From Pseudomonadota bacterium (GTDB taxonomy: Bacteria > Desulfobacterota > Binatia > Binatales > Binataceae), in assembly GCA_021323945.1 (NCBI GenBank), contig JAJPKA010000020.1:558001-622000 (forward strand): a stretch of DNA of 64,000 bases. The letters are read 5' to 3'. Below the pieces are notes generated by a model. That model was not told the DNA's origin and searched no databases. It saw only the letters and a program-made list of their open reading frames with translations. Position numbers and translations under genes: made by a program. Position 1 is the stretch's first letter; the number at the start of each line of letters is the position of its first letter. Of the stretch, positions 1 to 64,000 are shown in pieces.

Positions 1-672
1 GCGTGCCTCACCGTTACGCAAGATCAAGCCGGCACTTGCGCCATCTTCAATAAACTGGGAGGCGATCTTTCGCTCGAGGGCGCCCGGCGGTCTGCTCAGA
101 TGCGCTACAAGGACGCTTCCGTGCCGTCCTTCGACAATTTCAATTTCGGAACATACATGTCCGAGCAAGGTGGCCAGCCGGCGTGCCGGCGCAATCGGTA
201 CGGCGGAAATCGCGCATTCTTCGACTGGTACCAATGAGTTCGTGGCCGCATGCCGAAAACCGACTACACCACCTGGTCCGGTCTTCAGGCGCACTCGCGC
301 ACGGTAACCAACTTCTGCTGGTGCTGGCTCGACCAGACCCTCGGGGTCAAGTCGGGTCCCGAGCACCTGATGGAAAACGCGGGCGATGATTTCGCCCTTG
401 AGCCGGATCTGGCTGTTATATTTAATATGCTGCCAATCACATCCACCGCATTGCGCAAAATAGTGGCAAGGCGGCTCGCGGCGTAGAGGTGACGGCTGAA
501 CAATGCGGATGATTCTCCCCAACAAATAATCATGCCTGTCTGAACTGGCCGCGATCTCGAGGACATCGCCTGGCGCGGCACGACGGATCATGACGACCTT
601 ATCGTCGGCGCGACCTATCGCAAATGGTCCAAACGTCATGGTTGAGACTTGGACCTGCGCGCTTTCGATCAT
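1..672 (-). CDS. TrmA/RumA-family RNA (uracil-5-)-methyltransferase, N-terminal part (runs off the left edge)
   Basis: The minus-strand frame is open from the window edge to an ATG at 672, with an in-frame GTG at 681 as alternative and a TGA just before it. The first ~60 residues look like a TRAM RNA-binding domain (FGPFAIGR, then APGDVLEI). They are followed by CHYFAQCGGCDWQH, i.e. C69-x5-C75-G-G-C78, the [4Fe-4S] signature of the RumA/RlmD and related SAM-dependent uracil-C5 methyltransferases acting on rRNA or tRNA. A Gly/Arg-rich segment, VGYRARVRLK, follows as in this family. The SAM-binding and catalytic half lies outside the window, so rRNA and tRNA substrates cannot be told apart. The gene is divergent from the glutamate dehydrogenase. 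A short plus-strand frame over the same bases is a shadow. Confidence 0.85.
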   Translation of the reverse strand, partial: MIESAQVQVSTMTFGPFAIGRADDKVVMIRRAAPGDVLEIAASSDRHDYLLGRIIRIVQPSPLRREPPCHYFAQCGGCDWQHIKYNSQIRLKGEIIARVFHQVLGTRLDPEGLVEPAPAEVGYRARVRLKTGPGGVVGFRHAATNSLVPVEECAISAVPIAPARRLATLLGHVCSEIEIVEGRHGSVLVAHLSRPPGALERKIASQFIEDGASAGLILRNGEAR

Positions 673-823
673 AGGATCCACTCAGCAAGTAATTATATCG
701 CGACGGCCTCTTGCGTGCTGCACAGGGTAATGCGACGAGTCGCGCTGATCGATGAAGTTCAATCCGCGACCGTGATTTCCGTCATGTCCAAGCGGCCCGC
801 AGTCTCACTCCAGCCATCCACGG

Positions 824-3800
824 GTGATCGTTATCTTGGATAACAACATCGAACAGCAGGACAGTGCAGTTCAGGTTTCGTTGGAAGCTCAGTGGCTGCC
901 GATCTTTTCCGATCTGCTTTTCAAGCGGTTACCGGCCGATTCCGCTGGTCTGTTTACGGCAGAGAAACGCCTGACCCTGGCACGGCGTGCTTTTGATTTC
1001 TTTTATAGGCGGACCGAGCCAATAAAGGTTCGATGCCTTGCTGACGACGACAAGCAGGGGGTGATTGTCGAAACGGCAATGCCCGATTGCGCATTCATCG
1101 TCGACAGCATTCACGAATACTTCCGCGCCAATGAATTGCCGCTTCGCCTTCTGCTTCATCCCATTTACCATGCGGCGCGCGATGCGGACGGTAAGCTGGT
1201 TTCGTTCGAGCTCAGCAGCGCTGATGAAAAGCGCGAGTCATTCACTCACAGCGAGCTGGAAGTTGCACCGGATGAGGGTCGGCTGAAACAACTTGAAACC
1301 GATTTGAATCGGATTCTTGCGCAAGTATTTGCCGCGACCCAGGACTTTGGCGCGATGACTGCCCGCGCGCTGCAAATCTGTCAGGAAACGGCGCGCAGAC
1401 GCGAGTGGGTAGAAATCCGCGACTTTCTGCGTTGGCTGGTGCAAGGAGCTTTCGTCTTTCTCGGCTATCGTCACTACCGGGTTGTGTGCGAGCGCGGCCA
1501 GAAGGCCATTGTTGTCGATGCCGCAAAGGCCTTGGGCATTATGCGGACTGGTCGACTTTCGCGCTATGCGCAGCCCGTACCAATCGATGAGCTCGAGGAA
1601 TCACATCGAAGAGTTCTGTTCGAGGGCTCACCCCTGGTGGTGGCAAAGACTCATGCCGTGGCCGAGGTTCATCGGCGGGCGGCGATGGACGACATTACAA
1701 TTCGCCGCGTTGACGAGGACGGCCAGGTGATCGGCTTCGACCGCTTTATTGGACTGCTTACCTCGAAAGCGTATGCGGAAGAGGCGGAGCACATCCCGGT
1801 GCTTCGGACCAAACTCGGCGAACTCTTACGAGCCGAGGGTTTGCAGCCGGAGATGCACGATTACAAAGCGACCATCGCGGCATTTAATAGTTTTCCCAAA
1901 GAGGAGTTGTTCCGCGCACCGCTGGACGAGCTGCGAGGACAGATCCGGATGGTGCTCGACCTGCAAAGCGAGGATCAAGTCCGGCTTAGTCTGCAGAGTG
2001 ATCCAGTGCGGGGCAACGTCATTGCGCTGGTCATCATGCCGCGCCAGCAGTTCTCGGCCGAGGTGCGCACCCGCATCCAGGAAGCCCTGTGTGAGCGTCT
2101 AGGTGGGAGTCTGATTTACTACTACCTCGCGCTGGGATTGGGTTATACAGCCCGGCTGCACTTCTGCTTCGCTGCCCCTGCCCCGCCGCCGGAAATCGTT
2201 CCGCTCATTCAAGCTGAAATAGCGCGACTTGCTCGCTCGTGGGACAGCTTGCTAAGGGAGGGCCTCATTAACCGCTATGGCCACGAACAGGGCCAGACAC
2301 TTGCCGCTCGATGGCTCCCGGCATTGACAGCGCGCTACAAGGACGCGACCTCCGTCGAGACCGCACTCGGAGACATAGAGCAGATCGAAAGTCTGCTAAA
2401 GGAGGGGCGTTTCGGGGTCCTCGTTGGCTCGGGAACCCAGGCGCAGCGCGAGTTCAGTGAGCTACGGCTCTACGAAATTGGTGAGGCACCGCTGCTCTCC
2501 GAGTTGATCCCGGTACTGCAGAATTTCGGCATTTCGGTCATCTCAGAAGACGCCCACGAATTCCGGCTCAATCTAAACGGGCAACCCAAAGTGGCCAACG
2601 TTCAGGCATTCCGCGTCCGCAGTGCCGCCGGCAGGCCGTTAGAACAGGAGCCTGGCGTCGCCTTGATCAGCAGCGCGTTGGTCGCGGTCCGTACGGGCCG
2701 GGCGGAAGACGATCGTCTAAATCTGCTGACGTTGAGCGCGGGACTGTCGTGGCATGAAGTGGCTTTGATCCGGGCCTACCTGGCCGCTGCGTTCCAGATG
2801 CGGTTGGCGGCAACCCGCAATGCGCTGCAACGCCCATTTATAACCTGCCCGCAACTCGCGCGTTGCTTCATCGAACTGTTCCGCGCGCGCTTCGATCCCG
2901 ACCGCGAGCCGGCAGCCGACGAGCTCGACTCGTTACGGACCGCCTATCTCGATCAGCTCAGCGCAATAGAGAACATTGCCGACGACCGGATCGCACGCAC
3001 GCTGCTTTCGATGCTGGAAGCGACCGTACGTACGAACTTCTTTCAACCGCTGCCGACGCCGATTCCCTATATCGCTCTAAAGTTCGAGAGCGCGCAGATT
3101 GCAAATCTGCCTGACACGCCGCTACTGTATGAGCTTCATGTAAACAGCCCGGTGATGGAGGGTTGTCACCTGCGGGCTGGGAAAATCGCACGCGGTGGCA
3201 TACGACACAGCGAGCGGCTGGACGATTATCGCAGCGAGATACTGGATTTGATGAAAACCCAAACGGTCAAGAACGCGATCATCGTGCCAGTTGGAGCGAA
3301 GGGCGGGTTCATTGTCAAGCCAAGTCCGGCTTGGCCTGGTGGTCAACCGGTTGCGGCAGATGCGTACCGCATACTGATCAATGCGATGCTTGACCTCACC
3401 GACAATTTGGTTGATCGACAGCGGCTGCGACCGCCCCGAGTCAAAGTCTACGATGATGACGGTCCCTACCTGGTGGTCGCGGCTGACAAGGGCACCGCCG
3501 GATACTCCGATATTGCCAACGCGATCGCTCAGGAGCGGAACTTTTGGTTGGGCGATGCCTTCGCTTCGGGTGGCGAGCACGGTTACGACCACAAGAAGAT
3601 GGGAATCACGGCCCGGGGAGCCTGGGAATCACTCCGGCGCCATTTGCGCGAGATGGGCCGGGATTTACGCGGCGCTCCGGTGACAATGGTCGGAATCGGC
3701 GATATGTCGGGTGACGTATTTGGTAACGGACTGCTCCAATCTGACAACATTAAGCTGATCGCCGCGTTTAACGACCGCCATATTTTCATCGACCCGAATC

Positions 3801-5575
3801 CTGATCCCAAAATCAGCTACGCGGAACGACAGCGGCTGTACCATCTAACTGACTCCCAGTGGACAGACTATCGACCAGAGTTAATCAGCAAAGGTGGCGG
3901 AGTATTCCGCCGTGGCCAAAAGCGCATAACGCTAAGTCCAGAGGCGCGCACTGCCCTGGGCTGTGACATGAGCGAACTTGACTCCGACTCACTCATCCAA
4001 CAGATTCTGCGGGCTGATGTCGACATACTTTATAACGGCGGCATCGGGACCTATGTTCGGGCCCGAACCGAAACTGATAGCGAGGTCGGAGATCACGCTA
4101 ACGACGCCTGCCGCGTAACCGCCGATGAACTGCGGTGCAAGATCGTGGTGGAAGGTGGCAATCTTGGCCTGACTCAGCAGGCACGCATCGAATATGCGCG
4201 TCGCGGCGGCCGAATCAACACCGACGCGATCGACAATTCGGCCGGGGTCGACATGTCGGACCATGAGGTCAACCTTAAGATTTTGCTGCAACCGGTAGTG
4301 GTTCGGGGAGAATTGACCTTTGACGAGCGCAATCGCGAACTTGCTGCCGTGGCCGAAGACGTCGCCGAGCGAGTTTTACAAGATAATCGGGATCAGGTTC
4401 TATCACTCAGCCTGGAGCAGCATCGGAGCAAATCGGCAACAGCCGCCTTTCACGAACATCTCAGCGCACTCGAACACCGCGCCCGCTCTCATCGACGTCA
4501 CACCGAGCTGCCCAGACGCCAGGAGCCGCGAGAACGACGCGCGCTGCAAGCTGGCTTAACACGCCCGGAGTTGGCAATCCTAACCGCCCACACAAAGATT
4601 GACCTGGCCTTGCGGTTGGGATCCAAGCCGTGCGCAGACGACCCTTATCTGCTGGAGAGATTTCTGCGTCCCTATTTTCCGCAGCGGATTGCTGAGCGCT
4701 TTCACAAGGAGTTAGCTCACCATCGGCTGCGCCATGAGCTGGTTGCCACCTCGATCGTAAATGAAATGATCGACCTCGTCGGGTCGCTCTTTTTGTCGGA
4801 TTTGACGCGCGACCACAATGTCAGCGACGAAGAGGCCGTCCGCGCCTTCTTGATTGCAGAAGGAATACTCGATATTCGCGCACGCGCCGCAAGACTCAAG
4901 GCGAAGGCTGAAGAGCTGACAGCCGAGGCCGAGATCGGTGCCTTCCTTGGACTCGAGCGCGCCATCCGCCATGCTTGTTCGTGGGTTCTGACCAGTCTTG
5001 CGCAGGCTGACTCGCTCGGCGAAATAGTTGGGCGTTATCGGCCAGCATTCGAAAGGCTTGCGGTTCAATTTGACACGGTACTGAAGGCGGGCGAACTGGC
5101 GCGCTTCGAACGCACCTACCGGGAGCTGCGCGCAGGAGTGCATCATGAACAACTTGCACTCGACCTGGCGCGCCTGTCCTTTGCGCGACATCTGCTTAAC
5201 GTGGTGAACCTGGGCCTTGCCCTTGAGCGAGAGCCGATTGAAGTCGCGCACACTTACTTTGGACTGAGTGAGTATATTGAATTCGCAATGCTGGATGGCG
5301 CTCTGGAGCAGGTGCGCACTGACAATCGCTGGGAGCGGCGTGCAGCAAGCGATCTCGCTGCCGAACTGGTCTGGGCCCGCATGCAGCTTTGCCGATTGTT
5401 GTTAACGGAACGTAACGATGAGCGACCCTTGGCGCTGCGCCTGGCCGAACGGCATCAGCGGCGCGCCGCTGAGGTCGAGCGGCTAATGGCTGAGATACGC
5501 TCGCTCGCGCTGGTCGAACTGCCGGTCCTGCAAGTTGCCATACGCGCGATTGCCCGGCTTGCGGCCGGGACTTAG
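824..5575 (+). CDS. Large NAD-specific glutamate dehydrogenase (GDH-180 type)
   Basis: This 1583-residue protein matches the ~1600-residue bacterial NAD-GDH class, which oxidatively deaminates glutamate to 2-oxoglutarate and ammonia in the cytoplasm. The catalytic core lies around residues 745-1150. It contains ARGGIRHSERLDDYRSEI, the active-site lysine segment VPVGAKGGF, VAADKGTAGYSDIANAIA, GGEHGYDHKKMGIT and the dinucleotide-binding stretch GIGDMSGDVFGNGLL. The long N-terminal part carries the regulatory ACT-like region of this class and the C-terminal ~400 residues are helical. The start is GTG at 824; TTG at 835 is a possible alternative and no strong ribosome-binding site decides it. The gene stands alone, divergent from the RNA methyltransferase. 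It probably supports growth on amino acids. The family call is certain. Confidence 0.95.
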   Translation: MIVILDNNIEQQDSAVQVSLEAQWLPIFSDLLFKRLPADSAGLFTAEKRLTLARRAFDFFYRRTEPIKVRCLADDDKQGVIVETAMPDCAFIVDSIHEYFRANELPLRLLLHPIYHAARDADGKLVSFELSSADEKRESFTHSELEVAPDEGRLKQLETDLNRILAQVFAATQDFGAMTARALQICQETARRREWVEIRDFLRWLVQGAFVFLGYRHYRVVCERGQKAIVVDAAKALGIMRTGRLSRYAQPVPIDELEESHRRVLFEGSPLVVAKTHAVAEVHRRAAMDDITIRRVDEDGQVIGFDRFIGLLTSKAYAEEAEHIPVLRTKLGELLRAEGLQPEMHDYKATIAAFNSFPKEELFRAPLDELRGQIRMVLDLQSEDQVRLSLQSDPVRGNVIALVIMPRQQFSAEVRTRIQEALCERLGGSLIYYYLALGLGYTARLHFCFAAPAPPPEIVPLIQAEIARLARSWDSLLREGLINRYGHEQGQTLAARWLPALTARYKDATSVETALGDIEQIESLLKEGRFGVLVGSGTQAQREFSELRLYEIGEAPLLSELIPVLQNFGISVISEDAHEFRLNLNGQPKVANVQAFRVRSAAGRPLEQEPGVALISSALVAVRTGRAEDDRLNLLTLSAGLSWHEVALIRAYLAAAFQMRLAATRNALQRPFITCPQLARCFIELFRARFDPDREPAADELDSLRTAYLDQLSAIENIADDRIARTLLSMLEATVRTNFFQPLPTPIPYIALKFESAQIANLPDTPLLYELHVNSPVMEGCHLRAGKIARGGIRHSERLDDYRSEILDLMKTQTVKNAIIVPVGAKGGFIVKPSPAWPGGQPVAADAYRILINAMLDLTDNLVDRQRLRPPRVKVYDDDGPYLVVAADKGTAGYSDIANAIAQERNFWLGDAFASGGEHGYDHKKMGITARGAWESLRRHLREMGRDLRGAPVTMVGIGDMSGDVFGNGLLQSDNIKLIAAFNDRHIFIDPNPDPKISYAERQRLYHLTDSQWTDYRPELISKGGGVFRRGQKRITLSPEARTALGCDMSELDSDSLIQQILRADVDILYNGGIGTYVRARTETDSEVGDHANDACRVTADELRCKIVVEGGNLGLTQQARIEYARRGGRINTDAIDNSAGVDMSDHEVNLKILLQPVVVRGELTFDERNRELAAVAEDVAERVLQDNRDQVLSLSLEQHRSKSATAAFHEHLSALEHRARSHRRHTELPRRQEPRERRALQAGLTRPELAILTAHTKIDLALRLGSKPCADDPYLLERFLRPYFPQRIAERFHKELAHHRLRHELVATSIVNEMIDLVGSLFLSDLTRDHNVSDEEAVRAFLIAEGILDIRARAARLKAKAEELTAEAEIGAFLGLERAIRHACSWVLTSLAQADSLGEIVGRYRPAFERLAVQFDTVLKAGELARFERTYRELRAGVHHEQLALDLARLSFARHLLNVVNLGLALEREPIEVAHTYFGLSEYIEFAMLDGALEQVRTDNRWERRAASDLAAELVWARMQLCRLLLTERNDERPLALRLAERHQRRAAEVERLMAEIRSLALVELPVLQVAIRAIARLAAGT

Positions 5576-5602
5576 AGTTGTGACGAGGCCGCGAGCAACA
5601 GT

Positions 5603-6331
5603 ATGGAGCGCAGCACGCCCTTTTCTTATCAATGCAATCAATGCGGACGATGCTGCCACAACCAGGTCATTACCCTCTCGCCCTACGACGTCATCCGCCT
5701 GGCGGGCGCAGCCGGAATATCGACGGCCGAGGCTGTGGCGAGGTTTACGATTGGGCGCGGCGCAACGCTCAAATTCGAGCAGGATGGGAGCTGCGTGGCT
5801 TTGACCGGCACCATTTGCACTGTTCATTGTGGACGGCCGCTGGCCTGCAGGCTGTATCCACTAGGTTTGGAGTATCGCAGGCAGGGCGGAGAACGCTACG
5901 TGCTTGTCGAAGCTGCCATAGGCTCAATGGGCATCTATGGTGACGAGGGCACGGTTGAGGATTTTCTCGGAGCTCAAGGAGTGGAGCTCTATCTCGCAAT
6001 GAACCACCGCTATGCGGAGCTGCTCGCAAGCTTCCGCGCTCGCATCGCAGAAATTGTGGATTTTGACGTGGTCGAGCCACGTGAATTTTGGCGCCGAGCG
6101 GTCCGCGAAGCTCTGGCGGAAACAGGCTTCGAGCCGAGTCGCCTAATAGATGCACTTTTTGATGCCGACCGCTTTAGCTTCCACGCAAGTTCGGAGACTG
6201 AACTGGTTGAAAACCATATAGCGGGATTGCGACGACTGATTCTTGAGGAACGAGACGCTGTCCAACTCGCTTCTGCTGCGGTACGCCTGGCAGTCAGTCT
6301 GGGGTATTCCCCCCTTGAGGTGATCAGCTAA
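5603..6331 (+). CDS. YkgJ-family cysteine-cluster protein (CxxCxxCC)
   Basis: This 242-residue protein opens with YQCNQCGRCCHNQV (about residues 10-23), the CxxCxxCC signature of the UPF0153/YkgJ family. A second Cys-rich segment lies near residues 72-88 (CTVHCGRPLACRLYPLG). The conserved cysteines are presumed to bind a metal, zinc or an iron-sulfur cluster; the biochemical role of the family is not established. The C-terminal ~120 residues are helical and unrecognised. The gene starts 27 bp after the glutamate dehydrogenase on the same strand and may be co-transcribed. The family call is firm and the function unknown. Confidence 0.85.
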   Translation: MERSTPFSYQCNQCGRCCHNQVITLSPYDVIRLAGAAGISTAEAVARFTIGRGATLKFEQDGSCVALTGTICTVHCGRPLACRLYPLGLEYRRQGGERYVLVEAAIGSMGIYGDEGTVEDFLGAQGVELYLAMNHRYAELLASFRARIAEIVDFDVVEPREFWRRAVREALAETGFEPSRLIDALFDADRFSFHASSETELVENHIAGLRRLILEERDAVQLASAAVRLAVSLGYSPLEVIS

Positions 6332-6387
6332 CAAACGGGCTGAGCGACAACCGCCTGCGCTTAGCAGTGACGGTCGCAGGCGTTGGA

Positions 6388-7014
6388 CTACTCGATATCG
6401 TGATCCCGACTGGGCGCAGGTTGAGCCGGTGTCTCAGGTACCGAGCTAGGCTGACCAACCGGTCGAGACCGCTCACCGCTTAGGTCCCGAATGATTTGGC
6501 TAACGTGAGTGGCCGGATCAACTTGCCGATAGATAGCAGCTATGCGGCCGTCCTCTGCAATCACATAAGTGATCCGTCGGTCGAGGCCCAGAATTGGAAT
6601 GCCGTTAGCGGCACCGTAGGCTTGGGCAATCTTTTTGTCTGGGTCGAGCAGCAAAGGAAACGGCAAGCGGTATTTCTTAGCGAATGACCTGTGTGCGTCG
6701 GCGCCATCGATACTACAGCCGAGCACGACAATGCCCAAGCCCTGCAACTTGGCATAGCCATCACGAAAGGCGCATGCCTCGCGGGTGCAGCCGGGAGTGT
6801 TATCTTTGGGGTAAAAATACAGTACAACTCGCCGCCCGCGGTAATCGACCAACTGAACCGGAACGGTTTGGTCACCGACAATGGCTGTGGTGGAAAAATT
6901 GGGAGCCTCATCGCCTACGTGCAACATTGCGGCCCGGGCGGGTTTCGACCGCAGAACAAGACCGACGAATCCCGCGGCGACAAGGATGGCGAAAAGGAGC
7001 GTAAGTGGCCGCAT
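6388..7014 (-). CDS. BCP/PrxQ-type peroxiredoxin with N-terminal membrane anchor or signal
   Basis: A thiol peroxidase of the AhpC/TSA fold, 208 residues. A hydrophobic N-terminus (about residues 4-22, ending near SKPARAA) predicts export or membrane anchoring, unlike cytoplasmic E. coli BCP. The core has VVLYFYPKDNTPGCTREAC: the peroxidatic Cys in TPGC and a second Cys five residues later, the atypical 2-Cys arrangement of BCP/PrxQ. LGCSIDGADAHRSFAKKY follows, as is typical. It probably reduces H2O2 and organic peroxides outside the cytoplasm. The ATG lies one base after the ilvE stop (TAAGATG), so the pair is likely translationally coupled. The Pro-rich C-terminal tail of about 30 residues is non-conserved. 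Confidence 0.9.
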   Translation of the reverse strand: MRPLTLLFAILVAAGFVGLVLRSKPARAAMLHVGDEAPNFSTTAIVGDQTVPVQLVDYRGRRVVLYFYPKDNTPGCTREACAFRDGYAKLQGLGIVVLGCSIDGADAHRSFAKKYRLPFPLLLDPDKKIAQAYGAANGIPILGLDRRITYVIAEDGRIAAIYRQVDPATHVSQIIRDLSGERSRPVGQPSSVPETPAQPAPSRDHDIE

Positions 7015-7015
7015 C

Positions 7016-7942
7016 TTAAACGTAATACAACCATGAACGATAACGGGGGTCGCGTCCGCGTAACGCCGCGCGAAAAACCTCCATCACCTTAAGTGTGATG
7101 GGTCCCGGCTTGCCATCGCCAATGACCCGATCATCCAATTCGCGAACGGGCGTCACCTCGGCTGCGGTGCCGGTCATGAACGCCTCATCAGCGATGTACA
7201 CCGCGTCACGTGGAAAAAGCTGTTCGCTAATACCAATCCCGGCGTCGCGCAGAATCCGTATGACGGAGGCTCGGGTGATACCTGGCAGACATGAGGTCAC
7301 AGGCGGCGTCCGCACTTCCCCATCGCGCACAATGAAGAAGTTCTCGCCGCTGCCTTCGGCCACGTAACCGTTGACGTCCAGCAGCAACGCCTCGTCATAG
7401 CCGTGACGCCGCGCCTCGTAGCCGGCCAGAATGGAATTGATGTACGGCCCCGAAGCTTTGGCGTGGGGGGGAATCGAATTGTGGTGAAACCTGACGAAGG
7501 AGGAAGTCTTCAGCCTGACTCCCTGTTCAGCGGCATCGTCGCCAAGATAAGCCCCCCAAGGCCACGCGGCAACGGCAACTCGCACCGCGTTGCCACGCGC
7601 CGACAAACCCATCTCACCCTCGCCGTAAAAGGCGATCGGCCGGATATAGCATTCGGCGAGCCGGTTCACACGCACAACGTCGACGCAGGCCTTGAGGATT
7701 TCTTCCTGGCTGAATGGAATCGTCATTTCAACGATATGGGCGGAATCGAACAACCGTCGAATATGCTCGATGGCACGGAAAATCGCCGAGCGGCCATCAT
7801 CGGTCTGGTAGCAACGCATCCCTTCGAAGACGGACAAGCCATAGTGGAGACTGTGGGTCAGGATATGAACATTGGCCTGGTCATACGGCACCAGAGTACC
7901 GTCCATCCAGATCCTATCTGTGCGTAAACCACTCGCAGCCAA
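7016..7942 (-). CDS. ilvE: Branched-chain amino acid aminotransferase
   Basis: A class IV PLP aminotransferase of 308 residues that transaminates 2-oxo acids to leucine, isoleucine and valine using glutamate. It begins with the family start RIWMDGTLVPYDQANVHILTHSLHYG-like pattern, has HAKASGPYINSILAGYEA carrying the PLP lysine (about residue 159), then VAEGSGENFF and GITRASVI, all typical of IlvE. The start is TTG at 7942, chosen because GGAGGG sits four bases upstream and no suitable ATG lies nearby. It is the first gene of a two-gene minus-strand unit with the peroxiredoxin. Confidence 0.93.
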   Translation of the reverse strand: MAASGLRTDRIWMDGTLVPYDQANVHILTHSLHYGLSVFEGMRCYQTDDGRSAIFRAIEHIRRLFDSAHIVEMTIPFSQEEILKACVDVVRVNRLAECYIRPIAFYGEGEMGLSARGNAVRVAVAAWPWGAYLGDDAAEQGVRLKTSSFVRFHHNSIPPHAKASGPYINSILAGYEARRHGYDEALLLDVNGYVAEGSGENFFIVRDGEVRTPPVTSCLPGITRASVIRILRDAGIGISEQLFPRDAVYIADEAFMTGTAAEVTPVRELDDRVIGDGKPGPITLKVMEVFRAALRGRDPRYRSWLYYV

Positions 7943-8196
7943 TTAGCCCTCCAAGGTCGGATTTGACGCAAGCTTTCATCTATATGCCTTCATGCCTGCA
8001 TGATCCAAACTGAACGATCGAGTCACGAGCCATCCTACGTTAGTCGAAGCCCGACCACGCCACAAGTTGGACCTGCGCCCGCCTATCGAACGGGTTGGCA
8101 AAATCAGGCCGCGCCCACTTTCCTCGCCGGCGCGTGGACCGCTAACCAAAGAACTGACGCCAGCGTCGATCGTGATCTTCGCCGAGTCTGTAACGG

Positions 8197-8523
8197 CTAG
8201 CGCTTTTCGAAGACCTCTTTCGCAATGCCGGCTGCTGTTACAGCTGTCGGCCAACCTGAATAGAACGCGAGATGGGTGATCAACTCGCTTAACTCGTCCT
8301 TGGTCACGCCATTATCGAGCGCGCGTTGCAGGTGCCCGCGAAGCTGATCGGGTCGCTGCAAGGCTAGCAGAGCTGCGCAGGTGATGAGGCTGCGGTCTCG
8401 TTTGGAAAGCCCAGGACGCTCCCAAACGTCACCAAACAACACCTTTTCAGTTAGCTCGGCTAACTTCGGCACAATTGGTCGTATTCTTTCGAGGGGCGAC
8501 GATGATGAGGGTGATGAAGCCAT
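8197..8523 (-). CDS. Carboxymuconolactone decarboxylase family protein
   Basis: This 108-residue protein is the small all-helical AhpD/CMD fold. Visible family features are the segment FGDVWERPGLSKRDRSLITC near residues 33-52, the following LLALQRPDQLRGHLQRALDNG, and TKDELSELITHLAFYSGWP. These resemble 4-carboxymuconolactone decarboxylase (PcaC) rather than AhpD, because the CxxC motif of AhpD is missing. PcaC acts in the beta-ketoadipate pathway of aromatic degradation, but many paralogues have no known substrate. It is transcribed divergently from an alpha/beta hydrolase that resembles enol-lactonases, which fits an aromatic or lactone pathway. Confidence 0.88.
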   Translation of the reverse strand: MASSPSSSSPLERIRPIVPKLAELTEKVLFGDVWERPGLSKRDRSLITCAALLALQRPDQLRGHLQRALDNGVTKDELSELITHLAFYSGWPTAVTAAGIAKEVFEKR

Positions 8524-8718
8524 TTCTTGTCCTCCTGGTCTGGTCTTGGGGGTAGCGTTTTATTCTTGAATTAGCCGTGGTCGCACGAATTCGCAACCTA
8601 CGCGTCGTCTCCCTGAAGGTTTTCGTTGCGATCTTGCTGCCGACCCGCTAAGGACGACCTTAGCGTCGTGGCTGCTTTGCGTCGCTGTGATTGGCGCCGA
8701 AGTGAAAGGTGGACGACC

Positions 8719-9540
8719 ATGCCAAAGATCGTGGCGAACAGTTGTGAGATGTACTACGAGCTCGACGATTTTACGGACCCTTGGAAGCAGGCCGATACGA
8801 TTTGGATCCAGCATGGCTTTGGGCGCAATCTCCGTTTCTGGTATCACTGGGTGCCCCTGCTAGCCGGCAGACTTCGGGTTATCCGGCGCGACATGCGAGG
8901 CCACGGTCAATCGGCTGCACCGGGTCCAGACCATCAGTGGTCGGCGGAAGAATTATTGCTGGACATGAAGGGCTTTCTCGACGCATTGGGGCTCGAGAGG
9001 GTTCATTATCTGGGAGAGTCGATTGGCGGCACCCTAGGGATCGCTTTCGCTGTGAGGTGGCCGGAGCGATTCAAAAGTCTTACGCTTCTCTCGGCTCCGA
9101 CTTCAATTCCGCCGCGTGTCCAGAAAATGTTCGCGCTGGGTTACGAGGATTGGCCAACAGCGTTAGGCAAATTGGGTTCAGGCGGCTGGGCCAAGGCGCT
9201 CATGGAAGCAGGGGGTGGATTAACTGGTGCAAATCCCGCCCACATTCAATGGGTAATTGAGCAATGGGGGAAAACCCCCACCCACGTGTTGCAAGGGTTG
9301 TGTCGCGCTGTCCCGCATATCGATGTTGCGCCCCTGCTAGGACAGATCAAAGTTCCAACACTCGTCCTCGCCCCAGCCAACAGTCCCATTGAACCGCTCA
9401 AGGCGCAGGTTGCCATGCGCGATGCGATTCCAAGTGCACGAATAGCAGTGATCGACGGAAAGGGCCATGAGATCTACGTAGATCAGGCAGAGGCTTGTGC
9501 ACAAGCAGTGCTCAGATTTATCGATTCGCTCCCGTCATAG
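8719..9540 (+). CDS. Alpha/beta hydrolase (3-oxoadipate enol-lactonase-like)
   Basis: This 273-residue alpha/beta hydrolase has the oxyanion-hole region IQHGFGRNLRFW (about residues 29-40), the nucleophile elbow GESIGG (Ser near residue 105), a likely acid in the strand VPTLVLAPANSPIE, and the catalytic His in GKGHEIYVDQ near the C-terminus. It resembles PcaD-type enol-lactonases and hydrolases that open cyclic esters, but substrate cannot be read from sequence. The start at 8719 is preferred over an upstream in-frame start because AAAGGTGG lies just upstream and the sequence before it is not protein-like. It is divergent from the carboxymuconolactone decarboxylase homologue. Confidence 0.88.
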   Translation: MPKIVANSCEMYYELDDFTDPWKQADTIWIQHGFGRNLRFWYHWVPLLAGRLRVIRRDMRGHGQSAAPGPDHQWSAEELLLDMKGFLDALGLERVHYLGESIGGTLGIAFAVRWPERFKSLTLLSAPTSIPPRVQKMFALGYEDWPTALGKLGSGGWAKALMEAGGGLTGANPAHIQWVIEQWGKTPTHVLQGLCRAVPHIDVAPLLGQIKVPTLVLAPANSPIEPLKAQVAMRDAIPSARIAVIDGKGHEIYVDQAEACAQAVLRFIDSLPS

Positions 9541-9746
9541 TTCGACGATGCGGAGTCTCATCGGACTGGCATGAAGCATGCTGTACTTCATCGATGTCTA
9601 CTTTAAATTTGACTATGAAACACAGTGTCGTATTAGCAGCAATTGATCAGTGAGTCACGTAGACAACATTGAGCAGCAATACCGTAGTTGCTGACCAAGG
9701 TTGCCCCAGCACACATGGGCCGCTCGATACGGATAAGGAGGTAAAC

Positions 9747-10133
9747 ATGAGCCACAAGGGAGTGTTGAAATTTCTACCGAGTCTGATGTTAGGAGTTGCG
9801 CTCGCGGTACCGGCCTTTGCCGAGAGTGCATCCCAATCGATGAAAGATGCGGGTCATTCTGCGACGAACGCGGTCAGCCACGCTTGGCAAGGTACCAAGA
9901 CCGCAGTCAAAGATACCGATATCACCGCTAAGGTGAAGATAGCTCTGCACAACGACAAACTCACCAAAGGTCACGACATCCACGTAACGACTCGTGACGG
10001 CGTGGTAACTTTGACAGGGCATGCACCAAGTGAGGCAGCGCGTCGCGCTGCAAAACTTGCTCGCGAAACTACCGGAGTCGTTAGTGTCAACAACGATATC
10101 CGCCCGAGCCGTTCGGTCTCTTCTCGAGATTAA
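9747..10133 (+). CDS. Periplasmic BON-domain protein
   Basis: The start at 9747 is set by a strong AAGGAGGT six bases upstream. The 128-residue product has a Sec signal peptide (FLPSLMLGVALAVPAFAES, cleavage after AFA) followed by a single BON domain (about residues 55-120: DTDITAKVKIALHND, then VTTRDGVVTLTGHAPS and ARETTGVVSVNNDI). BON proteins of the OsmY/Kbp type are stress-induced, periplasmic and probably bind phospholipid or peptidoglycan. A short region between the signal and the domain is rich in Ser, Ala and Lys. It is monocistronic by spacing. Confidence 0.92.
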   Translation: MSHKGVLKFLPSLMLGVALAVPAFAESASQSMKDAGHSATNAVSHAWQGTKTAVKDTDITAKVKIALHNDKLTKGHDIHVTTRDGVVTLTGHAPSEAARRAAKLARETTGVVSVNNDIRPSRSVSSRD

Positions 10134-10236
10134 GTGCAGCCCAGATCGAATTTTCGGTTTATTTGGTTATATATCTTATTGAAGGGTCAACGGCGCCGCT
10201 GGGCGCAAACGTTCGCGGCGTCCGTTACTCTGCCTT

Positions 10237-10647
10237 CTAGAGATCAAGTTTTGGAAAGCGCCTGCGCATCCAGTGAACGAACTTCTCTGGAGCGGCCATC
10301 GTTGATAACCGCCCCTGCCTGACCAGTGCCCAATCATTGAATTCGCCCGAGGTTTTGATTTCTGCGAGGGTAACTGGTGGTTCGAGGCGCTGAAGGAATT
10401 CCAAATCTACCACAGCAGACCTGGGATTCTTCGAGTCATCACGGGGTTCGGATTTTACCACCGCAATTCCGACTACGCTCGCCATACCGCCGCTGTGATA
10501 TATGAACACCCGATCTCCGGGTTTCATCTCGCGGATTGAATGAACTGCCTGAGGGTTGGTTACCCCATCCCAAACGGTGCGATGGTCACGTTCCAGATCG
10601 TCGATTGAATAAACCTTAGGGTCGGTTTTCGCGAGAAAATAGGCCAT
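10237..10647 (-). CDS. EVE domain-containing protein
   Basis: A 136-residue single-domain protein with the EVE (PUA-like, formerly DUF55) pattern: MAYFLAKTDP at the start, VWDGVTNPQAVHSIREMKPG in the first half, DRVFIYHSGG, then VGIAVVKSEP and a C-terminal FVHWMRRRFPKL. EVE domains recognise modified bases in nucleic acids and are close to YTH and ASCH domains; stand-alone bacterial members are of unknown role. There is no restriction or defence gene next to it, so nothing in the context assigns it to phage defence. Nearby genes face the other way. Confidence 0.9.
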   Translation of the reverse strand: MAYFLAKTDPKVYSIDDLERDHRTVWDGVTNPQAVHSIREMKPGDRVFIYHSGGMASVVGIAVVKSEPRDDSKNPRSAVVDLEFLQRLEPPVTLAEIKTSGEFNDWALVRQGRLSTMAAPEKFVHWMRRRFPKLDL

Positions 10648-10805
10648 CGGCTGAACCCTCTAACCCGGCATTACAGCCCCGGCACAGCTTCTGATATTTC
10701 AACGCAAACCTTATCGACGCAAGAGGCGGCTTGATTACTTTCGCCAGCGTTGTAGGCTTGCGGCAACGAGCGGCAATCTGCACGAACAATCGCCGGAGCA
10801 GGCAA

Positions 10806-11234
10806 ATGACACCGGAGCAAAATGTTCAATTGTGGCTGGCACATCTAAGAGGTGAATTCACGAGCCGTGACGTAGAAGAGTCGCTGGCCACGATGGCTGA
10901 AGATGCGACGGTATGCCATTTGCCGACCGGCTCTGGTGCGAGCGGCAAGAGCCAACTACGGCGCTATTATCGTGACCATTTCATTCCCTCAATTCCTGAA
11001 GACTGGACACATACCCTCATCAACCGGCTGGCGACCGAGCGCGCTATTGCGGAAGAGGCACGACTTCATTTCCACCATACCAAGCGGATGGACTGGTTCC
11101 TACCGGGAGTTTCAGCGACTGGAAAACTTATTGAACTGGATATTGTGATTTTCGTTGATTTCCGCGACGGATTGATGGCAGCGGAGCGGATCTATTGGGA
11201 TCAAGCTACGGTCCTACGGCAAATCGCCGTTTAA
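10806..11234 (+). CDS. SnoaL/NTF2-like protein
   Basis: A 142-residue protein with the NTF2/SnoaL cone fold pattern: an N-terminal helix (MTPEQNVQLWLAHLRGEF), a segment ATMAEDATVCHLPTG, RRYYRDHFIPSIPEDWTHTL, and a hydrophobic strand KLIELDIVIFVDFRDGLMAAE near the end. Such proteins are polyketide cyclases, isomerases or small-molecule binding proteins and the substrate is not predictable. The start at 10806 is taken because the preceding 25 in-frame residues are not protein-like. No partner gene is evident. Confidence 0.78.
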   Translation: MTPEQNVQLWLAHLRGEFTSRDVEESLATMAEDATVCHLPTGSGASGKSQLRRYYRDHFIPSIPEDWTHTLINRLATERAIAEEARLHFHHTKRMDWFLPGVSATGKLIELDIVIFVDFRDGLMAAERIYWDQATVLRQIAV

Positions 11235-11274
11235 TAGAGCAGGGCGGCTACACCTTGCGGGGACGCCGACGGGG

Positions 11275-12117
11275 TCAACCCTGGAATCTTAGTGTTCCGA
11301 CAATCTCGTTTACCGAGCTTTTGCCGTTTTCAGTCAAAAGATTATCCAATTCGCGATCGATCCGGCCCAGAGCTCCAGCGCCTTCTTTAATTAATGCTGA
11401 ACCCACTTGGACAGCCTTGGCACCCGTCAGGTGTGCAACGTAAGCGTCCCTGCCGCTGTTAATTCCGCCCACGGCGACCAGATCGAGCTTGCCGCCGCCG
11501 GCTTCGAAGAATGCATGAACTTGCGATACTGTTCGCCGCTGACCGGCAGCCGTAGCGGTCTTAAGATCTACCGAGAAATCCTTACTTAAATCGTTCGCAC
11601 AAACCGCGATTGCAATCCCCAGATTGATGAAAATTTCGGCGACGGCTCGCGGTTCCAGTGAGAGCTTAGGCGGAATCTTTACTGCGAGTGCGGCTCGGAC
11701 CTCTTGCCGAACCGGTTCGAGCACGCTTTTGAGTCGGTCAAGTGACGCAAACGCAGCCACCGAATTTTGCACGAAGTCGTCTGCCAGGTTTAGTTCGAGT
11801 GCCCGAACTCCGGCTTGATCGAGAGCTTTGGCTACCTCAACCAACTCCTTGGCGCTCTGACCCACCACGCTGCCAAAAACTGTCTTGCCCCGGGTGGTCA
11901 GCTCTCGGGCTAAGGTGGCGAAATGCTGCACACCGCGATTTTTGAGATTTTCCGGAGCCTCAAGTCCTGCCAGATTGCAGGATTTGAAGAGAATCGCGCC
12001 ACCGTGACGCGCGCTGAGTTCGAGTATTTCACCACGTTCGGCTGAATGGGGCCCCGATGCATTCATGATGGTAGAAGCGAGGTCAATCCCACCCAGGCGA
12101 ATTGATGTGCTTTCCAT
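11275..12117 (-). CDS. Dihydroorotate dehydrogenase-like flavoprotein with an altered active-site motif
   Basis: An FMN-binding TIM barrel of 280 residues related to class 1 dihydroorotate dehydrogenases. It has the N-terminal strand STIMNASGPHSAERGE, GAILFKSCNLAG in place of the usual K-T motif, VKIPPKLS in place of the VKLTP strand, and the phosphate-binding end VAVGGINSGRDAYVAHLTGA with AVQVGSAL. The segment where class 1 enzymes carry NxSCPN with the catalytic Cys or Ser reads ELNLADDFVQNS instead, so a true PyrD role is doubtful. AGAGG five bases before ATG 12117 decides the start. It is the last gene of a likely operon with a JAMM protease and an enoyl-CoA hydratase. Confidence 0.8.
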   Translation of the reverse strand: MESTSIRLGGIDLASTIMNASGPHSAERGEILELSARHGGAILFKSCNLAGLEAPENLKNRGVQHFATLARELTTRGKTVFGSVVGQSAKELVEVAKALDQAGVRALELNLADDFVQNSVAAFASLDRLKSVLEPVRQEVRAALAVKIPPKLSLEPRAVAEIFINLGIAIAVCANDLSKDFSVDLKTATAAGQRRTVSQVHAFFEAGGGKLDLVAVGGINSGRDAYVAHLTGAKAVQVGSALIKEGAGALGRIDRELDNLLTENGKSSVNEIVGTLRFQG

Positions 12118-12171
12118 AGGACCTCTTCTAATGACCTGGCAGCAGATCAGCAAGAGCCATGAAAGGAAACT

Positions 12172-12639
12172 TCAGTCGAGGCGCAAGTCAGCTTCGACGA
12201 AGTCTTTTTTGGCTTCATCCCAGATAAAGGCAGCGGCTTTCGCAAATTTCCCCGCTCGGACAGATATCACGATGTATGCGGTCTGCGGGTAATCCGGTTC
12301 GGTCGGGTCAAAAGAACAGGCTTGGGCTCGGTCAGTGGCTGAGAAATATGCGTCATGATCCGGATGAGAATGATAAACCGCTTTGAGCTTCAACCCGCGA
12401 CTGTCGACCTCCTGCAAAACCGCGAGGTGTTCTCGAGGGTCCATCAAAAAGGCCGTACGAGCGTCTCGTGGAAATCGCGTGGGATCTGCACGGTGTTTCT
12501 CGTTCTGAATATTGTGGATCGTACGCACCTCGTCGGCTCCATTACCGATGATGAAGCCGCAACACTCGAAGGGGAACTCTCTCTCGGCATGCGCGATCAT
12601 GGCTTCGAAAGCCTGCCGGCCTACAACTATTGTGGGCAT
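12172..12639 (-). CDS. M67-family JAMM/MPN metallopeptidase
   Basis: This 155-residue protein is a stand-alone MPN+ domain. It has the upstream glutamate in FPFECCGFIIGNG (about residue 24) and the zinc motif YHSHPDHDAYFSATD (about residues 89-103), matching the JAMM signature E...HxHPxxxxxxSxxD. Bacterial members cleave ubiquitin-like fusions or thiocarboxylate-adduct proteins, for example Mec+ acting on the CysO-cysteine adduct. No ThiS/MoaD-like partner or cysteine synthase is adjacent. It sits 40 bp after the enoyl-CoA hydratase and 54 bp before the DHODH-like gene, so it is probably co-transcribed with both. Confidence 0.9.
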   Translation of the reverse strand: MPTIVVGRQAFEAMIAHAEREFPFECCGFIIGNGADEVRTIHNIQNEKHRADPTRFPRDARTAFLMDPREHLAVLQEVDSRGLKLKAVYHSHPDHDAYFSATDRAQACSFDPTEPDYPQTAYIVISVRAGKFAKAAAFIWDEAKKDFVEADLRLD

Positions 12640-12679
12640 AAAGCTTGGACCATCTGGTAGCGTCCCATGGGTTTGGTCG

Positions 12680-13489
12680 CTAGTTTCCGCTGAACCTCGG
12701 AGCGCGCTTTTCCAGGAACGCCCTTACTCCCTCTCTGAAGTCCTGGGATCGCAGCATCACGGCCGCGCTCTCGCCTTCGTCTCGCAGAGCCGTGGCCAGA
12801 TCGGTGTAAAGATGCTGATAAACGAAGCGCTTGATGTAAGAGATTCCGAGCGGCGAGCATTGTGTCGCCAAGTCGGTAGCGAGAGCGCGGGCAGCGGGCA
12901 TCAATTCGTGGTCAGGGACCACTCGGCTCACGAGCCCCATTCGCAGCGCTTCGTGAGCGTCAATAAGACGGCCGGTAAGAGCCAGATCGACAGCATTGGC
13001 CAGTCCCACGATTCTTGGTAACAGCCATGAGCTGCCGAATTCGATCGCCAATCCTCGGCGCGGAAAGATAAGGCCCATGCGCGCTTGGTCCGAGGCTATG
13101 CGAATGTCGCTGTACAGCGCGTTGGCGAATCCCATACCTACTGCGGGTCCGTTGATTGCGGCGATAATGGGTTTCTTCAGCGAAAGCATGAAGACAAACC
13201 GGCTCATGCCTTCGACTTCTGACCGCTCGCCCACGGGTCGCTGCGCTGTCGCATCTTCAGCCGCCTGGGCCATTCGATTCAGGCCGCCGATATCGGCCCC
13301 CGAGCAATAGGCTCTGCCTGCACCCGTAAGAATGATGGCTCCAATATTGGGGTCACTGTCCGCGTCTTCGAGCGCGAAGCGGAGTTCATCGAACATCCTG
13401 GGCGTCCATGCATTCATTTTTTCGGGACGATTGTACGTGAGAGTCGCGACCCGTTCCGACTTCTGATAAATGGTGTCTTTGAGTTCCAT
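12680..13489 (-). CDS. Enoyl-CoA hydratase/isomerase family protein
   Basis: A 269-residue crotonase-fold protein. The start is ATG 13489, preceded by GGAGAA. It has VATLTYNRPEKMNAW near the start, the oxyanion-hole segment ILTGAGRAYCSGADIGGL (about residues 58-75), KKPIIAAINGPAVGMGFA (about residues 104-121) and LVSRVVPDHELM. Members hydrate or isomerise acyl-CoA esters. Position-specific catalytic residues suggest an acyl-CoA substrate but do not settle hydratase versus isomerase. It is divergent from an SDR dehydrogenase that could act on the 3-hydroxyacyl product, and is first in a unit with the JAMM and DHODH-like genes. Confidence 0.92.
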   Translation of the reverse strand: MELKDTIYQKSERVATLTYNRPEKMNAWTPRMFDELRFALEDADSDPNIGAIILTGAGRAYCSGADIGGLNRMAQAAEDATAQRPVGERSEVEGMSRFVFMLSLKKPIIAAINGPAVGMGFANALYSDIRIASDQARMGLIFPRRGLAIEFGSSWLLPRIVGLANAVDLALTGRLIDAHEALRMGLVSRVVPDHELMPAARALATDLATQCSPLGISYIKRFVYQHLYTDLATALRDEGESAAVMLRSQDFREGVRAFLEKRAPRFSGN

Positions 13490-13672
13490 AGCTTCTCCTA
13501 CCCGGCTTGCGGAAAGCATCAAAGCACGTATCGGCTCTATTTTCTATTTGCTTGTCAATCCCAATCTGATTAGCCCCGACAGTTGCGCGGGTGCGACCGC
13601 ACCGTTTGCAAAATTATCGACGGAAGGTCCATAAAAACCACGGACGGTTCTCATCGAAGGAGGTTGATGCAA

Positions 13673-14434
13673 ATGCCAGGGCTTGTGCAAGGCAAGGTTA
13701 TACTGGTTACGGGTGGCGGTTCGGGTATTGGTCGGGCGACAGCTTTGAGGCTCGCACAGGAGGGGGCCACGGTGATGATTGCCGATTATATACCGGAAGG
13801 CGCTGAGCGCACGGTCAAGGCAATCAGGGACAATGGCGGTGTCGCCAGCTTTGTTCAGACGGACGTCTCGGTCACTGCCCAGGTCGAAGCGATGGTTGCC
13901 AAGACCGTCGAGACGTATGGCCGGATCGATGGAGCTTTCAATAATGCAGGGATTGAAGGCCGGATGGCGACTACGGTTGAAACCAGCGAAGAAAACTTCG
14001 ACCGGACTATCGCGATTAATCTCAAGGGCGTTTGGCTGTGCATGAAATACGAAATTCCCCAAATGCTCAAGCAGGGCGGCGGCTCCATTGTCAACACAGC
14101 GTCAGTGGCCGGCCTGGTCGGATTCGAGCGCCTACCCGCCTACAACGCCTCCAAACACGGTGTAGTTGGCCTGACACGAACCGCCGCACTTGAGTATGCT
14201 GCCAAAAACATTCGGGTAAATTGTGTCTGTCCGGGTGTGATTCGGACCCCCATGGTGGAGCGAATTCTCGATACAGGCGGCTTCACCGAGCAGGAACTTA
14301 GAGCCGGGGAGCCGGTGGGCCGCATGGGGCAACCCGAGGAAATCGCTCAGGGCGTAGTCTGGCTGCTGTCCGACGCCGCCTCGTTCGTTACAGGTCATCC
14401 AATGGTAATCGATGGTGGCTGGGTAGCAAGGTGA
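13673..14434 (+). CDS. SDR-family NAD(P)-dependent oxidoreductase
   Basis: A classical short-chain dehydrogenase of 253 residues: cofactor loop TGGGSGIGRA (about residues 13-22), FNNAGIEG (about 89-96), catalytic Ser in IVNTASVAG, and YNASKHG carrying the Tyr and Lys (about residues 157-161). AAGGAGGT lies about nine bases before ATG 13673; the ATG at 13667 is too close to it. The acidic residue after the second strand (ADY) favours NAD over NADP. It is a close paralogue of the SDR at 61457-62218, sharing long blocks such as WLCMKYEIP and ASFVTGH. Adjacent to an enoyl-CoA hydratase, it may oxidise hydroxyacyl or alicyclic alcohol intermediates. Confidence 0.93.
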   Translation: MPGLVQGKVILVTGGGSGIGRATALRLAQEGATVMIADYIPEGAERTVKAIRDNGGVASFVQTDVSVTAQVEAMVAKTVETYGRIDGAFNNAGIEGRMATTVETSEENFDRTIAINLKGVWLCMKYEIPQMLKQGGGSIVNTASVAGLVGFERLPAYNASKHGVVGLTRTAALEYAAKNIRVNCVCPGVIRTPMVERILDTGGFTEQELRAGEPVGRMGQPEEIAQGVVWLLSDAASFVTGHPMVIDGGWVAR

Positions 14435-14578
14435 ACTGTTCGGCAGGCCGGAAATTGTAAGGCAGGACAGGGGTCCGTGAAGGAAATCGTTCAATTCATC
14501 CGATCGCGGTCCCCCAAATTTCCGGGCTGCTTGAGTGAAAACGCACAGTGCGCGATGCGTGCTGCATGGACGTCTGGT

Positions 14579-15058
14579 CTACGCTCGTTGGAGCAGGACA
14601 ATTGCGGCAGCAGCCATGCCTTCGCCTCGACCCAGCGCTCCCAATCCTTCAGGGTGGGCAGCCTTGACGTTCAGCCTTGACTCATCGACCGTCAGGCATT
14701 CGGCAAGTCTGGTCTTCATAGATGCAAGGTACGGAGCGAGTTTGGGCCACTGAGCGAAAATGGTCAAATCAGCGTTGACCAGTTCCCAGTTTGATTCGCG
14801 GGCACGCCTCCACACCGATGACAACAACGTTGTGCTGTCGACGTTTCTGTAGCTCGGATCGGTGTCAGGAAAATGGCGTCCCAGATCGCCTTCGCCCAAC
14901 GCGCCCAGGATCGCGTTGGCCAGTGCGTGGGTGGCCACGTCCGCGTCGGAATGGCCCTGCAACCCAAAGGAATGCGGAATCTCGACACCCGCAAGGATTA
15001 AACGTGCGTTCTCTACAAGGGGGTGAAAATCGAAGCCCTGTCCGACGCGGAAGTTCAT
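14579..15058 (-). CDS. ispF: 2-C-methyl-D-erythritol 2,4-cyclodiphosphate synthase
   Basis: A 159-residue IspF, which forms the cyclic diphosphate in the MEP isoprenoid pathway. The metal-binding start reads RVGQGFDFHPL (usual form RIGxGxDxH), followed by GLQGHSDADVATHALANAIL, GDLGRHFPDTDP and a C-terminal GRGEGMAAAAIVLL. The length is normal for the family. No ispD is next to it; many bacteria have the two fused or adjacent, so here the partner lies elsewhere. The gene is monocistronic on the minus strand between a plus-strand SDR and a small membrane protein gene. Confidence 0.95.
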   Translation of the reverse strand: MNFRVGQGFDFHPLVENARLILAGVEIPHSFGLQGHSDADVATHALANAILGALGEGDLGRHFPDTDPSYRNVDSTTLLSSVWRRARESNWELVNADLTIFAQWPKLAPYLASMKTRLAECLTVDESRLNVKAAHPEGLGALGRGEGMAAAAIVLLQRA

Positions 15059-15121
15059 CTATTCGAGATAGGCTATTACCAAGTTGACAATGGCTGGCGT
15101 CATATCCAAGCTTCTGTAGGT

Positions 15122-15400
15122 ATGCCGAAGTTCTGGAAATGGCCGCGGTTTTGGGTCGGACTCATCTTATTGTTGTGGGTGGTTTGGATCCTGAACGGTA
15201 ACCTCGAAACGGCTGTCACTGTGTGGTTAATCCCGTTCTGGCTACACCCCATGGTGCACCTGTCGTGGGTAATATTGGGCTCGGCCATTTTCGGTGCCGC
15301 CGTAACCTTGACGATTCAGTTTTGGCTGCGCAGGCGTTCCTCGAAATACGCCTCGGTGTCGGCGGCCGCTCCCATATCAAGCAGTAACACTGCGGCCTGA
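15122..15400 (+). CDS. Small two-helix membrane protein (LapA-like)
   Basis: A 92-residue protein starting at ATG 15122, with GTAGGT just upstream. Two hydrophobic segments are visible (about residues 9-26 and 43-66), separated by a short stretch NGNLETAVTVWLIPFW and followed by a basic RRRSSK and a Ser/Ala-rich tail. This pattern resembles the LapA/YciS membrane-protein family, which supports envelope or LPS assembly in enterobacteria; the match is by topology only. Its 3' end overlaps the 3' end of moeA by 85 bp on the other strand. Function is unknown. Confidence 0.6.
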   Translation: MPKFWKWPRFWVGLILLLWVVWILNGNLETAVTVWLIPFWLHPMVHLSWVILGSAIFGAAVTLTIQFWLRRRSSKYASVSAAAPISSSNTAA

Positions 15401-16578
15401 GTGCCCCGTTTGATAACATTCTCGTGACAAGCACCAATTAGAAGGCCATGCGCCCGGGACAGTGAACTCAGCACACCCGAACTCTGGTTGCCGGTCGGAG
15501 TTGCATAGAGTTCACCATCACGCCGAGCGAGCGTAACACGAACGAATTCAGTGAGATTATTGGCTTTTCGAATGTCCTCGGCGCATCGAGCCATGACTCG
15601 TGGCAATCCAAGGTCGCTGCGGCCACTCATTCGGCGCAAGGCTGGTCGAACATACAGATAAAAGCACACCATTGTCGAGACCGGATTCCCCGGCAGCCCG
15701 AAAACCGGTCGACCGCCGATGGTGCCAAACTTCAGTGGGCGTCCCGGCCGTTGGGCGACTCCGTGGAACAATTGGCGCAATCCTAGTTGATCGAGCACGA
15801 GTTTAACGTGGTCGAATTGCCCAACTGAAACTCCCCCCGTGGTTAGGATCACATCGAACGCCAACGCCTCCGCTAAGCGTTCGCGCACCTCTTCGGGACG
15901 GTCACGGGCGACCTTCAGCATGACTGGTTCGCCACCAGTTTCGCTGATCGCGGCCGCCAAAGCGTAAGCACTTGAATTTACCACCTGTGCTCCAGTCGGC
16001 ACCGTATCGACATCGACCAACTCGTCGCCGGTTGCCACAATCGCGACACGAGGGCGACGAAAAACATCCACCATTGATCGGTTTAACGCAGCGAGCATTC
16101 CGAGATCCGAAGCAGTGAGAGGCTTGTGGCGGGAGATGACCAGTTCACCTGCCTTGAGGTCTTCTCCGCGCGGACGAACGAAGGCGCCTTGCTCCACAGG
16201 GGCGAGGACCTCTATCTCGGTCTCTGTTCCGCGGGTGCGCTCGATGGGTACGATTGCGTCAGCACCGGGTGCGATGGGGGCACCGGTCATCGTTCGCACC
16301 GCCTGTCCGGTTGTTACCTCCATCGAGGGCATCACACCAGCTCCCACAGTTTCCAGCACTTTTAGTCGAACTGGATTCGATTCGCCGGCGTCTTTAAGAT
16401 CCGCGGCTTTGACTGCATAGCCATCCATCGCGGAGTTGTCGAACCCTGGTATGTCTCTTGGGGAGTGGATATCCTCCGCTATCACGCGCCCTAGGGCATT
16501 CATAATAGAGGTTCGCTCAATGCCCAGTGGCGCAACGTTCTCAAGCACGATTCTCAGGGCTTTATCGACGCTAATCAT
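15316..16578 (-). CDS. moeA: Molybdopterin molybdenumtransferase
   Basis: This protein inserts molybdate into adenylylated molybdopterin. It shows the MoeA order: N-terminal MISVDKALRIVLE, then SPRDIPGFDNSAMDGYAV (about residues 38-55), TGAPIAPGADAIVP, GDELVDVDTVPTGAQVVNS, the MPT-binding VILTTGGVSVGQFDHVK (about residues 243-259) and FGLPGNPVSTMV. At 420 residues it has normal length. ATG 16578 is chosen from family alignment over an upstream in-frame start at 16626. It lies 67 bp after glyA on the same strand. The gene implies molybdoenzymes in the organism, though none is present in this window. Confidence 0.95.
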   Translation of the reverse strand: MISVDKALRIVLENVAPLGIERTSIMNALGRVIAEDIHSPRDIPGFDNSAMDGYAVKAADLKDAGESNPVRLKVLETVGAGVMPSMEVTTGQAVRTMTGAPIAPGADAIVPIERTRGTETEIEVLAPVEQGAFVRPRGEDLKAGELVISRHKPLTASDLGMLAALNRSMVDVFRRPRVAIVATGDELVDVDTVPTGAQVVNSSAYALAAAISETGGEPVMLKVARDRPEEVRERLAEALAFDVILTTGGVSVGQFDHVKLVLDQLGLRQLFHGVAQRPGRPLKFGTIGGRPVFGLPGNPVSTMVCFYLYVRPALRRMSGRSDLGLPRVMARCAEDIRKANNLTEFVRVTLARRDGELYATPTGNQSSGVLSSLSRAHGLLIGACHENVIKRGTQAAVLLLDMGAAADTEAYFEERLRSQN

Positions 16579-16645
16579 GGTACTAATCGTCCTCGGTTTC
16601 AGCAGGGCTGATACCGCCGATAGCATGCGGCTTGGGGCCGTCCGT

Positions 16646-17890
16646 TCACTGGATCAGACCAGGCGCGGGAAATTGTCGACTGAACTCGCGAACCTCGCCA
16701 GCGATGCGGGCAATTACCGTCTCGTCATCAATCCTGGCGATGACCTTGTCGATCCAGGCGCCAATCTGCCGCATCTCCTGCTCCTTCATGCCGCGCGAAG
16801 TCACTGCTGGTGTACCTAAACGAATGCCGCTTGGGCTAAAGGGCTTTCTTGGATCGTAAGGAATCGTATTGTAGTTACAGACGATCCCGGCCCGATCGAG
16901 TGCCTGAGCGGCTTTGCGGCCAATTACCTGCTTATTTGTCAGGTCGATCACGATTAGATGATTGTCAGTGCCGCCCGAGACGAGCTGAAATCCTCTGGCC
17001 AGAAGCTCATCCGCAAGCGCTTTCGCATTGCGTACCACCTGACAACCATAATTTTTGAACTCCGGCGAGCTAGCCTCTTTTAGTGCAACCCCAATCGCAG
17101 CGGTCGTGTGGTTGTGCGGTCCTCCTTGTATACCGGGAAAGACTGCTTTGTCGATTTGGGGCGCTATTTCCTTGCGACACAGGATCATCGCTCCGCGCGG
17201 ACCACGCAGGGTCTTGTGCGTAGTTGTCATCACCACATCGGCGTAAGGCACTGGATCGGGATGCACCCCTGCGACGATTAAACCTGCTATGTGGGAAATG
17301 TCAGCCAGCAGGTAGGCTCCCACTTCTCGGGCAATTTCGCCGAAAATTTTGAAGTCGAATTGCCTGGGATAGGCAGTGGCGCCGGTTATGATCATCCGTG
17401 GCCGCTCGCTCTTAGCCAGTCGCCGCACCTGTTCGTAGTCTATCCGATGGGTTTCGCGGTCGACCGTATAGTGGATCGGGCGCCAGAAATTACCCGAAAG
17501 ACTGACGTTCCAGCCATGAGACAAATGCCCGCCATGAGGCAGCGCCAGACCCATCAAGCCATCACCGGGCTTAAGCAATGCGGTGTAGACGGCGAGGTTC
17601 GCGGGTGTGCCGGAGTATGGCTGAACATTGACATGCTCGGCACCGAACAGACGCTTCGCCCGTTCGATGACGATTGTTTCGATCTGGTCAATAAACTGCT
17701 GACCCTCGTAATAGCGACGTCCGGGATAGCCTTCCGAGTATTTATTGGCCAAGATGGAGCCGGTCGCCTGTAGTACGGCCCGCGAGACATAGTTTTCAGA
17801 AGGAATCAGGCGGACCGATTCGATCTGATAGGTCTCTTCCTGCTTGATCAGGTTAAAGAGCTCTGGATCAACACGCTCGAGTTCGTCCAC
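16646..17890 (-). CDS. glyA: Serine hydroxymethyltransferase
   Basis: A 414-residue PLP enzyme interconverting serine and glycine with tetrahydrofolate, the main source of C1 units. Visible are IRLIPSENYVS-type N-terminal sequence (VRLIPSENYVSRAV), NKYSEGYPGRRYYEG, QPYSGTPANLAVYTALL, the PLP-lysine segment TTTHKTLRGPRGA (about residue 220) and FPGIQGGPH. GTG 17890 with GGAG seven bases upstream gives the family length; an upstream start at 17947 would add 19 non-conserved residues. It is followed on the same strand by moeA. Confidence 0.96.
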   Translation of the reverse strand: MDELERVDPELFNLIKQEETYQIESVRLIPSENYVSRAVLQATGSILANKYSEGYPGRRYYEGQQFIDQIETIVIERAKRLFGAEHVNVQPYSGTPANLAVYTALLKPGDGLMGLALPHGGHLSHGWNVSLSGNFWRPIHYTVDRETHRIDYEQVRRLAKSERPRMIITGATAYPRQFDFKIFGEIAREVGAYLLADISHIAGLIVAGVHPDPVPYADVVMTTTHKTLRGPRGAMILCRKEIAPQIDKAVFPGIQGGPHNHTTAAIGVALKEASSPEFKNYGCQVVRNAKALADELLARGFQLVSGGTDNHLIVIDLTNKQVIGRKAAQALDRAGIVCNYNTIPYDPRKPFSPSGIRLGTPAVTSRGMKEQEMRQIGAWIDKVIARIDDETVIARIAGEVREFSRQFPAPGLIQ

Positions 17891-17998
17891 GCAATTGCTC
17901 CTATTGACGATTGGATCAAGCCTAACGCCGCACGTGCATCGAAGCAAAATTGCACGTTGTCACGAGGTCTATCCGCCAAAGCTGCGCAGGTTGGCACT

Positions 17999-19357
17999 TT
18001 ACTGCAGATCCGGCGGCGTGACTTCCTCGATCCACCGACGATAGTTTCCGTGATAACCGACTTCGCGTTGGCGCAGACGCACCCGTTCAAGAATCTTTGC
18101 CACCTGTCCTGCTGTCAGCGGTGGTCGAGCGGTTATGCTGCTCGCAATCTGCCTACCTTCACGCGCGGCAACCTGGCGTGCGCCATCTGCCAGCGACGGG
18201 AGCGTACCGTCGTCGGCCACTCCGAGGTAGGCCTCCGCGATATGGATTCCGACCGCGGTTCCACTTTCGAGGGAATTCTTGATATTACCCTTGCCGGTAA
18301 GCACATTGCCGGCGGCGTAGACCGCTGTCGGACCGTCTATGAGTAAACCGATTTTTTCGTCCACAAACTCGTATACCTCGCCGCGTTGTGGAATTCCGGG
18401 AATGGGCTCGGGGATACTGCCGATGGAGCTCACTACCAGCGGTGCGTGGACCGGTTCGGCAGTCGCCGGGAGTATTCGCACCTGCCCGCCACTCACTTCC
18501 GTCTGGCTCATCTGGAGGCCGCCCAAGTGTCCGTCGTTTTCGATCAGACCTGTGGGTACTCGGCGTTCTTCAAATTCAAATAAGTATTTACGGCGAGCTT
18601 TGTCGAGGATCTTGACTCGCGCCTGCCGCATTGCCTCGACCCGTTTCGGTGGAGCATCAGTTGGAATATCGGAGAGCGGCATGTCCAACACTCTTCTCCG
18701 ATAGAAGAGCTTGCATGGCTGAATACCCAGTTGGCGCCACTCGAGCTGATAGGTGCTCAGTACCGGTTCGATGCCTTCTCGTTCCAGACGCACCATATCT
18801 TCATGAATCCCTCGGGCGCGCAGGGCGGCCAAGGTAGTTTCGAACTGCAGTACTTTAACCACGTCAAATGAAGCCAACCCACCTCCCACGACGATTGCGC
18901 CGGGCACCGGCGCGTACCTGGGGCCCGTATAAGATCGTTCGGGATAATGGTTGAACCAATAGATTAACGGGTTTTGGTAGATAAGGCCGCGCTCGATAAA
19001 TTTGTCAGCGCCCTCGACCGGGAATGGACGGTCACGCCAGGCGCCATTACAGAGCACTATCGCGCTTAAACCCCAGCCGGTCCGCAGTTCATTGAACTCA
19101 ATGTCACGACCCATGCGGGTGAGTGGAACAAACTCTATGTTAGGATGGTCGAGACGCTTATTGATTTCCTCGAACTCGTCCCTGCGTTGCTTGACGTGCC
19201 ATCGCGGCAGCCCATCTTCGATCTTGCCGTAAGGGCGAGGGTTTTGCTCTATAACTATTACTCTGACACCACGACTTGCTAAGATCCGGGCAATCTCCGA
19301 ACCTGCCGTCGCAGCTCCTACTACAGCGACCACGTACCGAGGGGAAATCTCACTCAT
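17999..19357 (-). CDS. FAD/NAD(P)-dependent oxidoreductase, ferredoxin-NADP reductase-like
   Basis: A 452-residue flavoprotein with two dinucleotide-binding motifs: VVAVVGAATAGSEIARIL (about residues 8-25) for FAD and GAIVVGGGLASFDVVKVL (about 153-170) for NAD(P). A C-terminal segment AVYAAGNVLTGKGNIKNS (about residues 361-378) is the FAD-contacting end typical of adrenodoxin-reductase and FprA-like enzymes. The first GxGxxG is altered to GAATAG, which could weaken FAD binding. The likely role is electron transfer from NAD(P)H to a ferredoxin or similar partner; none is adjacent. The gene precedes glyA by 108 bp on the same strand. Confidence 0.82.
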   Translation of the reverse strand: MSEISPRYVVAVVGAATAGSEIARILASRGVRVIVIEQNPRPYGKIEDGLPRWHVKQRRDEFEEINKRLDHPNIEFVPLTRMGRDIEFNELRTGWGLSAIVLCNGAWRDRPFPVEGADKFIERGLIYQNPLIYWFNHYPERSYTGPRYAPVPGAIVVGGGLASFDVVKVLQFETTLAALRARGIHEDMVRLEREGIEPVLSTYQLEWRQLGIQPCKLFYRRRVLDMPLSDIPTDAPPKRVEAMRQARVKILDKARRKYLFEFEERRVPTGLIENDGHLGGLQMSQTEVSGGQVRILPATAEPVHAPLVVSSIGSIPEPIPGIPQRGEVYEFVDEKIGLLIDGPTAVYAAGNVLTGKGNIKNSLESGTAVGIHIAEAYLGVADDGTLPSLADGARQVAAREGRQIASSITARPPLTAGQVAKILERVRLRQREVGYHGNYRRWIEEVTPPDLQ

Positions 19358-19519
19358 AAAATCAATTTGATTAACTTGGGTTCAGTCTTGGGCTCAATAG
19401 GTCAACGGGTAAGTGGCTCTTAACGGGGACAGTTGAACCATGGGATAGCACTTCACCAGCACTTCTGTTGGATGCTTGCAGTCCACAGTTTGCTCATGGT
19501 TTTTTGGTTGGCGGTGAGC

Positions 19520-20194
19520 ATGCGGCGGAATTTCTGGACTTCGTGGCTATTGGTAAGTGGGGTTTGGGTGCTTTCAGCTACCGGTGGATGTTACGTCGGC
19601 AACAGACATTACACCGAACACTATAACGCTCCGGATACAGCCCTGGGTGAGGAGCATGTGGTCGACTACCCGCCGGCCGATGCCCTGCAATTAACGCAAG
19701 ACGCTTTGCGGGGCGATGGCATCCCCTTCGAGGTTTTGCCCGATAATTCGATTGTCACCGGTTGGCGTCCGGCCGATATCAATACACCACGCCCATGGTT
19801 TTCCCTGATAATCCCGCAAGAGCCTCGCTACCGTTACGAAATTCAGGCAGTGCCTGAAAATGATCATCGCAGCAAGATCATTGTCAACGTTCGAACTGAA
19901 TCGATACCGGACGACCAATTGGCCAGATACAAGGCTAGCAACCGCTTTGCGTTGTTCAAAGAGATCGATGAACTGGCTTCACGCTTTCCGCCCAAGTCGC
20001 GTCTACCACGTTCAGGTGGCGTTAATTTTACGTTGCTACCAAATGAGGACCTGAAAGCTTTGGCGCGCCGAGTGACCGGTAACGCCGAGAACTGGTCTCA
20101 GATCGCGAAGGACAATGGTATCAAGTCGCCGACCGATGTCGTGCCGTTCGAAAATATCTGGGTCCGCGATAGTCTGTTGAAACCCATCCAATAA
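19520..20194 (+). CDS. Exported hypothetical protein with a LysM-like C-terminus
   Basis: A 224-residue protein. The N-terminus (MRRNFWTSWLLVSGVWVLSA) is a signal peptide followed by TGGC, which may be an acylated cysteine although the lipobox is not canonical. The central part has no recognised family. The last ~45 residues (NEDLKALARRVTGNAENWSQ, then a KDNGIKSP turn) resemble a LysM-type motif and could bind peptidoglycan; this is a pattern match only. ATG 19520 is preferred over TTG 19433 because it gives a clean signal peptide and a Gly/Ala-rich SD. It is monocistronic. Confidence 0.6.
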   Translation: MRRNFWTSWLLVSGVWVLSATGGCYVGNRHYTEHYNAPDTALGEEHVVDYPPADALQLTQDALRGDGIPFEVLPDNSIVTGWRPADINTPRPWFSLIIPQEPRYRYEIQAVPENDHRSKIIVNVRTESIPDDQLARYKASNRFALFKEIDELASRFPPKSRLPRSGGVNFTLLPNEDLKALARRVTGNAENWSQIAKDNGIKSPTDVVPFENIWVRDSLLKPIQ

Positions 20195-20890
20195 ACTTGG
20201 GCGCCAACCGAGGGTGCCAAAGCTGTGGGGTTGGTGGTTCGAAAACCGCCCGGCTTCACATCCTGATTCGTCAATGGTTGTCCGTTATTCAGCTTTCAGT
20301 AGTCGACTCGTCGTGTTCCGGACACAGGCCGGAAGGGCTGACAGCTGCCACTACCGCCAGAAACTGCTCGAACGTCATTTGGAGGTTAAGGAACCCACCT
20401 TGGCAAAACACCCATCCATAATAGTCCAATATCTCGTCGGGGATCATTACTGGTAAGCGAGGCAGTGTCGTTACCAGGGGGAAACGCCGCGGCTCATCGT
20501 ACTGTTTGGCTGAGCCGTTCACTCCAGCGAATCTATCGTTGGGGCCTTCTTGAGTAGAATCCCTCAGGGGAACCACCTTGGTTCTGGAGCTTCGAGCCAT
20601 ATAGCGGGCGGAACCTCCTCGCTTCCGTACTTAGCGGCACAATGCTTCTTTCAGATCGACTAACTAGCTTAAATCTTATTGACATAGCTCGCTTCTGCCA
20701 AGCACTTTTACTGCACCCGTGCGACCGGCGAAGCGAGCGCTCCAGTCGACACGGTTAAGCGCGGGCCGGCTGGGAACAAATAGATGACGTCCAGACAGCT
20801 CGCGCAGATCGTGTCACGTACAGGTATTTACTGACCTGAAGCGTGCGCGTTACGCATAAAGGCTCAGATGCACGACCCGCTACAAACATT
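20195..20890. other. Intergenic region between the exported protein and uppP
   Basis: About 700 bp separate the two plus-strand genes. The only candidate gene is the minus-strand frame 20289-20600, listed separately. Plus-strand frames here have low-complexity or non-protein-like composition. No terminator, repeat or RNA gene is recognised. Confidence 0.5.
20289..20600 (-). CDS. Hypothetical protein, 103 residues
   Basis: Unrecognised. Support for translation comes from a strong GAGGAGGT ribosome-binding sequence 13 bases before the ATG and from a protein-like C-terminal half: a DEILDYYGWVFCQGGFLNLQ segment (two hydrophobic stretches) and EQFLAVVAAVSP. The N-terminal ~45 residues are charged and polar with no signal peptide. 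It sits alone in a 700 bp intergenic region opposite to its neighbours. Composition does not exclude a chance open frame. Confidence 0.42.
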   Translation of the reverse strand: MARSSRTKVVPLRDSTQEGPNDRFAGVNGSAKQYDEPRRFPLVTTLPRLPVMIPDEILDYYGWVFCQGGFLNLQMTFEQFLAVVAAVSPSGLCPEHDESTTES

Positions 20891-21676
20891 ATGGTTCATG
20901 AATTTCAGTCATTCGTCTTGGGGACCTTGCAGGGACTGACCGAGTTTCTGCCGGTCTCCAGCTCGGCTCATCTGGTACTAGTGCCCTGGCTCTTTAGCTG
21001 GCAGGATCCGGGATTAGCTTTTGATGTCGCTCTGCATCTTGGGACGCTTTTGGCATTACTGATTTACTATCGGCGTGAGTGGTGGGCAATGGCGACTTCG
21101 TTGGTCAATGGCGATCGGTCCAGCCGGCGGCTGTTGCTGTTGCTGGTAACGGCCTCCATTCCTGGGGCGGTGATAGGATTCTGGTTTGAGAAGCAGGCAG
21201 AAACAATTTTTCGTTCGCCGCTGTTGATTGCAGCCGCGCTATTGTTATTGGGCATTGCCCTGTGGTTGTTCGATAGATTTGAACCCCAGAGCCGCGGAAT
21301 CGATGAAATGACGTATTCGGACGCCCTCCTGATCGGATTGAGCCAGGCATTTGCCGTCATACCGGGCGTCTCGCGCTCGGGCTCAACGATTACGATGGGT
21401 CGGATCGTCAGGCTAAATCGTCAGGATGCCGCCAACTTCTCGTTTCTGATGGCGACACCGATAATTGCCGGCGCGGGTCTGCTGGAGAGCCGGCATCTCT
21501 ATGCACAGATCGCGTCTCGCGACATTTGGATTGGTTTCGCTGCTGCTGCAATCTTTGGTCTCATCGCTATTGCGTGGCTGATTCGGTTTGTACGAGCACG
21601 AAGTTACGAACCATTTGTCTGGTATCGCATTTTTTTAGCTCTGATTGTGATAGGGGTTTTCCTCCAGCGGGCCTGA
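20891..21676 (+). CDS. uppP: Undecaprenyl-diphosphatase
   Basis: A polytopic membrane enzyme of 261 residues that recycles undecaprenyl diphosphate to the monophosphate carrier for peptidoglycan and O-antigen synthesis. The two family signatures are clear: GLTEFLPVSSSAH (about residues 16-28) and PGVSRSGSTITMGR (about residues 158-171). ATG 20891 (MVHEFQ) fits the family start better than the GTG at 20843. A hairpin 16-38 bp downstream may end the facing transcript. Confidence 0.95.
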   Translation: MVHEFQSFVLGTLQGLTEFLPVSSSAHLVLVPWLFSWQDPGLAFDVALHLGTLLALLIYYRREWWAMATSLVNGDRSSRRLLLLLVTASIPGAVIGFWFEKQAETIFRSPLLIAAALLLLGIALWLFDRFEPQSRGIDEMTYSDALLIGLSQAFAVIPGVSRSGSTITMGRIVRLNRQDAANFSFLMATPIIAGAGLLESRHLYAQIASRDIWIGFAAAAIFGLIAIAWLIRFVRARSYEPFVWYRIFLALIVIGVFLQRA

Positions 21677-21691
21677 CCGAGAGCTGAATAA

Positions 21692-21714
21692 GCGGCGGGA
21701 ACTCATCCCACCGC
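21692..21714 (-). terminator. Hairpin between convergent uppP and CDGSH gene
   Basis: In minus-strand RNA, GCGGUGGGA and UCCCGCCGC pair over nine bases, including one U-G wobble, around a five-base loop. Weak U-rich sequence follows. On the plus strand the same position gives a C-A mismatch, so it fits better as terminator of the CDGSH gene. It is located between converging genes. Confidence 0.45.
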
Positions 21715-21765
21715 CTATCAGCTTGTTGGTGGAACGAAGAATCGGGCGAGAGCGCGCGAGTTTGT

Positions 21766-21966
21766 TCAGGATTTGGAGACGACGGTACGCCCAGAGTCCG
21801 TATAACTATAGAGCTCGCCTTTCATTTCGTCGCGACATTTCTGATGTGAGCCATCACAGTAAGGTTTGTTCTTGGACAGTCCGCATCCACATACCCACAC
21901 AGGCAGCTCAGTTCCTTCAGGAATCTCATAAGGACCCATCTCTTCATGTCTAACCAACCGGGCCAT
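21766..21966 (-). CDS. CDGSH iron-sulfur domain protein
   Basis: A 66-residue protein with the exact CDGSH motif [16 protein letters not shown] (about residues 27-42), which binds a redox-active [2Fe-2S] cluster through three Cys and one His. GGAG eight bases before ATG 21966 fixes the start. It is a single short domain, as in small bacterial MitoNEET-like proteins of unknown partner. Charged residues flank the cluster and no membrane segment is present. The gene converges on uppP with a hairpin between them. Confidence 0.93.
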
Positions 21967-22425
21967 GTTCGAATCTCCGCGATTTACGGTACAAGGGTTA
22001 TCCCCTTGTACTCTGTTTGCCGAAATCAAAGATCAGTGTCTACAGGCAAGTCAACAATGACGGAGAACACCCGATTACCTGTGGAACCACAAGGGGTGGC
22101 AGTCTGGTGGTGCGTATCTCCGTCTCGCTCGTTGACCTAAGCGACCTTTGCAAAGCGAGTCAAATTCGTGTACGCCTCCGGCCAGCGAGAGCCCGAGGGT
22201 TGGGGCGCCAAAACGAACCTGCCAAAAACCAACACGATGACGCGCAAGGCAGAGGCTCGCGGCTGAGTTTTAGTTTGCGAACCCCCGATTACCAGAACGC
22301 GGAATTGAAGGTAATTCCACCGGCTTGCTTGTGCGCTCTCCGCGCTTCGCTGATGACGTGCACACGTCCTGCGCCAGATTGCTGCGCAAGCGAACCGGTG
22401 CGGAAATGTTAGGGCTGCGTTGCAG
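21967..22425. other. Intergenic region upstream of the GT39-type gene
   Basis: No gene or RNA is recognised in this stretch of about 460 bp. Several open frames exist on both strands but are not protein-like and have no clear ribosome-binding site. It should hold the promoters of the CDGSH gene and of the glycosyltransferase. Confidence 0.5.
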
Positions 22426-24231
22426 ATGAAAAAGGATGCGAATATCTCGGCTTTAGCCGTCCGCTCGTCACAAACCGCGGGTGGTCTGCGAGCCAGTAAC
22501 GCAGTTTCAGCCCATGCGCTGAGCACCACTGAGGCCAGCAGCGATTCGCATCAAGTGGGGTGGCGATTATTTGACCGGATTGCGCAGCCGTGTTGTGCGC
22601 TCCCGCTTCTGTGCACATATGGCGCATTGCTCTTTCTTGTGAACCTTGGAGGATTTCCGCTTTATACCAAGGGCGAAACCCGCGAAGCGGTCACAATTTT
22701 GGATCTCCTCAATGGTGGCGGAGTCATTCTACCTATGCGGGCTGGGGTAGAAATCCCCTCCAAGCCACTAATGATGCACTGGCTCGCAGCATTGATTTCG
22801 CTGGCGGCGGGACGGGCCAATGAATGGACAGTACGGTCACCGTCAGCATTTTGCGCAATTTTAGGACTGCTCGTTTGTTACGTGTACGTGCGGCGCTTTT
22901 TCGAAGAGAAATCAGCCCTAATGGCAGCACTGCTGATGGGTACGAGCGTTCAATATTTGCAGGCAGGCGGCGCTCGTGTTGATATGACACTGACCTTTTT
23001 TCTCGAGGTCGCGCTATTTCAATTCCTCGCTGTCGCAGAAGGCCTCAGCCGCAGTGCAGGGTTGCTCTACTGGGCGATCGCGTGCGCAGTTCTAACCAAG
23101 GGACCAGTTGGGCTGGTTATTCCACTGTCGGTAGCGATGAGCTGGATTGCCGTAACCGGAAGGTCAAGCGTTCTGCCAGCTCTCAGGCTCCGCCGGGGCG
23201 TATTGATTATAGGAGCAGTTTGCGGAGGCTGGTACCTTGCTGCGACCGCTACCGGCGGGATGGCCTTCGTTCGCAAGCAGTTGTTGGCCGAGAATTTTTA
23301 TCGATTATTCGCGCGATCAGACGTCCCAACTGGCCACGTTCATCCGTTCTACTATGTGGAAGGGGCGCTGATTGCCGGTTTTATGCCCTGGTCGCCGCTG
23401 GCGGCCCTGGCGCTGCTGCGCTATTGGCAGCGGCCATTCCAAGTGACAGCACGGTTCAGCTACATACTAGTCTGGTTTGCGGCGGTTCTAATTTTTTACA
23501 ACCTGCCTCACAGCAAACGGGGGGTTTACTTGCTTGCGCTATATCCTGCCTTGAGCAGTTTAGTGGCCATCACGCTGTCGGCTCCAATGGAACGCCCTTC
23601 GTCGACGCTGCAGCACTGGACCAGCCATGTGGGCCGGGCGGCCGGGGGCTTATTCATAGCCGCCGGAATCGGCACCGTAATCGGGTGGGTAATGCTAGTA
23701 TGCTGGCCCTCTGCATTCCGTAACGTTCTCGAGTGGTTAGGCATTTTCGTCCAGGACTTATCGAGTAACCTGCGGTCGGCTGCGATGGCCCGTCCCTTTG
23801 CGCTGTTTTTCTTAACGTTAGCCTTGATTGCGGCCGGTATATGGATCGCGTGGGGACGCCGCTCAATCGACCGTTTGGTGACGGGAATCGCTGGCGGAAC
23901 TGTTGCGGCTACCTTGATCATCAACTTGTTTATTCAACCTGCGATTGCGAACACCCTGTCGGTCAAAGAATTTGCGCAAAGGGTCCGGCAGTTTGCCGGG
24001 CCCGCAACCATTTACTATTTTGGCAGTATAAACTACGGCTTCGTGTTCTACAGCGAGCGAGACGTTAAATTCGTATCAGTTGAGAATCCTCCTAGGTTAA
24101 TCGTTGGTTCGGAAGACCAATGGCCGCTTATGCCGGTCAGCTTTAGAGCTCATTACCGAGTTTTGATGCGGAGCAACCCGACCGAGCTCGATGGGAGCGG
24201 CAGGCTGTTGTTACTGAGCCGGTCGGCTTGA
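22426..24231 (+). CDS. ArnT/PMT-like glycosyltransferase (GT39/83 type), membrane protein
   Basis: A polytopic protein of about 601 residues. The N-terminal ~50 residues are polar. It is followed by YTKGETREAVTILDLLNG (about residues 80-97), where the acidic Glu near the start of the first periplasmic loop matches the D/E of dolichyl- or undecaprenyl-phosphate-using transferases, and SKPLMMHWLAALISLAAGR. LTKGPVGLVIPL and YYVEGALIAGFMPWSPLAAL follow, typical of ArnT and PMT-2 members. It probably transfers a sugar from a polyprenyl phosphate to a periplasmic acceptor such as lipid A or protein. The start is ATG 22426. Its 3' end overlaps the PsiE-like gene by 21 bp. Confidence 0.85.
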   Translation: MKKDANISALAVRSSQTAGGLRASNAVSAHALSTTEASSDSHQVGWRLFDRIAQPCCALPLLCTYGALLFLVNLGGFPLYTKGETREAVTILDLLNGGGVILPMRAGVEIPSKPLMMHWLAALISLAAGRANEWTVRSPSAFCAILGLLVCYVYVRRFFEEKSALMAALLMGTSVQYLQAGGARVDMTLTFFLEVALFQFLAVAEGLSRSAGLLYWAIACAVLTKGPVGLVIPLSVAMSWIAVTGRSSVLPALRLRRGVLIIGAVCGGWYLAATATGGMAFVRKQLLAENFYRLFARSDVPTGHVHPFYYVEGALIAGFMPWSPLAALALLRYWQRPFQVTARFSYILVWFAAVLIFYNLPHSKRGVYLLALYPALSSLVAITLSAPMERPSSTLQHWTSHVGRAAGGLFIAAGIGTVIGWVMLVCWPSAFRNVLEWLGIFVQDLSSNLRSAAMARPFALFFLTLALIAAGIWIAWGRRSIDRLVTGIAGGTVAATLIINLFIQPAIANTLSVKEFAQRVRQFAGPATIYYFGSINYGFVFYSERDVKFVSVENPPRLIVGSEDQWPLMPVSFRAHYRVLMRSNPTELDGSGRLLLLSRSA

Positions 24232-24741
24232 TCGGTCAGAAGCTCGGTTCAAATCCTTATCCGTCGGGCGACGGAGCAAGAAAAGGGCTACCGCGATCGC
24301 CAGAATGGCGCCAGCGTTGGCGCCGAGGTCAAGCATCGCCCTCTGGAACTGCTCAGGGGCAAGCTTCTCGCCAGCCACGCTCATTTGAGCGCCGATTGCG
24401 AGAATGCGGCGTGTGGCGGAAATTGCGGCTATGAACAGGAAAGGTTGTAACGAGGATGCCCGTTCCTGAAGATAAGAGAGGACGGTCCTCAATACCTCCA
24501 TGATGATCATAACCAGGAGCAGGTCGTTCACTAGCGTTACCACGGCAAGACCGAATCCGGTAGCACGCAAGTTGTCGGGGAAGGCGATCACGCTATAGAC
24601 CAGCATCCCGAGCGCGGCGATGAAAAATACAACGCCAACCATTGCGTACACGATAGCATCAGCGGTCTCCAGCATCGGGACCACCGTTTGATGGACGTGA
24701 CGCGCTGCTACGGACTCGCACTGAACGGCGGTCGATTTCAT
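24211..24741 (-). CDS. PsiE-like membrane protein
   Basis: A protein of about 176 residues with four hydrophobic segments: AIVYAMVGVVFFIAALGML, a second at TGFGLAVVTLVNDLLLV, a third at PFLFIAAISATRRIL and a fourth at AGAILAIAVALFLLRR. The segment LRTVLSYLQERASSLQPFL resembles the phosphate-starvation-inducible PsiE family, whose function is not known. ATG 24741 and an internal ATG at 24675 are both possible starts. The gene converges with the glycosyltransferase and overlaps it by 21 bp. No phosphate-regulation site is recognised. Confidence 0.72.
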   Translation of the reverse strand: MKSTAVQCESVAARHVHQTVVPMLETADAIVYAMVGVVFFIAALGMLVYSVIAFPDNLRATGFGLAVVTLVNDLLLVMIIMEVLRTVLSYLQERASSLQPFLFIAAISATRRILAIGAQMSVAGEKLAPEQFQRAMLDLGANAGAILAIAVALFLLRRPTDKDLNRASDRSSRPAQ

Positions 24742-24938
24742 CAACCGTGAAACCCAGAATGAGACTACCGCAACTGGCAAGCTAGCCGAATACGCTCCGC
24801 TATGCGTCGGCTTCCGCCACTTTACGAAATCATTCTTGATCAGGCTCGTTGGCTGTAGTACTAAGCAGGCGCTCGCCCAAATGAGCGCGATTCGGCTTGT
24901 TGATCTGCCACTATGTATTCCAAGCGGAGACTTGTTCG

Positions 24939-25883
24939 ATGCACAGACGCCCGGCTGCCATGCCCGGTTCCGTGAAATGCCGAGGCGAGTGGTTAATTGA
25001 TTTTAGCTGCAACAGGTCGCGGCCATCACGGGCGATCGTGGCTGCTATAGCAATGAGCGTAGCCACACTGCTAACTGCATGTACGACGGTGCCACTCGCC
25101 CGGGCGAGGCACCAGATCGAGATCGGAGATTACGTCTCCGCCCACGAGTACTTTGCTAAAGAAGCGGAGAGAGCCGACAAGCTGTCGGCCCGTCAACTCC
25201 GGGTGGTGATGGATGGGCTGTGTGAGACAGAGTACCGCATTGGACCTCCAAGCTATCCCCTAACGCGCCAGCTCAAAACCTGCGCTGCGGCAGTCAAACA
25301 GCCAGGGAGCGAGAGCAGCGCGATTTTTGCCGATGTGGCCCAAAAGGAGCGTGACTCTTTAGCTAAGAGAATCAAAACCTCATTGGCGCAACAGGATATT
25401 GCCGATGCCGAAAACGGCATAATTGACTACAGGTCGATTCCGGGCAACGACCCTCGATTATCCGCCGCCTGGACCCGCGAGCTGTGGACCATTGTGGACC
25501 GTCACGCAAGTTCCGGGCGCGTTCCGCCACCAATGATTTCCGAGTTGTCGCGCCGATTTCGGCAGGAACGAAGTATGAGTAATGAGCAGTTCCGACGCTG
25601 GATCGAGAAAAACATGACCATAGCGGGCCATCTGATTGTGTCGGACGTCGAAGTCCGCAAGCGCACAGTTGGCCTGTGGCTTGCCGCCAATCAACTGAGC
25701 AATGCTGCTTTAAATCTTGACCGGCTCGCACGTATCAACGATGGTCTGGTCGCGCGATGCCGCTGCAACGCTCATACTACGGTCGCGCTAGAGGAGAGCG
25801 GATTGCCCGCCTACCTGGTCCGGATTGACGCGGCGAGCGGCCACTCTGAAGTGCTGATTCTCGATCAACCCGACCGTCTGTGA
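24939..25883 (+). CDS. Hypothetical lipoprotein
   Basis: A 314-residue protein with an unusually long N-region before a lipoprotein signal: SVATLLTAC gives a lipobox with Cys near residue 47. ATG 24939 has GGAG nine bases upstream; ATG codons at 24960 and 25053 are alternatives, the last giving a conventional short signal peptide. The mature part is helical and charged, with repeated EYF, AERADKL and LAQQDIADAE segments reminiscent of TPR-like helices, and no recognised domain. It is likely an envelope protein of unknown role. Confidence 0.6.
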   Translation: MHRRPAAMPGSVKCRGEWLIDFSCNRSRPSRAIVAAIAMSVATLLTACTTVPLARARHQIEIGDYVSAHEYFAKEAERADKLSARQLRVVMDGLCETEYRIGPPSYPLTRQLKTCAAAVKQPGSESSAIFADVAQKERDSLAKRIKTSLAQQDIADAENGIIDYRSIPGNDPRLSAAWTRELWTIVDRHASSGRVPPPMISELSRRFRQERSMSNEQFRRWIEKNMTIAGHLIVSDVEVRKRTVGLWLAANQLSNAALNLDRLARINDGLVARCRCNAHTTVALEESGLPAYLVRIDAASGHSEVLILDQPDRL

Positions 25884-25996
25884 CGGCCCACGTCTTTTAA
25901 AGCCTGGGCGAATCCCGCACAGTGTGCCGGCGGCTGGCCGAGGTGGGCCGCTCCGGACAGTGCCCTTTTCTCTGGGCCCTAAAAGCCGCGCCGGAG

Positions 25997-26815
25997 TTAT
26001 TTGCGGGCGAACGGCCGATCACGCTCGCTCAAGGCGGCTTTGAGTCCTTTTTCACGGCTCATCTTCATCCAGTTCTTCACCGTCTCGGTCTGATGGGCGA
26101 TGCAGTCGAGGTCAGCCGAGGACTGCTCGAGTGCACGGAAGCCCAGGACGTCGAGGTAGCGATTGACGGCAGATTTGTGCAGTGTCAGCAGATCGAGCGG
26201 AACGGTGGCTACCCGCCGAGCATATTCAAGCGTTTCGGACTCGAGTTTTTCCTTCGGAAAGACGCGGTTGACCAGATGCCACTCCAGCGCCTCTTGCGCA
26301 CCGATGAAATCACCGGTGAAAAAATACTCCTTCGCCTTACGTGGACCCATAAGAATTGGCCACATCGACAACGTCGGCAGGATCCCTAGTGAGCGTCCCG
26401 CCGGATGCCCAAACTGGGCATCATCGCTGGCAAAAACGATATCGCAATGGCCTGCTAGCTCGGTTGCACCGGCCAGGCAATAGCCGTGGACCTGCGCGAT
26501 AATCGGTTTCGGCAGGGCCCACAGCCGTTGCCACCGGTCAACCATTTTCTGGAGACCGATTCGATCGCTGGTAACGGTAAAGCCTGAACCTGGCTGCTGG
26601 GTGGGTTGCAGATCGTAACCCGCGCAAAAAGCCCGGCCTGCGCCTCGGATGATGAGCACGCTGGCTGCGGGGTTGTTTTCGAACTCGTCGAGGGCGCTGT
26701 CGAGCTCGCGCAGGAGCTTCTGTGACATCGCATTAAGCTTTTCGGGGCGGTTCAAGGTGAGCCGGAAAATCTTGTCCTCAGCTTGCTCGTAGATAATGGT
26801 TTCGTAATCAGCCAT
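25997..26815 (-). CDS. Enoyl-CoA hydratase/isomerase family protein
   Basis: A 272-residue crotonase-fold protein. Features: IFRLTLNRPEKLNAMSQKLL, oxyanion-hole IIRGAGRAFCAGYDLQ (about residues 49-64), KPIIAQVHGYCLAGATELAG (about 100-119) and LVNRVFPKEKLE. The ATG has GGGAGG nine to twelve bases upstream. It is the last of six minus-strand genes in a likely operon and follows the HAD-IIIA phosphatase by 18 bp. Whether it shares the pathway with the NTP transferase and ATP-grasp genes or only their transcript is unclear. Confidence 0.92.
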   Translation of the reverse strand: MADYETIIYEQAEDKIFRLTLNRPEKLNAMSQKLLRELDSALDEFENNPAASVLIIRGAGRAFCAGYDLQPTQQPGSGFTVTSDRIGLQKMVDRWQRLWALPKPIIAQVHGYCLAGATELAGHCDIVFASDDAQFGHPAGRSLGILPTLSMWPILMGPRKAKEYFFTGDFIGAQEALEWHLVNRVFPKEKLESETLEYARRVATVPLDLLTLHKSAVNRYLDVLGFRALEQSSADLDCIAHQTETVKNWMKMSREKGLKAALSERDRPFARK

Positions 26816-26833
26816 CGTTCTCGGCCTCCCTCG

Positions 26834-27325
26834 CTATCGGGTGCTTGATAAGTGATTCCAACCGAAAAATTCGTGGGCGTAAATGAAGCGCCCGACTCCG
26901 GCATTGCGGGCCGCTTCCGCGTCTGTCGCCTGATCGCCCACCATGGTCGAGGCTTTCAGGTCGATCTGGTAGATGGCGGCCAACTCGGTAATCATCGCTG
27001 CTCGCGGTTTGCGGCATGGGCAGGCGTCCTTTTCTTCATGAGGGCATATTCGGTGGTCTCGGAGGATGCCGCCAAGCGTCGAATTGAGCTCGCGCAGCGC
27101 ACATTCAACTTGGGCCATCGTCAGCCTACCCCGTTTGATATCCGCTTGGTTCGTAACTACAAAAATCAGATTATCCGCCATGGGAGCGAGAGTTTCGCGA
27201 ACACGCGGCATCAACTCGATTTTCACTTGGCCGTTGGGTCCTAGCGGGAGCTGGCGTCTTCCATCCATCTTCACCAGCGTGCCTACCAGGTCGCAAAACA
27301 GGGCGGAGTTGTTCGTCGAGCTCAC
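26834..27325 (-). CDS. HAD-IIIA phosphatase related to GmhB
   Basis: A 163-residue HAD hydrolase. The start is GTG 27325. FCDLVGTL contains motif I with the nucleophile Asp (about residue 12) but the second Asp of DxD is Val. The GmhB-type zinc loop CPHEEKDACPCRKPRAAM (about residues 94-111) is intact and motif IV reads MVGDQATDAEAARNAG. GmhB-type enzymes remove a phosphate from sugar bisphosphates such as heptose 1,7-bisphosphate. The missing second Asp argues against a normal phosphatase or indicates a modified mechanism. The gene is next to a class III aminotransferase and lies in a pathway-like operon. Confidence 0.85.
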   Translation of the reverse strand: MSSTNNSALFCDLVGTLVKMDGRRQLPLGPNGQVKIELMPRVRETLAPMADNLIFVVTNQADIKRGRLTMAQVECALRELNSTLGGILRDHRICPHEEKDACPCRKPRAAMITELAAIYQIDLKASTMVGDQATDAEAARNAGVGRFIYAHEFFGWNHLSSTR

Positions 27326-27406
27326 GTTCGGCTATCTAATTGTCGGGTCCGGTGCGTCCCGATAATCGGGAGCGTTTAATACTTATGCGCCTTTCAAACA
27401 TTCAGC

Positions 27407-28849
27407 TCAGTTCCCGGAGCGCCAATCCACGTGGTCGCGGACATAGGCGAACACCTCGTCAAGAATCTCGATGCCACGTTCAGCTTGAGCTTCAGTGATA
27501 ACCAACGGTGGATTGATTCGGATTCGCGGAAAGTAACCCATTATAAGCAGTCCGCGCCTCAAGGCCTCTTTGAAGATGATTTCCATGACTGCGCGGCTGA
27601 GCCCGCGGCGCGACGTCCGGTCTCGAACCAAGTCCAGACCCAACAGTAGTCCGCGTCCCCGGACATCGCCCACAAATTCATATTTTTCTTTGAGCTGTAG
27701 CATGCGGTTGAGGCAGATAGACCCGATTCGTTCGGCATTCTCAACCAGCTTCTCCTCGCGAATAGTGGTGATGGTCTGGGCGACTGCTACCGCCGCCAAG
27801 GGATTGCCGCCATAGCTCGATGACGAAGCGCTCGGTTTGGAAAAGGGCTCCGCATGGCTTATCTGCTCGCTCATCAGGACCGCGGAGACCGGAAATCCAG
27901 CACCCATGCCTTTGCCCACCGTCATGATCTCCACTTCGGTACCGCTGTGTTCCAAGCCCCACATCCGACCGGTCCGGCCAAAGCCTGTAATCATTTCATC
28001 CGCGATTAGAATCGCGTCAAATTCTTGAGCCAATGACTTGATTGCTGGCAGCCAATCGTCGGGCGGGATCACATTGCCGGCCGTACCCTGCATCGGCTCG
28101 GCAAGAATTGCCGCGATTGCGCCCGAGGAGGAGTTTTTAATTTGTTGACGGGCAAAGTCCACGCAGTATAGCCCACAAGCGGGATGCTCCAGCTTGAAGG
28201 GGCAGCGATAACAGTCGGCATAGGGTACGAGGTATTGCCCCCCGGCCCAAGGTCCGTAACCATGCTTCGACTCGTCACCGATGAGGCCCATTACTCCCCC
28301 GGTCTTGCCATGGAATCCACCCCAAAAGGCTACGACTTCGTATTTCTTCGTCACCGACCGTGCCAGACGCAATGCTGCTTCGACGGCTTCCGCGCCTCCA
28401 CTGTAGAAATGCGCGCGCTGAAGATTGCTAGGCGCTACTTCAATAAGTAAGCGCAAGGCCTCAGCGCGCTCGGTGGTGGCAAAAGTGCCAACCATCAGTT
28501 TCCCTGCCTGTCGCGCCAATGCATTCACAATCGCTGGATGAGCATGCCCAAGGCTCGCCACCCCGATTCCGGCGACGAAATCAAGATAAACGTTGCCGTC
28601 AAGATCGGTTAGTGTTGCACCCTCTCCATAATCGAATCCGAGACCGGCGAGCAAAGAAATACGCTGCCGTCCCGGAGCAATATATTGCTGCTCCAGCTCG
28701 AAAACCCGCTGGGACTTTGGCCCAGGCACTCGTCCAACCACATGGGGTAGTTTTGGCTCCGCGGCACGCTGTTTGCCCGAGGCATGCTGTGGAGTGCCGA
28801 GATTGCGAGAGTCGCCAGTCTTGTGGGTCTTTTCGGGGAACGACGCCAT
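27407..28849 (-). CDS. Class III PLP aminotransferase (GabT/ornithine aminotransferase type)
   Basis: A protein of about 480 residues. The start at ATG 28849 is chosen over TTG 28885; the first ~45 residues are polar and non-conserved. The core has LDFVAGIGVASLGHAHPAIV, YSGGAEAVEAALRLAR, AFWGGFHGKTGGVMGL, ADEMITGFGRTGRMWG and the PLP lysine in TVGKGMGAGFP (about residue 312). This is the fold of 4-aminobutyrate, ornithine and related omega-aminotransferases. An insertion with four cysteines (CYRCPFKLEHPACGLYC) may bind a metal, which is unusual. It sits in an operon with an ATP-grasp protein, an NTP transferase and two HAD phosphatases. Confidence 0.92.
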   Translation of the reverse strand: MASFPEKTHKTGDSRNLGTPQHASGKQRAAEPKLPHVVGRVPGPKSQRVFELEQQYIAPGRQRISLLAGLGFDYGEGATLTDLDGNVYLDFVAGIGVASLGHAHPAIVNALARQAGKLMVGTFATTERAEALRLLIEVAPSNLQRAHFYSGGAEAVEAALRLARSVTKKYEVVAFWGGFHGKTGGVMGLIGDESKHGYGPWAGGQYLVPYADCYRCPFKLEHPACGLYCVDFARQQIKNSSSGAIAAILAEPMQGTAGNVIPPDDWLPAIKSLAQEFDAILIADEMITGFGRTGRMWGLEHSGTEVEIMTVGKGMGAGFPVSAVLMSEQISHAEPFSKPSASSSSYGGNPLAAVAVAQTITTIREEKLVENAERIGSICLNRMLQLKEKYEFVGDVRGRGLLLGLDLVRDRTSRRGLSRAVMEIIFKEALRRGLLIMGYFPRIRINPPLVITEAQAERGIEILDEVFAYVRDHVDWRSGN

Positions 28850-28928
28850 CGCGTTAGCTCTGTCGCGGCTCGCGATGGAAGTCAAGTGGGTTTAGCGGCG
28901 CAACCAGCACCGCACCGGCGCCTTCCTG

Positions 28929-29774
28929 CTACGAGAAGACAGCGCTGCGGGTGAACGAGTGACGCTTCACCAGCCGCAGGCATTGGCGGGCGATAGCGCT
29001 CGCGGCAGCCGAGCGCACCGGGGCGAAGCTCGGCCAGTCATTGAAATCAATGATGTGGCATGAACCTGCGCTGACAATTGCGTCGCCGCCCCAAACTTCA
29101 AGTCCGAGCGCGGCTGCAGCCGCCTGGGCGGCACGCTTCAGGGAGAGCTCTATCGCGTCGTCCAGCGGTGTGCCATCAGAGGGGATGGCCGAGAAGAACC
29201 CGTCAGAAACTCCATAGAACTTGATGAGTGTGCCACGGATCTCCTGCTGTACGTATGCCAGACTGATGCCTCGGCGAGCGAAACCAGCCAGCGCCTGTTC
29301 GAGCTGGTGCAATCCCTCGACGCGGCGAACATCGTCCGACCCCAACGCGTGAAGGTCGCCACGCTTGACGAACATAGGAGCGGACAAGTCTAAAACTCGC
29401 AACTTTTTCAGATCCAACGGCAGCGAGGTGCTAATTAATGCGCCGTCTGGAATCGGGATGCCTGCCCGCATCAGGCCGGCACCCAGCAGGTCGCGATAGC
29501 AATTTCGGATCGCCAGCGCCGAATTAACCGTAATAGCACCCCGCTCGTTCATCGCGGCCAGACGGCTTAGGGCGGGAGCACCCTGGCACATAGCAACCAC
29601 CAGCGCGACATCATCGAGCGACTCGCGAGAGAAGCGCTCGGCGGTTATGGCCTCAGTGTGCGCTCCTGCATCTCGCAGCAGCATCAAGACCTGATTGAGA
29701 ATTGCTGCGTCAGCCTCGATTTTGCCAGGCGAAAATTCAGGCTCGCGGTAAACTCCTACTACTCGGAAACTCAT
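28929..29774 (-). CDS. ATP-grasp-like protein
   Basis: A 281-residue protein with the ATP-grasp pattern. After an N-terminal pre-ATP-grasp region come NSALAIRNCYRDLLGAGL and PMFVKRGDLHALGSDDVRR (about residues 133-151, the first ATP-binding strand with Lys). Next is AYVQQEIRGTLIKFYGVSDG (about 173-192), and the metal-binding end is HIIDFNDWPSF (about 244-254), where the D-x-N pair stands for the E-x-N of the family. Such enzymes ligate a carboxylate to an amine or phosphorylate an alcohol. GGAG eight bases before the ATG fixes the start. It lies between the NTP transferase and the aminotransferase. Confidence 0.75.
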   Translation of the reverse strand: MSFRVVGVYREPEFSPGKIEADAAILNQVLMLLRDAGAHTEAITAERFSRESLDDVALVVAMCQGAPALSRLAAMNERGAITVNSALAIRNCYRDLLGAGLMRAGIPIPDGALISTSLPLDLKKLRVLDLSAPMFVKRGDLHALGSDDVRRVEGLHQLEQALAGFARRGISLAYVQQEIRGTLIKFYGVSDGFFSAIPSDGTPLDDAIELSLKRAAQAAAAALGLEVWGGDAIVSAGSCHIIDFNDWPSFAPVRSAAASAIARQCLRLVKRHSFTRSAVFS

Positions 29775-29828
29775 CGGAAGTCTCCGGAAATGGTGCTCTC
29801 ACACCAGCCGCTTGAGCGCAATCCAAGG

Positions 29829-30551
29829 CTAAGGTGATTCGCGGGCAATCATTTCCCTCGCGTCGCGCAGGTCTCCCGCATTATCGACATCAATCGCCCC
29901 AGCGAGCTCCAGCGCGGCGAATCTGAAGCCCTTGTCGACCAACATCGCAAAAAAACGTCGCATGGCTCCGAGTCCGCGCTGTCGCGCCTCGCTGGCGCAG
30001 AGAAAAATTTGAGCCGAAAGTAAATAAACCCCCGCGGTTACCAGAGGTGACTCTCTATCCCCAAGGCCGATGATCAAACCATCGTCGCCAACCCTGACGA
30101 ACAATGGATCCGCATCACCCCGCCATTTTACCACACCCAAGATGCCGTCTAATCGAGCCCCCAGGTTATCCGCCATTTTGGTCGCTTTTGCGACAAAACT
30201 TTGAAACTCCGAGCCGTAGAGGACCGTGTCGACAGTCATTAAAACGAAGTTTCCTCGATTGATACGCTGACCCAGCCTCAATAGAGATTCCAGCGAGTTA
30301 GGGGTGTCGGCGATGACCAGTTCGACTCCAGTCGGCAGACGAACCTCGCGCACACGCATCAGATGTCCAGTCTCTGAATTGACAATGACATGAATCGGAG
30401 CAGCTCCGACACTCTTCAAGAGGTTGATTTGTCGTATCAGCAGCGGCTGGCCGCCCAGCTCGACGAGCGCTTTGGGAAGTCCTCCCGTCGCGTCGCGAAG
30501 TCGCAGTCCTTGGCCGGCTGCGACAATGGCCCCGGTTAGTCGGCGATCCAT
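29829..30551 (-). CDS. Nucleotidyltransferase (sugar-phosphate or MobA-like NTP transferase)
   Basis: A 240-residue GT-A-type NTP transferase. The start contains GAIVAAGQGLRLRD (about residues 7-20), LPKALVELGGQPLLIRQI (about 25-42), and the metal-site region LMTVDTVLYGSEF (about 103-115). This resembles sugar-phosphate, inositol-phosphate or phosphocholine cytidylyltransferases more than MobA. It overlaps the upstream HAD gene by 16 bp, which indicates a coupled pair of the type in which a kinase or phosphatase and an activating NTP transferase act in sequence. The nucleotide and sugar are not predictable. Confidence 0.85.
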   Translation of the reverse strand: MDRRLTGAIVAAGQGLRLRDATGGLPKALVELGGQPLLIRQINLLKSVGAAPIHVIVNSETGHLMRVREVRLPTGVELVIADTPNSLESLLRLGQRINRGNFVLMTVDTVLYGSEFQSFVAKATKMADNLGARLDGILGVVKWRGDADPLFVRVGDDGLIIGLGDRESPLVTAGVYLLSAQIFLCASEARQRGLGAMRRFFAMLVDKGFRFAALELAGAIDVDNAGDLRDAREMIARESP

Positions 30552-31261
30552 TGCAAGTCGGTTAACTCTTCGAGACTGTCAATAGTAACATCGACGAGTT
30601 CTGCTGGAGGCTGATATCCGTGGGTCTCGCGATGTCTTAGCCAAATTGTCTTCATCCCCATCTTTCGTGCCGGGGCGCAATCTTTGGTGAGCGAATCACC
30701 CACCATCACGGCACGCCGCGCCTCCACTCCCAGCGAGGAAAGTGATGCCGCGAAGATCCGGGGATCAGGCTTGTGAAAACCCAGCAACCCAGAGTCTGTA
30801 ATAACGCTTATTAGCGGACTGAGACCTGCATCGGCAACGATGCGATGAAGATTGCCATAGAAGTTGGAAACGATGGCAATCCTGAAGGAGCATGACAAGG
30901 CCGCCAGCAGAAGTCGCGTCTTGCCAAGGCCAATAACCGACTCAGCTACGAAAGAGTCGCAGATTTGACGTCTTAGTCGATCGAGCGCATTTTCGCTGGC
31001 TGGTAATTGCTGTCGGAACTTATGCGCAAACTGAAGGACCTGGAACTGGGCGTTGACCAGAAAGGCCACCAATTGGGAAAGATTAAAATCGCGAAGGCTC
31101 GCGCTGTTGCCATAAGCTCTTCGGGTCGCAAATGTGAAGGCGGGTTCGAGATCAGCCCGGTCCAACTCGAGACCAGCTGCCTGATAGTGGGTTGTAAAAC
31201 GGTCGAGCCAATGCCGGGGAAAGTCCAGTGTGCCACCAAAATCGAACAGGATTGCCCTCAT
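30536..31261 (-). CDS. HAD-superfamily hydrolase
   Basis: A 241-residue HAD protein with a C1 cap. ATG 31261 has GGGGGT upstream. Motif I is ILFDFGGTLD (about residues 4-13), in which the second Asp of DxDGT is replaced by Gly. Motif II is likely AIVSNFYGNL (about 120-129), and motif IV is MVGDSLTKDCAPARKMG (about 180-196). The FDFGGTL variant is common in HAD proteins of unknown substrate. It is the first gene of the likely six-gene minus-strand operon and overlaps the NTP transferase by 16 bp. Confidence 0.85.
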   Translation of the reverse strand: MRAILFDFGGTLDFPRHWLDRFTTHYQAAGLELDRADLEPAFTFATRRAYGNSASLRDFNLSQLVAFLVNAQFQVLQFAHKFRQQLPASENALDRLRRQICDSFVAESVIGLGKTRLLLAALSCSFRIAIVSNFYGNLHRIVADAGLSPLISVITDSGLLGFHKPDPRIFAASLSSLGVEARRAVMVGDSLTKDCAPARKMGMKTIWLRHRETHGYQPPAELVDVTIDSLEELTDLQWIAD

Positions 31262-31378
31262 TGCTACCCCCAAGCATATCAGCGTCCGTCATTGAGCTAC
31301 AGGCAAGGCTGACATCCAGTCGAGCTATTCAGCCGCTGGCATTGGACCGGCGACCGCCCGAGCGCTAAAAATAGGCGC

Positions 31379-32251
31379 ATGCCACTCGACTCGTCGTTAG
31401 TCGGAAAAAAAATCGATTCTGTAGCGAACGAGATTGACGCCCGATGGACGATGGCCTACGCGGCCGCGCTACAAGACTATCAGCCGTGCTATCTCGATAC
31501 ACGACGTCCCGGGGGTGTCATTGCTCACCCGATGTTCGCAGTCTGTTTCGAATGGCCGGCCGCCAGTTCGATTCGTCATAGGGCGCGTGCGAGTTTGACG
31601 CAAAGCGAGGGGGTGCGTGGTGTTCACGCCACCCATCACACTTTAATTCACCGCCTGATCCATCCACCCGAACGTCTGTTGACGAGCGCCGAGGTGATCG
31701 GGATCGAGCGGCGTAAGCCCGGCGCCTACGAAGTGGCAAAATTCGAGACTATAGACACCCATGGAGCGCCGGTCTGTACTACATACTACGGCACCTTGTA
31801 CCGAGAGGTCGACGTAAAGGGCCCGGATCGACCCGCTGAATTGCCTCCCGTACCTGTTCGCAATGAGAGCGCCGCCGTGCGCAGAGAACTGCAGATCGAG
31901 ATAAGTGCTGGTGCCGCCCACATTTATACCGAGTGTGCACGGATCTGGAATCCGATTCATACCGATATCGCTGTCGCTACCAAAGCCGGGCTACCTGGAT
32001 TGATTCTTCATGGGACAGCGACCCTGGCGATGGCGGTCTCGCGGATTCTCGAAGCGGAGGCCATCGACGACCCCGCGCGGGTGGCTCAGATCTACGCGCG
32101 GTTCGGTGCGATGGTCTTCATGCCGTCGCACGCCGTGGTCCGCGTCCAAAGCCGCGAAGGATTGGCGGAAGGAGAGGCACTATTCTTTGAGGTCATCAGC
32201 GCCGAGGGGGGTCGTGCAATTCGCGACGGCGTGTTGATGTTACGTAGTTAG
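31379..32251 (+). CDS. MaoC-like double hot-dog dehydratase, first copy
   Basis: A 290-residue protein built from two hot-dog halves. The N-terminal half has RWTMAYAAALQDYQPCYLDT and VIAHPMFAVCF (about residues 44-54). The C-terminal half holds the hydratase region WNPIHTDIAVATKAGLPGLI (about residues 191-210) and LHGTAT. The His of NPIH remains, but the Asp of the canonical hydratase-2 motif (GDxNPxH) reads Ile here. R-specific enoyl-CoA hydratases and related FAS1-type dehydratases use this fold. It is 118 bp downstream of the divergent operon and about 200 bp before a paralogue. Confidence 0.85.
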   Translation: MPLDSSLVGKKIDSVANEIDARWTMAYAAALQDYQPCYLDTRRPGGVIAHPMFAVCFEWPAASSIRHRARASLTQSEGVRGVHATHHTLIHRLIHPPERLLTSAEVIGIERRKPGAYEVAKFETIDTHGAPVCTTYYGTLYREVDVKGPDRPAELPPVPVRNESAAVRRELQIEISAGAAHIYTECARIWNPIHTDIAVATKAGLPGLILHGTATLAMAVSRILEAEAIDDPARVAQIYARFGAMVFMPSHAVVRVQSREGLAEGEALFFEVISAEGGRAIRDGVLMLRS

Positions 32252-32458
32252 GAGAATCGGCCCGCGGCCGGGCTAATCACCAATTTGTCAATTAGACCGG
32301 CCAGCCATCGCCGGCCGCGAGCGGCTGCTCAGGAAAAGCGCAATGAAAGCTAGCTTGTAGGCAAGGCCAAGCGGCACTTTAGTTGATTCGGAAATTAGCC
32401 GATTCAGCTCTCAGATCCAGCGGCTCCTTCAGAACTACCTCCTGAGGAGAATTTAACG

Positions 32459-33346
32459 ATGCCGTTCGATTCGAGCCTCATCGGAACCGCAGTGGGGCCC
32501 TTCGAGGAGGAAGTCGACCCAGGCTGGACCATGGCGTATGCGGCTGGCATCGGCGATCTGAGTCCGGCATACGTCGACTCGCTCAGATCTGGTGCGTTGG
32601 TCGCACATCCCCTGTTTGCGGTTTGCTTGGTACGCAAAGCCATGGCTGAGTTAGATCGGCGACTGCGTGATTCCGGACTTCGCCCGGAGGAGGCAGTACG
32701 GCGCGTCCATGCCACGCACGACATGACCGTGCATCGTCTCGTGCGCCCTCCGACGCGCGTGTGGGTCCAGGCGACGCTCATCGCCGCTGAGCCGAAGGCA
32801 CCAGGCACGTATGCGGTGACGCGTTATGAAGTCTGTGCCAGCAACGACGAACGGCTAGCGACGATTTATTGGGGCCAGATTTATCGGCGAGTGGAACTGG
32901 TTGGAGGTGTTAGCCGGACGGCTGATCCGAACGCCATCCCTCGGCCGACCCGATGGGATGGTCATCCCCGCGCCGAGTTCGGGATTTCGATCGCTGGTGG
33001 CCTGGCGCAGGTTTACGCGGCCTGTTCACGCCAGCTGAACGCGGTCAACATTCACACCGATACGAGTGTTGCCAAGCAGGCTGAGCTGCCGGCTCCAATC
33101 CTGATGGGGACGGCGACCGCCGCCCTGAGCATTTCCAAGATAATAACCGCTGAAGCGGGTGGTGATCCCCGGCGCGTCTTTCGCATTTACGCGAGGTTCG
33201 GCGCAATGGTAGCGATGCCCTCGGAAATAACCCTGCGAATCATAAGCCGTGAGCGAAGCGATGGAGGCAGCGTGCTATTCTTCGAAACCCTGAGCGCCGA
33301 CGGCGGCCGGGCAATCCGTGACGGTGTAGTATGGCTGCGAAGCTGA
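32459..33346 (+). CDS. MaoC-like double hot-dog dehydratase, second copy
   Basis: A 295-residue paralogue of the preceding gene, with the same order of blocks: GWTMAYAAGIGDLSPAYVDS, LVAHPLFAVCL and a C-terminal FGAMVAMPSEITL ending in SADGGRAIRDGVVWLRS. The catalytic region has drifted: NPIHTD of copy one is NAVNIHTD here, and HGTAT is MGTAT. It may be a non-catalytic or differently specific partner, as in heteromeric hydratases. GAGGAG twelve bases before the ATG serves as ribosome-binding site. It lies 73 bp before a class III alcohol dehydrogenase. Confidence 0.82.
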   Translation: MPFDSSLIGTAVGPFEEEVDPGWTMAYAAGIGDLSPAYVDSLRSGALVAHPLFAVCLVRKAMAELDRRLRDSGLRPEEAVRRVHATHDMTVHRLVRPPTRVWVQATLIAAEPKAPGTYAVTRYEVCASNDERLATIYWGQIYRRVELVGGVSRTADPNAIPRPTRWDGHPRAEFGISIAGGLAQVYAACSRQLNAVNIHTDTSVAKQAELPAPILMGTATAALSISKIITAEAGGDPRRVFRIYARFGAMVAMPSEITLRIISRERSDGGSVLFFETLSADGGRAIRDGVVWLRS

Positions 33347-33419
33347 GCCAGCGTGAGGGATGTGGTTCAAGTAACGACCAACTCATTGCGGGAGATGGCA
33401 GATAAAAAGGCGGTTAACA

Positions 33420-34529
33420 ATGAAGGTCCGTGCAGCAGTTGCGAATCAACCCAATAGTCCCTTGGAAGTCACTGAAATTGACCTCGCTGGTCCCAAGCGA
33501 GGCGAAGTAATGGTTGAAATCAAGGCCACTGGTGTCTGTCATACCGACGCCTACACCCTTTCAGGCCGTGACCCCGAAGGGATATTTCCGTGCATAATGG
33601 GTCACGAGGGCGCCGGGATCGTCGTCGAAACCGGTCCGGGTGTCACGTCGGTCGCAGTTGGCGACCATGTGATCCCCCTGTACATTCCGGAGTGCCGCCA
33701 GTGTCCCGCATGCGTTTCGGGCCGCACCAATCTGTGTACGGCGATTCGCGAAACGCAGGGTCGCGGTGTGATGCCCGACGGCACCAGCCGATTTTCGCGC
33801 AACGGCAAAATGATCGCACATTATATGGGCACGTCCACCTTTGCCAACTTTACGGTCTTACCCGAGATCGCTGTGGCAAAAATTCGCGAGGACGCGCCCT
33901 TCGATAAGGTTTGTTACATTGGCTGTGGGGTGACTACCGGAATCGGCGCGGTCATCAACACAGCCAAAGTTCAGGTTGGCGACCGCGTGGTGGTGTTCGG
34001 GCTCGGTGGCATCGGGCTCAACGTCATCCAGGGAGCGCGACTCGCCGGGGCGTCAATGATAGTGGGCATTGATTTGAATCCAGCGCGGCGCTCTATCGCT
34101 GAAAAATTCGGGATGACTCATTTCATCAATCCTGCGGAAGTGGGCAGTGACCTGGTGCCCTATATTGTGGACTTGACCAAAGGCGGCGCCGATTTTTCTT
34201 TCGAATGCGTTGGTAATGTCAAACTGATGCGCCAGGCGCTGGAATGTTGCCAGCGCGGGTGGGGCACATGCGTGATTATCGGAGTGGCCGGGGCCGGCGA
34301 GGAGATCTGCACCCGACCCTTTCAGCTTATAACCGGGCGCACCTGGAAGGGTACGGCATTTGGCGGTGCGAAAGGTCGCCGCGATGTGCCCAAAATAGTG
34401 GATTGGTACATGCAAGGCCGCATCAACATCGACGACCTGATCACCCATCGAATGCCTCTAGACCGGATCAATGACGCTTTTGATCTGATGCATCGAGGTG
34501 AGTCGATTCGGAGTGTAGTAATTTATTAA
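33420..34529 (+). CDS. Zinc-dependent class III alcohol dehydrogenase (FrmA-like)
   Basis: A 369-residue medium-chain dehydrogenase. Catalytic zinc ligands are in [12 protein letters not shown] (Cys near residue 39) and MGHEGAG (His near 61). The structural zinc site is [15 protein letters not shown] (C-x2-C-x2-C-x7-C, about residues 91-105), and the NAD motif is [20 protein letters not shown] (about 191-210), followed by [11 protein letters not shown]. This group includes S-(hydroxymethyl)glutathione dehydrogenase and mycothiol-dependent relatives, which oxidise formaldehyde adducts and long-chain primary alcohols. No glutathione or formaldehyde gene is adjacent. It follows the two MaoC genes on the same strand and may act on the same substrates. 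Confidence 0.93.
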
Positions 34530-34585
34530 TCAATGAGCCGCCAGCTATCTTGGCTTGCCAGTTCCTGCTCGCCCATCAAGCATTC

Positions 34586-34641
34586 GAGCGGTGCGTTGCC
34601 AGTGTTCCTGGACCGGCAAGGAACCGGGCGTCGCACCGCTC
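34586..34641. repeat. Intergenic inverted repeat with perfect 10 bp arms
   Basis: GAGCGGTGCG at 34586-34595 is exactly repeated in inverse at 34632-34641. A second pair, TTGCC at 34596-34600 and GGCAA at 34614-34618, is nested inside. The element lies between the convergent alcohol dehydrogenase and a small membrane-protein gene. There is no T-run on either side, so it does not look like a standard intrinsic terminator. Confidence 0.6.
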
Positions 34642-34652
34642 AATCATAGTCA

Positions 34653-34838
34653 CTACTTCATTACAATTCGATCGCCATTGTGTTGTTGAAGTTCAACGGT
34701 GCTGACTGTGTCAGGGCTGGAACGCTGGATGGTGTCGGGTTCATGCCAGCTGTTCTGATAGTCCCGTTGAACAAAAAGTATTGCGATCATAATCGATATT
34801 GCGGCTAGCAAAGCTGCCGCATTCCCTAAAACTTTCAT
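34653..34838 (-). CDS. Small single-pass membrane protein, 61 residues
   Basis: A short unrecognised protein. AGGAGATT lies about five to ten bases before ATG 34838, which is strong support for translation. Residues 5-24 (GNAAALLAAISIMIAILFVQ) form a single transmembrane or signal-anchor helix. The remaining ~37 residues (SWHEPDTIQRSSP and so on) are polar and probably periplasmic. It follows a small secreted-protein gene 56 bp upstream on the same strand and the pair may act together. Confidence 0.65.
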   Translation of the reverse strand: MKVLGNAAALLAAISIMIAILFVQRDYQNSWHEPDTIQRSSPDTVSTVELQQHNGDRIVMK

Positions 34839-34894
34839 TACTAATCTCCTGCTCAGGTCCTTCCGTCTCGACCCGCGAATATCCCGAACGCAGT

Positions 34895-35215
34895 TCAAGG
34901 CGCAGTGGCTGGCGCAAAGCTGGCGCCAATTGCGTTCCCGTAACGGCCCATGACACAGCTCTCGGGATCGCCGACCACATCATGCTGGGAATAGATTTCA
35001 GAACCTTTGCAGTTCTGCTGAGGCCTTCGCTGTGAATCGATCCCACGTGCGATCGGGTTCAATAAATTGAGCAACTTGCCGTAATCCCTATCCGCGGCCA
35101 CGATCTGCGCATTGTTGGCTGTGCTCTGGTCAGTATTCGCGGACCAGGCGCGGGCGTGGGCGCCGAACAAAAGTGCCGGCGCCAGGATAACGGCTGCTTT
35201 TTTTGAGACATGCAT
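34895..35215 (-). CDS. Small secreted hypothetical protein
   Basis: A 106-residue protein with a good Sec signal peptide (KKAAVILAPALLFGAHARAW, cleavage near AHARA) and a strong AAAGGAG eight bases before ATG 35215. The mature part is rich in Asn, Asp and Gln and has two cysteines (NCKG and SCVMGRYG, about residues 68 and 85) that could form a disulfide. The segment LLNPIARGIDSQRRP resembles no recognised family. It is followed by a 61-residue membrane protein on the same strand. Confidence 0.65.
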   Translation of the reverse strand: MHVSKKAAVILAPALLFGAHARAWSANTDQSTANNAQIVAADRDYGKLLNLLNPIARGIDSQRRPQQNCKGSEIYSQHDVVGDPESCVMGRYGNAIGASFAPATAP

Positions 35216-35595
35216 GGCGTCCACTCCTTTCCGAACCTCGATTGAGCCAAGCTCGGATTAGGCTTGGAGCGAGCACCGTGCCAGCCGCTGATGATGGCCT
35301 CTGCGACGCGCGATTGAAGCTGCGCAGCTTTGTCGGAACAGCGCGCGCCTTGATTTTTCAGCCACTTGCACCAGGGGAGCGCCCAAAAGGCGCGATGAGA
35401 GAGCGTGGTTGCTCAATTTCAATAGATTAATCGCATACGCAGGATTGCGAAAGCGGGGTGCTCAATTCGCGAAACGCGAGAATCAGCATTGTTCCGGCGC
35501 AAAGCAGACATGCTTCTCGCGAGAAAATGGCTATGATCGGGGCAAGCGAAGAGCTAATCTCGGTGCAGTTCGACGACCCAGGAGCATCGCAGGCG
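35216..35595. other. Intergenic region upstream of the PPOX gene
   Basis: This 380 bp stretch separates divergent genes and should hold both promoters. The frame of the downstream gene is open for a further 46 codons, but the extra residues are not family-like. A short inverted pair (TTCGCG and CGCGAGAA) lies near 35466-35480. No other feature is recognised. Confidence 0.45.
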
Positions 35596-36168
35596 ATGTC
35601 CAGCTGGTTTAAGGAAATCACGCCGGAGCTAAAGGAATTCATTGCAGCTCAGAAGGTCTTTTTCGTGGCGACAGCCCCGACCACGGGGCGAATCAATTTG
35701 TCACCCAAAGGCATGGACACGTTCCGAGTCATCAACCCACGCCGGGTGATTTATCTCGATATCACCGGGAGTGGTAATGAAACTGCGGCGCACCTTCTAG
35801 AAAATGGCCGCATTACCATTATGTTCTGTTCCTTTGACAAGACCGCGCGAATTGCACGGCTTTATGGTCATGGCCGAACAATTCATCCGCGCGATACCAG
35901 CTGGCCGGAATACCTGTCGATGTTCCCGCCTCAGCCAGGTATCCGCCAAATTATGGAAATTGATATCGAGTCAGCGATGACTTCCTGCGGCTACGGCGTC
36001 CCACTGATGGAAAACCTGAGGGAACGTGAGACACTGAGAAAATACTGGGAGAAACGCGATGAGCAGACGCTGGTCGCTTACCAGCACAAGGCGAATGAGC
36101 GAAGTATCGATGGTCTGCCCACTGGTTTGTTTGCCCAGACATCAGCCAACGGTCGAATCAATCGATGA
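35596..36168 (+). CDS. Pyridoxamine 5'-phosphate oxidase family protein
   Basis: A 190-residue FMN-binding split-barrel protein. It begins MSSWFKEITPELKEFIAAQK with the typical FFVATAPTTGRINLSPKG (about residues 23-40), then RRVIYLDITGSGNETAAHLL (about 53-72), GRITIMFCSFD and ARLYGHGRTI. The FMN-binding segments are present, but residues specific to true PNP oxidase are not evident. The family also contains flavin reductases and heme or F420 enzymes. The family-like start at 35596 follows GGAG; longer in-frame starts exist. Confidence 0.85.
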   Translation: MSSWFKEITPELKEFIAAQKVFFVATAPTTGRINLSPKGMDTFRVINPRRVIYLDITGSGNETAAHLLENGRITIMFCSFDKTARIARLYGHGRTIHPRDTSWPEYLSMFPPQPGIRQIMEIDIESAMTSCGYGVPLMENLRERETLRKYWEKRDEQTLVAYQHKANERSIDGLPTGLFAQTSANGRINR

Positions 36169-36341
36169 ATTTCAGCACGGGAACGAATCTCGAGGTTTGA
36201 ACTCCGCAACCGGTGTGAAATTCCAGATGTGCAGCGTCAGCATCCTGCGCAATGTCACAGCACGTAGATCGACTACTGACGTGCAGGAATCTGTTGCCCC
36301 GACTCCGCCAGCCAGTGCAGCCGGGGGTTGAGATTTGATCT

Positions 36342-37745
36342 TCAACTCTGGCGCCGCTCGGTTCGCATCCGTTCGTTTATGAGCATCGCATTGAGGGCCG
36401 CTGTGTATTTGACCGGATAGGCGGCAGGCTTGTCGAGGTCTTTGTAACGCTGCTCCAGCTTTGCCATTGATTCCAGCAAGCGTTCGCGTGACTCCGCCAG
36501 TGAGGGTCGAGAGCCTAGGCGGCGGTTTTGTCTAAACTGGGGCTGCATCATCGGTAACACTTCGACGGGTGGCGGCCTGAATTCGCGGGCGACGGTGGCA
36601 GCGCCTTCGTCAGCCAACCCGATCATGTCGCAATAAAAGCCGCCGCTGCTGTTGAAGGCACGAAACCATTGCTTGCGGCCCGGCAAAGTAGCCTTATTGG
36701 CCGAAGTTTTCAGGCGAGGGATGCCTCGATATTCGGCGAGTTTATATACCAGGTCCAGTGAGGGAGCATCGGCGCTCACCACCATGGCAGTTCCAACACC
36801 GAAGGCGTCAATTGGAGCGCCCGCCCGAACCAAGTCGCGGATTCGATATTCGTCGAGATTACCGCTGGCGAAGATCGACACGTCCTGCAGGCCGTTTTGG
36901 TCCAGGATCCGCCGCGCCCTGATGCTGAGATCGGCAAGATTACCGCTATCGAGCCGCACCGCCTGTAGTTTCAGGCCCTTGTTGCGCAAATTGCGCGCAA
37001 CGAGCGCAGCGTTTTCGACTCCGCGAATCGTGTCATAAGTGTCCACCACGAGCGTGCTGAGGCGTGGGAAGAGCTCGACGAAATGTTCAAAGGCCTCGCG
37101 CTCGCGTTCATGCACCATGACATAGCTGTGCGCCATCGTACCGTACAGCGGGATTCCGTAGCGGCATCCGGCCAGGACATTGGAAGTGCCAACGAAACCT
37201 GCCAAGTAGCTTGAGCGAGCCGCTACCAGGCCGGCGTCCACGCCCTGGCTCCGTCGCAATCCGAAGTCCACCAGCCGACGGCCGCGAGCGGCCAGAACCG
37301 AACGTGCGGCTTTGCTCGCAATAAGGGTTGCCAACCCGATCTGATTCATGATCAGGCTCTCTACAATCTGGGCCTCAATCAGCGGGCCGGAAACCTCGAG
37401 GATAGGTTCTTCGGCGAAAAAGATCGTTCCTTCGGGTATTGCATCTACTTCGCAGGTGAAACGAAAGCTGCTGAGGTAGTGCAGGAATTCGGGAGTGAAA
37501 AGTTTCAGCGCTTCCAGGGAATCGATCGCTGCCTGGCTGAATTGAAAATCTTCGAGCGCCTCCAACGTTCGTTCCAACCCCGCCGCCACCAGAAATCCTC
37601 GCTGCGGCGGCAGACGCCGGACACTCAGCGTGAAACACGCCGGCTCGTTGAACCCCAGTTGGAAATAGCTCGCTGCCATCGTCAGCTCGTAAAGGTCCGT
37701 GAGCAGCGGCAAATCCCTCGGTTCAAGGCGTAGGTCGGTCGGCAT
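36342..37745 (-). CDS. pncB: Nicotinate phosphoribosyltransferase
   Basis: A 467-residue enzyme that salvages nicotinate to nicotinate mononucleotide with PRPP and ATP. It opens with LLTDLYELTMAASYFQLG, contains SQGVDAGLVAARSSYLAGF, the His region GTMAHSYVM (about residues 203-211), the PRPP-site segment AVRLDSGNLADLS and IFASGNLDEYRI, then AFGVGTAMVVSADAPSLD. The C-terminal third beyond residue 370 is Arg-rich and less conserved. It is downstream of a Lon-related protease and Hsp20 on the same strand, 44 bp after the protease, so it may be co-regulated with stress genes. Confidence 0.95.
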   Translation of the reverse strand: MPTDLRLEPRDLPLLTDLYELTMAASYFQLGFNEPACFTLSVRRLPPQRGFLVAAGLERTLEALEDFQFSQAAIDSLEALKLFTPEFLHYLSSFRFTCEVDAIPEGTIFFAEEPILEVSGPLIEAQIVESLIMNQIGLATLIASKAARSVLAARGRRLVDFGLRRSQGVDAGLVAARSSYLAGFVGTSNVLAGCRYGIPLYGTMAHSYVMVHEREREAFEHFVELFPRLSTLVVDTYDTIRGVENAALVARNLRNKGLKLQAVRLDSGNLADLSIRARRILDQNGLQDVSIFASGNLDEYRIRDLVRAGAPIDAFGVGTAMVVSADAPSLDLVYKLAEYRGIPRLKTSANKATLPGRKQWFRAFNSSGGFYCDMIGLADEGAATVAREFRPPPVEVLPMMQPQFRQNRRLGSRPSLAESRERLLESMAKLEQRYKDLDKPAAYPVKYTAALNAMLINERMRTERRQS

Positions 37746-37789
37746 TGCTTTTGGTCGACGTGGATGGTCTGACCGGCGCGAGGAGAATG

Positions 37790-40333
37790 CTAGGCTGGCG
37801 GTTCGGGAGGTCCCGGGGGTGGTGGTGGAGGGCCGGGTGCTGAAGTTTCGTGGATGATTCGGGTCTCACCTGCGCGACCGTCTCGGATCTTATCACTCAT
37901 CTCACGAAGACGCTGGGCCACCAGATAGTTGATGGTGCCAGGCTGATCGAGCGTGCCGGCACTGACACCGGTCAGAATTTCGATTCCCTGGTCAATAGTC
38001 TCGACAGGATAGATGTGGAAAGCTCCCGCTTCGACCGCCCGGATGATCTCGGGGTCGAGCATGAGGTTGCGTAAGTTGCTGCGTGGGACCAGCACACCCT
38101 GACGGCCTGTAAGACCCACCGCCTTGCATACTCGGAAGAATCCTTCGATTTTTTCATTGGCCCCGCCAATCGCCTGGACGTTCCCATATTGGTCAACCGA
38201 ACCGGTTACGGCGAGGTCCTGGCGTATTGGCACACCACTCAAGGCCGACAACAGGGCGTAGAGCTCTGTCGAGCTGGCGCTGTCGCCGTCGATACCGGAG
38301 TAGGACTGTTCGAAACAGACGCTGGCCGACATCGTTACCGGGCGCTCGAGGCCGAAGCGGCCTCGCACAAACCCGCTCAATATCATAATTCCCTTGTCAT
38401 GAGTGGATCCCGATAAGCGCGCCTCGCGCTCGATGTTGATGACCCCCGCCTGGCCCACACCGACACTGACCGTCACACGCGCGGGGCGGCCAAAGGTATA
38501 ACCCCCGACATCGAGTATCGATAGGCCATTTATCTGACCGACACTTTTGCCGTCCAAGTGGACGACCAAAGTGCCATTCGCGATCAGGCGCCGAATTTCC
38601 TCTTCAATGAAATTCAGTCGCAGCACGCGTTGTTCGAGGGCGCGATGCACGTGCTTGGCAGTAGTGCGCGGCGCTCCCTCCGCCTGAGCAAAGTACGCGG
38701 ATTCGCGGACCAGGTCGTCGATGGGCTCGAGCGAGCTGGCAACTCGCTCTCGGTCCCCCGCCAGCCTCATCCCGAACTCGACGATGCGCTGGATTGCTTC
38801 ACCGTCAAATGGCGGCAAGTTCGCGCGCCTGCTCAAGCTTCCGATGCGGCTGGCGTAATGACGCGCGGTTTCCGCATCGGCGTCGACGACCGGACGAATC
38901 TCCGCCTTGACCTTGAACAGCTCTGCAAACTCGGGGTCATAGAAGTACAACATGTTGTAGAGATAGCGGCCACCCAGCACCGCGATCTTGGCATGAACTT
39001 CGATGGGCTCGGGCTTGAGACCGCTGATCCCGAAGAACGGAAATGGCTCGTAGGTCTCCAATGTCATTCGACCCGTCTTGAGGGTGCGCTTGAGAGTCTT
39101 CCAGACACCAGGCTCAATGACCGCATCCTCGAGGTCAAAAAGCAGGAAACCCTCGTGGGCCCGCAGGAACGACCCGGGAATTATCCGAGTAAAATTAGTC
39201 GCGGAACGACCTAACGGATCGATCCAACGTTCAATTGTGCCGAACAGATTGCGATAAGTGGGTGCGTCTTCACAGATGACCGGTGCACCCTTGTGTCCTG
39301 AATTGTCCACCAACACGTTGACTTGGTATTCGAGGAAGCGAGTTTCTGGCGAAGGCCGTAGCAACGTCGATTTCTCGCTCGCACCGTCGACCGGCTCGCG
39401 GAAGTTTTCCAGGTGGCTCAGCATGTGCTCGCCCACTTGATCGAGGTAGGCCGACACCGCTGGATTATCGAAGAACTGTTTGAGTGCGGCGATTTCCGGA
39501 TTGATCAAGCGGGCCGCAAAAGAACGTTCGATGGCGCGGATGTCATCCACCAGTTCGTGCATCAGTTCCTGCTGACGGGTCATAATTCCGGCCAGTTCAC
39601 CCTGCAGCTCAGCCTGTGCCTTGGCCAAACGTTCGCGTTCTTCCTCGGGCATCGCCTGCATTTCGCGTTGCAGCTCTTCAGGGGAATCCGGCACTTTGCC
39701 GCGAATGAGGGGGATGAAGAGCACTTGACCGCTGGACGTGCTCTGAAGAGCGAAACCTCGTTCGCGAGCTTTGGATTCGAAGTTGCCAAATAGCTCCTGC
39801 ACCCGCCGGTTATATTTCTCCCGCAAGGCAGCGCGTTCGTGATCGAAGTCCTCGCGTCGAAAAGCCTTGGGCAATTGGTCGAGCACGAAATTGACCAGTT
39901 CTTGCATGCGGCGTCGTAGTTCGTTGCCTTGCCCCGGCTTCAGATAGAGTGCAACCGGCGACTCAGGGCTGCGGAAATTATTGACGTAGACCCAATCGCC
40001 GGGAGTCGGCATGCGGGCTGCCTGTTCCTGCAACAACTGGAGAATCGCGGCTCTCTCTTCGCGCGTGCGCAGGCCGGTGACAAACACGTTATAGCCGGGC
40101 GCATCGATGCCGATTGCGAGCCTGACAGCGTCCAGCGCACGCTCCTGACCCAGGAGTTTGTCCTCCGTACTTGCGCTCGAAGCGATTTGCACTAATTCCT
40201 CGGCGCTGAGAGGGCATACTGCCCGCAGCTCGCGGGCGCTTAGTTCGGAGTGAGAGGCAGCGGGAGCAAAGGTACGGGCCAACGCTTCAGAGCCTTCCCG
40301 CCGGTTCCGGTCGTAGTTGCTTTCGTTAGCCAT
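37790..40333 (-). CDS. Lon-related ATP-dependent protease-like protein
   Basis: An 847-residue protein of the Lon-related AAA_32/S16 group. N-terminally, GYNVFVTGLRTREERAAIL marks where a P-loop is expected but the Gly/Lys motif is not recognisable. The presumed Walker B is FLLFDLEDAVIEPGVWKTLK (about residues 410-429). The C-terminal S16 domain has the catalytic Ser in GDSASSTELYALLSALS (about residue 696) and the Lys in GGANEKIEGFFRV (about 739). It ends with a proline-rich tail, PPPPPPGPPEPPA. Related proteins are widespread but poorly characterised. The order Hsp20, protease, pncB with 42-44 bp gaps suggests one transcript. Confidence 0.85.
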   Translation of the reverse strand: MANESNYDRNRREGSEALARTFAPAASHSELSARELRAVCPLSAEELVQIASSASTEDKLLGQERALDAVRLAIGIDAPGYNVFVTGLRTREERAAILQLLQEQAARMPTPGDWVYVNNFRSPESPVALYLKPGQGNELRRRMQELVNFVLDQLPKAFRREDFDHERAALREKYNRRVQELFGNFESKARERGFALQSTSSGQVLFIPLIRGKVPDSPEELQREMQAMPEEERERLAKAQAELQGELAGIMTRQQELMHELVDDIRAIERSFAARLINPEIAALKQFFDNPAVSAYLDQVGEHMLSHLENFREPVDGASEKSTLLRPSPETRFLEYQVNVLVDNSGHKGAPVICEDAPTYRNLFGTIERWIDPLGRSATNFTRIIPGSFLRAHEGFLLFDLEDAVIEPGVWKTLKRTLKTGRMTLETYEPFPFFGISGLKPEPIEVHAKIAVLGGRYLYNMLYFYDPEFAELFKVKAEIRPVVDADAETARHYASRIGSLSRRANLPPFDGEAIQRIVEFGMRLAGDRERVASSLEPIDDLVRESAYFAQAEGAPRTTAKHVHRALEQRVLRLNFIEEEIRRLIANGTLVVHLDGKSVGQINGLSILDVGGYTFGRPARVTVSVGVGQAGVINIEREARLSGSTHDKGIMILSGFVRGRFGLERPVTMSASVCFEQSYSGIDGDSASSTELYALLSALSGVPIRQDLAVTGSVDQYGNVQAIGGANEKIEGFFRVCKAVGLTGRQGVLVPRSNLRNLMLDPEIIRAVEAGAFHIYPVETIDQGIEILTGVSAGTLDQPGTINYLVAQRLREMSDKIRDGRAGETRIIHETSAPGPPPPPPGPPEPPA

Positions 40334-40375
40334 GGGCAGCCTGTTGAGAGTCGAGTTGTGAATTAGGCCCGCGGC

Positions 40376-40756
40376 TCAGCGCACTTCAATCTTGCGCCCC
40401 CGCGCCTTCGGTACCGTCACGTCGAGTATGCCCGCTTCAAAGTGGGCGGTCACACGTTCAGGATCAATCCGGTGCGAGAAGTCCAGCTTGCTTTCGGTCT
40501 GTCCTCGGGCCGATGGGCTGCGCACCGTCAACCGCCATTCACTGGCTTCCACCTCGAGTTTCGCGGGTTCAGCCTCGGGCAAGGCGAGCCTGACCCGGTA
40601 ACTATCTTCGTCCTCCAGCACCAGGGCGTTACCGAAGGTGCGGATTTCGCCGGGAGCGCGCCAGCGCCTAATTAGAAGATCCTCGAAGAGCTCATTGAAA
40701 GTTCGATTAAACTCTTCTTCGATTGTTAAAGCCCTATGCCATCTTGAAGCCACCAT
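40376..40756 (-). CDS. Hsp20 small heat-shock protein
   Basis: A 126-residue alpha-crystallin domain protein. Recognisable parts are the alpha-crystallin strands EDSYRVRLALPEAEP and WRLTVRSPSARG, then LDFSHRIDPERVTAHFEAG and the family signature GILDVTVPKARG (about residues 107-118). Such proteins hold unfolding proteins until refolding. It is first in a likely unit with the Lon-related protease. Only 90 bp separate it from the divergent universal stress gene. No CIRCE or ROSE element is recognised. Confidence 0.9.
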   Translation of the reverse strand: MVASRWHRALTIEEEFNRTFNELFEDLLIRRWRAPGEIRTFGNALVLEDEDSYRVRLALPEAEPAKLEVEASEWRLTVRSPSARGQTESKLDFSHRIDPERVTAHFEAGILDVTVPKARGRKIEVR

Positions 40757-40846
40757 AGAATTTTAACTTTTAAAGCCCCGTATTCCATAGACAAACGCCG
40801 AGAGAAAAACGCCGAGCCTGCCGCGATAGCTCACACTCACCTGACG

Positions 40847-41371
40847 ATGCTTGCCCTCGAAGGGCAGGCGCGGTATCGTGCGTTTGTGCCGACATTTAAC
40901 AAGATTCTGGCGCCGACCGATTTCTCTGAGGACTCAAAGCTAGCGCTCAGCTATGCTATCACCCTTGCGCAAAAATTTTCCTCGGAGATTATCGTGGTCC
41001 ACGTGGATCAACCGTTGGCGCCGGTTATGGTCAGCGAGCTAAACCCGGGCGTCGACATTTCCACCATGAACCGGATTGCCGAAGAAGGCAGGATGATGGC
41101 CCTGAGGGAGCTGGACAAAGCGACCTCATACCTGCGCGAGAGCGGCGTGAAAGCGCGCGGCCTGATGCGAGTGGGGGCGCCGTTTTTGGAAATCATCAAT
41201 GCGGCACAGAGCGAGGCTGCTGACCTTATCGTCATGGGTACGCACGGCCGCACCGGGCTGGCACACGTTCTTATGGGTAGCGTTGCCGAGCGGGTCGTGA
41301 ATAAGGCACCGTGCCCAGTGCTGACGGTTCGTCATCCGGACCGCAAATTCAAACATCCATTGGACAAATAG
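40847..41371 (+). CDS. Universal stress protein (UspA family)
   Basis: A 174-residue Usp domain. KILAPTDFSEDSKLALSYA (about residues 19-37) is the first strand and helix and VMGTHGRTGLAHVLMGSVAE (about 132-151) is the ATP-binding GxxGR region, followed by APCPVLTVR. The motif suggests the ATP-binding class. ATG 40847 is used; GTG 40886 would give the shorter family-like start. The gene is divergent from the Hsp20-protease-pncB unit, so the two stress units share a short intergenic region. Confidence 0.92.
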   Translation: MLALEGQARYRAFVPTFNKILAPTDFSEDSKLALSYAITLAQKFSSEIIVVHVDQPLAPVMVSELNPGVDISTMNRIAEEGRMMALRELDKATSYLRESGVKARGLMRVGAPFLEIINAAQSEAADLIVMGTHGRTGLAHVLMGSVAERVVNKAPCPVLTVRHPDRKFKHPLDK

Positions 41372-42071
41372 AAACTGCGCACAGTCGAGAGCCTGCTGGT
41401 CAGCTTGGCCGGGCCTTCTCACCCACGCTGCGTTTCATCGGGCTCGCACTTCATGCGCGAGAAAGCTGTGGTGAAGGTCCGCCCGCTGACCTGTATCGGT
41501 GGCGCGAAGGGCGGAGTAACCAGCCAGGTACTACTTTTCCCATCCCATGGTGCTGGTTGGGCGCAAAGGCCTGACAGGGTGGCAAGTGTTTCGTCGGGCA
41601 ATGACCGGACAGGCGCGAAAATGTCGGCGCGGGCTTGCCTTCATGTTGATTACCCTGCTCGGTGCTTCCGTCACGACTAAAATTGAAGATCGATGCCTCA
41701 CGCCAACAGGCACTTGCCGGTTCGACTGGTTTGGCGAAAGCTGTGAGTGCCACGACTAGGTATCGAATCGACAGGTTCGGCGGTTTTCGGTGTCGTTGCA
41801 AGGCTCATGCAATTACATCTGAGCCATGGTCGCAAAGCCCAGGCTTCTCCAGAAGACTGAGCCATTGGCGCAAACACATTTCGCGCGACTTAGGCTGCCG
41901 CCGCGCTTCAATCCGCGCGGATGTTAAAATCAGCGAACGAGTTTAGAGCTACTTATAGTGGGGCAATTTTTACTGGTGCACTTCTAATTGCGATGCTAAC
42001 ATGTCTCCGTACGGAAACCCGCGTCTGAGCGGGTCTTATTATTCGTCAAAACTTGTCATGGAGTAGAGCGC
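41372..42071. other. Intergenic region between the universal stress gene and pckG
   Basis: About 700 bp with no convincing gene. A plus-strand frame at 41547-41759 could encode 70 residues with a hydrophobic centre and four C-terminal cysteines, but it has no ribosome-binding site and no recognised match. A hairpin at 42017-42034, listed separately, lies close to the pckG start. The long untranslated region may be regulatory. Confidence 0.45.
42017..42043 (+). terminator. Terminator-like hairpin in the pckG leader
   Basis: ACCCGC (42017-42022) pairs perfectly with GCGGGT (42029-42034) around loop GTCTGA, followed by CTTATTATT. It resembles an intrinsic terminator only about 30 bp upstream of the pckG start. 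It could attenuate pckG or end an upstream short RNA. The tail is AT-rich but not a pure T-run. Confidence 0.4.
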
Positions 42072-43859
42072 GTGACCTCAGATTCACCAGATAATCCGAA
42101 CGTTGCCAGCGCGGCACTCAAGCAATGGGTCGCCGAAACTGCGCGCCTTACCCAACCGGATCAGATCGTCTGGTGCGACGGCTCGCCGGGTGAGCGTCAA
42201 CGGCTGCTGGCGAGTGCGGTTAAATCGGGCGTTCTGATTCCACTCAATCCGCGTAAACGGCCGGGTTGCTACTTGCACCGGTCTGACCCTCGCGACGTTG
42301 CTCGCACGGAAGAGGTAACCTTTATTTGTACGCCGTCCGCCCACGAGGCCGGAGTAACAAACAATTGGATGGCGCCCGACGAAGCGTATCGCAAGCTTGG
42401 TGCGATGCTAAAGGGCTCGATGCGCGGACGGACAATGTACGTGGTTCCTTACGTAATGGGGCCGGTAGGGTCGCCATACGCTAAAATCGGGGTCGAAATC
42501 ACCGACAGCATTTACGTGGCGCTCAGCATGGGAATCATGACCCGAATGGGAGAATGCGCGCTGAGAATGCTGGGGGAATCGGACGATTTTAATCGCGGCT
42601 TGCATTGCACACTCGATCTCAATCCCGAGCATCGCTTTATCTGTCATTTCCCGCAGGACAATACAATCTGGTCGGTTGGCAGTGGCTACGGTGGTAATGC
42701 GTTGTTGAGCAAGAAGTGTTTCGCTCTGCGCATCGCCAGTTGGCTTGGGCGCAAAGAAGGGTGGTTCGCAGAGCACATGCTGATAGTCGGGATCCGCAAC
42801 CCTGAAGGTCACACCAAATATATCGCTGCCGCCTTTCCCAGTGCTTGTGGCAAGACCAACCTTGCGATGCTGTTGCCACCACCGGCACTCCAGGGATGGA
42901 AAGTTTATACGGTCGGTGATGACATTGCCTGGCTGCGGGTTGGACCAGATGGACGGCTATGGGCGATCAATCCCGAAAATGGTTATTTCGGCGTTGCCCC
43001 GGGCACCAGTGCGCGGTCAAACCCGAACGCCATGCGCATGCTCGGGCATGACTCGATTTTCACCAACGTCGCTATGACACCCGACGGGGATGTGTGGTGG
43101 GAAGGGATGGATGTCGAACCGCCCTCGGAGTTGATTGATTGGCGAGGGCGCAAATGGCTGCCCGCCAGTGGCGAGAAAGCCGCTCATCCAAATAGTCGGT
43201 TCACGACCCCAATTCGAAATAATCCAGTGCTTTCGCCGCACGTCGACGACCCGTGCGGAGTCCCGATTTCCGCCATCGTTTTTGGGGGTCGCCGGGCCAC
43301 TACCGCGCCACTCGTGCTGGAAGCCAAGGACTGGCTACATGGCGTGTTCATCGGTGCGACGATGGGCTCGGAGACTACTGCAGCGGCATCGGGCAAAGTG
43401 GGAGTCGTCCGACGCGATCCGATGGCTATGCTACCTTTCGCTGGCTACAACATGGGCGATTATTGGCGGCATTGGCTGGCGATGGAACCCCGGATAACTG
43501 AACCGCCGCGCATCTTCATGGTGAACTGGTTTCGAAAAGCTCCCGACGGAAGCTATCTGTGGCCCGGATATGGCGAAAACTTGCGAATCTTGAAATGGAT
43601 GCTGGCGCGCATCGAGGGTCGCGTAAAGGGCCGACAGACGTTCCTCGGCAGGGTCGCCGAACCTGAGGAGATCGATCTGTCTGGTCTGGAGATTGCGCCC
43701 GCGCAGTTAGCCCGTGCCCTGGCAATGGATCCCACCGAATGGAAGGCTGAGCTTGCTTCGGCCGGTGACTTCTTCCAGCAGATCGGCTCATCAGTGCCCG
43801 AGGAGTTGCTGAGACTTCATCGCGAATTATCCAATTCGCTCGAGGCCGGCCGCGTCTGA
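42072..43859 (+). CDS. pckG: GTP-dependent phosphoenolpyruvate carboxykinase
   Basis: A 595-residue PEPCK of the GTP class, which converts oxaloacetate to phosphoenolpyruvate for gluconeogenesis. It shows SDPRDVARTEEVTF, MYVVPYVMGPVGSPYAKIGV (about residues 121-140), the GTP P-loop FPSACGKTNLAML (about 256-268), the metal site VYTVGDDIAWL (about 278-288) and GVFIGATMGSETTAA (about 423-437). GTG 42072 has GGAG eight bases upstream. It supports growth on acids and amino acids, in line with the GDH and acyl-CoA genes nearby. Confidence 0.96.
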   Translation: MTSDSPDNPNVASAALKQWVAETARLTQPDQIVWCDGSPGERQRLLASAVKSGVLIPLNPRKRPGCYLHRSDPRDVARTEEVTFICTPSAHEAGVTNNWMAPDEAYRKLGAMLKGSMRGRTMYVVPYVMGPVGSPYAKIGVEITDSIYVALSMGIMTRMGECALRMLGESDDFNRGLHCTLDLNPEHRFICHFPQDNTIWSVGSGYGGNALLSKKCFALRIASWLGRKEGWFAEHMLIVGIRNPEGHTKYIAAAFPSACGKTNLAMLLPPPALQGWKVYTVGDDIAWLRVGPDGRLWAINPENGYFGVAPGTSARSNPNAMRMLGHDSIFTNVAMTPDGDVWWEGMDVEPPSELIDWRGRKWLPASGEKAAHPNSRFTTPIRNNPVLSPHVDDPCGVPISAIVFGGRRATTAPLVLEAKDWLHGVFIGATMGSETTAAASGKVGVVRRDPMAMLPFAGYNMGDYWRHWLAMEPRITEPPRIFMVNWFRKAPDGSYLWPGYGENLRILKWMLARIEGRVKGRQTFLGRVAEPEEIDLSGLEIAPAQLARALAMDPTEWKAELASAGDFFQQIGSSVPEELLRLHRELSNSLEAGRV

Positions 43860-43995
43860 TTAAGCTTGTGATTCCGATTGAACCCGCACGTCTATTACTC
43901 GCCGAGTGACGATGCCACCCGTAGTATGCGGATTTTGCGCTAATTTAGCCTAATTCTGACGCGGCTGAGTTGTCAGATCGGCTGCAAAAAGCGTC

Positions 43996-44592
43996 GTGGC
44001 TAGCGGACAATCGCAATTTGCGGGACTTTCCCCGAAAATTCTTAAAGAGATCGAGCGCCGACTAAGTAAACCGGGCTTCAACAGCTACAGGCGGCTCGCT
44101 GAATGGCTCGAGCGGCAGGGCTTCAGAATCTCCATCATCAATTTAAGAAACTTCAAGGCCCGATTAGGCCGAGCCGGCACGAAAACCCGCCCGCAAAAAG
44201 CACAGCGGGGCAGCCGCACCTGGAATGGAACCGCAGAGGGCTTAATCAGCCTGGCGCGCCAGAAACTGGGTTCTGCACTGGCCGAAGTTGACCAGTTCCA
44301 GCAGGGTGACATGTCACGATTGGCTCACGCCGTAGCTCATTTAATTCAAGCCGGCGTCGCTCTGCAACGGTGGCAGGCTGAGCTTAGCCGGCGGTCGGGC
44401 GGGAAAGTCGCTCGCGGGGAGCCACATCTCAGAGTCCACGGACTTACGGGCGAAACCTCCCAGACACTGCGCAACGCCCTACTTGGAATTGTGCCCGGCG
44501 ACAGAGATGCTCAAGAAAGGGAACCCCCGGTCGAAGCTGTGCCGGACGTGAAACCCGACAGGCGCTCGGAAACGGAACGAAACAAGAGGTGA
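43996..44592 (+). CDS. DUF3486-like protein (Mu-type phage gp27/small-terminase-like), orphan
   Basis: A 198-residue protein with a GTG start. The N-terminal ~60 residues (SPKILKEIERRLSKPGFNSY, RRLAEWLERQGFRISIINLR) look like the DUF3486 domain found in Mu-like phage gp27 and related small packaging proteins. A helical middle (LISLARQKLGSALAEVDQFQ) and a charged, Pro-rich tail follow. No other phage gene is nearby, so it is an isolated relic or a domesticated copy. An alternative is a distinct winged-helix DNA-binding protein. The call is based on pattern, not alignment. Confidence 0.55.
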   Translation: MASGQSQFAGLSPKILKEIERRLSKPGFNSYRRLAEWLERQGFRISIINLRNFKARLGRAGTKTRPQKAQRGSRTWNGTAEGLISLARQKLGSALAEVDQFQQGDMSRLAHAVAHLIQAGVALQRWQAELSRRSGGKVARGEPHLRVHGLTGETSQTLRNALLGIVPGDRDAQEREPPVEAVPDVKPDRRSETERNKR

Positions 44593-44711
44593 CTGTCCGA
44601 CTCGCTTTGTGCGCAACTTTTGCTTCGAGCTGCGCGCCTCTCGAATCTCACGCCCGGGCAAGCATTCGCTCGAATTTAGCACATTGCGGGCAAGTTCGTC
44701 CCCCCGGGTTT

Positions 44712-45539
44712 CTAATGCGGAACCCAATGTGGCACGGCGCCAAATAGCCGGTCCACTACACCGATCTGATAAGCTAGAAACGCTCCGAAACTAAAACTCA
44801 GCCAGCCTGCGGCCAAAGAGATCCGGCGGTGCACTCCAGAAAGGCGCCGTGCAAAAAGGCTGACCGGGGCGCCGATCGCAGCTGTAACCAGCACCATTCC
44901 GATCATTACGCCACCACAAAAGATCACCAAATAAAGCGTTGCCAGCCATACCGATGGAATCGCGGCGGTTACCAGCAGCGCAATCCCAGCACTGCCGGCC
45001 ATTCCATGGACCAAGCCGACCACGAACGAGGTGGCGCCAGAGGACCGCGAGATAGTCATCATCGGTAAACGAAGGTGCTCGTGCGTCATTAGGTCCTGAG
45101 TTGCGGAAGATGAGTGGACATGCGGGTGCCAGTGCAAGTGAGAGCTTCCGCCGATCTTGTGCGTATGTCGATGAGCATGGACGATCAGCGGGGAATGTCG
45201 CGTGTTGACGATGCCAAATTTCTTCGCGATTAACACCAGTGTGTCCTTGGCTGTGTTGAAGCCGAGTAAAATCAGCACCAGCGCGACCATGAACTCCAGC
45301 GTCAATCCCAGCCGCGCTGGTACCCTCAGCTTGAAAACAATGATTGCCATTCCGATCGCCAGTACAGTCGTCGAATGGCCGAGGCCCCAGATCAATCCGA
45401 TGCGGACCGCACGCAGGAAACGCCGTTCGCGGGTAAGAATCGCCGTAACGGCAATTACGTGATCGGGATCGATTGCATGCCTGATCCCAAGTGCCAAACC
45501 CAATAGGACCAATCCAAGCGGCGCGACGGCAAAGGGCAT
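44712..45539 (-). CDS. NicO/HoxN-type nickel or cobalt transporter-like membrane protein
   Basis: A 275-residue polytopic membrane protein. The first helix region contains GIRHAIDPDHVIAVTAIL (about residues 19-36), the HxxxxDH signature of the NiCoT/UreH transporter group, followed by GLIWGLGHSTTVLAIGMAI. A His-rich loop (HAHRHTHKIGGSSHLHWHPH, about 121-140) probably binds metal before a second half of four helices starting SFVVGLVHGMAGSAGIALL. Family members transport Ni or Co or act as urease accessory UreH. No urease, hydrogenase or cobalamin gene is adjacent, so substrate remains open. Confidence 0.85.
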   Translation of the reverse strand: MPFAVAPLGLVLLGLALGIRHAIDPDHVIAVTAILTRERRFLRAVRIGLIWGLGHSTTVLAIGMAIIVFKLRVPARLGLTLEFMVALVLILLGFNTAKDTLVLIAKKFGIVNTRHSPLIVHAHRHTHKIGGSSHLHWHPHVHSSSATQDLMTHEHLRLPMMTISRSSGATSFVVGLVHGMAGSAGIALLVTAAIPSVWLATLYLVIFCGGVMIGMVLVTAAIGAPVSLFARRLSGVHRRISLAAGWLSFSFGAFLAYQIGVVDRLFGAVPHWVPH

Positions 45540-45736
45540 TCGGATTCTTCCAACGCTAGTAGGTTTAGAGTTGCAATCGTCCTATAAGAGCAGACCTCAT
45601 ACGGCTCGTTCGAGTGCTCGATTGGTCAGCTCAGTGACTTCGATTGACGGTCGCGGCTCCGCTGTGAAAAACTGATCGTGAACTTTACACGTCCCGAGCG
45701 GTCAATGGGACTAAAAGAACAATAAGAGAAGAGAGA

Positions 45737-46183
45737 ATGCCCGAGCAGCAGACGCCGCAAGCCGAAACGGGACCGCGCCCAATCTTACCTATCTTACGAC
45801 TTGGACCGAAGCCGCATCTGGTCGGCTCCAAATGTGGTAGCTGTGGCGCGATTTTCCTCGATGTCAGACGTGTCGCATGTTCCAAATGCGGCGCAGCCGG
45901 AAATCTTAAGGAAGTTGAGCTTTCTGATAAGGGTAAGGTCTGGGTCTTTTCCGTGATCCATCAATCCTTTCCAGGCATCAAGACCCCGTATGTAACGGCG
46001 GTCGTGGATTTGCCGGAGGGAGTGAGTGTAAAATCCAATCTGGTAGACGTCGATCCCGAAGAGTTGGAGAAAAATCCACAGAAAGCTTTTGGGATGCCGG
46101 TCGAATTGGTTGTGAATCAGGTTGCCACCGACCGCCAGGGCAATCCGGTGATGGCGTTCCAATTTCGTCCGAGCAAGAGCTAG
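45737..46183 (+). CDS. DUF35 zinc-ribbon/OB-fold protein, thiolase partner
   Basis: A 148-residue protein with an N-terminal rubredoxin-like zinc ribbon (CGSCGAIFLDVRRVACSKCG, about residues 34-53; C-x2-C then C-x2-C) and a C-terminal OB-fold with VWVFSVIHQSFPGIKTPYVT. Such DUF35 proteins bind acyl-CoA or partner thiolases and HMG-CoA synthases. AGAAGAGAGA lies just before the ATG. It stands 170 bp upstream of a thiolase on the same strand, the usual genomic pairing, so a DUF35-thiolase complex is likely. Confidence 0.9.
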   Translation: MPEQQTPQAETGPRPILPILRLGPKPHLVGSKCGSCGAIFLDVRRVACSKCGAAGNLKEVELSDKGKVWVFSVIHQSFPGIKTPYVTAVVDLPEGVSVKSNLVDVDPEELEKNPQKAFGMPVELVVNQVATDRQGNPVMAFQFRPSKS

Positions 46184-46353
46184 AGCGTCGACAGGCATAA
46201 TCGGTTGTTGTTGAGGGTCACTCGTATTGATGGCGTGGGCCAGCGTGCCTTGTTACCTGCACGAACAAATCTAGTTTCGCGGTGGCGGCAAGCTATGGCT
46301 GATAGTTAGAAAGCGATGCTGACGGTTGAACACAGCTCCAGGAGGACTCGCTA

Positions 46354-47517
46354 ATGCGAAACGTATACGTACTTGGAACCGGGATGATTAAGTTCGGACG
46401 CTACCCGGAGAAGACCGTCCCGGAGCTTGGCGCCGAAGCTGCTCTGGTTGCCCTGAGAGACGCGGGCATAACCATAAAAGAGGTCGAGTTGTTTGCCTCC
46501 GGCAACCTCTACCAAGCCAATGCTATGATCGGTCAGCGAATTCTACAGCAGATTGGCCAGACCGGCATACCCGTCATTAATGTGGCGAATGCTTGCGCGA
46601 CTGGTTCCACAGCTTTTCGCGAGGCTTTTATGGCCGTCGCCTCTGGCATGTATGACGTGGCGATGGCGGTTGGTGTCGAGCAGATGGGTAAACAGGGTTT
46701 ACTGGGCGGCGCTGGGGGCGGGAGCGACCCAGCCTATTCGACCGAAGGGCGAATCGGCTCAGGATTGATGCCTGCCGTTTTCGGGCAGGCCGGCATGGAA
46801 CATATGCGCAAGTATGGCACCAAGCTTGAACATTTCGCCAAAATCTCCGTCAAGTCTCACAAGCACGCCACGCGCAATCCATTTTCGCAGTATCAGAATG
46901 AGCTCTCGCTGGAGGACGTGCTCAATGCGCGGATGGTTGCATACCCTAACACCCTCTACATGTGCTGCCCGACAGGTGATGGTGCCGCGGCGGCAATCCT
47001 GGTTTCTGAGGACAAGCTGAAACAGCTAGCCGGCGGCCGCAAGCGCCCACGTGTTGCTGCTTCCGTGCTGACATCCGATCCCTACACCGAGCGCGACTTG
47101 ACCCTACCCGACGTGAACACACTGACACGGCGTGCAGCGCAGAAAGCATTCGAGATGGCGGGTGTTGGTCCCGAAGACGTCTCACTGACCGAACTGCATG
47201 ACTGCTTCGCCACTGCCGAGCTAATTCATTATGAAAATCTGGGACTCTGCCGTGAGGGTGAAGCTGCCAAATTCATCGAAGAAGGTGGCGGGGTGCATCC
47301 TGACCTGGGTGGCAAATGCCCGGTCAATGTCTCGGGGGGCCTGCTTTCCAAGGGTCATCCGCTGGGTGCAACCGGCGTGGCTAACATTTGCGAGATTGTA
47401 TGGCATCTAACCGAAGATGAACGGGCCAAGCAGCGACAGGTGCCAAACGCGAAGGTCGGAATGGCACATGTGATCGGGCTGGGCTCTGCCTGCACCGTGC
47501 ACATCCTGACGGTTTAA
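46354..47517 (+). CDS. Thiolase-family protein (acetyl-CoA acetyltransferase/lipid-transfer type)
   Basis: A 387-residue thiolase fold protein. The nucleophile Cys lies in NACATGSTAFREAF (about residue 81), ELHDCFATAEL (about 287-297) gives the His and Asp region, and GGLLSKGHPLGATG (about 330-343) is the C-terminal Gly-His signature. The sterol-carrier/lipid-transfer-type thiolases paired with DUF35 proteins share this. It probably cleaves or forms beta-ketoacyl-CoA in degradation of a long-chain or cyclic substrate. AGGAGG lies upstream of the ATG, and a strong terminator follows. Confidence 0.93.
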   Translation: MRNVYVLGTGMIKFGRYPEKTVPELGAEAALVALRDAGITIKEVELFASGNLYQANAMIGQRILQQIGQTGIPVINVANACATGSTAFREAFMAVASGMYDVAMAVGVEQMGKQGLLGGAGGGSDPAYSTEGRIGSGLMPAVFGQAGMEHMRKYGTKLEHFAKISVKSHKHATRNPFSQYQNELSLEDVLNARMVAYPNTLYMCCPTGDGAAAAILVSEDKLKQLAGGRKRPRVAASVLTSDPYTERDLTLPDVNTLTRRAAQKAFEMAGVGPEDVSLTELHDCFATAELIHYENLGLCREGEAAKFIEEGGGVHPDLGGKCPVNVSGGLLSKGHPLGATGVANICEIVWHLTEDERAKQRQVPNAKVGMAHVIGLGSACTVHILTV

Positions 47518-47540
47518 ACGTGTAGCCGCATTGGGAGTGA

Positions 47541-47569
47541 AAGGGGTCGCTGGCAGGCGACCCCTTTTT
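47541..47569 (+). terminator. Intrinsic terminator after the thiolase gene
   Basis: AGGGGTCGC (47542-47550) pairs with GCGACCCCT (47557-47565) around loop TGGCAG, followed by TTTTT. Nine perfect base pairs and a T-run make this a clear rho-independent terminator about 24 bp after the thiolase stop. Confidence 0.9.
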
Positions 47570-47639
47570 GTTGATCCGGAGGGAATCGTTTCAGATTGTC
47601 AGCGCGCAAGCGCAGCTCAACGCGGAGAATCGAAAGGCC

Positions 47640-48896
47640 TTGATTACCCGCCTGCGTGGCTTTCAAGACTTGATTGGGGCGCGGGCCCACCTCGCTGGCC
47701 GTGTCGAACAAGCCGCGCGAAGAGTGGCCGAACTTCACAATTTCAGCGAAATCCGCATCCCATTGCTCGAGCGGATCGAGCTTTATCAGAGGTCCAGCGG
47801 CGAAACTTCCGACGTGGTCGAAAAGCAGATGTACTCATTCAGCGACCGCGACGAGGCTGAAACTGTGGTAGCCCTTCGCCCGGAAGGCACGCCCGGCGTC
47901 GTCCGTGCGTATATCGAAGCCGGGTTTGACCGCAGCGACCCCGAGCAACGCTTTTACTACTTTGGACCGATGTTTCGGCGGGAACGCCCACAGAAAGGTC
48001 GGCTCCGACAATTCAGTCAATTTGGAGTTGAGGTGTTCGGCCGTCCGGATGCCGCTTGCGACGCAGAGTTGCTTATCATGGTTGATGAGCTGCGGCGAGA
48101 GCTGGGTTTGGAACTTCAATTCCAAATCAATTCACTGGGCGATTCGCGATGCCGCCCGGCCTTCCGGGATGCGCTCCTGAACTGGGGTAGGTCGAACCTG
48201 GACCGACTGTGTCGCGATTGTCATGAGCGACTGGAGCGAAATCCCTTGCGCTTATTGGATTGCAAGATCGACGTCGAAGTCACGGCCTCGGCGCCGACCA
48301 CCGGCGAATATCTTTGCGATCCGTGCCGGGACCATTTCTCGATTGTCGAGCAGCTATTGACCGCATCCGGGATACCTTACGTCGTGAATCCTCGCCTTGT
48401 CCGTGGGCTCGATTATTACACTCGGACCGCCTTCGAAGTTGTTTCGAGCGAGATCGGATCCCAAAATGCCGTAGTTGCCGGTGGGCGGTATGACGGGCTT
48501 GTCCAGGCATTGGGCGGAGCACCGGTCGCGGGGACGGGTTTTGCAATTGGGGTCGAGCGCCTCGCGCTCGCGCTCGAAGCTACACAATTGAGAGAGGAGG
48601 GGCCCAAGGTCGTTGTAGTTGCGCTGGGAAACGCAGCTGTGCCACAGGCCAACCGTTTGGCGGCGGATCTACGGCAGAGAGGTCTTCGCACCGAGCTGAC
48701 TTCTCCTGAGCGAGGACTGAAGTCGCTGATGCGTCGCGCGGACAAGCTGGGGGCTCAATATGCGCTGATAATTGGCGAAAATGAGTTGGAACGAGGCGTG
48801 GTTCAAGTGCGAGACTTGCGAAAAAGCTGTCAACGAGAGATCGCCCTTAGTGAAGTGGCCGAACACGTTAAAACTGATGCTGCCCAATACCTCTAA
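47640..48896 (+). CDS. hisS: Histidine--tRNA ligase
   Basis: A class II synthetase of about 418 residues. The conserved start LRGFQDL is followed by FSEIRIPLLERIELYQRSSG, VALRPEGTPGVVRAY and the motif 2 strand MFRRERPQKGRLRQF (about residues 95-109). The His-specific VRGLDYYTRTAFEV (about 254-267) and the C-terminal GVERLALALE are also present. No ATG or GTG fits; TTG 47640 with GAAAGG four bases upstream matches the family start, while an earlier TTG lies inside the terminator. An anticodon-binding domain occupies the last ~90 residues. The gene is directly downstream of the terminator. Confidence 0.93.
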   Translation: MITRLRGFQDLIGARAHLAGRVEQAARRVAELHNFSEIRIPLLERIELYQRSSGETSDVVEKQMYSFSDRDEAETVVALRPEGTPGVVRAYIEAGFDRSDPEQRFYYFGPMFRRERPQKGRLRQFSQFGVEVFGRPDAACDAELLIMVDELRRELGLELQFQINSLGDSRCRPAFRDALLNWGRSNLDRLCRDCHERLERNPLRLLDCKIDVEVTASAPTTGEYLCDPCRDHFSIVEQLLTASGIPYVVNPRLVRGLDYYTRTAFEVVSSEIGSQNAVVAGGRYDGLVQALGGAPVAGTGFAIGVERLALALEATQLREEGPKVVVVALGNAAVPQANRLAADLRQRGLRTELTSPERGLKSLMRRADKLGAQYALIIGENELERGVVQVRDLRKSCQREIALSEVAEHVKTDAAQYL

Positions 48897-49018
48897 CTGG
48901 CTCGGAAATACCTGCTATTTGGTCAAACGCTTCCACACTCGCCAAACGGATCGACCCGCTATTCCGTGAGACCGGTCGGAGCGCTATTCTCGGTTACCCA
49001 CCGGAGTGAATTTCAATC

Positions 49019-50812
49019 ATGAGGAGGGGCAAATATTCGCCCGTGCCACCTTGGCCACGCACTGACTATTGCGGTAGGTTGCGGGCCGAGGATGCTGGGC
49101 GTGAAGTTGGATTATGGGGCTGGGTGGCCTCACGGCGCGATCACGGCAGGCTAATCTTTATCGATCTGCGCGATCGCGAAGGCCTGGTTCAATTGGTTTT
49201 CAATCCAGAACACGACTCGGACGCCCACCAGGTCGCGGGCGCCGCACGCGCCGAATACTATATTGCGGTTCGCGGCAAAGTCGTCAGGCGGACGGAAGGT
49301 ACGATTAACCGCGAGCTTGCGACAGGCGAAATCGAGGTACTGGTGAGCGAAGCCGAGATTCTTAGTCCCTCCCAGCCTCTGCCTTTTGCAATCGGGGGTG
49401 GAGTTGAAAGCGCCGCGGAAGAGGTCCGCCTCAAGTACCGCTATTTGGATCTTCGACGTGCAGAGATGCAACGAAACCTGACGCGGCGCCATCAAGCCTT
49501 GCGAGGAGTACGTGCATGGCTTGATTCGCAGGGCTTTGTCGAGATCGAAACCCCTATTCTGTGGCGCGCGACGCCGGAGGGCGCCCGCGATTACTTGGTG
49601 CCGAGCCGGGTAAATCCGGGCAAGTTTTACGCACTTCCGCAATCACCACAGCTGTTGAAGCAACTGTTAATGGTCTCCGGCTTTGACCGCTACTATCAAA
49701 TCGCGCGCTGCTTCCGTGACGAGGACCTCCGCGCGAATCGTCAGCCCGAGTTTAGTCAAATCGACATTGAGATGACCGGGGCGCGGCCGGACGACATCAT
49801 CGAAATTGCCGAGGGCATGATAGCCTCGATTTACGAGTTTGCGCTCGGTCGCTCGATCGTGCGTCCGTTTCCGCGAATGTCATACAGTGAAGCGATGGAA
49901 CGCTTCGGTTCCGACAAACCAGACCTGCGCTTTGGGCTCGAGGTAAAAAATCTCACGGCAGCGTTTTCGGGTACTTCGTTAAGGGTTTTCGCGGACGCGC
50001 TCGGGCGAGGCGAGTCAATCTACGGTTTGGTTCTGCCGCCCGCCTACCAATTAAGCCGTCGCGAGCTCGACGAGCTGACAGAAGCGATTCGTTCGCAGAA
50101 AGGCCTGGGCCTGGCGTGGGTTAAATCGAGTGATGGTAGCTGGCAGGGTCCCATCGCGCGTCATGTGGGCGAGCCTGAGCGGGCACGAGTGACTGAAGTC
50201 GCCGCTCTAAGCCGAGGGGATACACTTCTGATGATTGCCGGCCAACAGGATAAGGTTCGACCGTTGATGGGCGAGCTGCGTCTGCAATTGGCTGCAAAAT
50301 TCGATTTGCGCAGAGGGAATGAGCCTCGGTTCCTGTGGGTCATTGACTTTCCGATGTTTGAATACAGTGAAGAGGAGCAACGGCTGGTGGCCGTTCATCA
50401 TCCTTTTACGGCGCCCAATCCTGATGATTTGGAATTGCTCGATAAGAAGCCGCTCGAGGTGCGGGCGCTCGCATACGATCTGGCGCTCAACGGTCAGGAG
50501 ATGGGTGGCGGGTCGATTCGCATCCACGACCCAGAGTTCCAGCTGAAGATCTTCAGCCTGTTGGGCATCGATCGTGATCAGGCATTTAGCAAATTCGGGT
50601 TTCTGCTTGATGCCCTAAGTTATGGTGCGCCTCCCCATGGCGGGATTGCCTTCGGTGTCGACCGAATCGCCATGATGGTTTGTGAAACTGACTCATTGCG
50701 CGACGTCATGGCGTTTCCAAAAACTCAAAAGGCTGTCGATTTGATGAGCGGGGCACCCTCGGAAGTCGATCCTAGGCAGCTCGAGGAGCTGTCGATTAAG
50801 GTGGTCTTGTGA
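49019..50812 (+). CDS. aspS: Aspartate--tRNA ligase
   Basis: A 597-residue bacterial-type AspRS. The N-terminal OB anticodon-binding domain contains GLWGWVASRRDHGRLIFIDL, the class II motif 1/2 region reads RYLDLRRAEMQRNLT and FRDEDLRANRQPEFSQIDIE (about residues 237-256), and motif 3 is GIAFGVDRIAMM (about 541-552). The GAD insertion domain sits about residues 300-430, as in bacterial enzymes. Whether it also charges Asn cannot be decided here. The stop overlaps the start of the next gene (GTGA). Confidence 0.96.
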   Translation: MRRGKYSPVPPWPRTDYCGRLRAEDAGREVGLWGWVASRRDHGRLIFIDLRDREGLVQLVFNPEHDSDAHQVAGAARAEYYIAVRGKVVRRTEGTINRELATGEIEVLVSEAEILSPSQPLPFAIGGGVESAAEEVRLKYRYLDLRRAEMQRNLTRRHQALRGVRAWLDSQGFVEIETPILWRATPEGARDYLVPSRVNPGKFYALPQSPQLLKQLLMVSGFDRYYQIARCFRDEDLRANRQPEFSQIDIEMTGARPDDIIEIAEGMIASIYEFALGRSIVRPFPRMSYSEAMERFGSDKPDLRFGLEVKNLTAAFSGTSLRVFADALGRGESIYGLVLPPAYQLSRRELDELTEAIRSQKGLGLAWVKSSDGSWQGPIARHVGEPERARVTEVAALSRGDTLLMIAGQQDKVRPLMGELRLQLAAKFDLRRGNEPRFLWVIDFPMFEYSEEEQRLVAVHHPFTAPNPDDLELLDKKPLEVRALAYDLALNGQEMGGGSIRIHDPEFQLKIFSLLGIDRDQAFSKFGFLLDALSYGAPPHGGIAFGVDRIAMMVCETDSLRDVMAFPKTQKAVDLMSGAPSEVDPRQLEELSIKVVL

Positions 50813-51543
50813 GGCGCGGCGCACTCGAGGGATTGGCTGTTGCTGTTGCACTATTCATGGCCGCCTGCGGAGGCCTAGCGCACGGGATCGGTAACAGTCC
50901 TGAATTCAACGCATTGAGTGATACAATCCACGCGTTACCGGGGTTACACGGTACGCCGGGGCTCGAAATCCATGCGGTCAGGTCAATTAAAACCGTAATT
51001 GTTCACAAAATTGCTGTAATGCCCTTGGTCGATCAGCCGGATCAGACCGACAAAAGCCTGCCTGCCGATGCTGCTCAATCAATCACGGCCGCCATCTATG
51101 CGCGAGCCAACGAGGTTGGCGGCTGGGAAGTGGTACCGCAGGATGACGTCGACGCCGCTCTGCAGCAGATGCCTCCAGTTAGACTCAATCAGCTGTATGA
51201 CGAGGCGCTGACTCTGGGACGCAAAGTCGCGGCTGATGGCGTGATTTATGGCACTGTCCATCGATACAAAGAACGAGTCGGCTTTGACTATGCGGCTCAG
51301 AGCCCGGCGGCGGTCGCCTTCACGCTGAATTTCGTGGATGAAAAGAGCAAGCAAGTGGTGTGGACAGCCAAATTTGCGCGCGAGCAAAAAGCCTTGTCCC
51401 AAAATATTCTCGATCTCCCCAATTTCGTTTCGCACGGCGCCCGCTGGGTCCGGGCACATGATATTGCGGTCGAAGGTATCAACGCCGCAATTGACAACCT
51501 GCAATCCAAGCTCACGATTGAGCCTATCGTCGAGGGGAAGTAG
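50809..51543 (+). CDS. Lipoprotein of the GNA1162/LpoB-like (CsgG-type) class
   Basis: A 244-residue protein overlapping the aspS stop by four bases (GTGA), so translation is coupled. The signal peptide ends in a lipobox, FMAAC (Cys about residue 20). The mature part has IAVMPLVDQPDQTDK (about residues 69-83), an AADGVIYGTVHRYKERVG segment (about 140-157), AVAFTLNFVDEKSKQVVWTA and a C-terminal GINAAIDNLQ. This is the alternating pattern of CsgG/LpoB-like envelope lipoproteins found next to housekeeping genes in many deltaproteobacterial genomes. The function is unknown. Confidence 0.75.
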   Translation: MRRGALEGLAVAVALFMAACGGLAHGIGNSPEFNALSDTIHALPGLHGTPGLEIHAVRSIKTVIVHKIAVMPLVDQPDQTDKSLPADAAQSITAAIYARANEVGGWEVVPQDDVDAALQQMPPVRLNQLYDEALTLGRKVAADGVIYGTVHRYKERVGFDYAAQSPAAVAFTLNFVDEKSKQVVWTAKFAREQKALSQNILDLPNFVSHGARWVRAHDIAVEGINAAIDNLQSKLTIEPIVEGK

Positions 51544-51623
51544 TTTCCAACAAACGGACTGATGGCCCGGGCGGTCAGCTTCCCGCGATGGCCGGCAGCA
51601 GTCGTTGCGTGATCGATTAAGAT

Positions 51624-52559
51624 TTAACCGGTGACGTGGTTCCTGGCTTCCAGCTGGAGAGTGGAGCTTGCTGCGACGACACGCTTTCGCTCGGATCCAC
51701 GGGAGAGCTTGTAATGATCAATAATCTGCCGCAACTTGGCACGAGAATCGGCCGTCTGAGCCGGCGCCATGATGGTCAGTGTCAAGTCAGGATCATCCAT
51801 CAAAGAGAAACTAATGTGCTGTAATTGCAGGCGGCCAACTACTGGGTGATTGTAGCGCTTGAGCCCTTCGCTCAAGGGTAATACGTCATGACGTGGCCAC
51901 CACTCGGCGAACTCTGAGCTAACTGATTTCAGCCGCTCAACCAACTCAACGAAATGTTTGTCACCGGCATGCCGTCCATAGTTCACCCTGAATCTAGCCA
52001 GCACGTCGCGAGCACGAGCTGGCCAGTCGGTCACTAGCGACCGCACTGAGGAATCCGTAAACAGTAGCCAGAGGAAATTCCGTTCCGAGGCGGCAAACTC
52101 AGCAAAGCCGAAGAAAGCCTCCGCAGCGAGATTCCATGCCAACACGTCCCACCGCGGACTTAGAATGAATGCCGGCAAATGCTCCATTTGGTCGAGCATT
52201 TGCTTGAGAAGCGGGCTGATTCGTCGCGCTTTGGGTTTTGAATCGAGCACGGGGTCGCGCAGTCCAAGCTGAAACAACTGCACCCGTTCGATTCCTTCGA
52301 GGCGCAGGACCCGTGCAAGATTGTCCAGCATTTCAGCCGAAGCACAGATCGGGCGAGCTTGTTCCAACCAAGTATACCAGGTGACACTCATACCGGCCAA
52401 CTGCGCTACTTCTTCGCGTCGCAATCCCGGCGTACGGCGTCGTGAGGCCGTGGGCAACCCGACGTCGGCCGGAGACAGCCGCGCTCTCCTCGTTCGCAGA
52501 AAATTGCTCAGTTCCTGCCGCCTGATTTCGTCCCTTGTTTTAGGCAAGTGAGCGCTCAT
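51624..52559 (-). CDS. XRE-family regulator with MmyB-type ligand-binding domain
   Basis: A 311-residue DNA-binding protein. The N-terminal helix-turn-helix reads REEVAQLAGMSVTWYTWLEQ (about residues 49-68), followed by NLARVLRLEGIERVQLFQLG. Residues about 120-290 form the MmyB-like ligand-binding domain (SPRWDVLAWNLAAEAFFGFA, FLWLLFTDSSVRSLVTDW). Members commonly control an adjacent oxidoreductase gene in response to a fatty acid or other small molecule. It is divergent from the ring-hydroxylating dioxygenase beta subunit, a plausible target. Direct repeats in the shared intergenic region are listed separately. Confidence 0.9.
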   Translation of the reverse strand: MSAHLPKTRDEIRRQELSNFLRTRRARLSPADVGLPTASRRRTPGLRREEVAQLAGMSVTWYTWLEQARPICASAEMLDNLARVLRLEGIERVQLFQLGLRDPVLDSKPKARRISPLLKQMLDQMEHLPAFILSPRWDVLAWNLAAEAFFGFAEFAASERNFLWLLFTDSSVRSLVTDWPARARDVLARFRVNYGRHAGDKHFVELVERLKSVSSEFAEWWPRHDVLPLSEGLKRYNHPVVGRLQLQHISFSLMDDPDLTLTIMAPAQTADSRAKLRQIIDHYKLSRGSERKRVVAASSTLQLEARNHVTG

Positions 52560-52570
52560 TCAGCCATATA

Positions 52571-52623
52571 CCAGTATAAGCTCCCGCCCTGACAATGGGC
52601 TTGAATTAATCTAACCCAGTATA
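52571..52623. promoter_or_regulatory. Candidate operator: two CCAGTATA direct repeats
   Basis: CCAGTATA occurs at 52571-52578 and 52616-52623, 45 bp apart, with a GCCC-N7-GGGC inverted pair between them. This lies between the XRE regulator and the divergent dioxygenase beta gene, the usual position of an operator for this regulator class. It is inferred from position only. Confidence 0.4.
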
Positions 52624-52788
52624 GATGCACTTGGAAGAACTCACTCGGCAGCGGGATAAGGCAAGATAACTCTCGAATAAAAGCTTACCCCTAAGGCATT
52701 TCGACGATTGCCTATCCGCAGATGGCAATGGTATCGGAACACTCAGGCTCGAGAAACAACTTCGCTGGGAGTCGTGCGGGAGACAAAG

Positions 52789-53280
52789 ATGCATATCAAC
52801 GAACTTCCCGGCCGTTCTGAAGTAGAGGACTTTCTCTACAGGGAAGCGGCTCTACTCGATGAATGGCGGCTTGAAGAGTGGCTGACGCTTTTGACCGATG
52901 ATGCGAGTTACCAGGTTCCGTCAACTGATTCACCGCAAGGTGATCCTCGGACCACGCTCTTTCTCATCGCCGACGACGCTGTCCGAATCCGCTCGCGAGT
53001 CAAACAATTGCTTGGCAAGTCGGCTTGGGCTGAGAATCCCCCCTCGCGGACCCGAAGGCTAATCAGCAACGTGCGGATTCTCGGGGCTGAGGGCGCCAAC
53101 ATCCTAGTTACCGCTAATTTTGCTGTTTACCGAATGCGGTACGAACAGGTCGACAGCTACATCGGTCACTATGAGTACAAACTGGTTCGGGTAGGAGCTG
53201 ATTTGAGAATTCGTGAGCGTCGAGCAATCCTGGATAACGAATGTCTGCGTCCCCAGGGCAAGATTAGCTTCATTCTGTGA
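52789..53280 (+). CDS. Ring-hydroxylating dioxygenase beta subunit, orphan
   Basis: A 163-residue NTF2-fold beta subunit. The start at ATG 52789 has GGGAG seven bases upstream. Characteristic sequence: VEDFLYREAALLDEWRLEEW, LLTDDASYQVP (about residues 38-48), TLFLIADDAVRIRSRV, SRTRRLISNVRIL (about 85-97) and a C-terminal ERRAILDNECLR. Beta subunits stabilise the catalytic Rieske alpha subunit of aromatic-ring dioxygenases. No alpha subunit, ferredoxin or reductase is nearby. It is divergent from an MmyB-type regulator that may control it. Confidence 0.9.
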   Translation: MHINELPGRSEVEDFLYREAALLDEWRLEEWLTLLTDDASYQVPSTDSPQGDPRTTLFLIADDAVRIRSRVKQLLGKSAWAENPPSRTRRLISNVRILGAEGANILVTANFAVYRMRYEQVDSYIGHYEYKLVRVGADLRIRERRAILDNECLRPQGKISFIL

Positions 53281-53698
53281 GCTGGCTATTAGTCGATAAA
53301 TTGGGTCTCTGCCGGGTTGCTTGCGACCCCAAACGATTTCTGGTTCGCAAGCAACGCAGCATCGGCCGTGCGAGAGGACTCGTTTTGATTTCGCCATAGC
53401 TCGGATGATGAGATTAAACTCTGCTATCTTTTGTCCCTCCTGGGTTGATTGCCGATCTTCATGCGACTAGCGTTCGGGGCTGAGTAGCATCTGCTGCGTT
53501 GCCGTTTTTGACTTGCTAACCACACCGAACCACCCCACTTTTACCTTGCTTCCACGCATGCTCCTGGTTGCGAGCGCGATTTTTGTGGCGAGACAAGAGC
53601 CGGCGCTCGACGGATAGTGGCAACGCGAGCGATGCTATCAAAACTATTATCGTAGTTAACGATTTCTAGTCGACAGGATTAACCGGGGGAAAGGTCTA
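53281..53698. other. Intergenic region between the dioxygenase beta gene and the MarR-type gene
   Basis: About 420 bp without a recognised gene. It contains a 15 bp inverted repeat at 53649-53663 described below and AT-rich tracts that may be promoters for the MarR-type gene. No RNA gene or terminator is recognised. Confidence 0.45.
53649..53663. promoter_or_regulatory. Candidate MarR operator
   Basis: ATCGT-N5-ACGAT is a perfect 5+5 inverted repeat 36 bp before the TTG start of the MarR-type gene, where autorepressor operators usually lie. Assignment to this regulator is inferred only from position and symmetry. Confidence 0.35.
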
Positions 53699-54412
53699 TT
53701 GTCAAGACCACAGCTTATGCGTGTAATGAAGGGGGTGGAGTCGGTGGCCAAACTTGAGGCTGAACACGCAACCGGCCACCACGCGATGATGACGGAAAAG
53801 AAAGACAGGAATATTGAGCAGCACGCCGCCGAACTGCTCGAACTTTTTTACCCGATTCACTACCGCGGCAACATGGCGGTCGAAGACGCCATGCGCGGCA
53901 AGCTGACACGGAAGGAAGCGGCGATCATTTGGCTCATCCGCTCGGTGGGTGAGGGTGGCGTCGAAATGCGCCGTAAAGAAATCGTGGCGCGCCTGCAAGA
54001 CTGGTTCGATGTCAGTAGTCCTGCAGTAACCAAAGCTCTACGTCATATGGCGCGTCCTCCACTAAGTCTGGTCAGGTTAGTGGAAGATTCGGCCTCCGGG
54101 CGGGAAAAACGGGTACGGCTCACGCCTCAAGGGCAACGCTTCGTACTTGGCATGATCGCGCGAGGCCAGGATTTTCTGCAAAGGGTCGTCGAGCAGCTGC
54201 CCGAAGAGCAGGTTCGGGACGGCATCGATTTTCTGCGCGCAGCCGTGGAAGCGTATGAGCGGATGCATACCGCGAGTTCCCGCTCCGATGGCAGCGGCAC
54301 GTCCGGTAAATTGCCCTCCGGCGTTGACAATTTCGAGAATCGCGCAGCTGCGACAGCAACCGACGAAGCTGCCAGCGACGCTGCCCCTCAGGGTCAGCGA
54401 TCACCGGTTTGA
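53699..54412 (+). CDS. MarR-type winged-helix transcriptional regulator
   Basis: A 237-residue protein. The TTG start at 53699 is chosen because GGGGGAAAGG lies four to eight bases upstream and no later start has comparable support. The winged helix extends from about residue 77 (GKLTRKEAAIIWLIRSVGEG) through KEIVARLQDWFDVSSPAVTK and the wing SGREKRVRLTPQGQRFV (about 138-154). The C-terminal ~60 residues are disordered, rich in Ser, Asp and Ala. It precedes a CaiB-type CoA transferase and an LLM oxidoreductase on the same strand and may control them. Ligand unknown. Confidence 0.82.
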   Translation: MSRPQLMRVMKGVESVAKLEAEHATGHHAMMTEKKDRNIEQHAAELLELFYPIHYRGNMAVEDAMRGKLTRKEAAIIWLIRSVGEGGVEMRRKEIVARLQDWFDVSSPAVTKALRHMARPPLSLVRLVEDSASGREKRVRLTPQGQRFVLGMIARGQDFLQRVVEQLPEEQVRDGIDFLRAAVEAYERMHTASSRSDGSGTSGKLPSGVDNFENRAAATATDEAASDAAPQGQRSPV

Positions 54413-54652
54413 TTTGAATTTAAGGTGGTCCACCGCACAAGCTTTTCCTGAAGATGCTCCGCGAGGCACACCAAGGCGTTCTGCCGTGGGGCAGGGTGGT
54501 CAGCATCAGATTGTCCTAGCTTTTCAGCGGCGTCTGCGCAGCGAGCAAGAGCTGAGGGCCCTACGCCTTTGGCGAGGTGCATTGCACTTCTCGCGGCGGT
54601 GCGGGAATCGGTATGCTCGCCGTCTGAGACTGTCTCTCAGAAGAGGAGCGCA

Positions 54653-55861
54653 ATGGGCAAGCCGTTGGAAGGAATCAGGATTATCGAAATCGCACAGGAG
54701 ATACAGGGTCCCCTGGCCACCCTTTTTTTGGCCGATTTAGGTGCCGCGGTCACCAAAGTCGAGAACCGTGAATCCGGCGATGTCAGCCGCTACATGTTGG
54801 CTCGCCTAATTGGCGGGCCGCAGGTCCGCAATGCGAATGTTTCTCACTACTTTTACGCGATGAATCGCGGCAAACGCAGTATCACCGTCGATTTGAAAAA
54901 GCCCGAGGGTGTCGAGATCATCCGCCGAATGGCGCGGACGTATGATGTTTTACTGACCAACTATCGCCCCGGAGTGCTTGAAAGGCTTGGACTCGGCTTC
55001 GAGGATTTGTCCCGGATCAACCCACGAATCATCTTTGCCCAGGCGAGTTCCTGGGGGCCGCAAGGACCTTGGAGACAGCGCCCCAGCCGAGACACACTGG
55101 CTCAGGCGGCCAGTGGCCTGATGTCAAAAAATGGGATGCCGGCCGATAATCCTCTGCCTGCAGGAGCCTTGATCGCCGACCAGGCAGGCGCTTTCACGAT
55201 GGCGGCGGGCGTGCTTGCCGCCTTGTTTGCACGTGAGCGCTCGGGCCACGGGCAGCGGGTCGATGCGTCGATTTACGGCACGATGATCGCTGCACAAAGC
55301 TTCGAGCTGAATTACACAGGCCTGACCGGTGAAGAGCCAGCGCGAGCCGGCCGCGGTCATCCTTTCCTGCACGGTGTGATCGGGTCTTTTCGCACCAAGG
55401 ATAGCTACATCTGCCTGATCGGGGTTGATGACAAGCGTTGGCCGCGTTTCTGTGAAATCATGGGAATCCAGCATCTCCAACACGATCCTGAATGTGACAA
55501 CGTAACGCGCCATTTTCATGGATCTAAAATTGAAGCGGTGCTCGATGCCAGATTCCCAACCAAAACTACTGCGGAATGGCTCTCCTTGTTCAACGAAGCC
55601 GATATCCTGGCCGCCGACGTCGCCGACTACCGTCAAGTGCTGAGCAGTGAACAGGCACGCATTAACGGCTATATCAAGACCATGGAGCACCCCGTCGCCG
55701 GCAAAATCAACGTTACCGGATGCCCGGTGACCCTTAATAATGAAGTGAGCGGTGATGCAGCGCCGCCTCCCGAGCTTGGACAGCATACGGAAGAGGTGCT
55801 ACTGGAACTCGGTTACAGCTGGGATGAAATCTCAGAGTTGCGAGAACACCAGGCGATTTAA
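54653..55861 (+). CDS. Family III CoA transferase (CaiB/BaiF type)
   Basis: A 402-residue protein. It starts GKPLEGIRIIEIAQEIQGPL (residues 2-21, the family start), then FLADLGAAVTKVE, RSITVDLKKPEGVEIIRRMA, LLTNYRPGVLERLGLGFEDL and ALIADQAGAFTMAAGVLAAL, where the catalytic Asp (DQAGA, about residue 182) lies. These transfer CoA between carboxylic acids without an acyl-phosphate. AGAGGAG lies before ATG 54653, correcting a longer in-frame start. It is followed by an F420-type LLM gene and could activate the substrate oxidised there. Confidence 0.93.
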   Translation: MGKPLEGIRIIEIAQEIQGPLATLFLADLGAAVTKVENRESGDVSRYMLARLIGGPQVRNANVSHYFYAMNRGKRSITVDLKKPEGVEIIRRMARTYDVLLTNYRPGVLERLGLGFEDLSRINPRIIFAQASSWGPQGPWRQRPSRDTLAQAASGLMSKNGMPADNPLPAGALIADQAGAFTMAAGVLAALFARERSGHGQRVDASIYGTMIAAQSFELNYTGLTGEEPARAGRGHPFLHGVIGSFRTKDSYICLIGVDDKRWPRFCEIMGIQHLQHDPECDNVTRHFHGSKIEAVLDARFPTKTTAEWLSLFNEADILAADVADYRQVLSSEQARINGYIKTMEHPVAGKINVTGCPVTLNNEVSGDAAPPPELGQHTEEVLLELGYSWDEISELREHQAI

Positions 55862-56054
55862 GTTCAGCGCCACGGAGGCGCATCCACCTTTCGCTCACGT
55901 CGTGGTTTGGACGGGAATTGTCGCTGTTCGTTATGGGGTGGGCTGAAAGCTTCAAGATCGATCCCGACGGCGATTTCATTTGCAGCCTCGGGGTGCGGGC
56001 TTTAGCCTGTCAAATTGCCAAAGATTCTCCGCTAGCGCACCGGGAGGAATTGCG

Positions 56055-57086
56055 ATGCGACTTGGATTGGTGACCGGCTATTCGGGTCCGCGGATGCAAA
56101 GCACCCTGGACTTGATTTTGGAAGCCGAGCGGCTTGGGTACGACTCCGTATGGTCGGGCGAAGCTTATGGTTCAGACGTGATCACCTTTCTCGCGTACGT
56201 CGGTGCCCGCACCTCGAAAATAAAGCTCGGTGCCGGGATCATGCAAATGCACGCACGCACGCCTGCGATGACCGCGATGACGGCGATGACGCTCGACGGG
56301 CTGACCAACGGTCGTTTTATCATCGGCCTGGGTCCCTCTAATCCGCAGGTGGTCGAGGGTTGGCACGGTGTGCCCTATGGCAGGCCGTTACAGCGCTATC
56401 GCGAATACATCGCGATCGTGCGCAAAATCCTAGCGCGCGAAGCGCCACTGGAATTCCACGGTCAGGAATACCAGATTCCCTACCGGGGTCCAGGTTCAAC
56501 TGGTCTGGGTAAGCCCTTGAAGAGCATTTTGCACGGACGCCCTGATATCAAAATCTACACCGCGTCGATTTCACCTAAGGGCATAGAACTTGCGGCCGAA
56601 TTGGCGGACGGTCTGCTGCCCGTCTGGATGAGTCCTGACTGGTATGAGCAGCTCTACAAACCGCACTTGGAAGCAGGCTTCGCCAAAGCCGGGCCCAGTA
56701 AGAGCCGCGAGAATTTCGATCTCGCCCCGTTCGTCACCTGCGTTCTCGGCAACGATGTCGCCAAATGCCGCGAGCCGGTGAAGGCCAGCCTCGCGCTGTA
56801 TATCGGTGGCATGGGAGCCCGCAGCAAGAACTTCTATAACAACTACGTGCGTCAATTCGGTTACGAGGAACTCGCGAGCCGTCTGCAGGATCTTTATCTG
56901 TCGGGCAGGAAGAATGAGGCTCAGGCTGCGGTACCCGATGAATTGGTTGACGCGGTAGCCTTGGTCGGGCCCAAGGAGCGGATACGTGATCAGCTCGCGC
57001 GCTGGAAGTCATCACCAATCAACAGCCTGCTTATCGGTACCAACCAACCTGAAGCGCTCAGAGTAATCGCGGAGCTGTGCCTCTAG
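56055..57086 (+). CDS. LLM-class (F420- or flavin-dependent) oxidoreductase
   Basis: A 343-residue TIM-barrel protein of the luciferase-like class. [20 protein letters not shown] at the start, [20 protein letters not shown] (about residues 28-47), [20 protein letters not shown] and [20 protein letters not shown] (about 92-111) are typical of the F420-dependent subgroup. [14 protein letters not shown] and [18 protein letters not shown] follow at the end. The cofactor (F420 or FMN) is assigned by subgroup resemblance. GGAGGAATT lies before ATG 56055. Genes of this class are abundant in aerobic degraders with F420. Confidence 0.9.
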
Positions 57087-57241
57087 TCGGATTAAGAGGA
57101 TGCTCGTTCGGTCTCGCGATCGGGCTTGCATTAAACGGCAAGTAACGGGAGGATGGGGTGGAGCGACACTTTCCAGCCGGCGTTCTTTCGTCGGTCACGC
57201 CGCCCGTCTAGTCGTCGAGGGTCTCGATTAGCTTCTCATGA

Positions 57242-57780
57242 CTATACGGGGCCAATTGCCCCTTGATTGATGGAATGAGCGGAGTGAAACCAATTAAGAT
57301 CCCCCTGCGGCACCCTCGCTTCGCCCCCTTCTTGAACCTGATGGTAAACTCGGTAATCACAGACAACCAGAGTATCCAGTGGAGCTTTTAGTGTAGCTTT
57401 GTGCAACTCTTTCTCCTCGTTATCGAGTGCAATGCTATCCCCTCCCTTCCTACATCCTGACGACAGACCAGATGCATAAAAGTGAGTCATGCATCGTCCT
57501 TGTGGGGTTTATTTGAGTGGGAATGCCAGGGTTGTCGGGAGTTGCGATGGTTTCGATAAAATCCACACCGACCTCGATAGCGCACTCTGTCTCGGAAAGG
57601 TAGCTGGTTTAGGTCGAACAATACAATCTCAGTCAGGACGTCGTTGTGACTGTGTGTTCTTCCAATGAAGCGAACGATCGGACGATATCACCCTGCTGCA
57701 GGATTATACGTTGAGGACCGGTAATAGTCTGAACACGGATGTCGAAGCGGCGCGAACGTCCAGCGTACCAGCGCAAAACG
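57242..57780 (-). pseudogene. Decayed 2-oxoglutarate/Fe(II) oxygenase (PF10014, isoleucine-hydroxylase type)
   Basis: The minus strand carries successive pieces of one protein in different frames. RRFDIRVQ with QQGDIVRSF is followed by VLTEIVLFDLNQL, then AIEVGVDFIETIATPDNPGI. Next comes HKDDA at 57504-57490 (metal-binding H-x-D), an in-frame TGA at 57489-57487, LTFMHL, and finally GGDSIALDNEEKELHKATLK with LKAPLDTLVVCDYRVYHQVQ, the distal His. Order and motifs fit the 2OG-Fe_Oxy_2 family of amino-acid hydroxylases. At least three frame changes and one stop show the gene is dead unless the sequence has errors. It lies in a 1.1 kb region otherwise empty of genes. Confidence 0.62.
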
Positions 57781-57785
57781 CGTGT

Positions 57786-57811
57786 GCCGGCCGTCTCCGG
57801 CTTTTATTATT
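57786..57811 (+). terminator. Terminator-like hairpin
   Basis: GCCGG (57786-57790) pairs with CCGGC (57797-57801) around loop CCGTCT, followed by TTTTATTATT. It could end a plus-strand transcript from the LLM gene side, about 700 bp after its stop. The 5 bp stem is short. It resembles the hairpin at 42017-42043 in loop core and tail. Confidence 0.4.
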
Positions 57812-58191
57812 CGGATAGGGTGGCATGTATGAGAGATCCTTACAGAGGTCTTTCCAGCGAACCTGTCGCCTCCGCGGCCATTTCGATCTCAGACACATTT
57901 ACATTGGCGTCCGCCTGTGTTGCGAGTTCTCGTCGAACCTCGCATGCCGTTGTAATTCTAGAGCCCACAGCTGACAATCTCCGGGTGGGGCTTTGCTGAC
58001 AGAGAGTTAACGATACCAGAGTTTGGAGAGTGCAGCAGACGGAAGCGGTTGTGCAACAAACAGGTTCCTGACCCCGAAAACGCAAACAGACCGAGCCGCG
58101 AATCTGTCAGAGAATAGTGGTTTTGACTCTCTGGCAAAAATAGCTCGCTTAACGGTCGAGCTTAGGGAGTTCAGAAGCGGTGACGGATGAA
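57812..58191. other. Intergenic region upstream of the SOD-fold gene end
   Basis: No gene is recognised. Open frames of about 80 codons exist on both strands but lack protein-like composition. The N-terminus of the decayed oxygenase may extend into it. Confidence 0.4.
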
Positions 58192-58974
58192 TCAGTGTCG
58201 GTCCACCGCGTAATAGCGTCGACCAACGGCATTCCAGTCGATACGTTCAAAGAAGGCCTTGACGCACTGCTCGCGCGTTGAGTAGTCAATTTGATAGGCC
58301 GCGGGGTAAACAGCACACACGAGCAGAGGATTCGAGCCCACCCACCCGCCGGCATCGTCGGCGCCCAACGGGACATTGTGCCAACGGTCATCATACGGAT
58401 CATAAATCAAAGCGACCCAAGCGTGCGCCACACGGGCGCAAGCCACGAAATCGTCGCGCCAGCTTTCGAAACTTCCCATATGCTCGCGGAGGTTGGCTAT
58501 TACATACTCTGACGGCGAGGTCTTATGAAGGGCCAGGTTTCCAAAATAGAACTCGTGCAGGAGCACACAATTCGCGGACGAGAGCTGAGTTTCCCTCAGT
58601 TTAGCGTAATGTGCCGCATTTTCTGGCGTTCGGGATGCGCCCTGCAGCGAAGTCTCGGCCGCTAGAAGCTGCGCGAACGCTTTCCGATAGGAGGCGTAAA
58701 TTGCGTCAATTTGAGGCTCGGAAAGAAAGCCGGGAATGGACCGGAAGGGTCGCGGCGCCAGCTTGCGAGGCTGAAAACCTGGTCTTCCTTTGAGAAGACC
58801 CTCGAATGGAAGGCCTGTTTCGCTCGGCGGCGGGATCGCACCGGCAGCTCGCTCTATCATGAGCGAGCCAATTGCCGAAGTGAGCCCCAACAGAAACCGA
58901 CGCCGATCGCGAATCGACGCAGGACACTGATGCCTCTCGCGTAATGTTCGGAAGCACTCAAAAGTCACGCGCAT
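58192..58974 (-). CDS. Tat-exported Fe/Mn superoxide dismutase-fold protein lacking most metal ligands
   Basis: A 260-residue protein. The N-terminus has a twin-arginine signal, RDRRRFLLGLTSAIGS (about residues 22-37), so export folded is likely. The remainder follows the SOD A fold: IDAIYASYRKAF where the first His ligand would be, LLHEFYFGNLAL with the second His kept, and WVALIYDP. Near the end, NPLLVCAVYPAAYQIDY occupies the place of LDVWEHAYY: Asp and the last His are both Ala. With only one of four ligands remaining, dismutase activity is improbable. It may be a structural or binding protein. Its gene is divergent from the selenoprotein, 55 bp apart. Confidence 0.82.
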   Translation of the reverse strand: MRVTFECFRTLRERHQCPASIRDRRRFLLGLTSAIGSLMIERAAGAIPPPSETGLPFEGLLKGRPGFQPRKLAPRPFRSIPGFLSEPQIDAIYASYRKAFAQLLAAETSLQGASRTPENAAHYAKLRETQLSSANCVLLHEFYFGNLALHKTSPSEYVIANLREHMGSFESWRDDFVACARVAHAWVALIYDPYDDRWHNVPLGADDAGGWVGSNPLLVCAVYPAAYQIDYSTREQCVKAFFERIDWNAVGRRYYAVDRH

Positions 58975-59029
58975 GCAGTGCAACCGTACACCTGCTATAT
59001 TGACCAATAAACCAACAAGGGCAAGAGAG

Positions 59030-59878
59030 ATGCCGGTTGAATATATTCCTCGTACGCGAGAACTTTATCGGAATTATCCTCCATATCGATGGGTGGTTAA
59101 CTCGGATGTACCACCGTGGACTCCGCTGCCCCGACCGATTTCGGAATGCAAGGTTGCATTAATCAGCTCTGGCGGCATTCTCTACCGCGACCAGCCGCGC
59201 TTCCATCGGGAGGATGCTTCTTATCGGCTTATTCCCAAAACTGCAACTCAGGCGGAATTGGATGTCTGGCATTTTGGCTACCCGACAAAGGATGCCAAAG
59301 CGGACCACAATTGCGTCTTTCCGCTGGCGCGAATGCGCGAGCTGGAAGCCGCGGGCGAAATCGGCGCATTGGCGGATCCGGCCTACAGCTTTATGGGAGG
59401 TATCTATTCAGCTCGCAAAGTGCGCGATGAATTGGCCCCGCGCCTCATCGAGGAACTCAAGCGAGCCAGGGTCGATGCGTTTTATCTAGTGCCGGCCTGA
59501 CCTGTCTGCCATCAGTCCGTTGGACTGATCGCACGTGCGGTTGAAGCGGCTGGAATTCCAACCTTATGCATGACTTCGGCGCTTGATATTACCCAGGCTG
59601 TCAATCCCCCGCGGGCCGTGTTCGTGAACTTTCCACTTGGCCATCAGACCGGAAAACCCAATCAGCCTGAGTTGCAACGCCAAATTGTGCGTGATGCGAT
59701 GACGGCCTTCGAGACAATCACGCGACCAGGCACAATCGTTCATCTCCCTTATGTTTGGGATTTGAACGACAATAGTTGGGAGCAGACCGACTATACCGAG
59801 GGCTTTCTGCCAGAGCGTCCACCCAAAGAAGAGGCGGATCGAGCGGAAGCGGAGCGGCGACTGCGTTTTTCACACTAA
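59030..59878 (+). CDS. Selenoprotein of the PrdB/GrdB (glycine/sarcosine/D-proline reductase component B) family
   Basis: This single gene is interrupted at codon 157 by an in-frame TGA (59498-59500), read here as selenocysteine. Both halves share one frame; the second starts with Pro-Val-Cys, giving Sec-Pro-Val-Cys-His-Gln-Ser, the UxxC redox motif of the PrdB/selenoprotein B family, then VGLIARAVEAAGIPT, TSALDITQAVNPPRAVFVNF and PLGHQTGKP. The N-terminal half has PYRWVVNSDVPPWTPL, ALISSGGILYRDQP and HREDASYRLIP. AAGGG and AGAGAG lie before ATG 59030. The full product is about 282 residues. No PrdA partner is near, so the reaction is unknown. Cys-containing homologues would support the alternative that the gene uses Cys; here the codon is TGA. 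Confidence 0.88.
59507..59533 (+). promoter_or_regulatory. Putative bacterial SECIS hairpin
   Basis: Just after the TGA, ATCAGTCC (59511-59518) and GGACTGAT (59522-59529) form a perfect 8 bp stem with loop GTT; TGC and GCA extend it by 3 bp past a C-C mismatch. The loop starts 19 bases from the TGA, in the range reported for bacterial SECIS elements recognised by SelB, and carries GU in the loop. Confidence 0.72.
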
Positions 59879-60006
59879 CCTACAACCCGGATGCGCAGAG
59901 TTCCGCCGACAAAGATCGCTGAGGATCACCGCGGCGTACGGTGGAAGCGACGTCCTAGCTTAGGATCAGAGAAAACCACTTGAGGTGGGAGGCACGGTTC
60001 TAGAAA

Positions 60007-61365
60007 TTGCCACTGGAACCAGTCATTCTTGAGCGGCCTGAGCATCCGATATCGCGGCGCGATATCGACCCCAACGTACTCAAGGTTCTTTACCGGTTAA
60101 TTAATGCTGATTATGTCGCCTACCTCGTCGGCGGGGGAGTCCGAGATCTGCTGCTTGGCCGGCGGCCAAAGGATTTTGACGTTGCGACCTCCGCTCATCC
60201 GCATGAGGTCCGAGCTTTGTTCAGAAACTCACGGTTGATCGGCCGGCGATTTCGTCTTGTCCATGTCTTTTTCGGCCCAACTAACATTGAAGTTGCTACC
60301 TTTCGTCGCCGCGCAGAGAACGACGATCGGGAAGACCTTCTTATCCGGCACGACAATACTTTCGGGACGCCTCAGGAGGATGCCTTCCGGCGTGATTTTA
60401 CTGTCAATGCGCTCTTTTATGATCCTGCGAGTTTCCGCGTCCTCGATTATGTCGGTGGGATTCGCGATCTAAATGAACGGATTATTCGCACGATTGGCGA
60501 GCCTGAGCTGCGCATGCGTGAAGACCCGGTCAGGATGATCCGGGCGGTGCGATTGGCCGCCAAACTTGATTTCGAGATTGAAACAACGACTGCGCGAGCG
60601 ATTGAACGTTGTGCAGGAGACATAGTCAAGGCCTCGCCACCGCGCCTCGTGGAGGAGATTTTCCGCACCCTGCTTTTGGCAAATTCGGCACGGGCACTGG
60701 TCATGATGGAACGGGTTGGCCTGCTCGATTACATTCTCCCGACCTTGTCGCAGCACTTGAAACGGCACGTCCAGGAGCTCGAGGCGGCACCGACTATTCG
60801 AGCAATTGGTGCCCTGGGTCAGGCGATCGAGGCTGGATTTGAGCCGTCGCGAGGATTTTTGCTCGCTTGTTTATTGGCGGATATGCACCTGAGTCGTTTG
60901 GCCAATCGTGATGCCTACCATTTGGCGGGACTCTGCAGCGAGCTGCGGGTACGGGGCTTCTCCCGCGGAGATACCGAGCTGCTAGGGTCGCTATTGCAGG
61001 CGCTGGAGCACTTGCTGAAGCCGTCGCGAATAACCCGCCGTCTTATGCGACGACCATATTTCGCGCAGGCGCGACGGCTATTCGAACTCCTCGCACCTAT
61101 TTTCGGTGCGGACCCGGCCAGATTGGACCACTTCCTCGAGCAGACCGACCGTCGTCCCGCCAGTCGAATCGAATCAGCGACAAACGACCTCCGGACGCGT
61201 CGACCGCGACGCCGCCGAAAACGTCGCGGCCGGCGAAATGGCGGCCAACCTGATCAGCTCCAAAACGAGAATCTTCTATCAGCTTCTGCCGCGGCTGATT
61301 CCCTGCCCAGTGGGGATGCGTTGGCCGCGGGTGGGTTAAGTGACCGAATCCTCACTCGCCGCTGA
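60007..61365 (+). CDS. pcnB: Poly(A) polymerase I / tRNA nucleotidyltransferase family
   Basis: A 452-residue class II nucleotidyltransferase. The head domain has VLKVLYRLINADYVAYLVGG then GGVRDLLLGRRPKDFDVAT (about residues 43-61, with the catalytic Asp pair in DFD), ALFRNSRLIGRRFRLVHVFF and REDPVRMIRAVRLAAKLDF (about 174-192). This pattern is closer to PcnB than to CCA-adding enzymes (VHVFFGPTNIEVATF). The C-terminal ~50 residues include a highly basic tail RTRRPRRRRKRRGRRNG, as in RNA-binding PcnB. The start is TTG 60007, with GGGAGG about 14 bases upstream. PcnB adds poly(A) tails that promote RNA decay. Confidence 0.92.
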   Translation: MPLEPVILERPEHPISRRDIDPNVLKVLYRLINADYVAYLVGGGVRDLLLGRRPKDFDVATSAHPHEVRALFRNSRLIGRRFRLVHVFFGPTNIEVATFRRRAENDDREDLLIRHDNTFGTPQEDAFRRDFTVNALFYDPASFRVLDYVGGIRDLNERIIRTIGEPELRMREDPVRMIRAVRLAAKLDFEIETTTARAIERCAGDIVKASPPRLVEEIFRTLLLANSARALVMMERVGLLDYILPTLSQHLKRHVQELEAAPTIRAIGALGQAIEAGFEPSRGFLLACLLADMHLSRLANRDAYHLAGLCSELRVRGFSRGDTELLGSLLQALEHLLKPSRITRRLMRRPYFAQARRLFELLAPIFGADPARLDHFLEQTDRRPASRIESATNDLRTRRPRRRRKRRGRRNGGQPDQLQNENLLSASAAADSLPSGDALAAGGLSDRILTRR

Positions 61366-61456
61366 AACCCGCCGGGTTCACCTGCGATAGCTGCCGGCAG
61401 CTGGGATTCGAAACCGGAGGATCGAAATTCCGGGCGGTTGCGAGTCCCTACATTGC

Positions 61457-62218
61457 TCAGCGGGCGGTCCATCCTCCGTCAATCGTCAGCGCATGTCCTG
61501 TAACGAATGATGCGGAGTCGGAGAGCAGCCACATCACCCCTTCAGCAATTTCTTCTGGCCTGCCCAGGCGACCGATCGGCTCGATTGCGATCATCTGGGC
61601 CTCAGCAATGAAGCCTTTGTCTAATGCTCGCTCGACCATGGCTGTACGAGTGAAACCCGGGCAGACACAGTTTACTCGGATATTTTTTTGGGCAAACTCA
61701 AGTGCGGCAGTGCGCGTCAAGCCAATTACGCCATGCTTGGCCGCAGTGTAGGCCGCCGCTCCTTCAATTGCGACCAGGCCGAGCGTCGATGCAGTGTTGA
61801 CGATCGCACCCCCGCCAACCTTAAGCATCTCGGGAATCTCGTATTTCATGCAAAGCCAGACCGCCTTTAGATTAACTGCTATAGTGCGGTCAAAGGCGTC
61901 CTCCGGGTAGCTGACCGTATCTGCAATCGTTCCCTCGATTCCGGCATTGTTAAAGGCGTAATCCAAGCGGCCAAATGCCTCGATGGTTTTGCGAATGATT
62001 AGCTGCACATCAGCGGCAACCGAAACGTCGGCCGATACTGCGATCGCTTTGCCACCAGCATCGTTGATCAGTTTGACCGTTCGCTCGGCGCCCTCGGGCA
62101 CATAGTCAGCGACCACGATCTTGGCCGCCTCCTTGGCCAGCCGCAGCGCGGCGGCTCGTCCAATCCCCGATCCGCCCCCAGTCACCAATGCTACTCTATT
62201 TTCGAATGCTCCCGGCAT
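61457..62218 (-). CDS. SDR-family NAD(P)-dependent oxidoreductase, paralogue of 13673-14434
   Basis: A 253-residue classical SDR. The start at ATG 62218 has AGGAGT nine bases upstream. It contains TGGGSGIGRA (about residues 13-22), FNNAGIEG, INTAS-type catalytic Ser (VNTAST), and YTAAKHG with the Tyr and Lys (about 157-161), then IRVNCVCPGFTRTAMVE. The acidic ADY after strand two favours NAD. Blocks such as EGAERTVK, VWLCMKYEIP and SFVTGH are shared with the SDR near 14 kb, so the two are recent paralogues. Neighbours are pcnB and pgsA, giving no pathway clue. Confidence 0.93.
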   Translation of the reverse strand: MPGAFENRVALVTGGGSGIGRAAALRLAKEAAKIVVADYVPEGAERTVKLINDAGGKAIAVSADVSVAADVQLIIRKTIEAFGRLDYAFNNAGIEGTIADTVSYPEDAFDRTIAVNLKAVWLCMKYEIPEMLKVGGGAIVNTASTLGLVAIEGAAAYTAAKHGVIGLTRTAALEFAQKNIRVNCVCPGFTRTAMVERALDKGFIAEAQMIAIEPIGRLGRPEEIAEGVMWLLSDSASFVTGHALTIDGGWTAR

Positions 62219-62321
62219 CACTTTGACTCCTGTAATCATCCATATTTAATCGGACAGGCGAGGAGGATATTGCGGCGACACAAATGCTGGCGGCTTGCGA
62301 TTATTGTCCGATTCCCTTCGC

Positions 62322-62951
62322 TTACTCGAACATCTGCGGCTCCCTGGAACGCAGCCACAGCAAGCCTTGGTAAGCGTAATGCATCCCCGACAAGGCCGTA
62401 ATGCCAACGGTGGCATAGAGTAGCAAATACCAGAGCTCTGGGGAGCTTTCGCTGGTTCCCGCCAAGGCGGCGACCACCGCGGCGAGCTGCAGGCAGGTCG
62501 CTGCTTTGCCTAGATAGCTTGGACGCACCGGCACGCGCTCATCAGTATAGAGGATGAGCAGCAGGTAACCGAAGACGATTACAATGTCACGAGTGATAAT
62601 CACGCCCAACAGCCAGCCCGGAATAACATTTTCGAGCGAGAGTCCGACAAAAGCGCTAAGCAGGAGTAACTTATCGGCAAAAGGGTCAAGCAACGCCCCA
62701 ATCTCCGTGCGCGCATCGAACCACCGGGCGATGGTACCGTCGAGCGCGTCGGTCAGACCGGCCGCACAGAAGACGTAAAGCGCATATCCGAAACGATGGG
62801 CGCTCAGCAAGGCTATAAAGACCGGCACCAGAAAAAGACGCGTGAGCGTCAGGAGGTTAGGAATATTTAGAAGGTGCCAAGGGACCAGATTAGGGCGATG
62901 GCGACTGGCCCGCAGCGGCGTGACCGGTGCTGGTTGCTTTAGCATTATCAC
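62322..62951 (-). CDS. pgsA: CDP-diacylglycerol--glycerol-3-phosphate 3-phosphatidyltransferase
   Basis: A 209-residue membrane enzyme that makes phosphatidylglycerol phosphate. The CDP-alcohol phosphotransferase motif is present: DALDGTIARWFDARTEIGAL followed by LDPFADK, i.e. D-G-x2-A-R-x8-G-x3-D-x3-D (about residues 68-94). Hydrophobic helices before and after (PNLLTLTRLFLVPVFIALL, LLLLSAFVGLSL) fit the fold. The start is GTG 62951 or ATG 62945. It lies 13 bp after hflX on the same strand, so the two are likely co-transcribed. Confidence 0.9.
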   Translation of the reverse strand: MIMLKQPAPVTPLRASRHRPNLVPWHLLNIPNLLTLTRLFLVPVFIALLSAHRFGYALYVFCAAGLTDALDGTIARWFDARTEIGALLDPFADKLLLLSAFVGLSLENVIPGWLLGVIITRDIVIVFGYLLLILYTDERVPVRPSYLGKAATCLQLAAVVAALAGTSESSPELWYLLLYATVGITALSGMHYAYQGLLWLRSREPQMFE

Positions 62952-62964
62952 CCGGCCCGCGGAG

Positions 62965-64000
62965 CTAAGTGGTCAGGCTGTCGCTCAGTGCCGCCTTACG
63001 CAGCCGCCCGGCCACGGCCGGGCTGACCAAAGCGCGCATGGAGATGACGCCATCATTGTAATCTTCGCTCAGAACCTCGCCGTCCCGGTGGGCCATCGCG
63101 ACCAGATCGCCCCGCAGCATTGGCAAGCGCACGGCGACCTCTTGACGCAGGTTAGTGAACTTTCGAGCAATGGCGCCAATCAAGCGGTCGAGTCCCTCGC
63201 GCTTGAGCGCCGAGACAGCTATCACGTCCGGCGCGGTAGTGCGGCCGAGAGGATGCTCGACCAGGTCAATTTTATTGAGAACCAACAATCGAGGGGTGCT
63301 GCCCACGCCGAGTTCGTCAAGTACGCGTTCAACAACCGTGATTTGTTCCTCGGCGAGCGGCGAGCTTGCATCAACAACGTGTACCAGAAGGTCTGCAATC
63401 CGTACCTCCTCGAGCGTGGCTTTGAACGCCTCCACCAGCATGTGGGGCAGTCGGTGAATAAAGCCGACCGTGTCCGCCAGCATTATTTGCACGCGGCCGG
63501 GTAGCTTCAAGCCACGAATAGTCGGGTCGAGCGTGCTGAATGGGCGATCGGCAGCTTCCACACCCGCATTGGTCAAAGCGTTCATCAGAGTCGACTTGCC
63601 GGAGTTCGTATAGCCGACAAGTGCGACCGTCGGCCACGGGATTTCGAGCCGTCGCTGCCGCTGAAGTGCCCGGGTCCGTTCGACCTCTCGCAAACGCGCC
63701 CGCAGGCGTGTTAACCGTTCGCGAAGTCGGCGGCGGTCAACCTCCAGCTGCGTTTCGCCGGGCCCACGGGTACCAATTCGGCCCCCGGTTCCCCCGGTAC
63801 CGGCGGTTTGGCGAGATAAGTGTGACCAGTGACGCGTCAAGCGAGATTGGAGATAACTAAGTTGCGCGATTTCGACTTGAAGCTTGCCCTCGAGCGATCG
63901 CGCTCGTTGGGCGAAGATGTCAAGAATCAATTGACAGCGATCGATGACTCTTACGCCCAGTTCACGCTCCAGGTTGCGTGCCTGGACCGGGGTCAGAGCA
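62965..64000 (-). CDS. hflX: GTPase HflX (runs off the right edge)
   Basis: The frame is open to the window edge, so only the N-terminus is missing. [20 protein letters not shown] upstream of [16 protein letters not shown] is typical of HflX. The GTPase domain has G1 [14 protein letters not shown] (about 140 residues from the visible start), G3 DTVGFI, G4 NKID and G5-like [10 protein letters not shown]. The glycine-rich [19 protein letters not shown] segment precedes it. HflX splits stressed or stalled ribosomes. It is followed by pgsA at 13 bp. Confidence 0.95.

Follow-up and report, generated by a model that had tools for sequence, protein, structure and literature searches.

The gene at positions 59030-59878 of the window, by which we mean the whole stretch of 64,000 nucleotides that was analysed, very probably encodes a selenoprotein that acts as a stand-alone PrdB-like thiol/selenol oxidoreductase. 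The gene is a fresh Binatia member of a family with known representatives in bacteria of the ocean and the soil. Standard annotation turns it into two meaningless ORFs (58973-59500 and 59570-59878 with table 11), which are split at an in-frame TGA.

59018-59026, forward strand: candidate ribosome-binding stretch ggcaagaga, 5' of the ATG at 59030 (read from the sequence)
59030-59878, forward strand: PrdB-like selenoprotein gene, 282 codons with Sec at codon 157 (translation; PF07355 and TIGR04483 profile scores)
59498-59500, forward strand: UGA read as selenocysteine (U157), in a UPVC motif with C160 (homologue codons)
59511-59529, forward strand: bacterial SECIS hairpin AUCAGUCC-GUU-GGACUGAU (fold; covariation in 33 sequences)

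The in-frame UGA and its decoding

The reading frame contains a single in-frame TGA at codon 157 and is otherwise open, and the relatives keep the start MPVEYIPRTRE of the protein. The window translation thus agrees with a preliminary description of this DNA in the coordinates, the open frame on both sides of the TGA, the codon number and the sequence U-P-V-C. The same description regarded the organism as competent for selenocysteine. All four components of the machinery are indeed present in the genome, namely tRNA-Sec (selC, 74 bits, anticodon UCA), selA (572 bits), selB (360 bits) and selD (379 bits), and all matches exceed the curated cut-offs. The selD gene of this genome encodes a selenoprotein too, as it contains an in-frame TGA in the motif AAGUAGK (L017 1501-2424, which is C1:158949-159872), and is likely truncated by standard annotation.

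An alignment with homologues, which had been suggested as a check, places Sec or Cys at codon 157. Of the 42 rows read, which include close and distant relatives on independent contigs, 40 show TGA here and correspond to about 39 distinct genes (L030 and L057 are one gene). The two rows with TGC (Cys) are alphaproteobacterial plasmid genes from Roseomonas (L051) and Haematobacter (L052). TGA is also found at the same codon in 11 of 11 relatives from other assemblies, which share 52-84% identity with the window protein, and the nearest named relative is a Candidatus Binataceae genome (L021). A phylum-wide search revealed matches in 71 of 297 genomes, and nearly all full-length matches hold exactly one internal TGA. 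The two parts of the gene that the TGA separates are under equal purifying selection (dN about 0.13 and 0.11-0.15, dS near saturation). The family is described as carrying Sec in a U-x-x-C motif, and the window protein conforms to this with U157-P-V-C160. A subclade of the relatives (L040, the second copy of L061, L062, L063 and L065) reads UPLD for UPVC, with Asp in place of the second Cys while Sec is kept. Therefore, a U-C selenenylsulfide or a resolving Cys is not universal among these proteins.

A bacterial SECIS element is defined by a G in a small apical loop (PMC1088965). Directly 3' of the UGA of the window gene, within 38-42 nt of the TGA, a hairpin is formed in the predicted fold, whose small apical loop starts 18 nt past the UGA with the conserved G as its first position. 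The eight pairs of the helix join columns 14-21 with columns 25-32 of an alignment of 33 sequences (column 1 is position 59498). Pairing is found in 96.6% of the cells, compared to 89.7% in column shuffles, which ignore the relatedness of the sequences, and 6-45% in slid controls, which preserve it. Since the stem sits in a conserved coding region, identity alone is no proof of it, whereas double changes are. Four of the eight pairs are altered on both sides, and 19 cells carry a double change versus 5.5 in the shuffles, including changes from U-A to C-G and from U-A to A-U.

Four mutually independent lines, namely the conserved TGA, the hairpin, the selection on both halves and the Sec machinery of the genome, provide strong computational evidence that the window protein is a true selenoprotein, in which UGA157 would be decoded as Sec by SelB and tRNA-Sec via the downstream hairpin, and nothing was found that speaks against Sec. 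An ordinary pseudogene or a sequencing error, with the TGA as a real stop and a decaying downstream part, would fit the two ORFs of the standard annotation but is refuted by the same TGA in all those distinct genes, by the covariation of the SECIS element and by the equal selection on both halves.

Relation to PrdB and GrdB

The protein had been called a normal member of the PrdB/GrdB family, which is correct for the GRDB superfamily but not for PrdB in the strict sense. Its match to PF07355 (GRDB) reaches 44.8 bits with a gathering cut-off of 22 and covers profile positions 213-344 of 347, which makes it a superfamily member. The best NCBIfam model is TIGR04483 (PrdB), for which the window protein scores 175.1 bits, below the cut-off of 300, while the control, a clostridial PrdB from Terrisporobacter that adjoins PrdA, scores 384.6 bits. 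For full-length GrdB (TIGR01917) it stays far too low with 59.3 versus 602.2 bits. In the tree, several deep forks of which are weakly supported, the clostridial PrdB proteins form a separate clade (100/100) apart from the clade of the window protein.

The alignment with clostridial PrdB spans positions 18-234 of the 238 positions of TIGR04483 with about 35-37% identity, and Sec and the Cys at +3 occupy the same positions. In contrast, the clostridial motif is UGTC instead of UPVC, and no PrdA was found in the window genome. The selenoprotein B of glycine, betaine and sarcosine reductase (GrdB/GrdH/GrdF) is homologous in the C-terminal half, with about 60 bits to several models; however, the window protein is about 150 residues shorter than these models of 431-435 positions, the N-terminal half is absent, and neither GrdA nor GrdE was found in the genome, the GrdA search having no valid positive control. 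The alphaproteobacterial proteins from Roseomonas and Haematobacter, which are annotated as "Glycine/sarcosine/betaine reductase selenoprotein B family protein", resemble the window protein as stand-alone proteins of similar length with the active-site context CP[VI]CHQ. They differ by Cys (TGC) in place of Sec, an identity of 34% and other neighbours. On a megaplasmid of Peptoclostridium acidaminophilum (L053 5001-5735) there is a Sec gene annotated as prdB, which has no PrdA in the stretch shown and possibly stands alone too.

We also looked for the partner subunits. A PrdA/GrdE-type pyruvoyl proprotein (PF09338) was not found in the genome, where the best match is 14.1 bits with a cut-off of 22.2, while a control plasmid gave 75.8 bits. 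This genome-wide search bears out the earlier statement that no PrdA partner is visible. The corresponding statement for GrdA agrees with the lack of any match to PF04723 in the genome, but is less secure, as no verified grdA genome served as control and the sole response of the profile was a sub-cut-off match in E. coli.

Judged by its sequence, the window protein has a common origin with PrdB and the same active-site Sec, yet is not a D-proline reductase, because the PrdB score is below the cut-off, the clostridial PrdB clade is separate and the PF09338 partner was not found. A true D-proline reductase PrdB was rejected on the score and the partner search. It is very unlikely that the protein is nevertheless a functional subunit of D-proline reductase (or of glycine, betaine or sarcosine reductase) with a pyruvoyl partner encoded elsewhere. 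Such a subunit would explain the shared superfamily and Sec position, but a true PrdB reaches 385 bits, the clostridial clade is fully supported, the partner search had a working positive control, and the genome is 95.5% complete, so that a partner could have been missed, but this is unlikely. As the Binatia genes lacking PrdA show, the family need not concern proline.

Gene neighbourhood and possible role

In the close relatives L020, L021, L022, L024, L025, L026 and L027 the PrdB-like gene lies between a glutathione S-transferase (GST) gene on its upstream side and a MAPEG gene on its downstream side. The GST gene of L020 is not adjacent but lies about 1.3 kb upstream, and L023 retains a GST remnant only. 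In most of the relatives with this order a thiol peroxidase gene and cobalamin genes come next. For example, in the Binatia relatives L022 (7121-9967) and L024-L027 the order GST, PrdB-like gene, MAPEG and thiol peroxidase is followed by BluB-like, CbiZ, CobD and CobS genes. Since synonymous differences between the window and these relatives approach saturation, the GST/MAPEG gene order may be selected. This neighbourhood in about eight close relatives, frequently joined by a thiol peroxidase, is possibly a new and testable lead.

The window copy itself adjoins neither GST nor MAPEG. No GST of its genome is close (35% identity at best), and a MAPEG search run without a positive control gave no match; the glutathione synthetase GshB is present (379 bits). 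Outside the closest relatives no conserved partner was seen in the neighbourhoods compared across distant relatives. The GST/MAPEG linkage is therefore clade-specific. A GST-like stretch in the same genome (L076, C11:215773-216435) matches with one TGA and one TAG and is probably a decayed gene. The product of the divergent neighbour in the window (58192-59007, reverse strand) combines a Tat-like leader, RRRFLLGL, with the C-terminal domain of Fe/Mn superoxide dismutases (PF02777); its scores are well below the NCBIfam SOD cut-offs, which points to an atypical SOD-like protein. SDR and LLM genes of the window were dropped as shared neighbours, as they belong to large paralogous families and are about 38% and 24-31% identical to the genes of the relatives. 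A link to omega-class (Cys) GSTs, which was prompted by omega GSTs among the top solved-structure matches, was also dropped because Ser-Pro (SPYA) occupies the usual active-site position in the GST of the relatives.

In the predicted fold (pLDDT 81.5, from an alignment of 11 sequences) a strand at 150-154 is followed by a helix at 158-173, so that U157 is placed by the model at the start of the helix after the central strand. Redox nucleophiles are usually found at this place. When solved structures were searched by sequence, nothing beyond chance matches to designed helical proteins came up. The fold comparison is uninformative on function, because its matches are common Rossmann or flavodoxin-like arrangements only (best Z 8.2; no Foldseek match at E <= 0.001).

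We propose a stand-alone selenol reductase that is regenerated by thiols and acts on what we infer to be electrophiles or thiol adducts. The selenolate of U157 would attack a small substrate that is electrophilic or bound to a thiol, C160 would resolve the Se-S intermediate, and the thiol pool of the cell (glutathione or thioredoxin) would regenerate the protein. As no pyruvoyl subunit is involved, the substrate would not undergo the activation known from D-proline reductase and glycine reductase. Quite possibly, though short of probable, the stand-alone protein is instead a redox sensor or a general peroxide or thiol-disulfide reductase outside any glutathione-linked detoxification. The isolated position of the window gene beside the SOD-like gene, the lack of fixed partners in most of the phylum and the thiol peroxidase adjoining in relatives are consistent with this, but not the GST and MAPEG neighbours, which the close relatives keep in spite of near-saturated dS. 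Those neighbours and the thiol-peroxidase gene favour a glutathione-linked role of the proposed selenol reductase. Detoxification or reductive de-conjugation, as suggested by the neighbours alone, is a tentative assignment. It is rather doubtful that the PrdB-like Sec enzyme, GST and MAPEG of the Binatia form a module which reductively cleaves an electrophile or a glutathione adduct without a pyruvoyl cofactor.

A family known from the surface ocean

The preliminary description had placed the protein outside the classical anaerobic Stickland context. That is supported by the missing PF09338 partner, but the idea is not new. In the Sargasso Sea study of 2005 PrdB with UXXC was the third most abundant among the known selenoprotein families with 42 genes (PMC1088965), and the GOS survey of 2008 listed 235 Sec and 110 Cys forms of PrdB (PMC2398784). 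Both surveys sampled the surface ocean, which already is a non-clostridial setting, and both contain Cys homologues. According to the survey descriptions, the window protein shares with this group the Pfam family PF07355, the UxxC motif, a SECIS element right after the UGA and an occurrence in oxic environments, and no difference between them is demonstrated on that basis. A substrate was not described in the literature found on PrdB-like selenoproteins. Nor was a GST/MAPEG neighbourhood of the PrdB family in the literature searched, where the combination of the family with MAPEG led to no more than an unrelated review.

Because standard annotation splits the gene, the PrdB-like protein goes unnoticed in soil Binatia despite its wide occurrence in them. 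In the surface-ocean surveys PrdB-like selenoproteins ranked with the most abundant selenoprotein families. If true, a GST/MAPEG detoxification module would mean new chemistry for the GrdB/PrdB superfamily.
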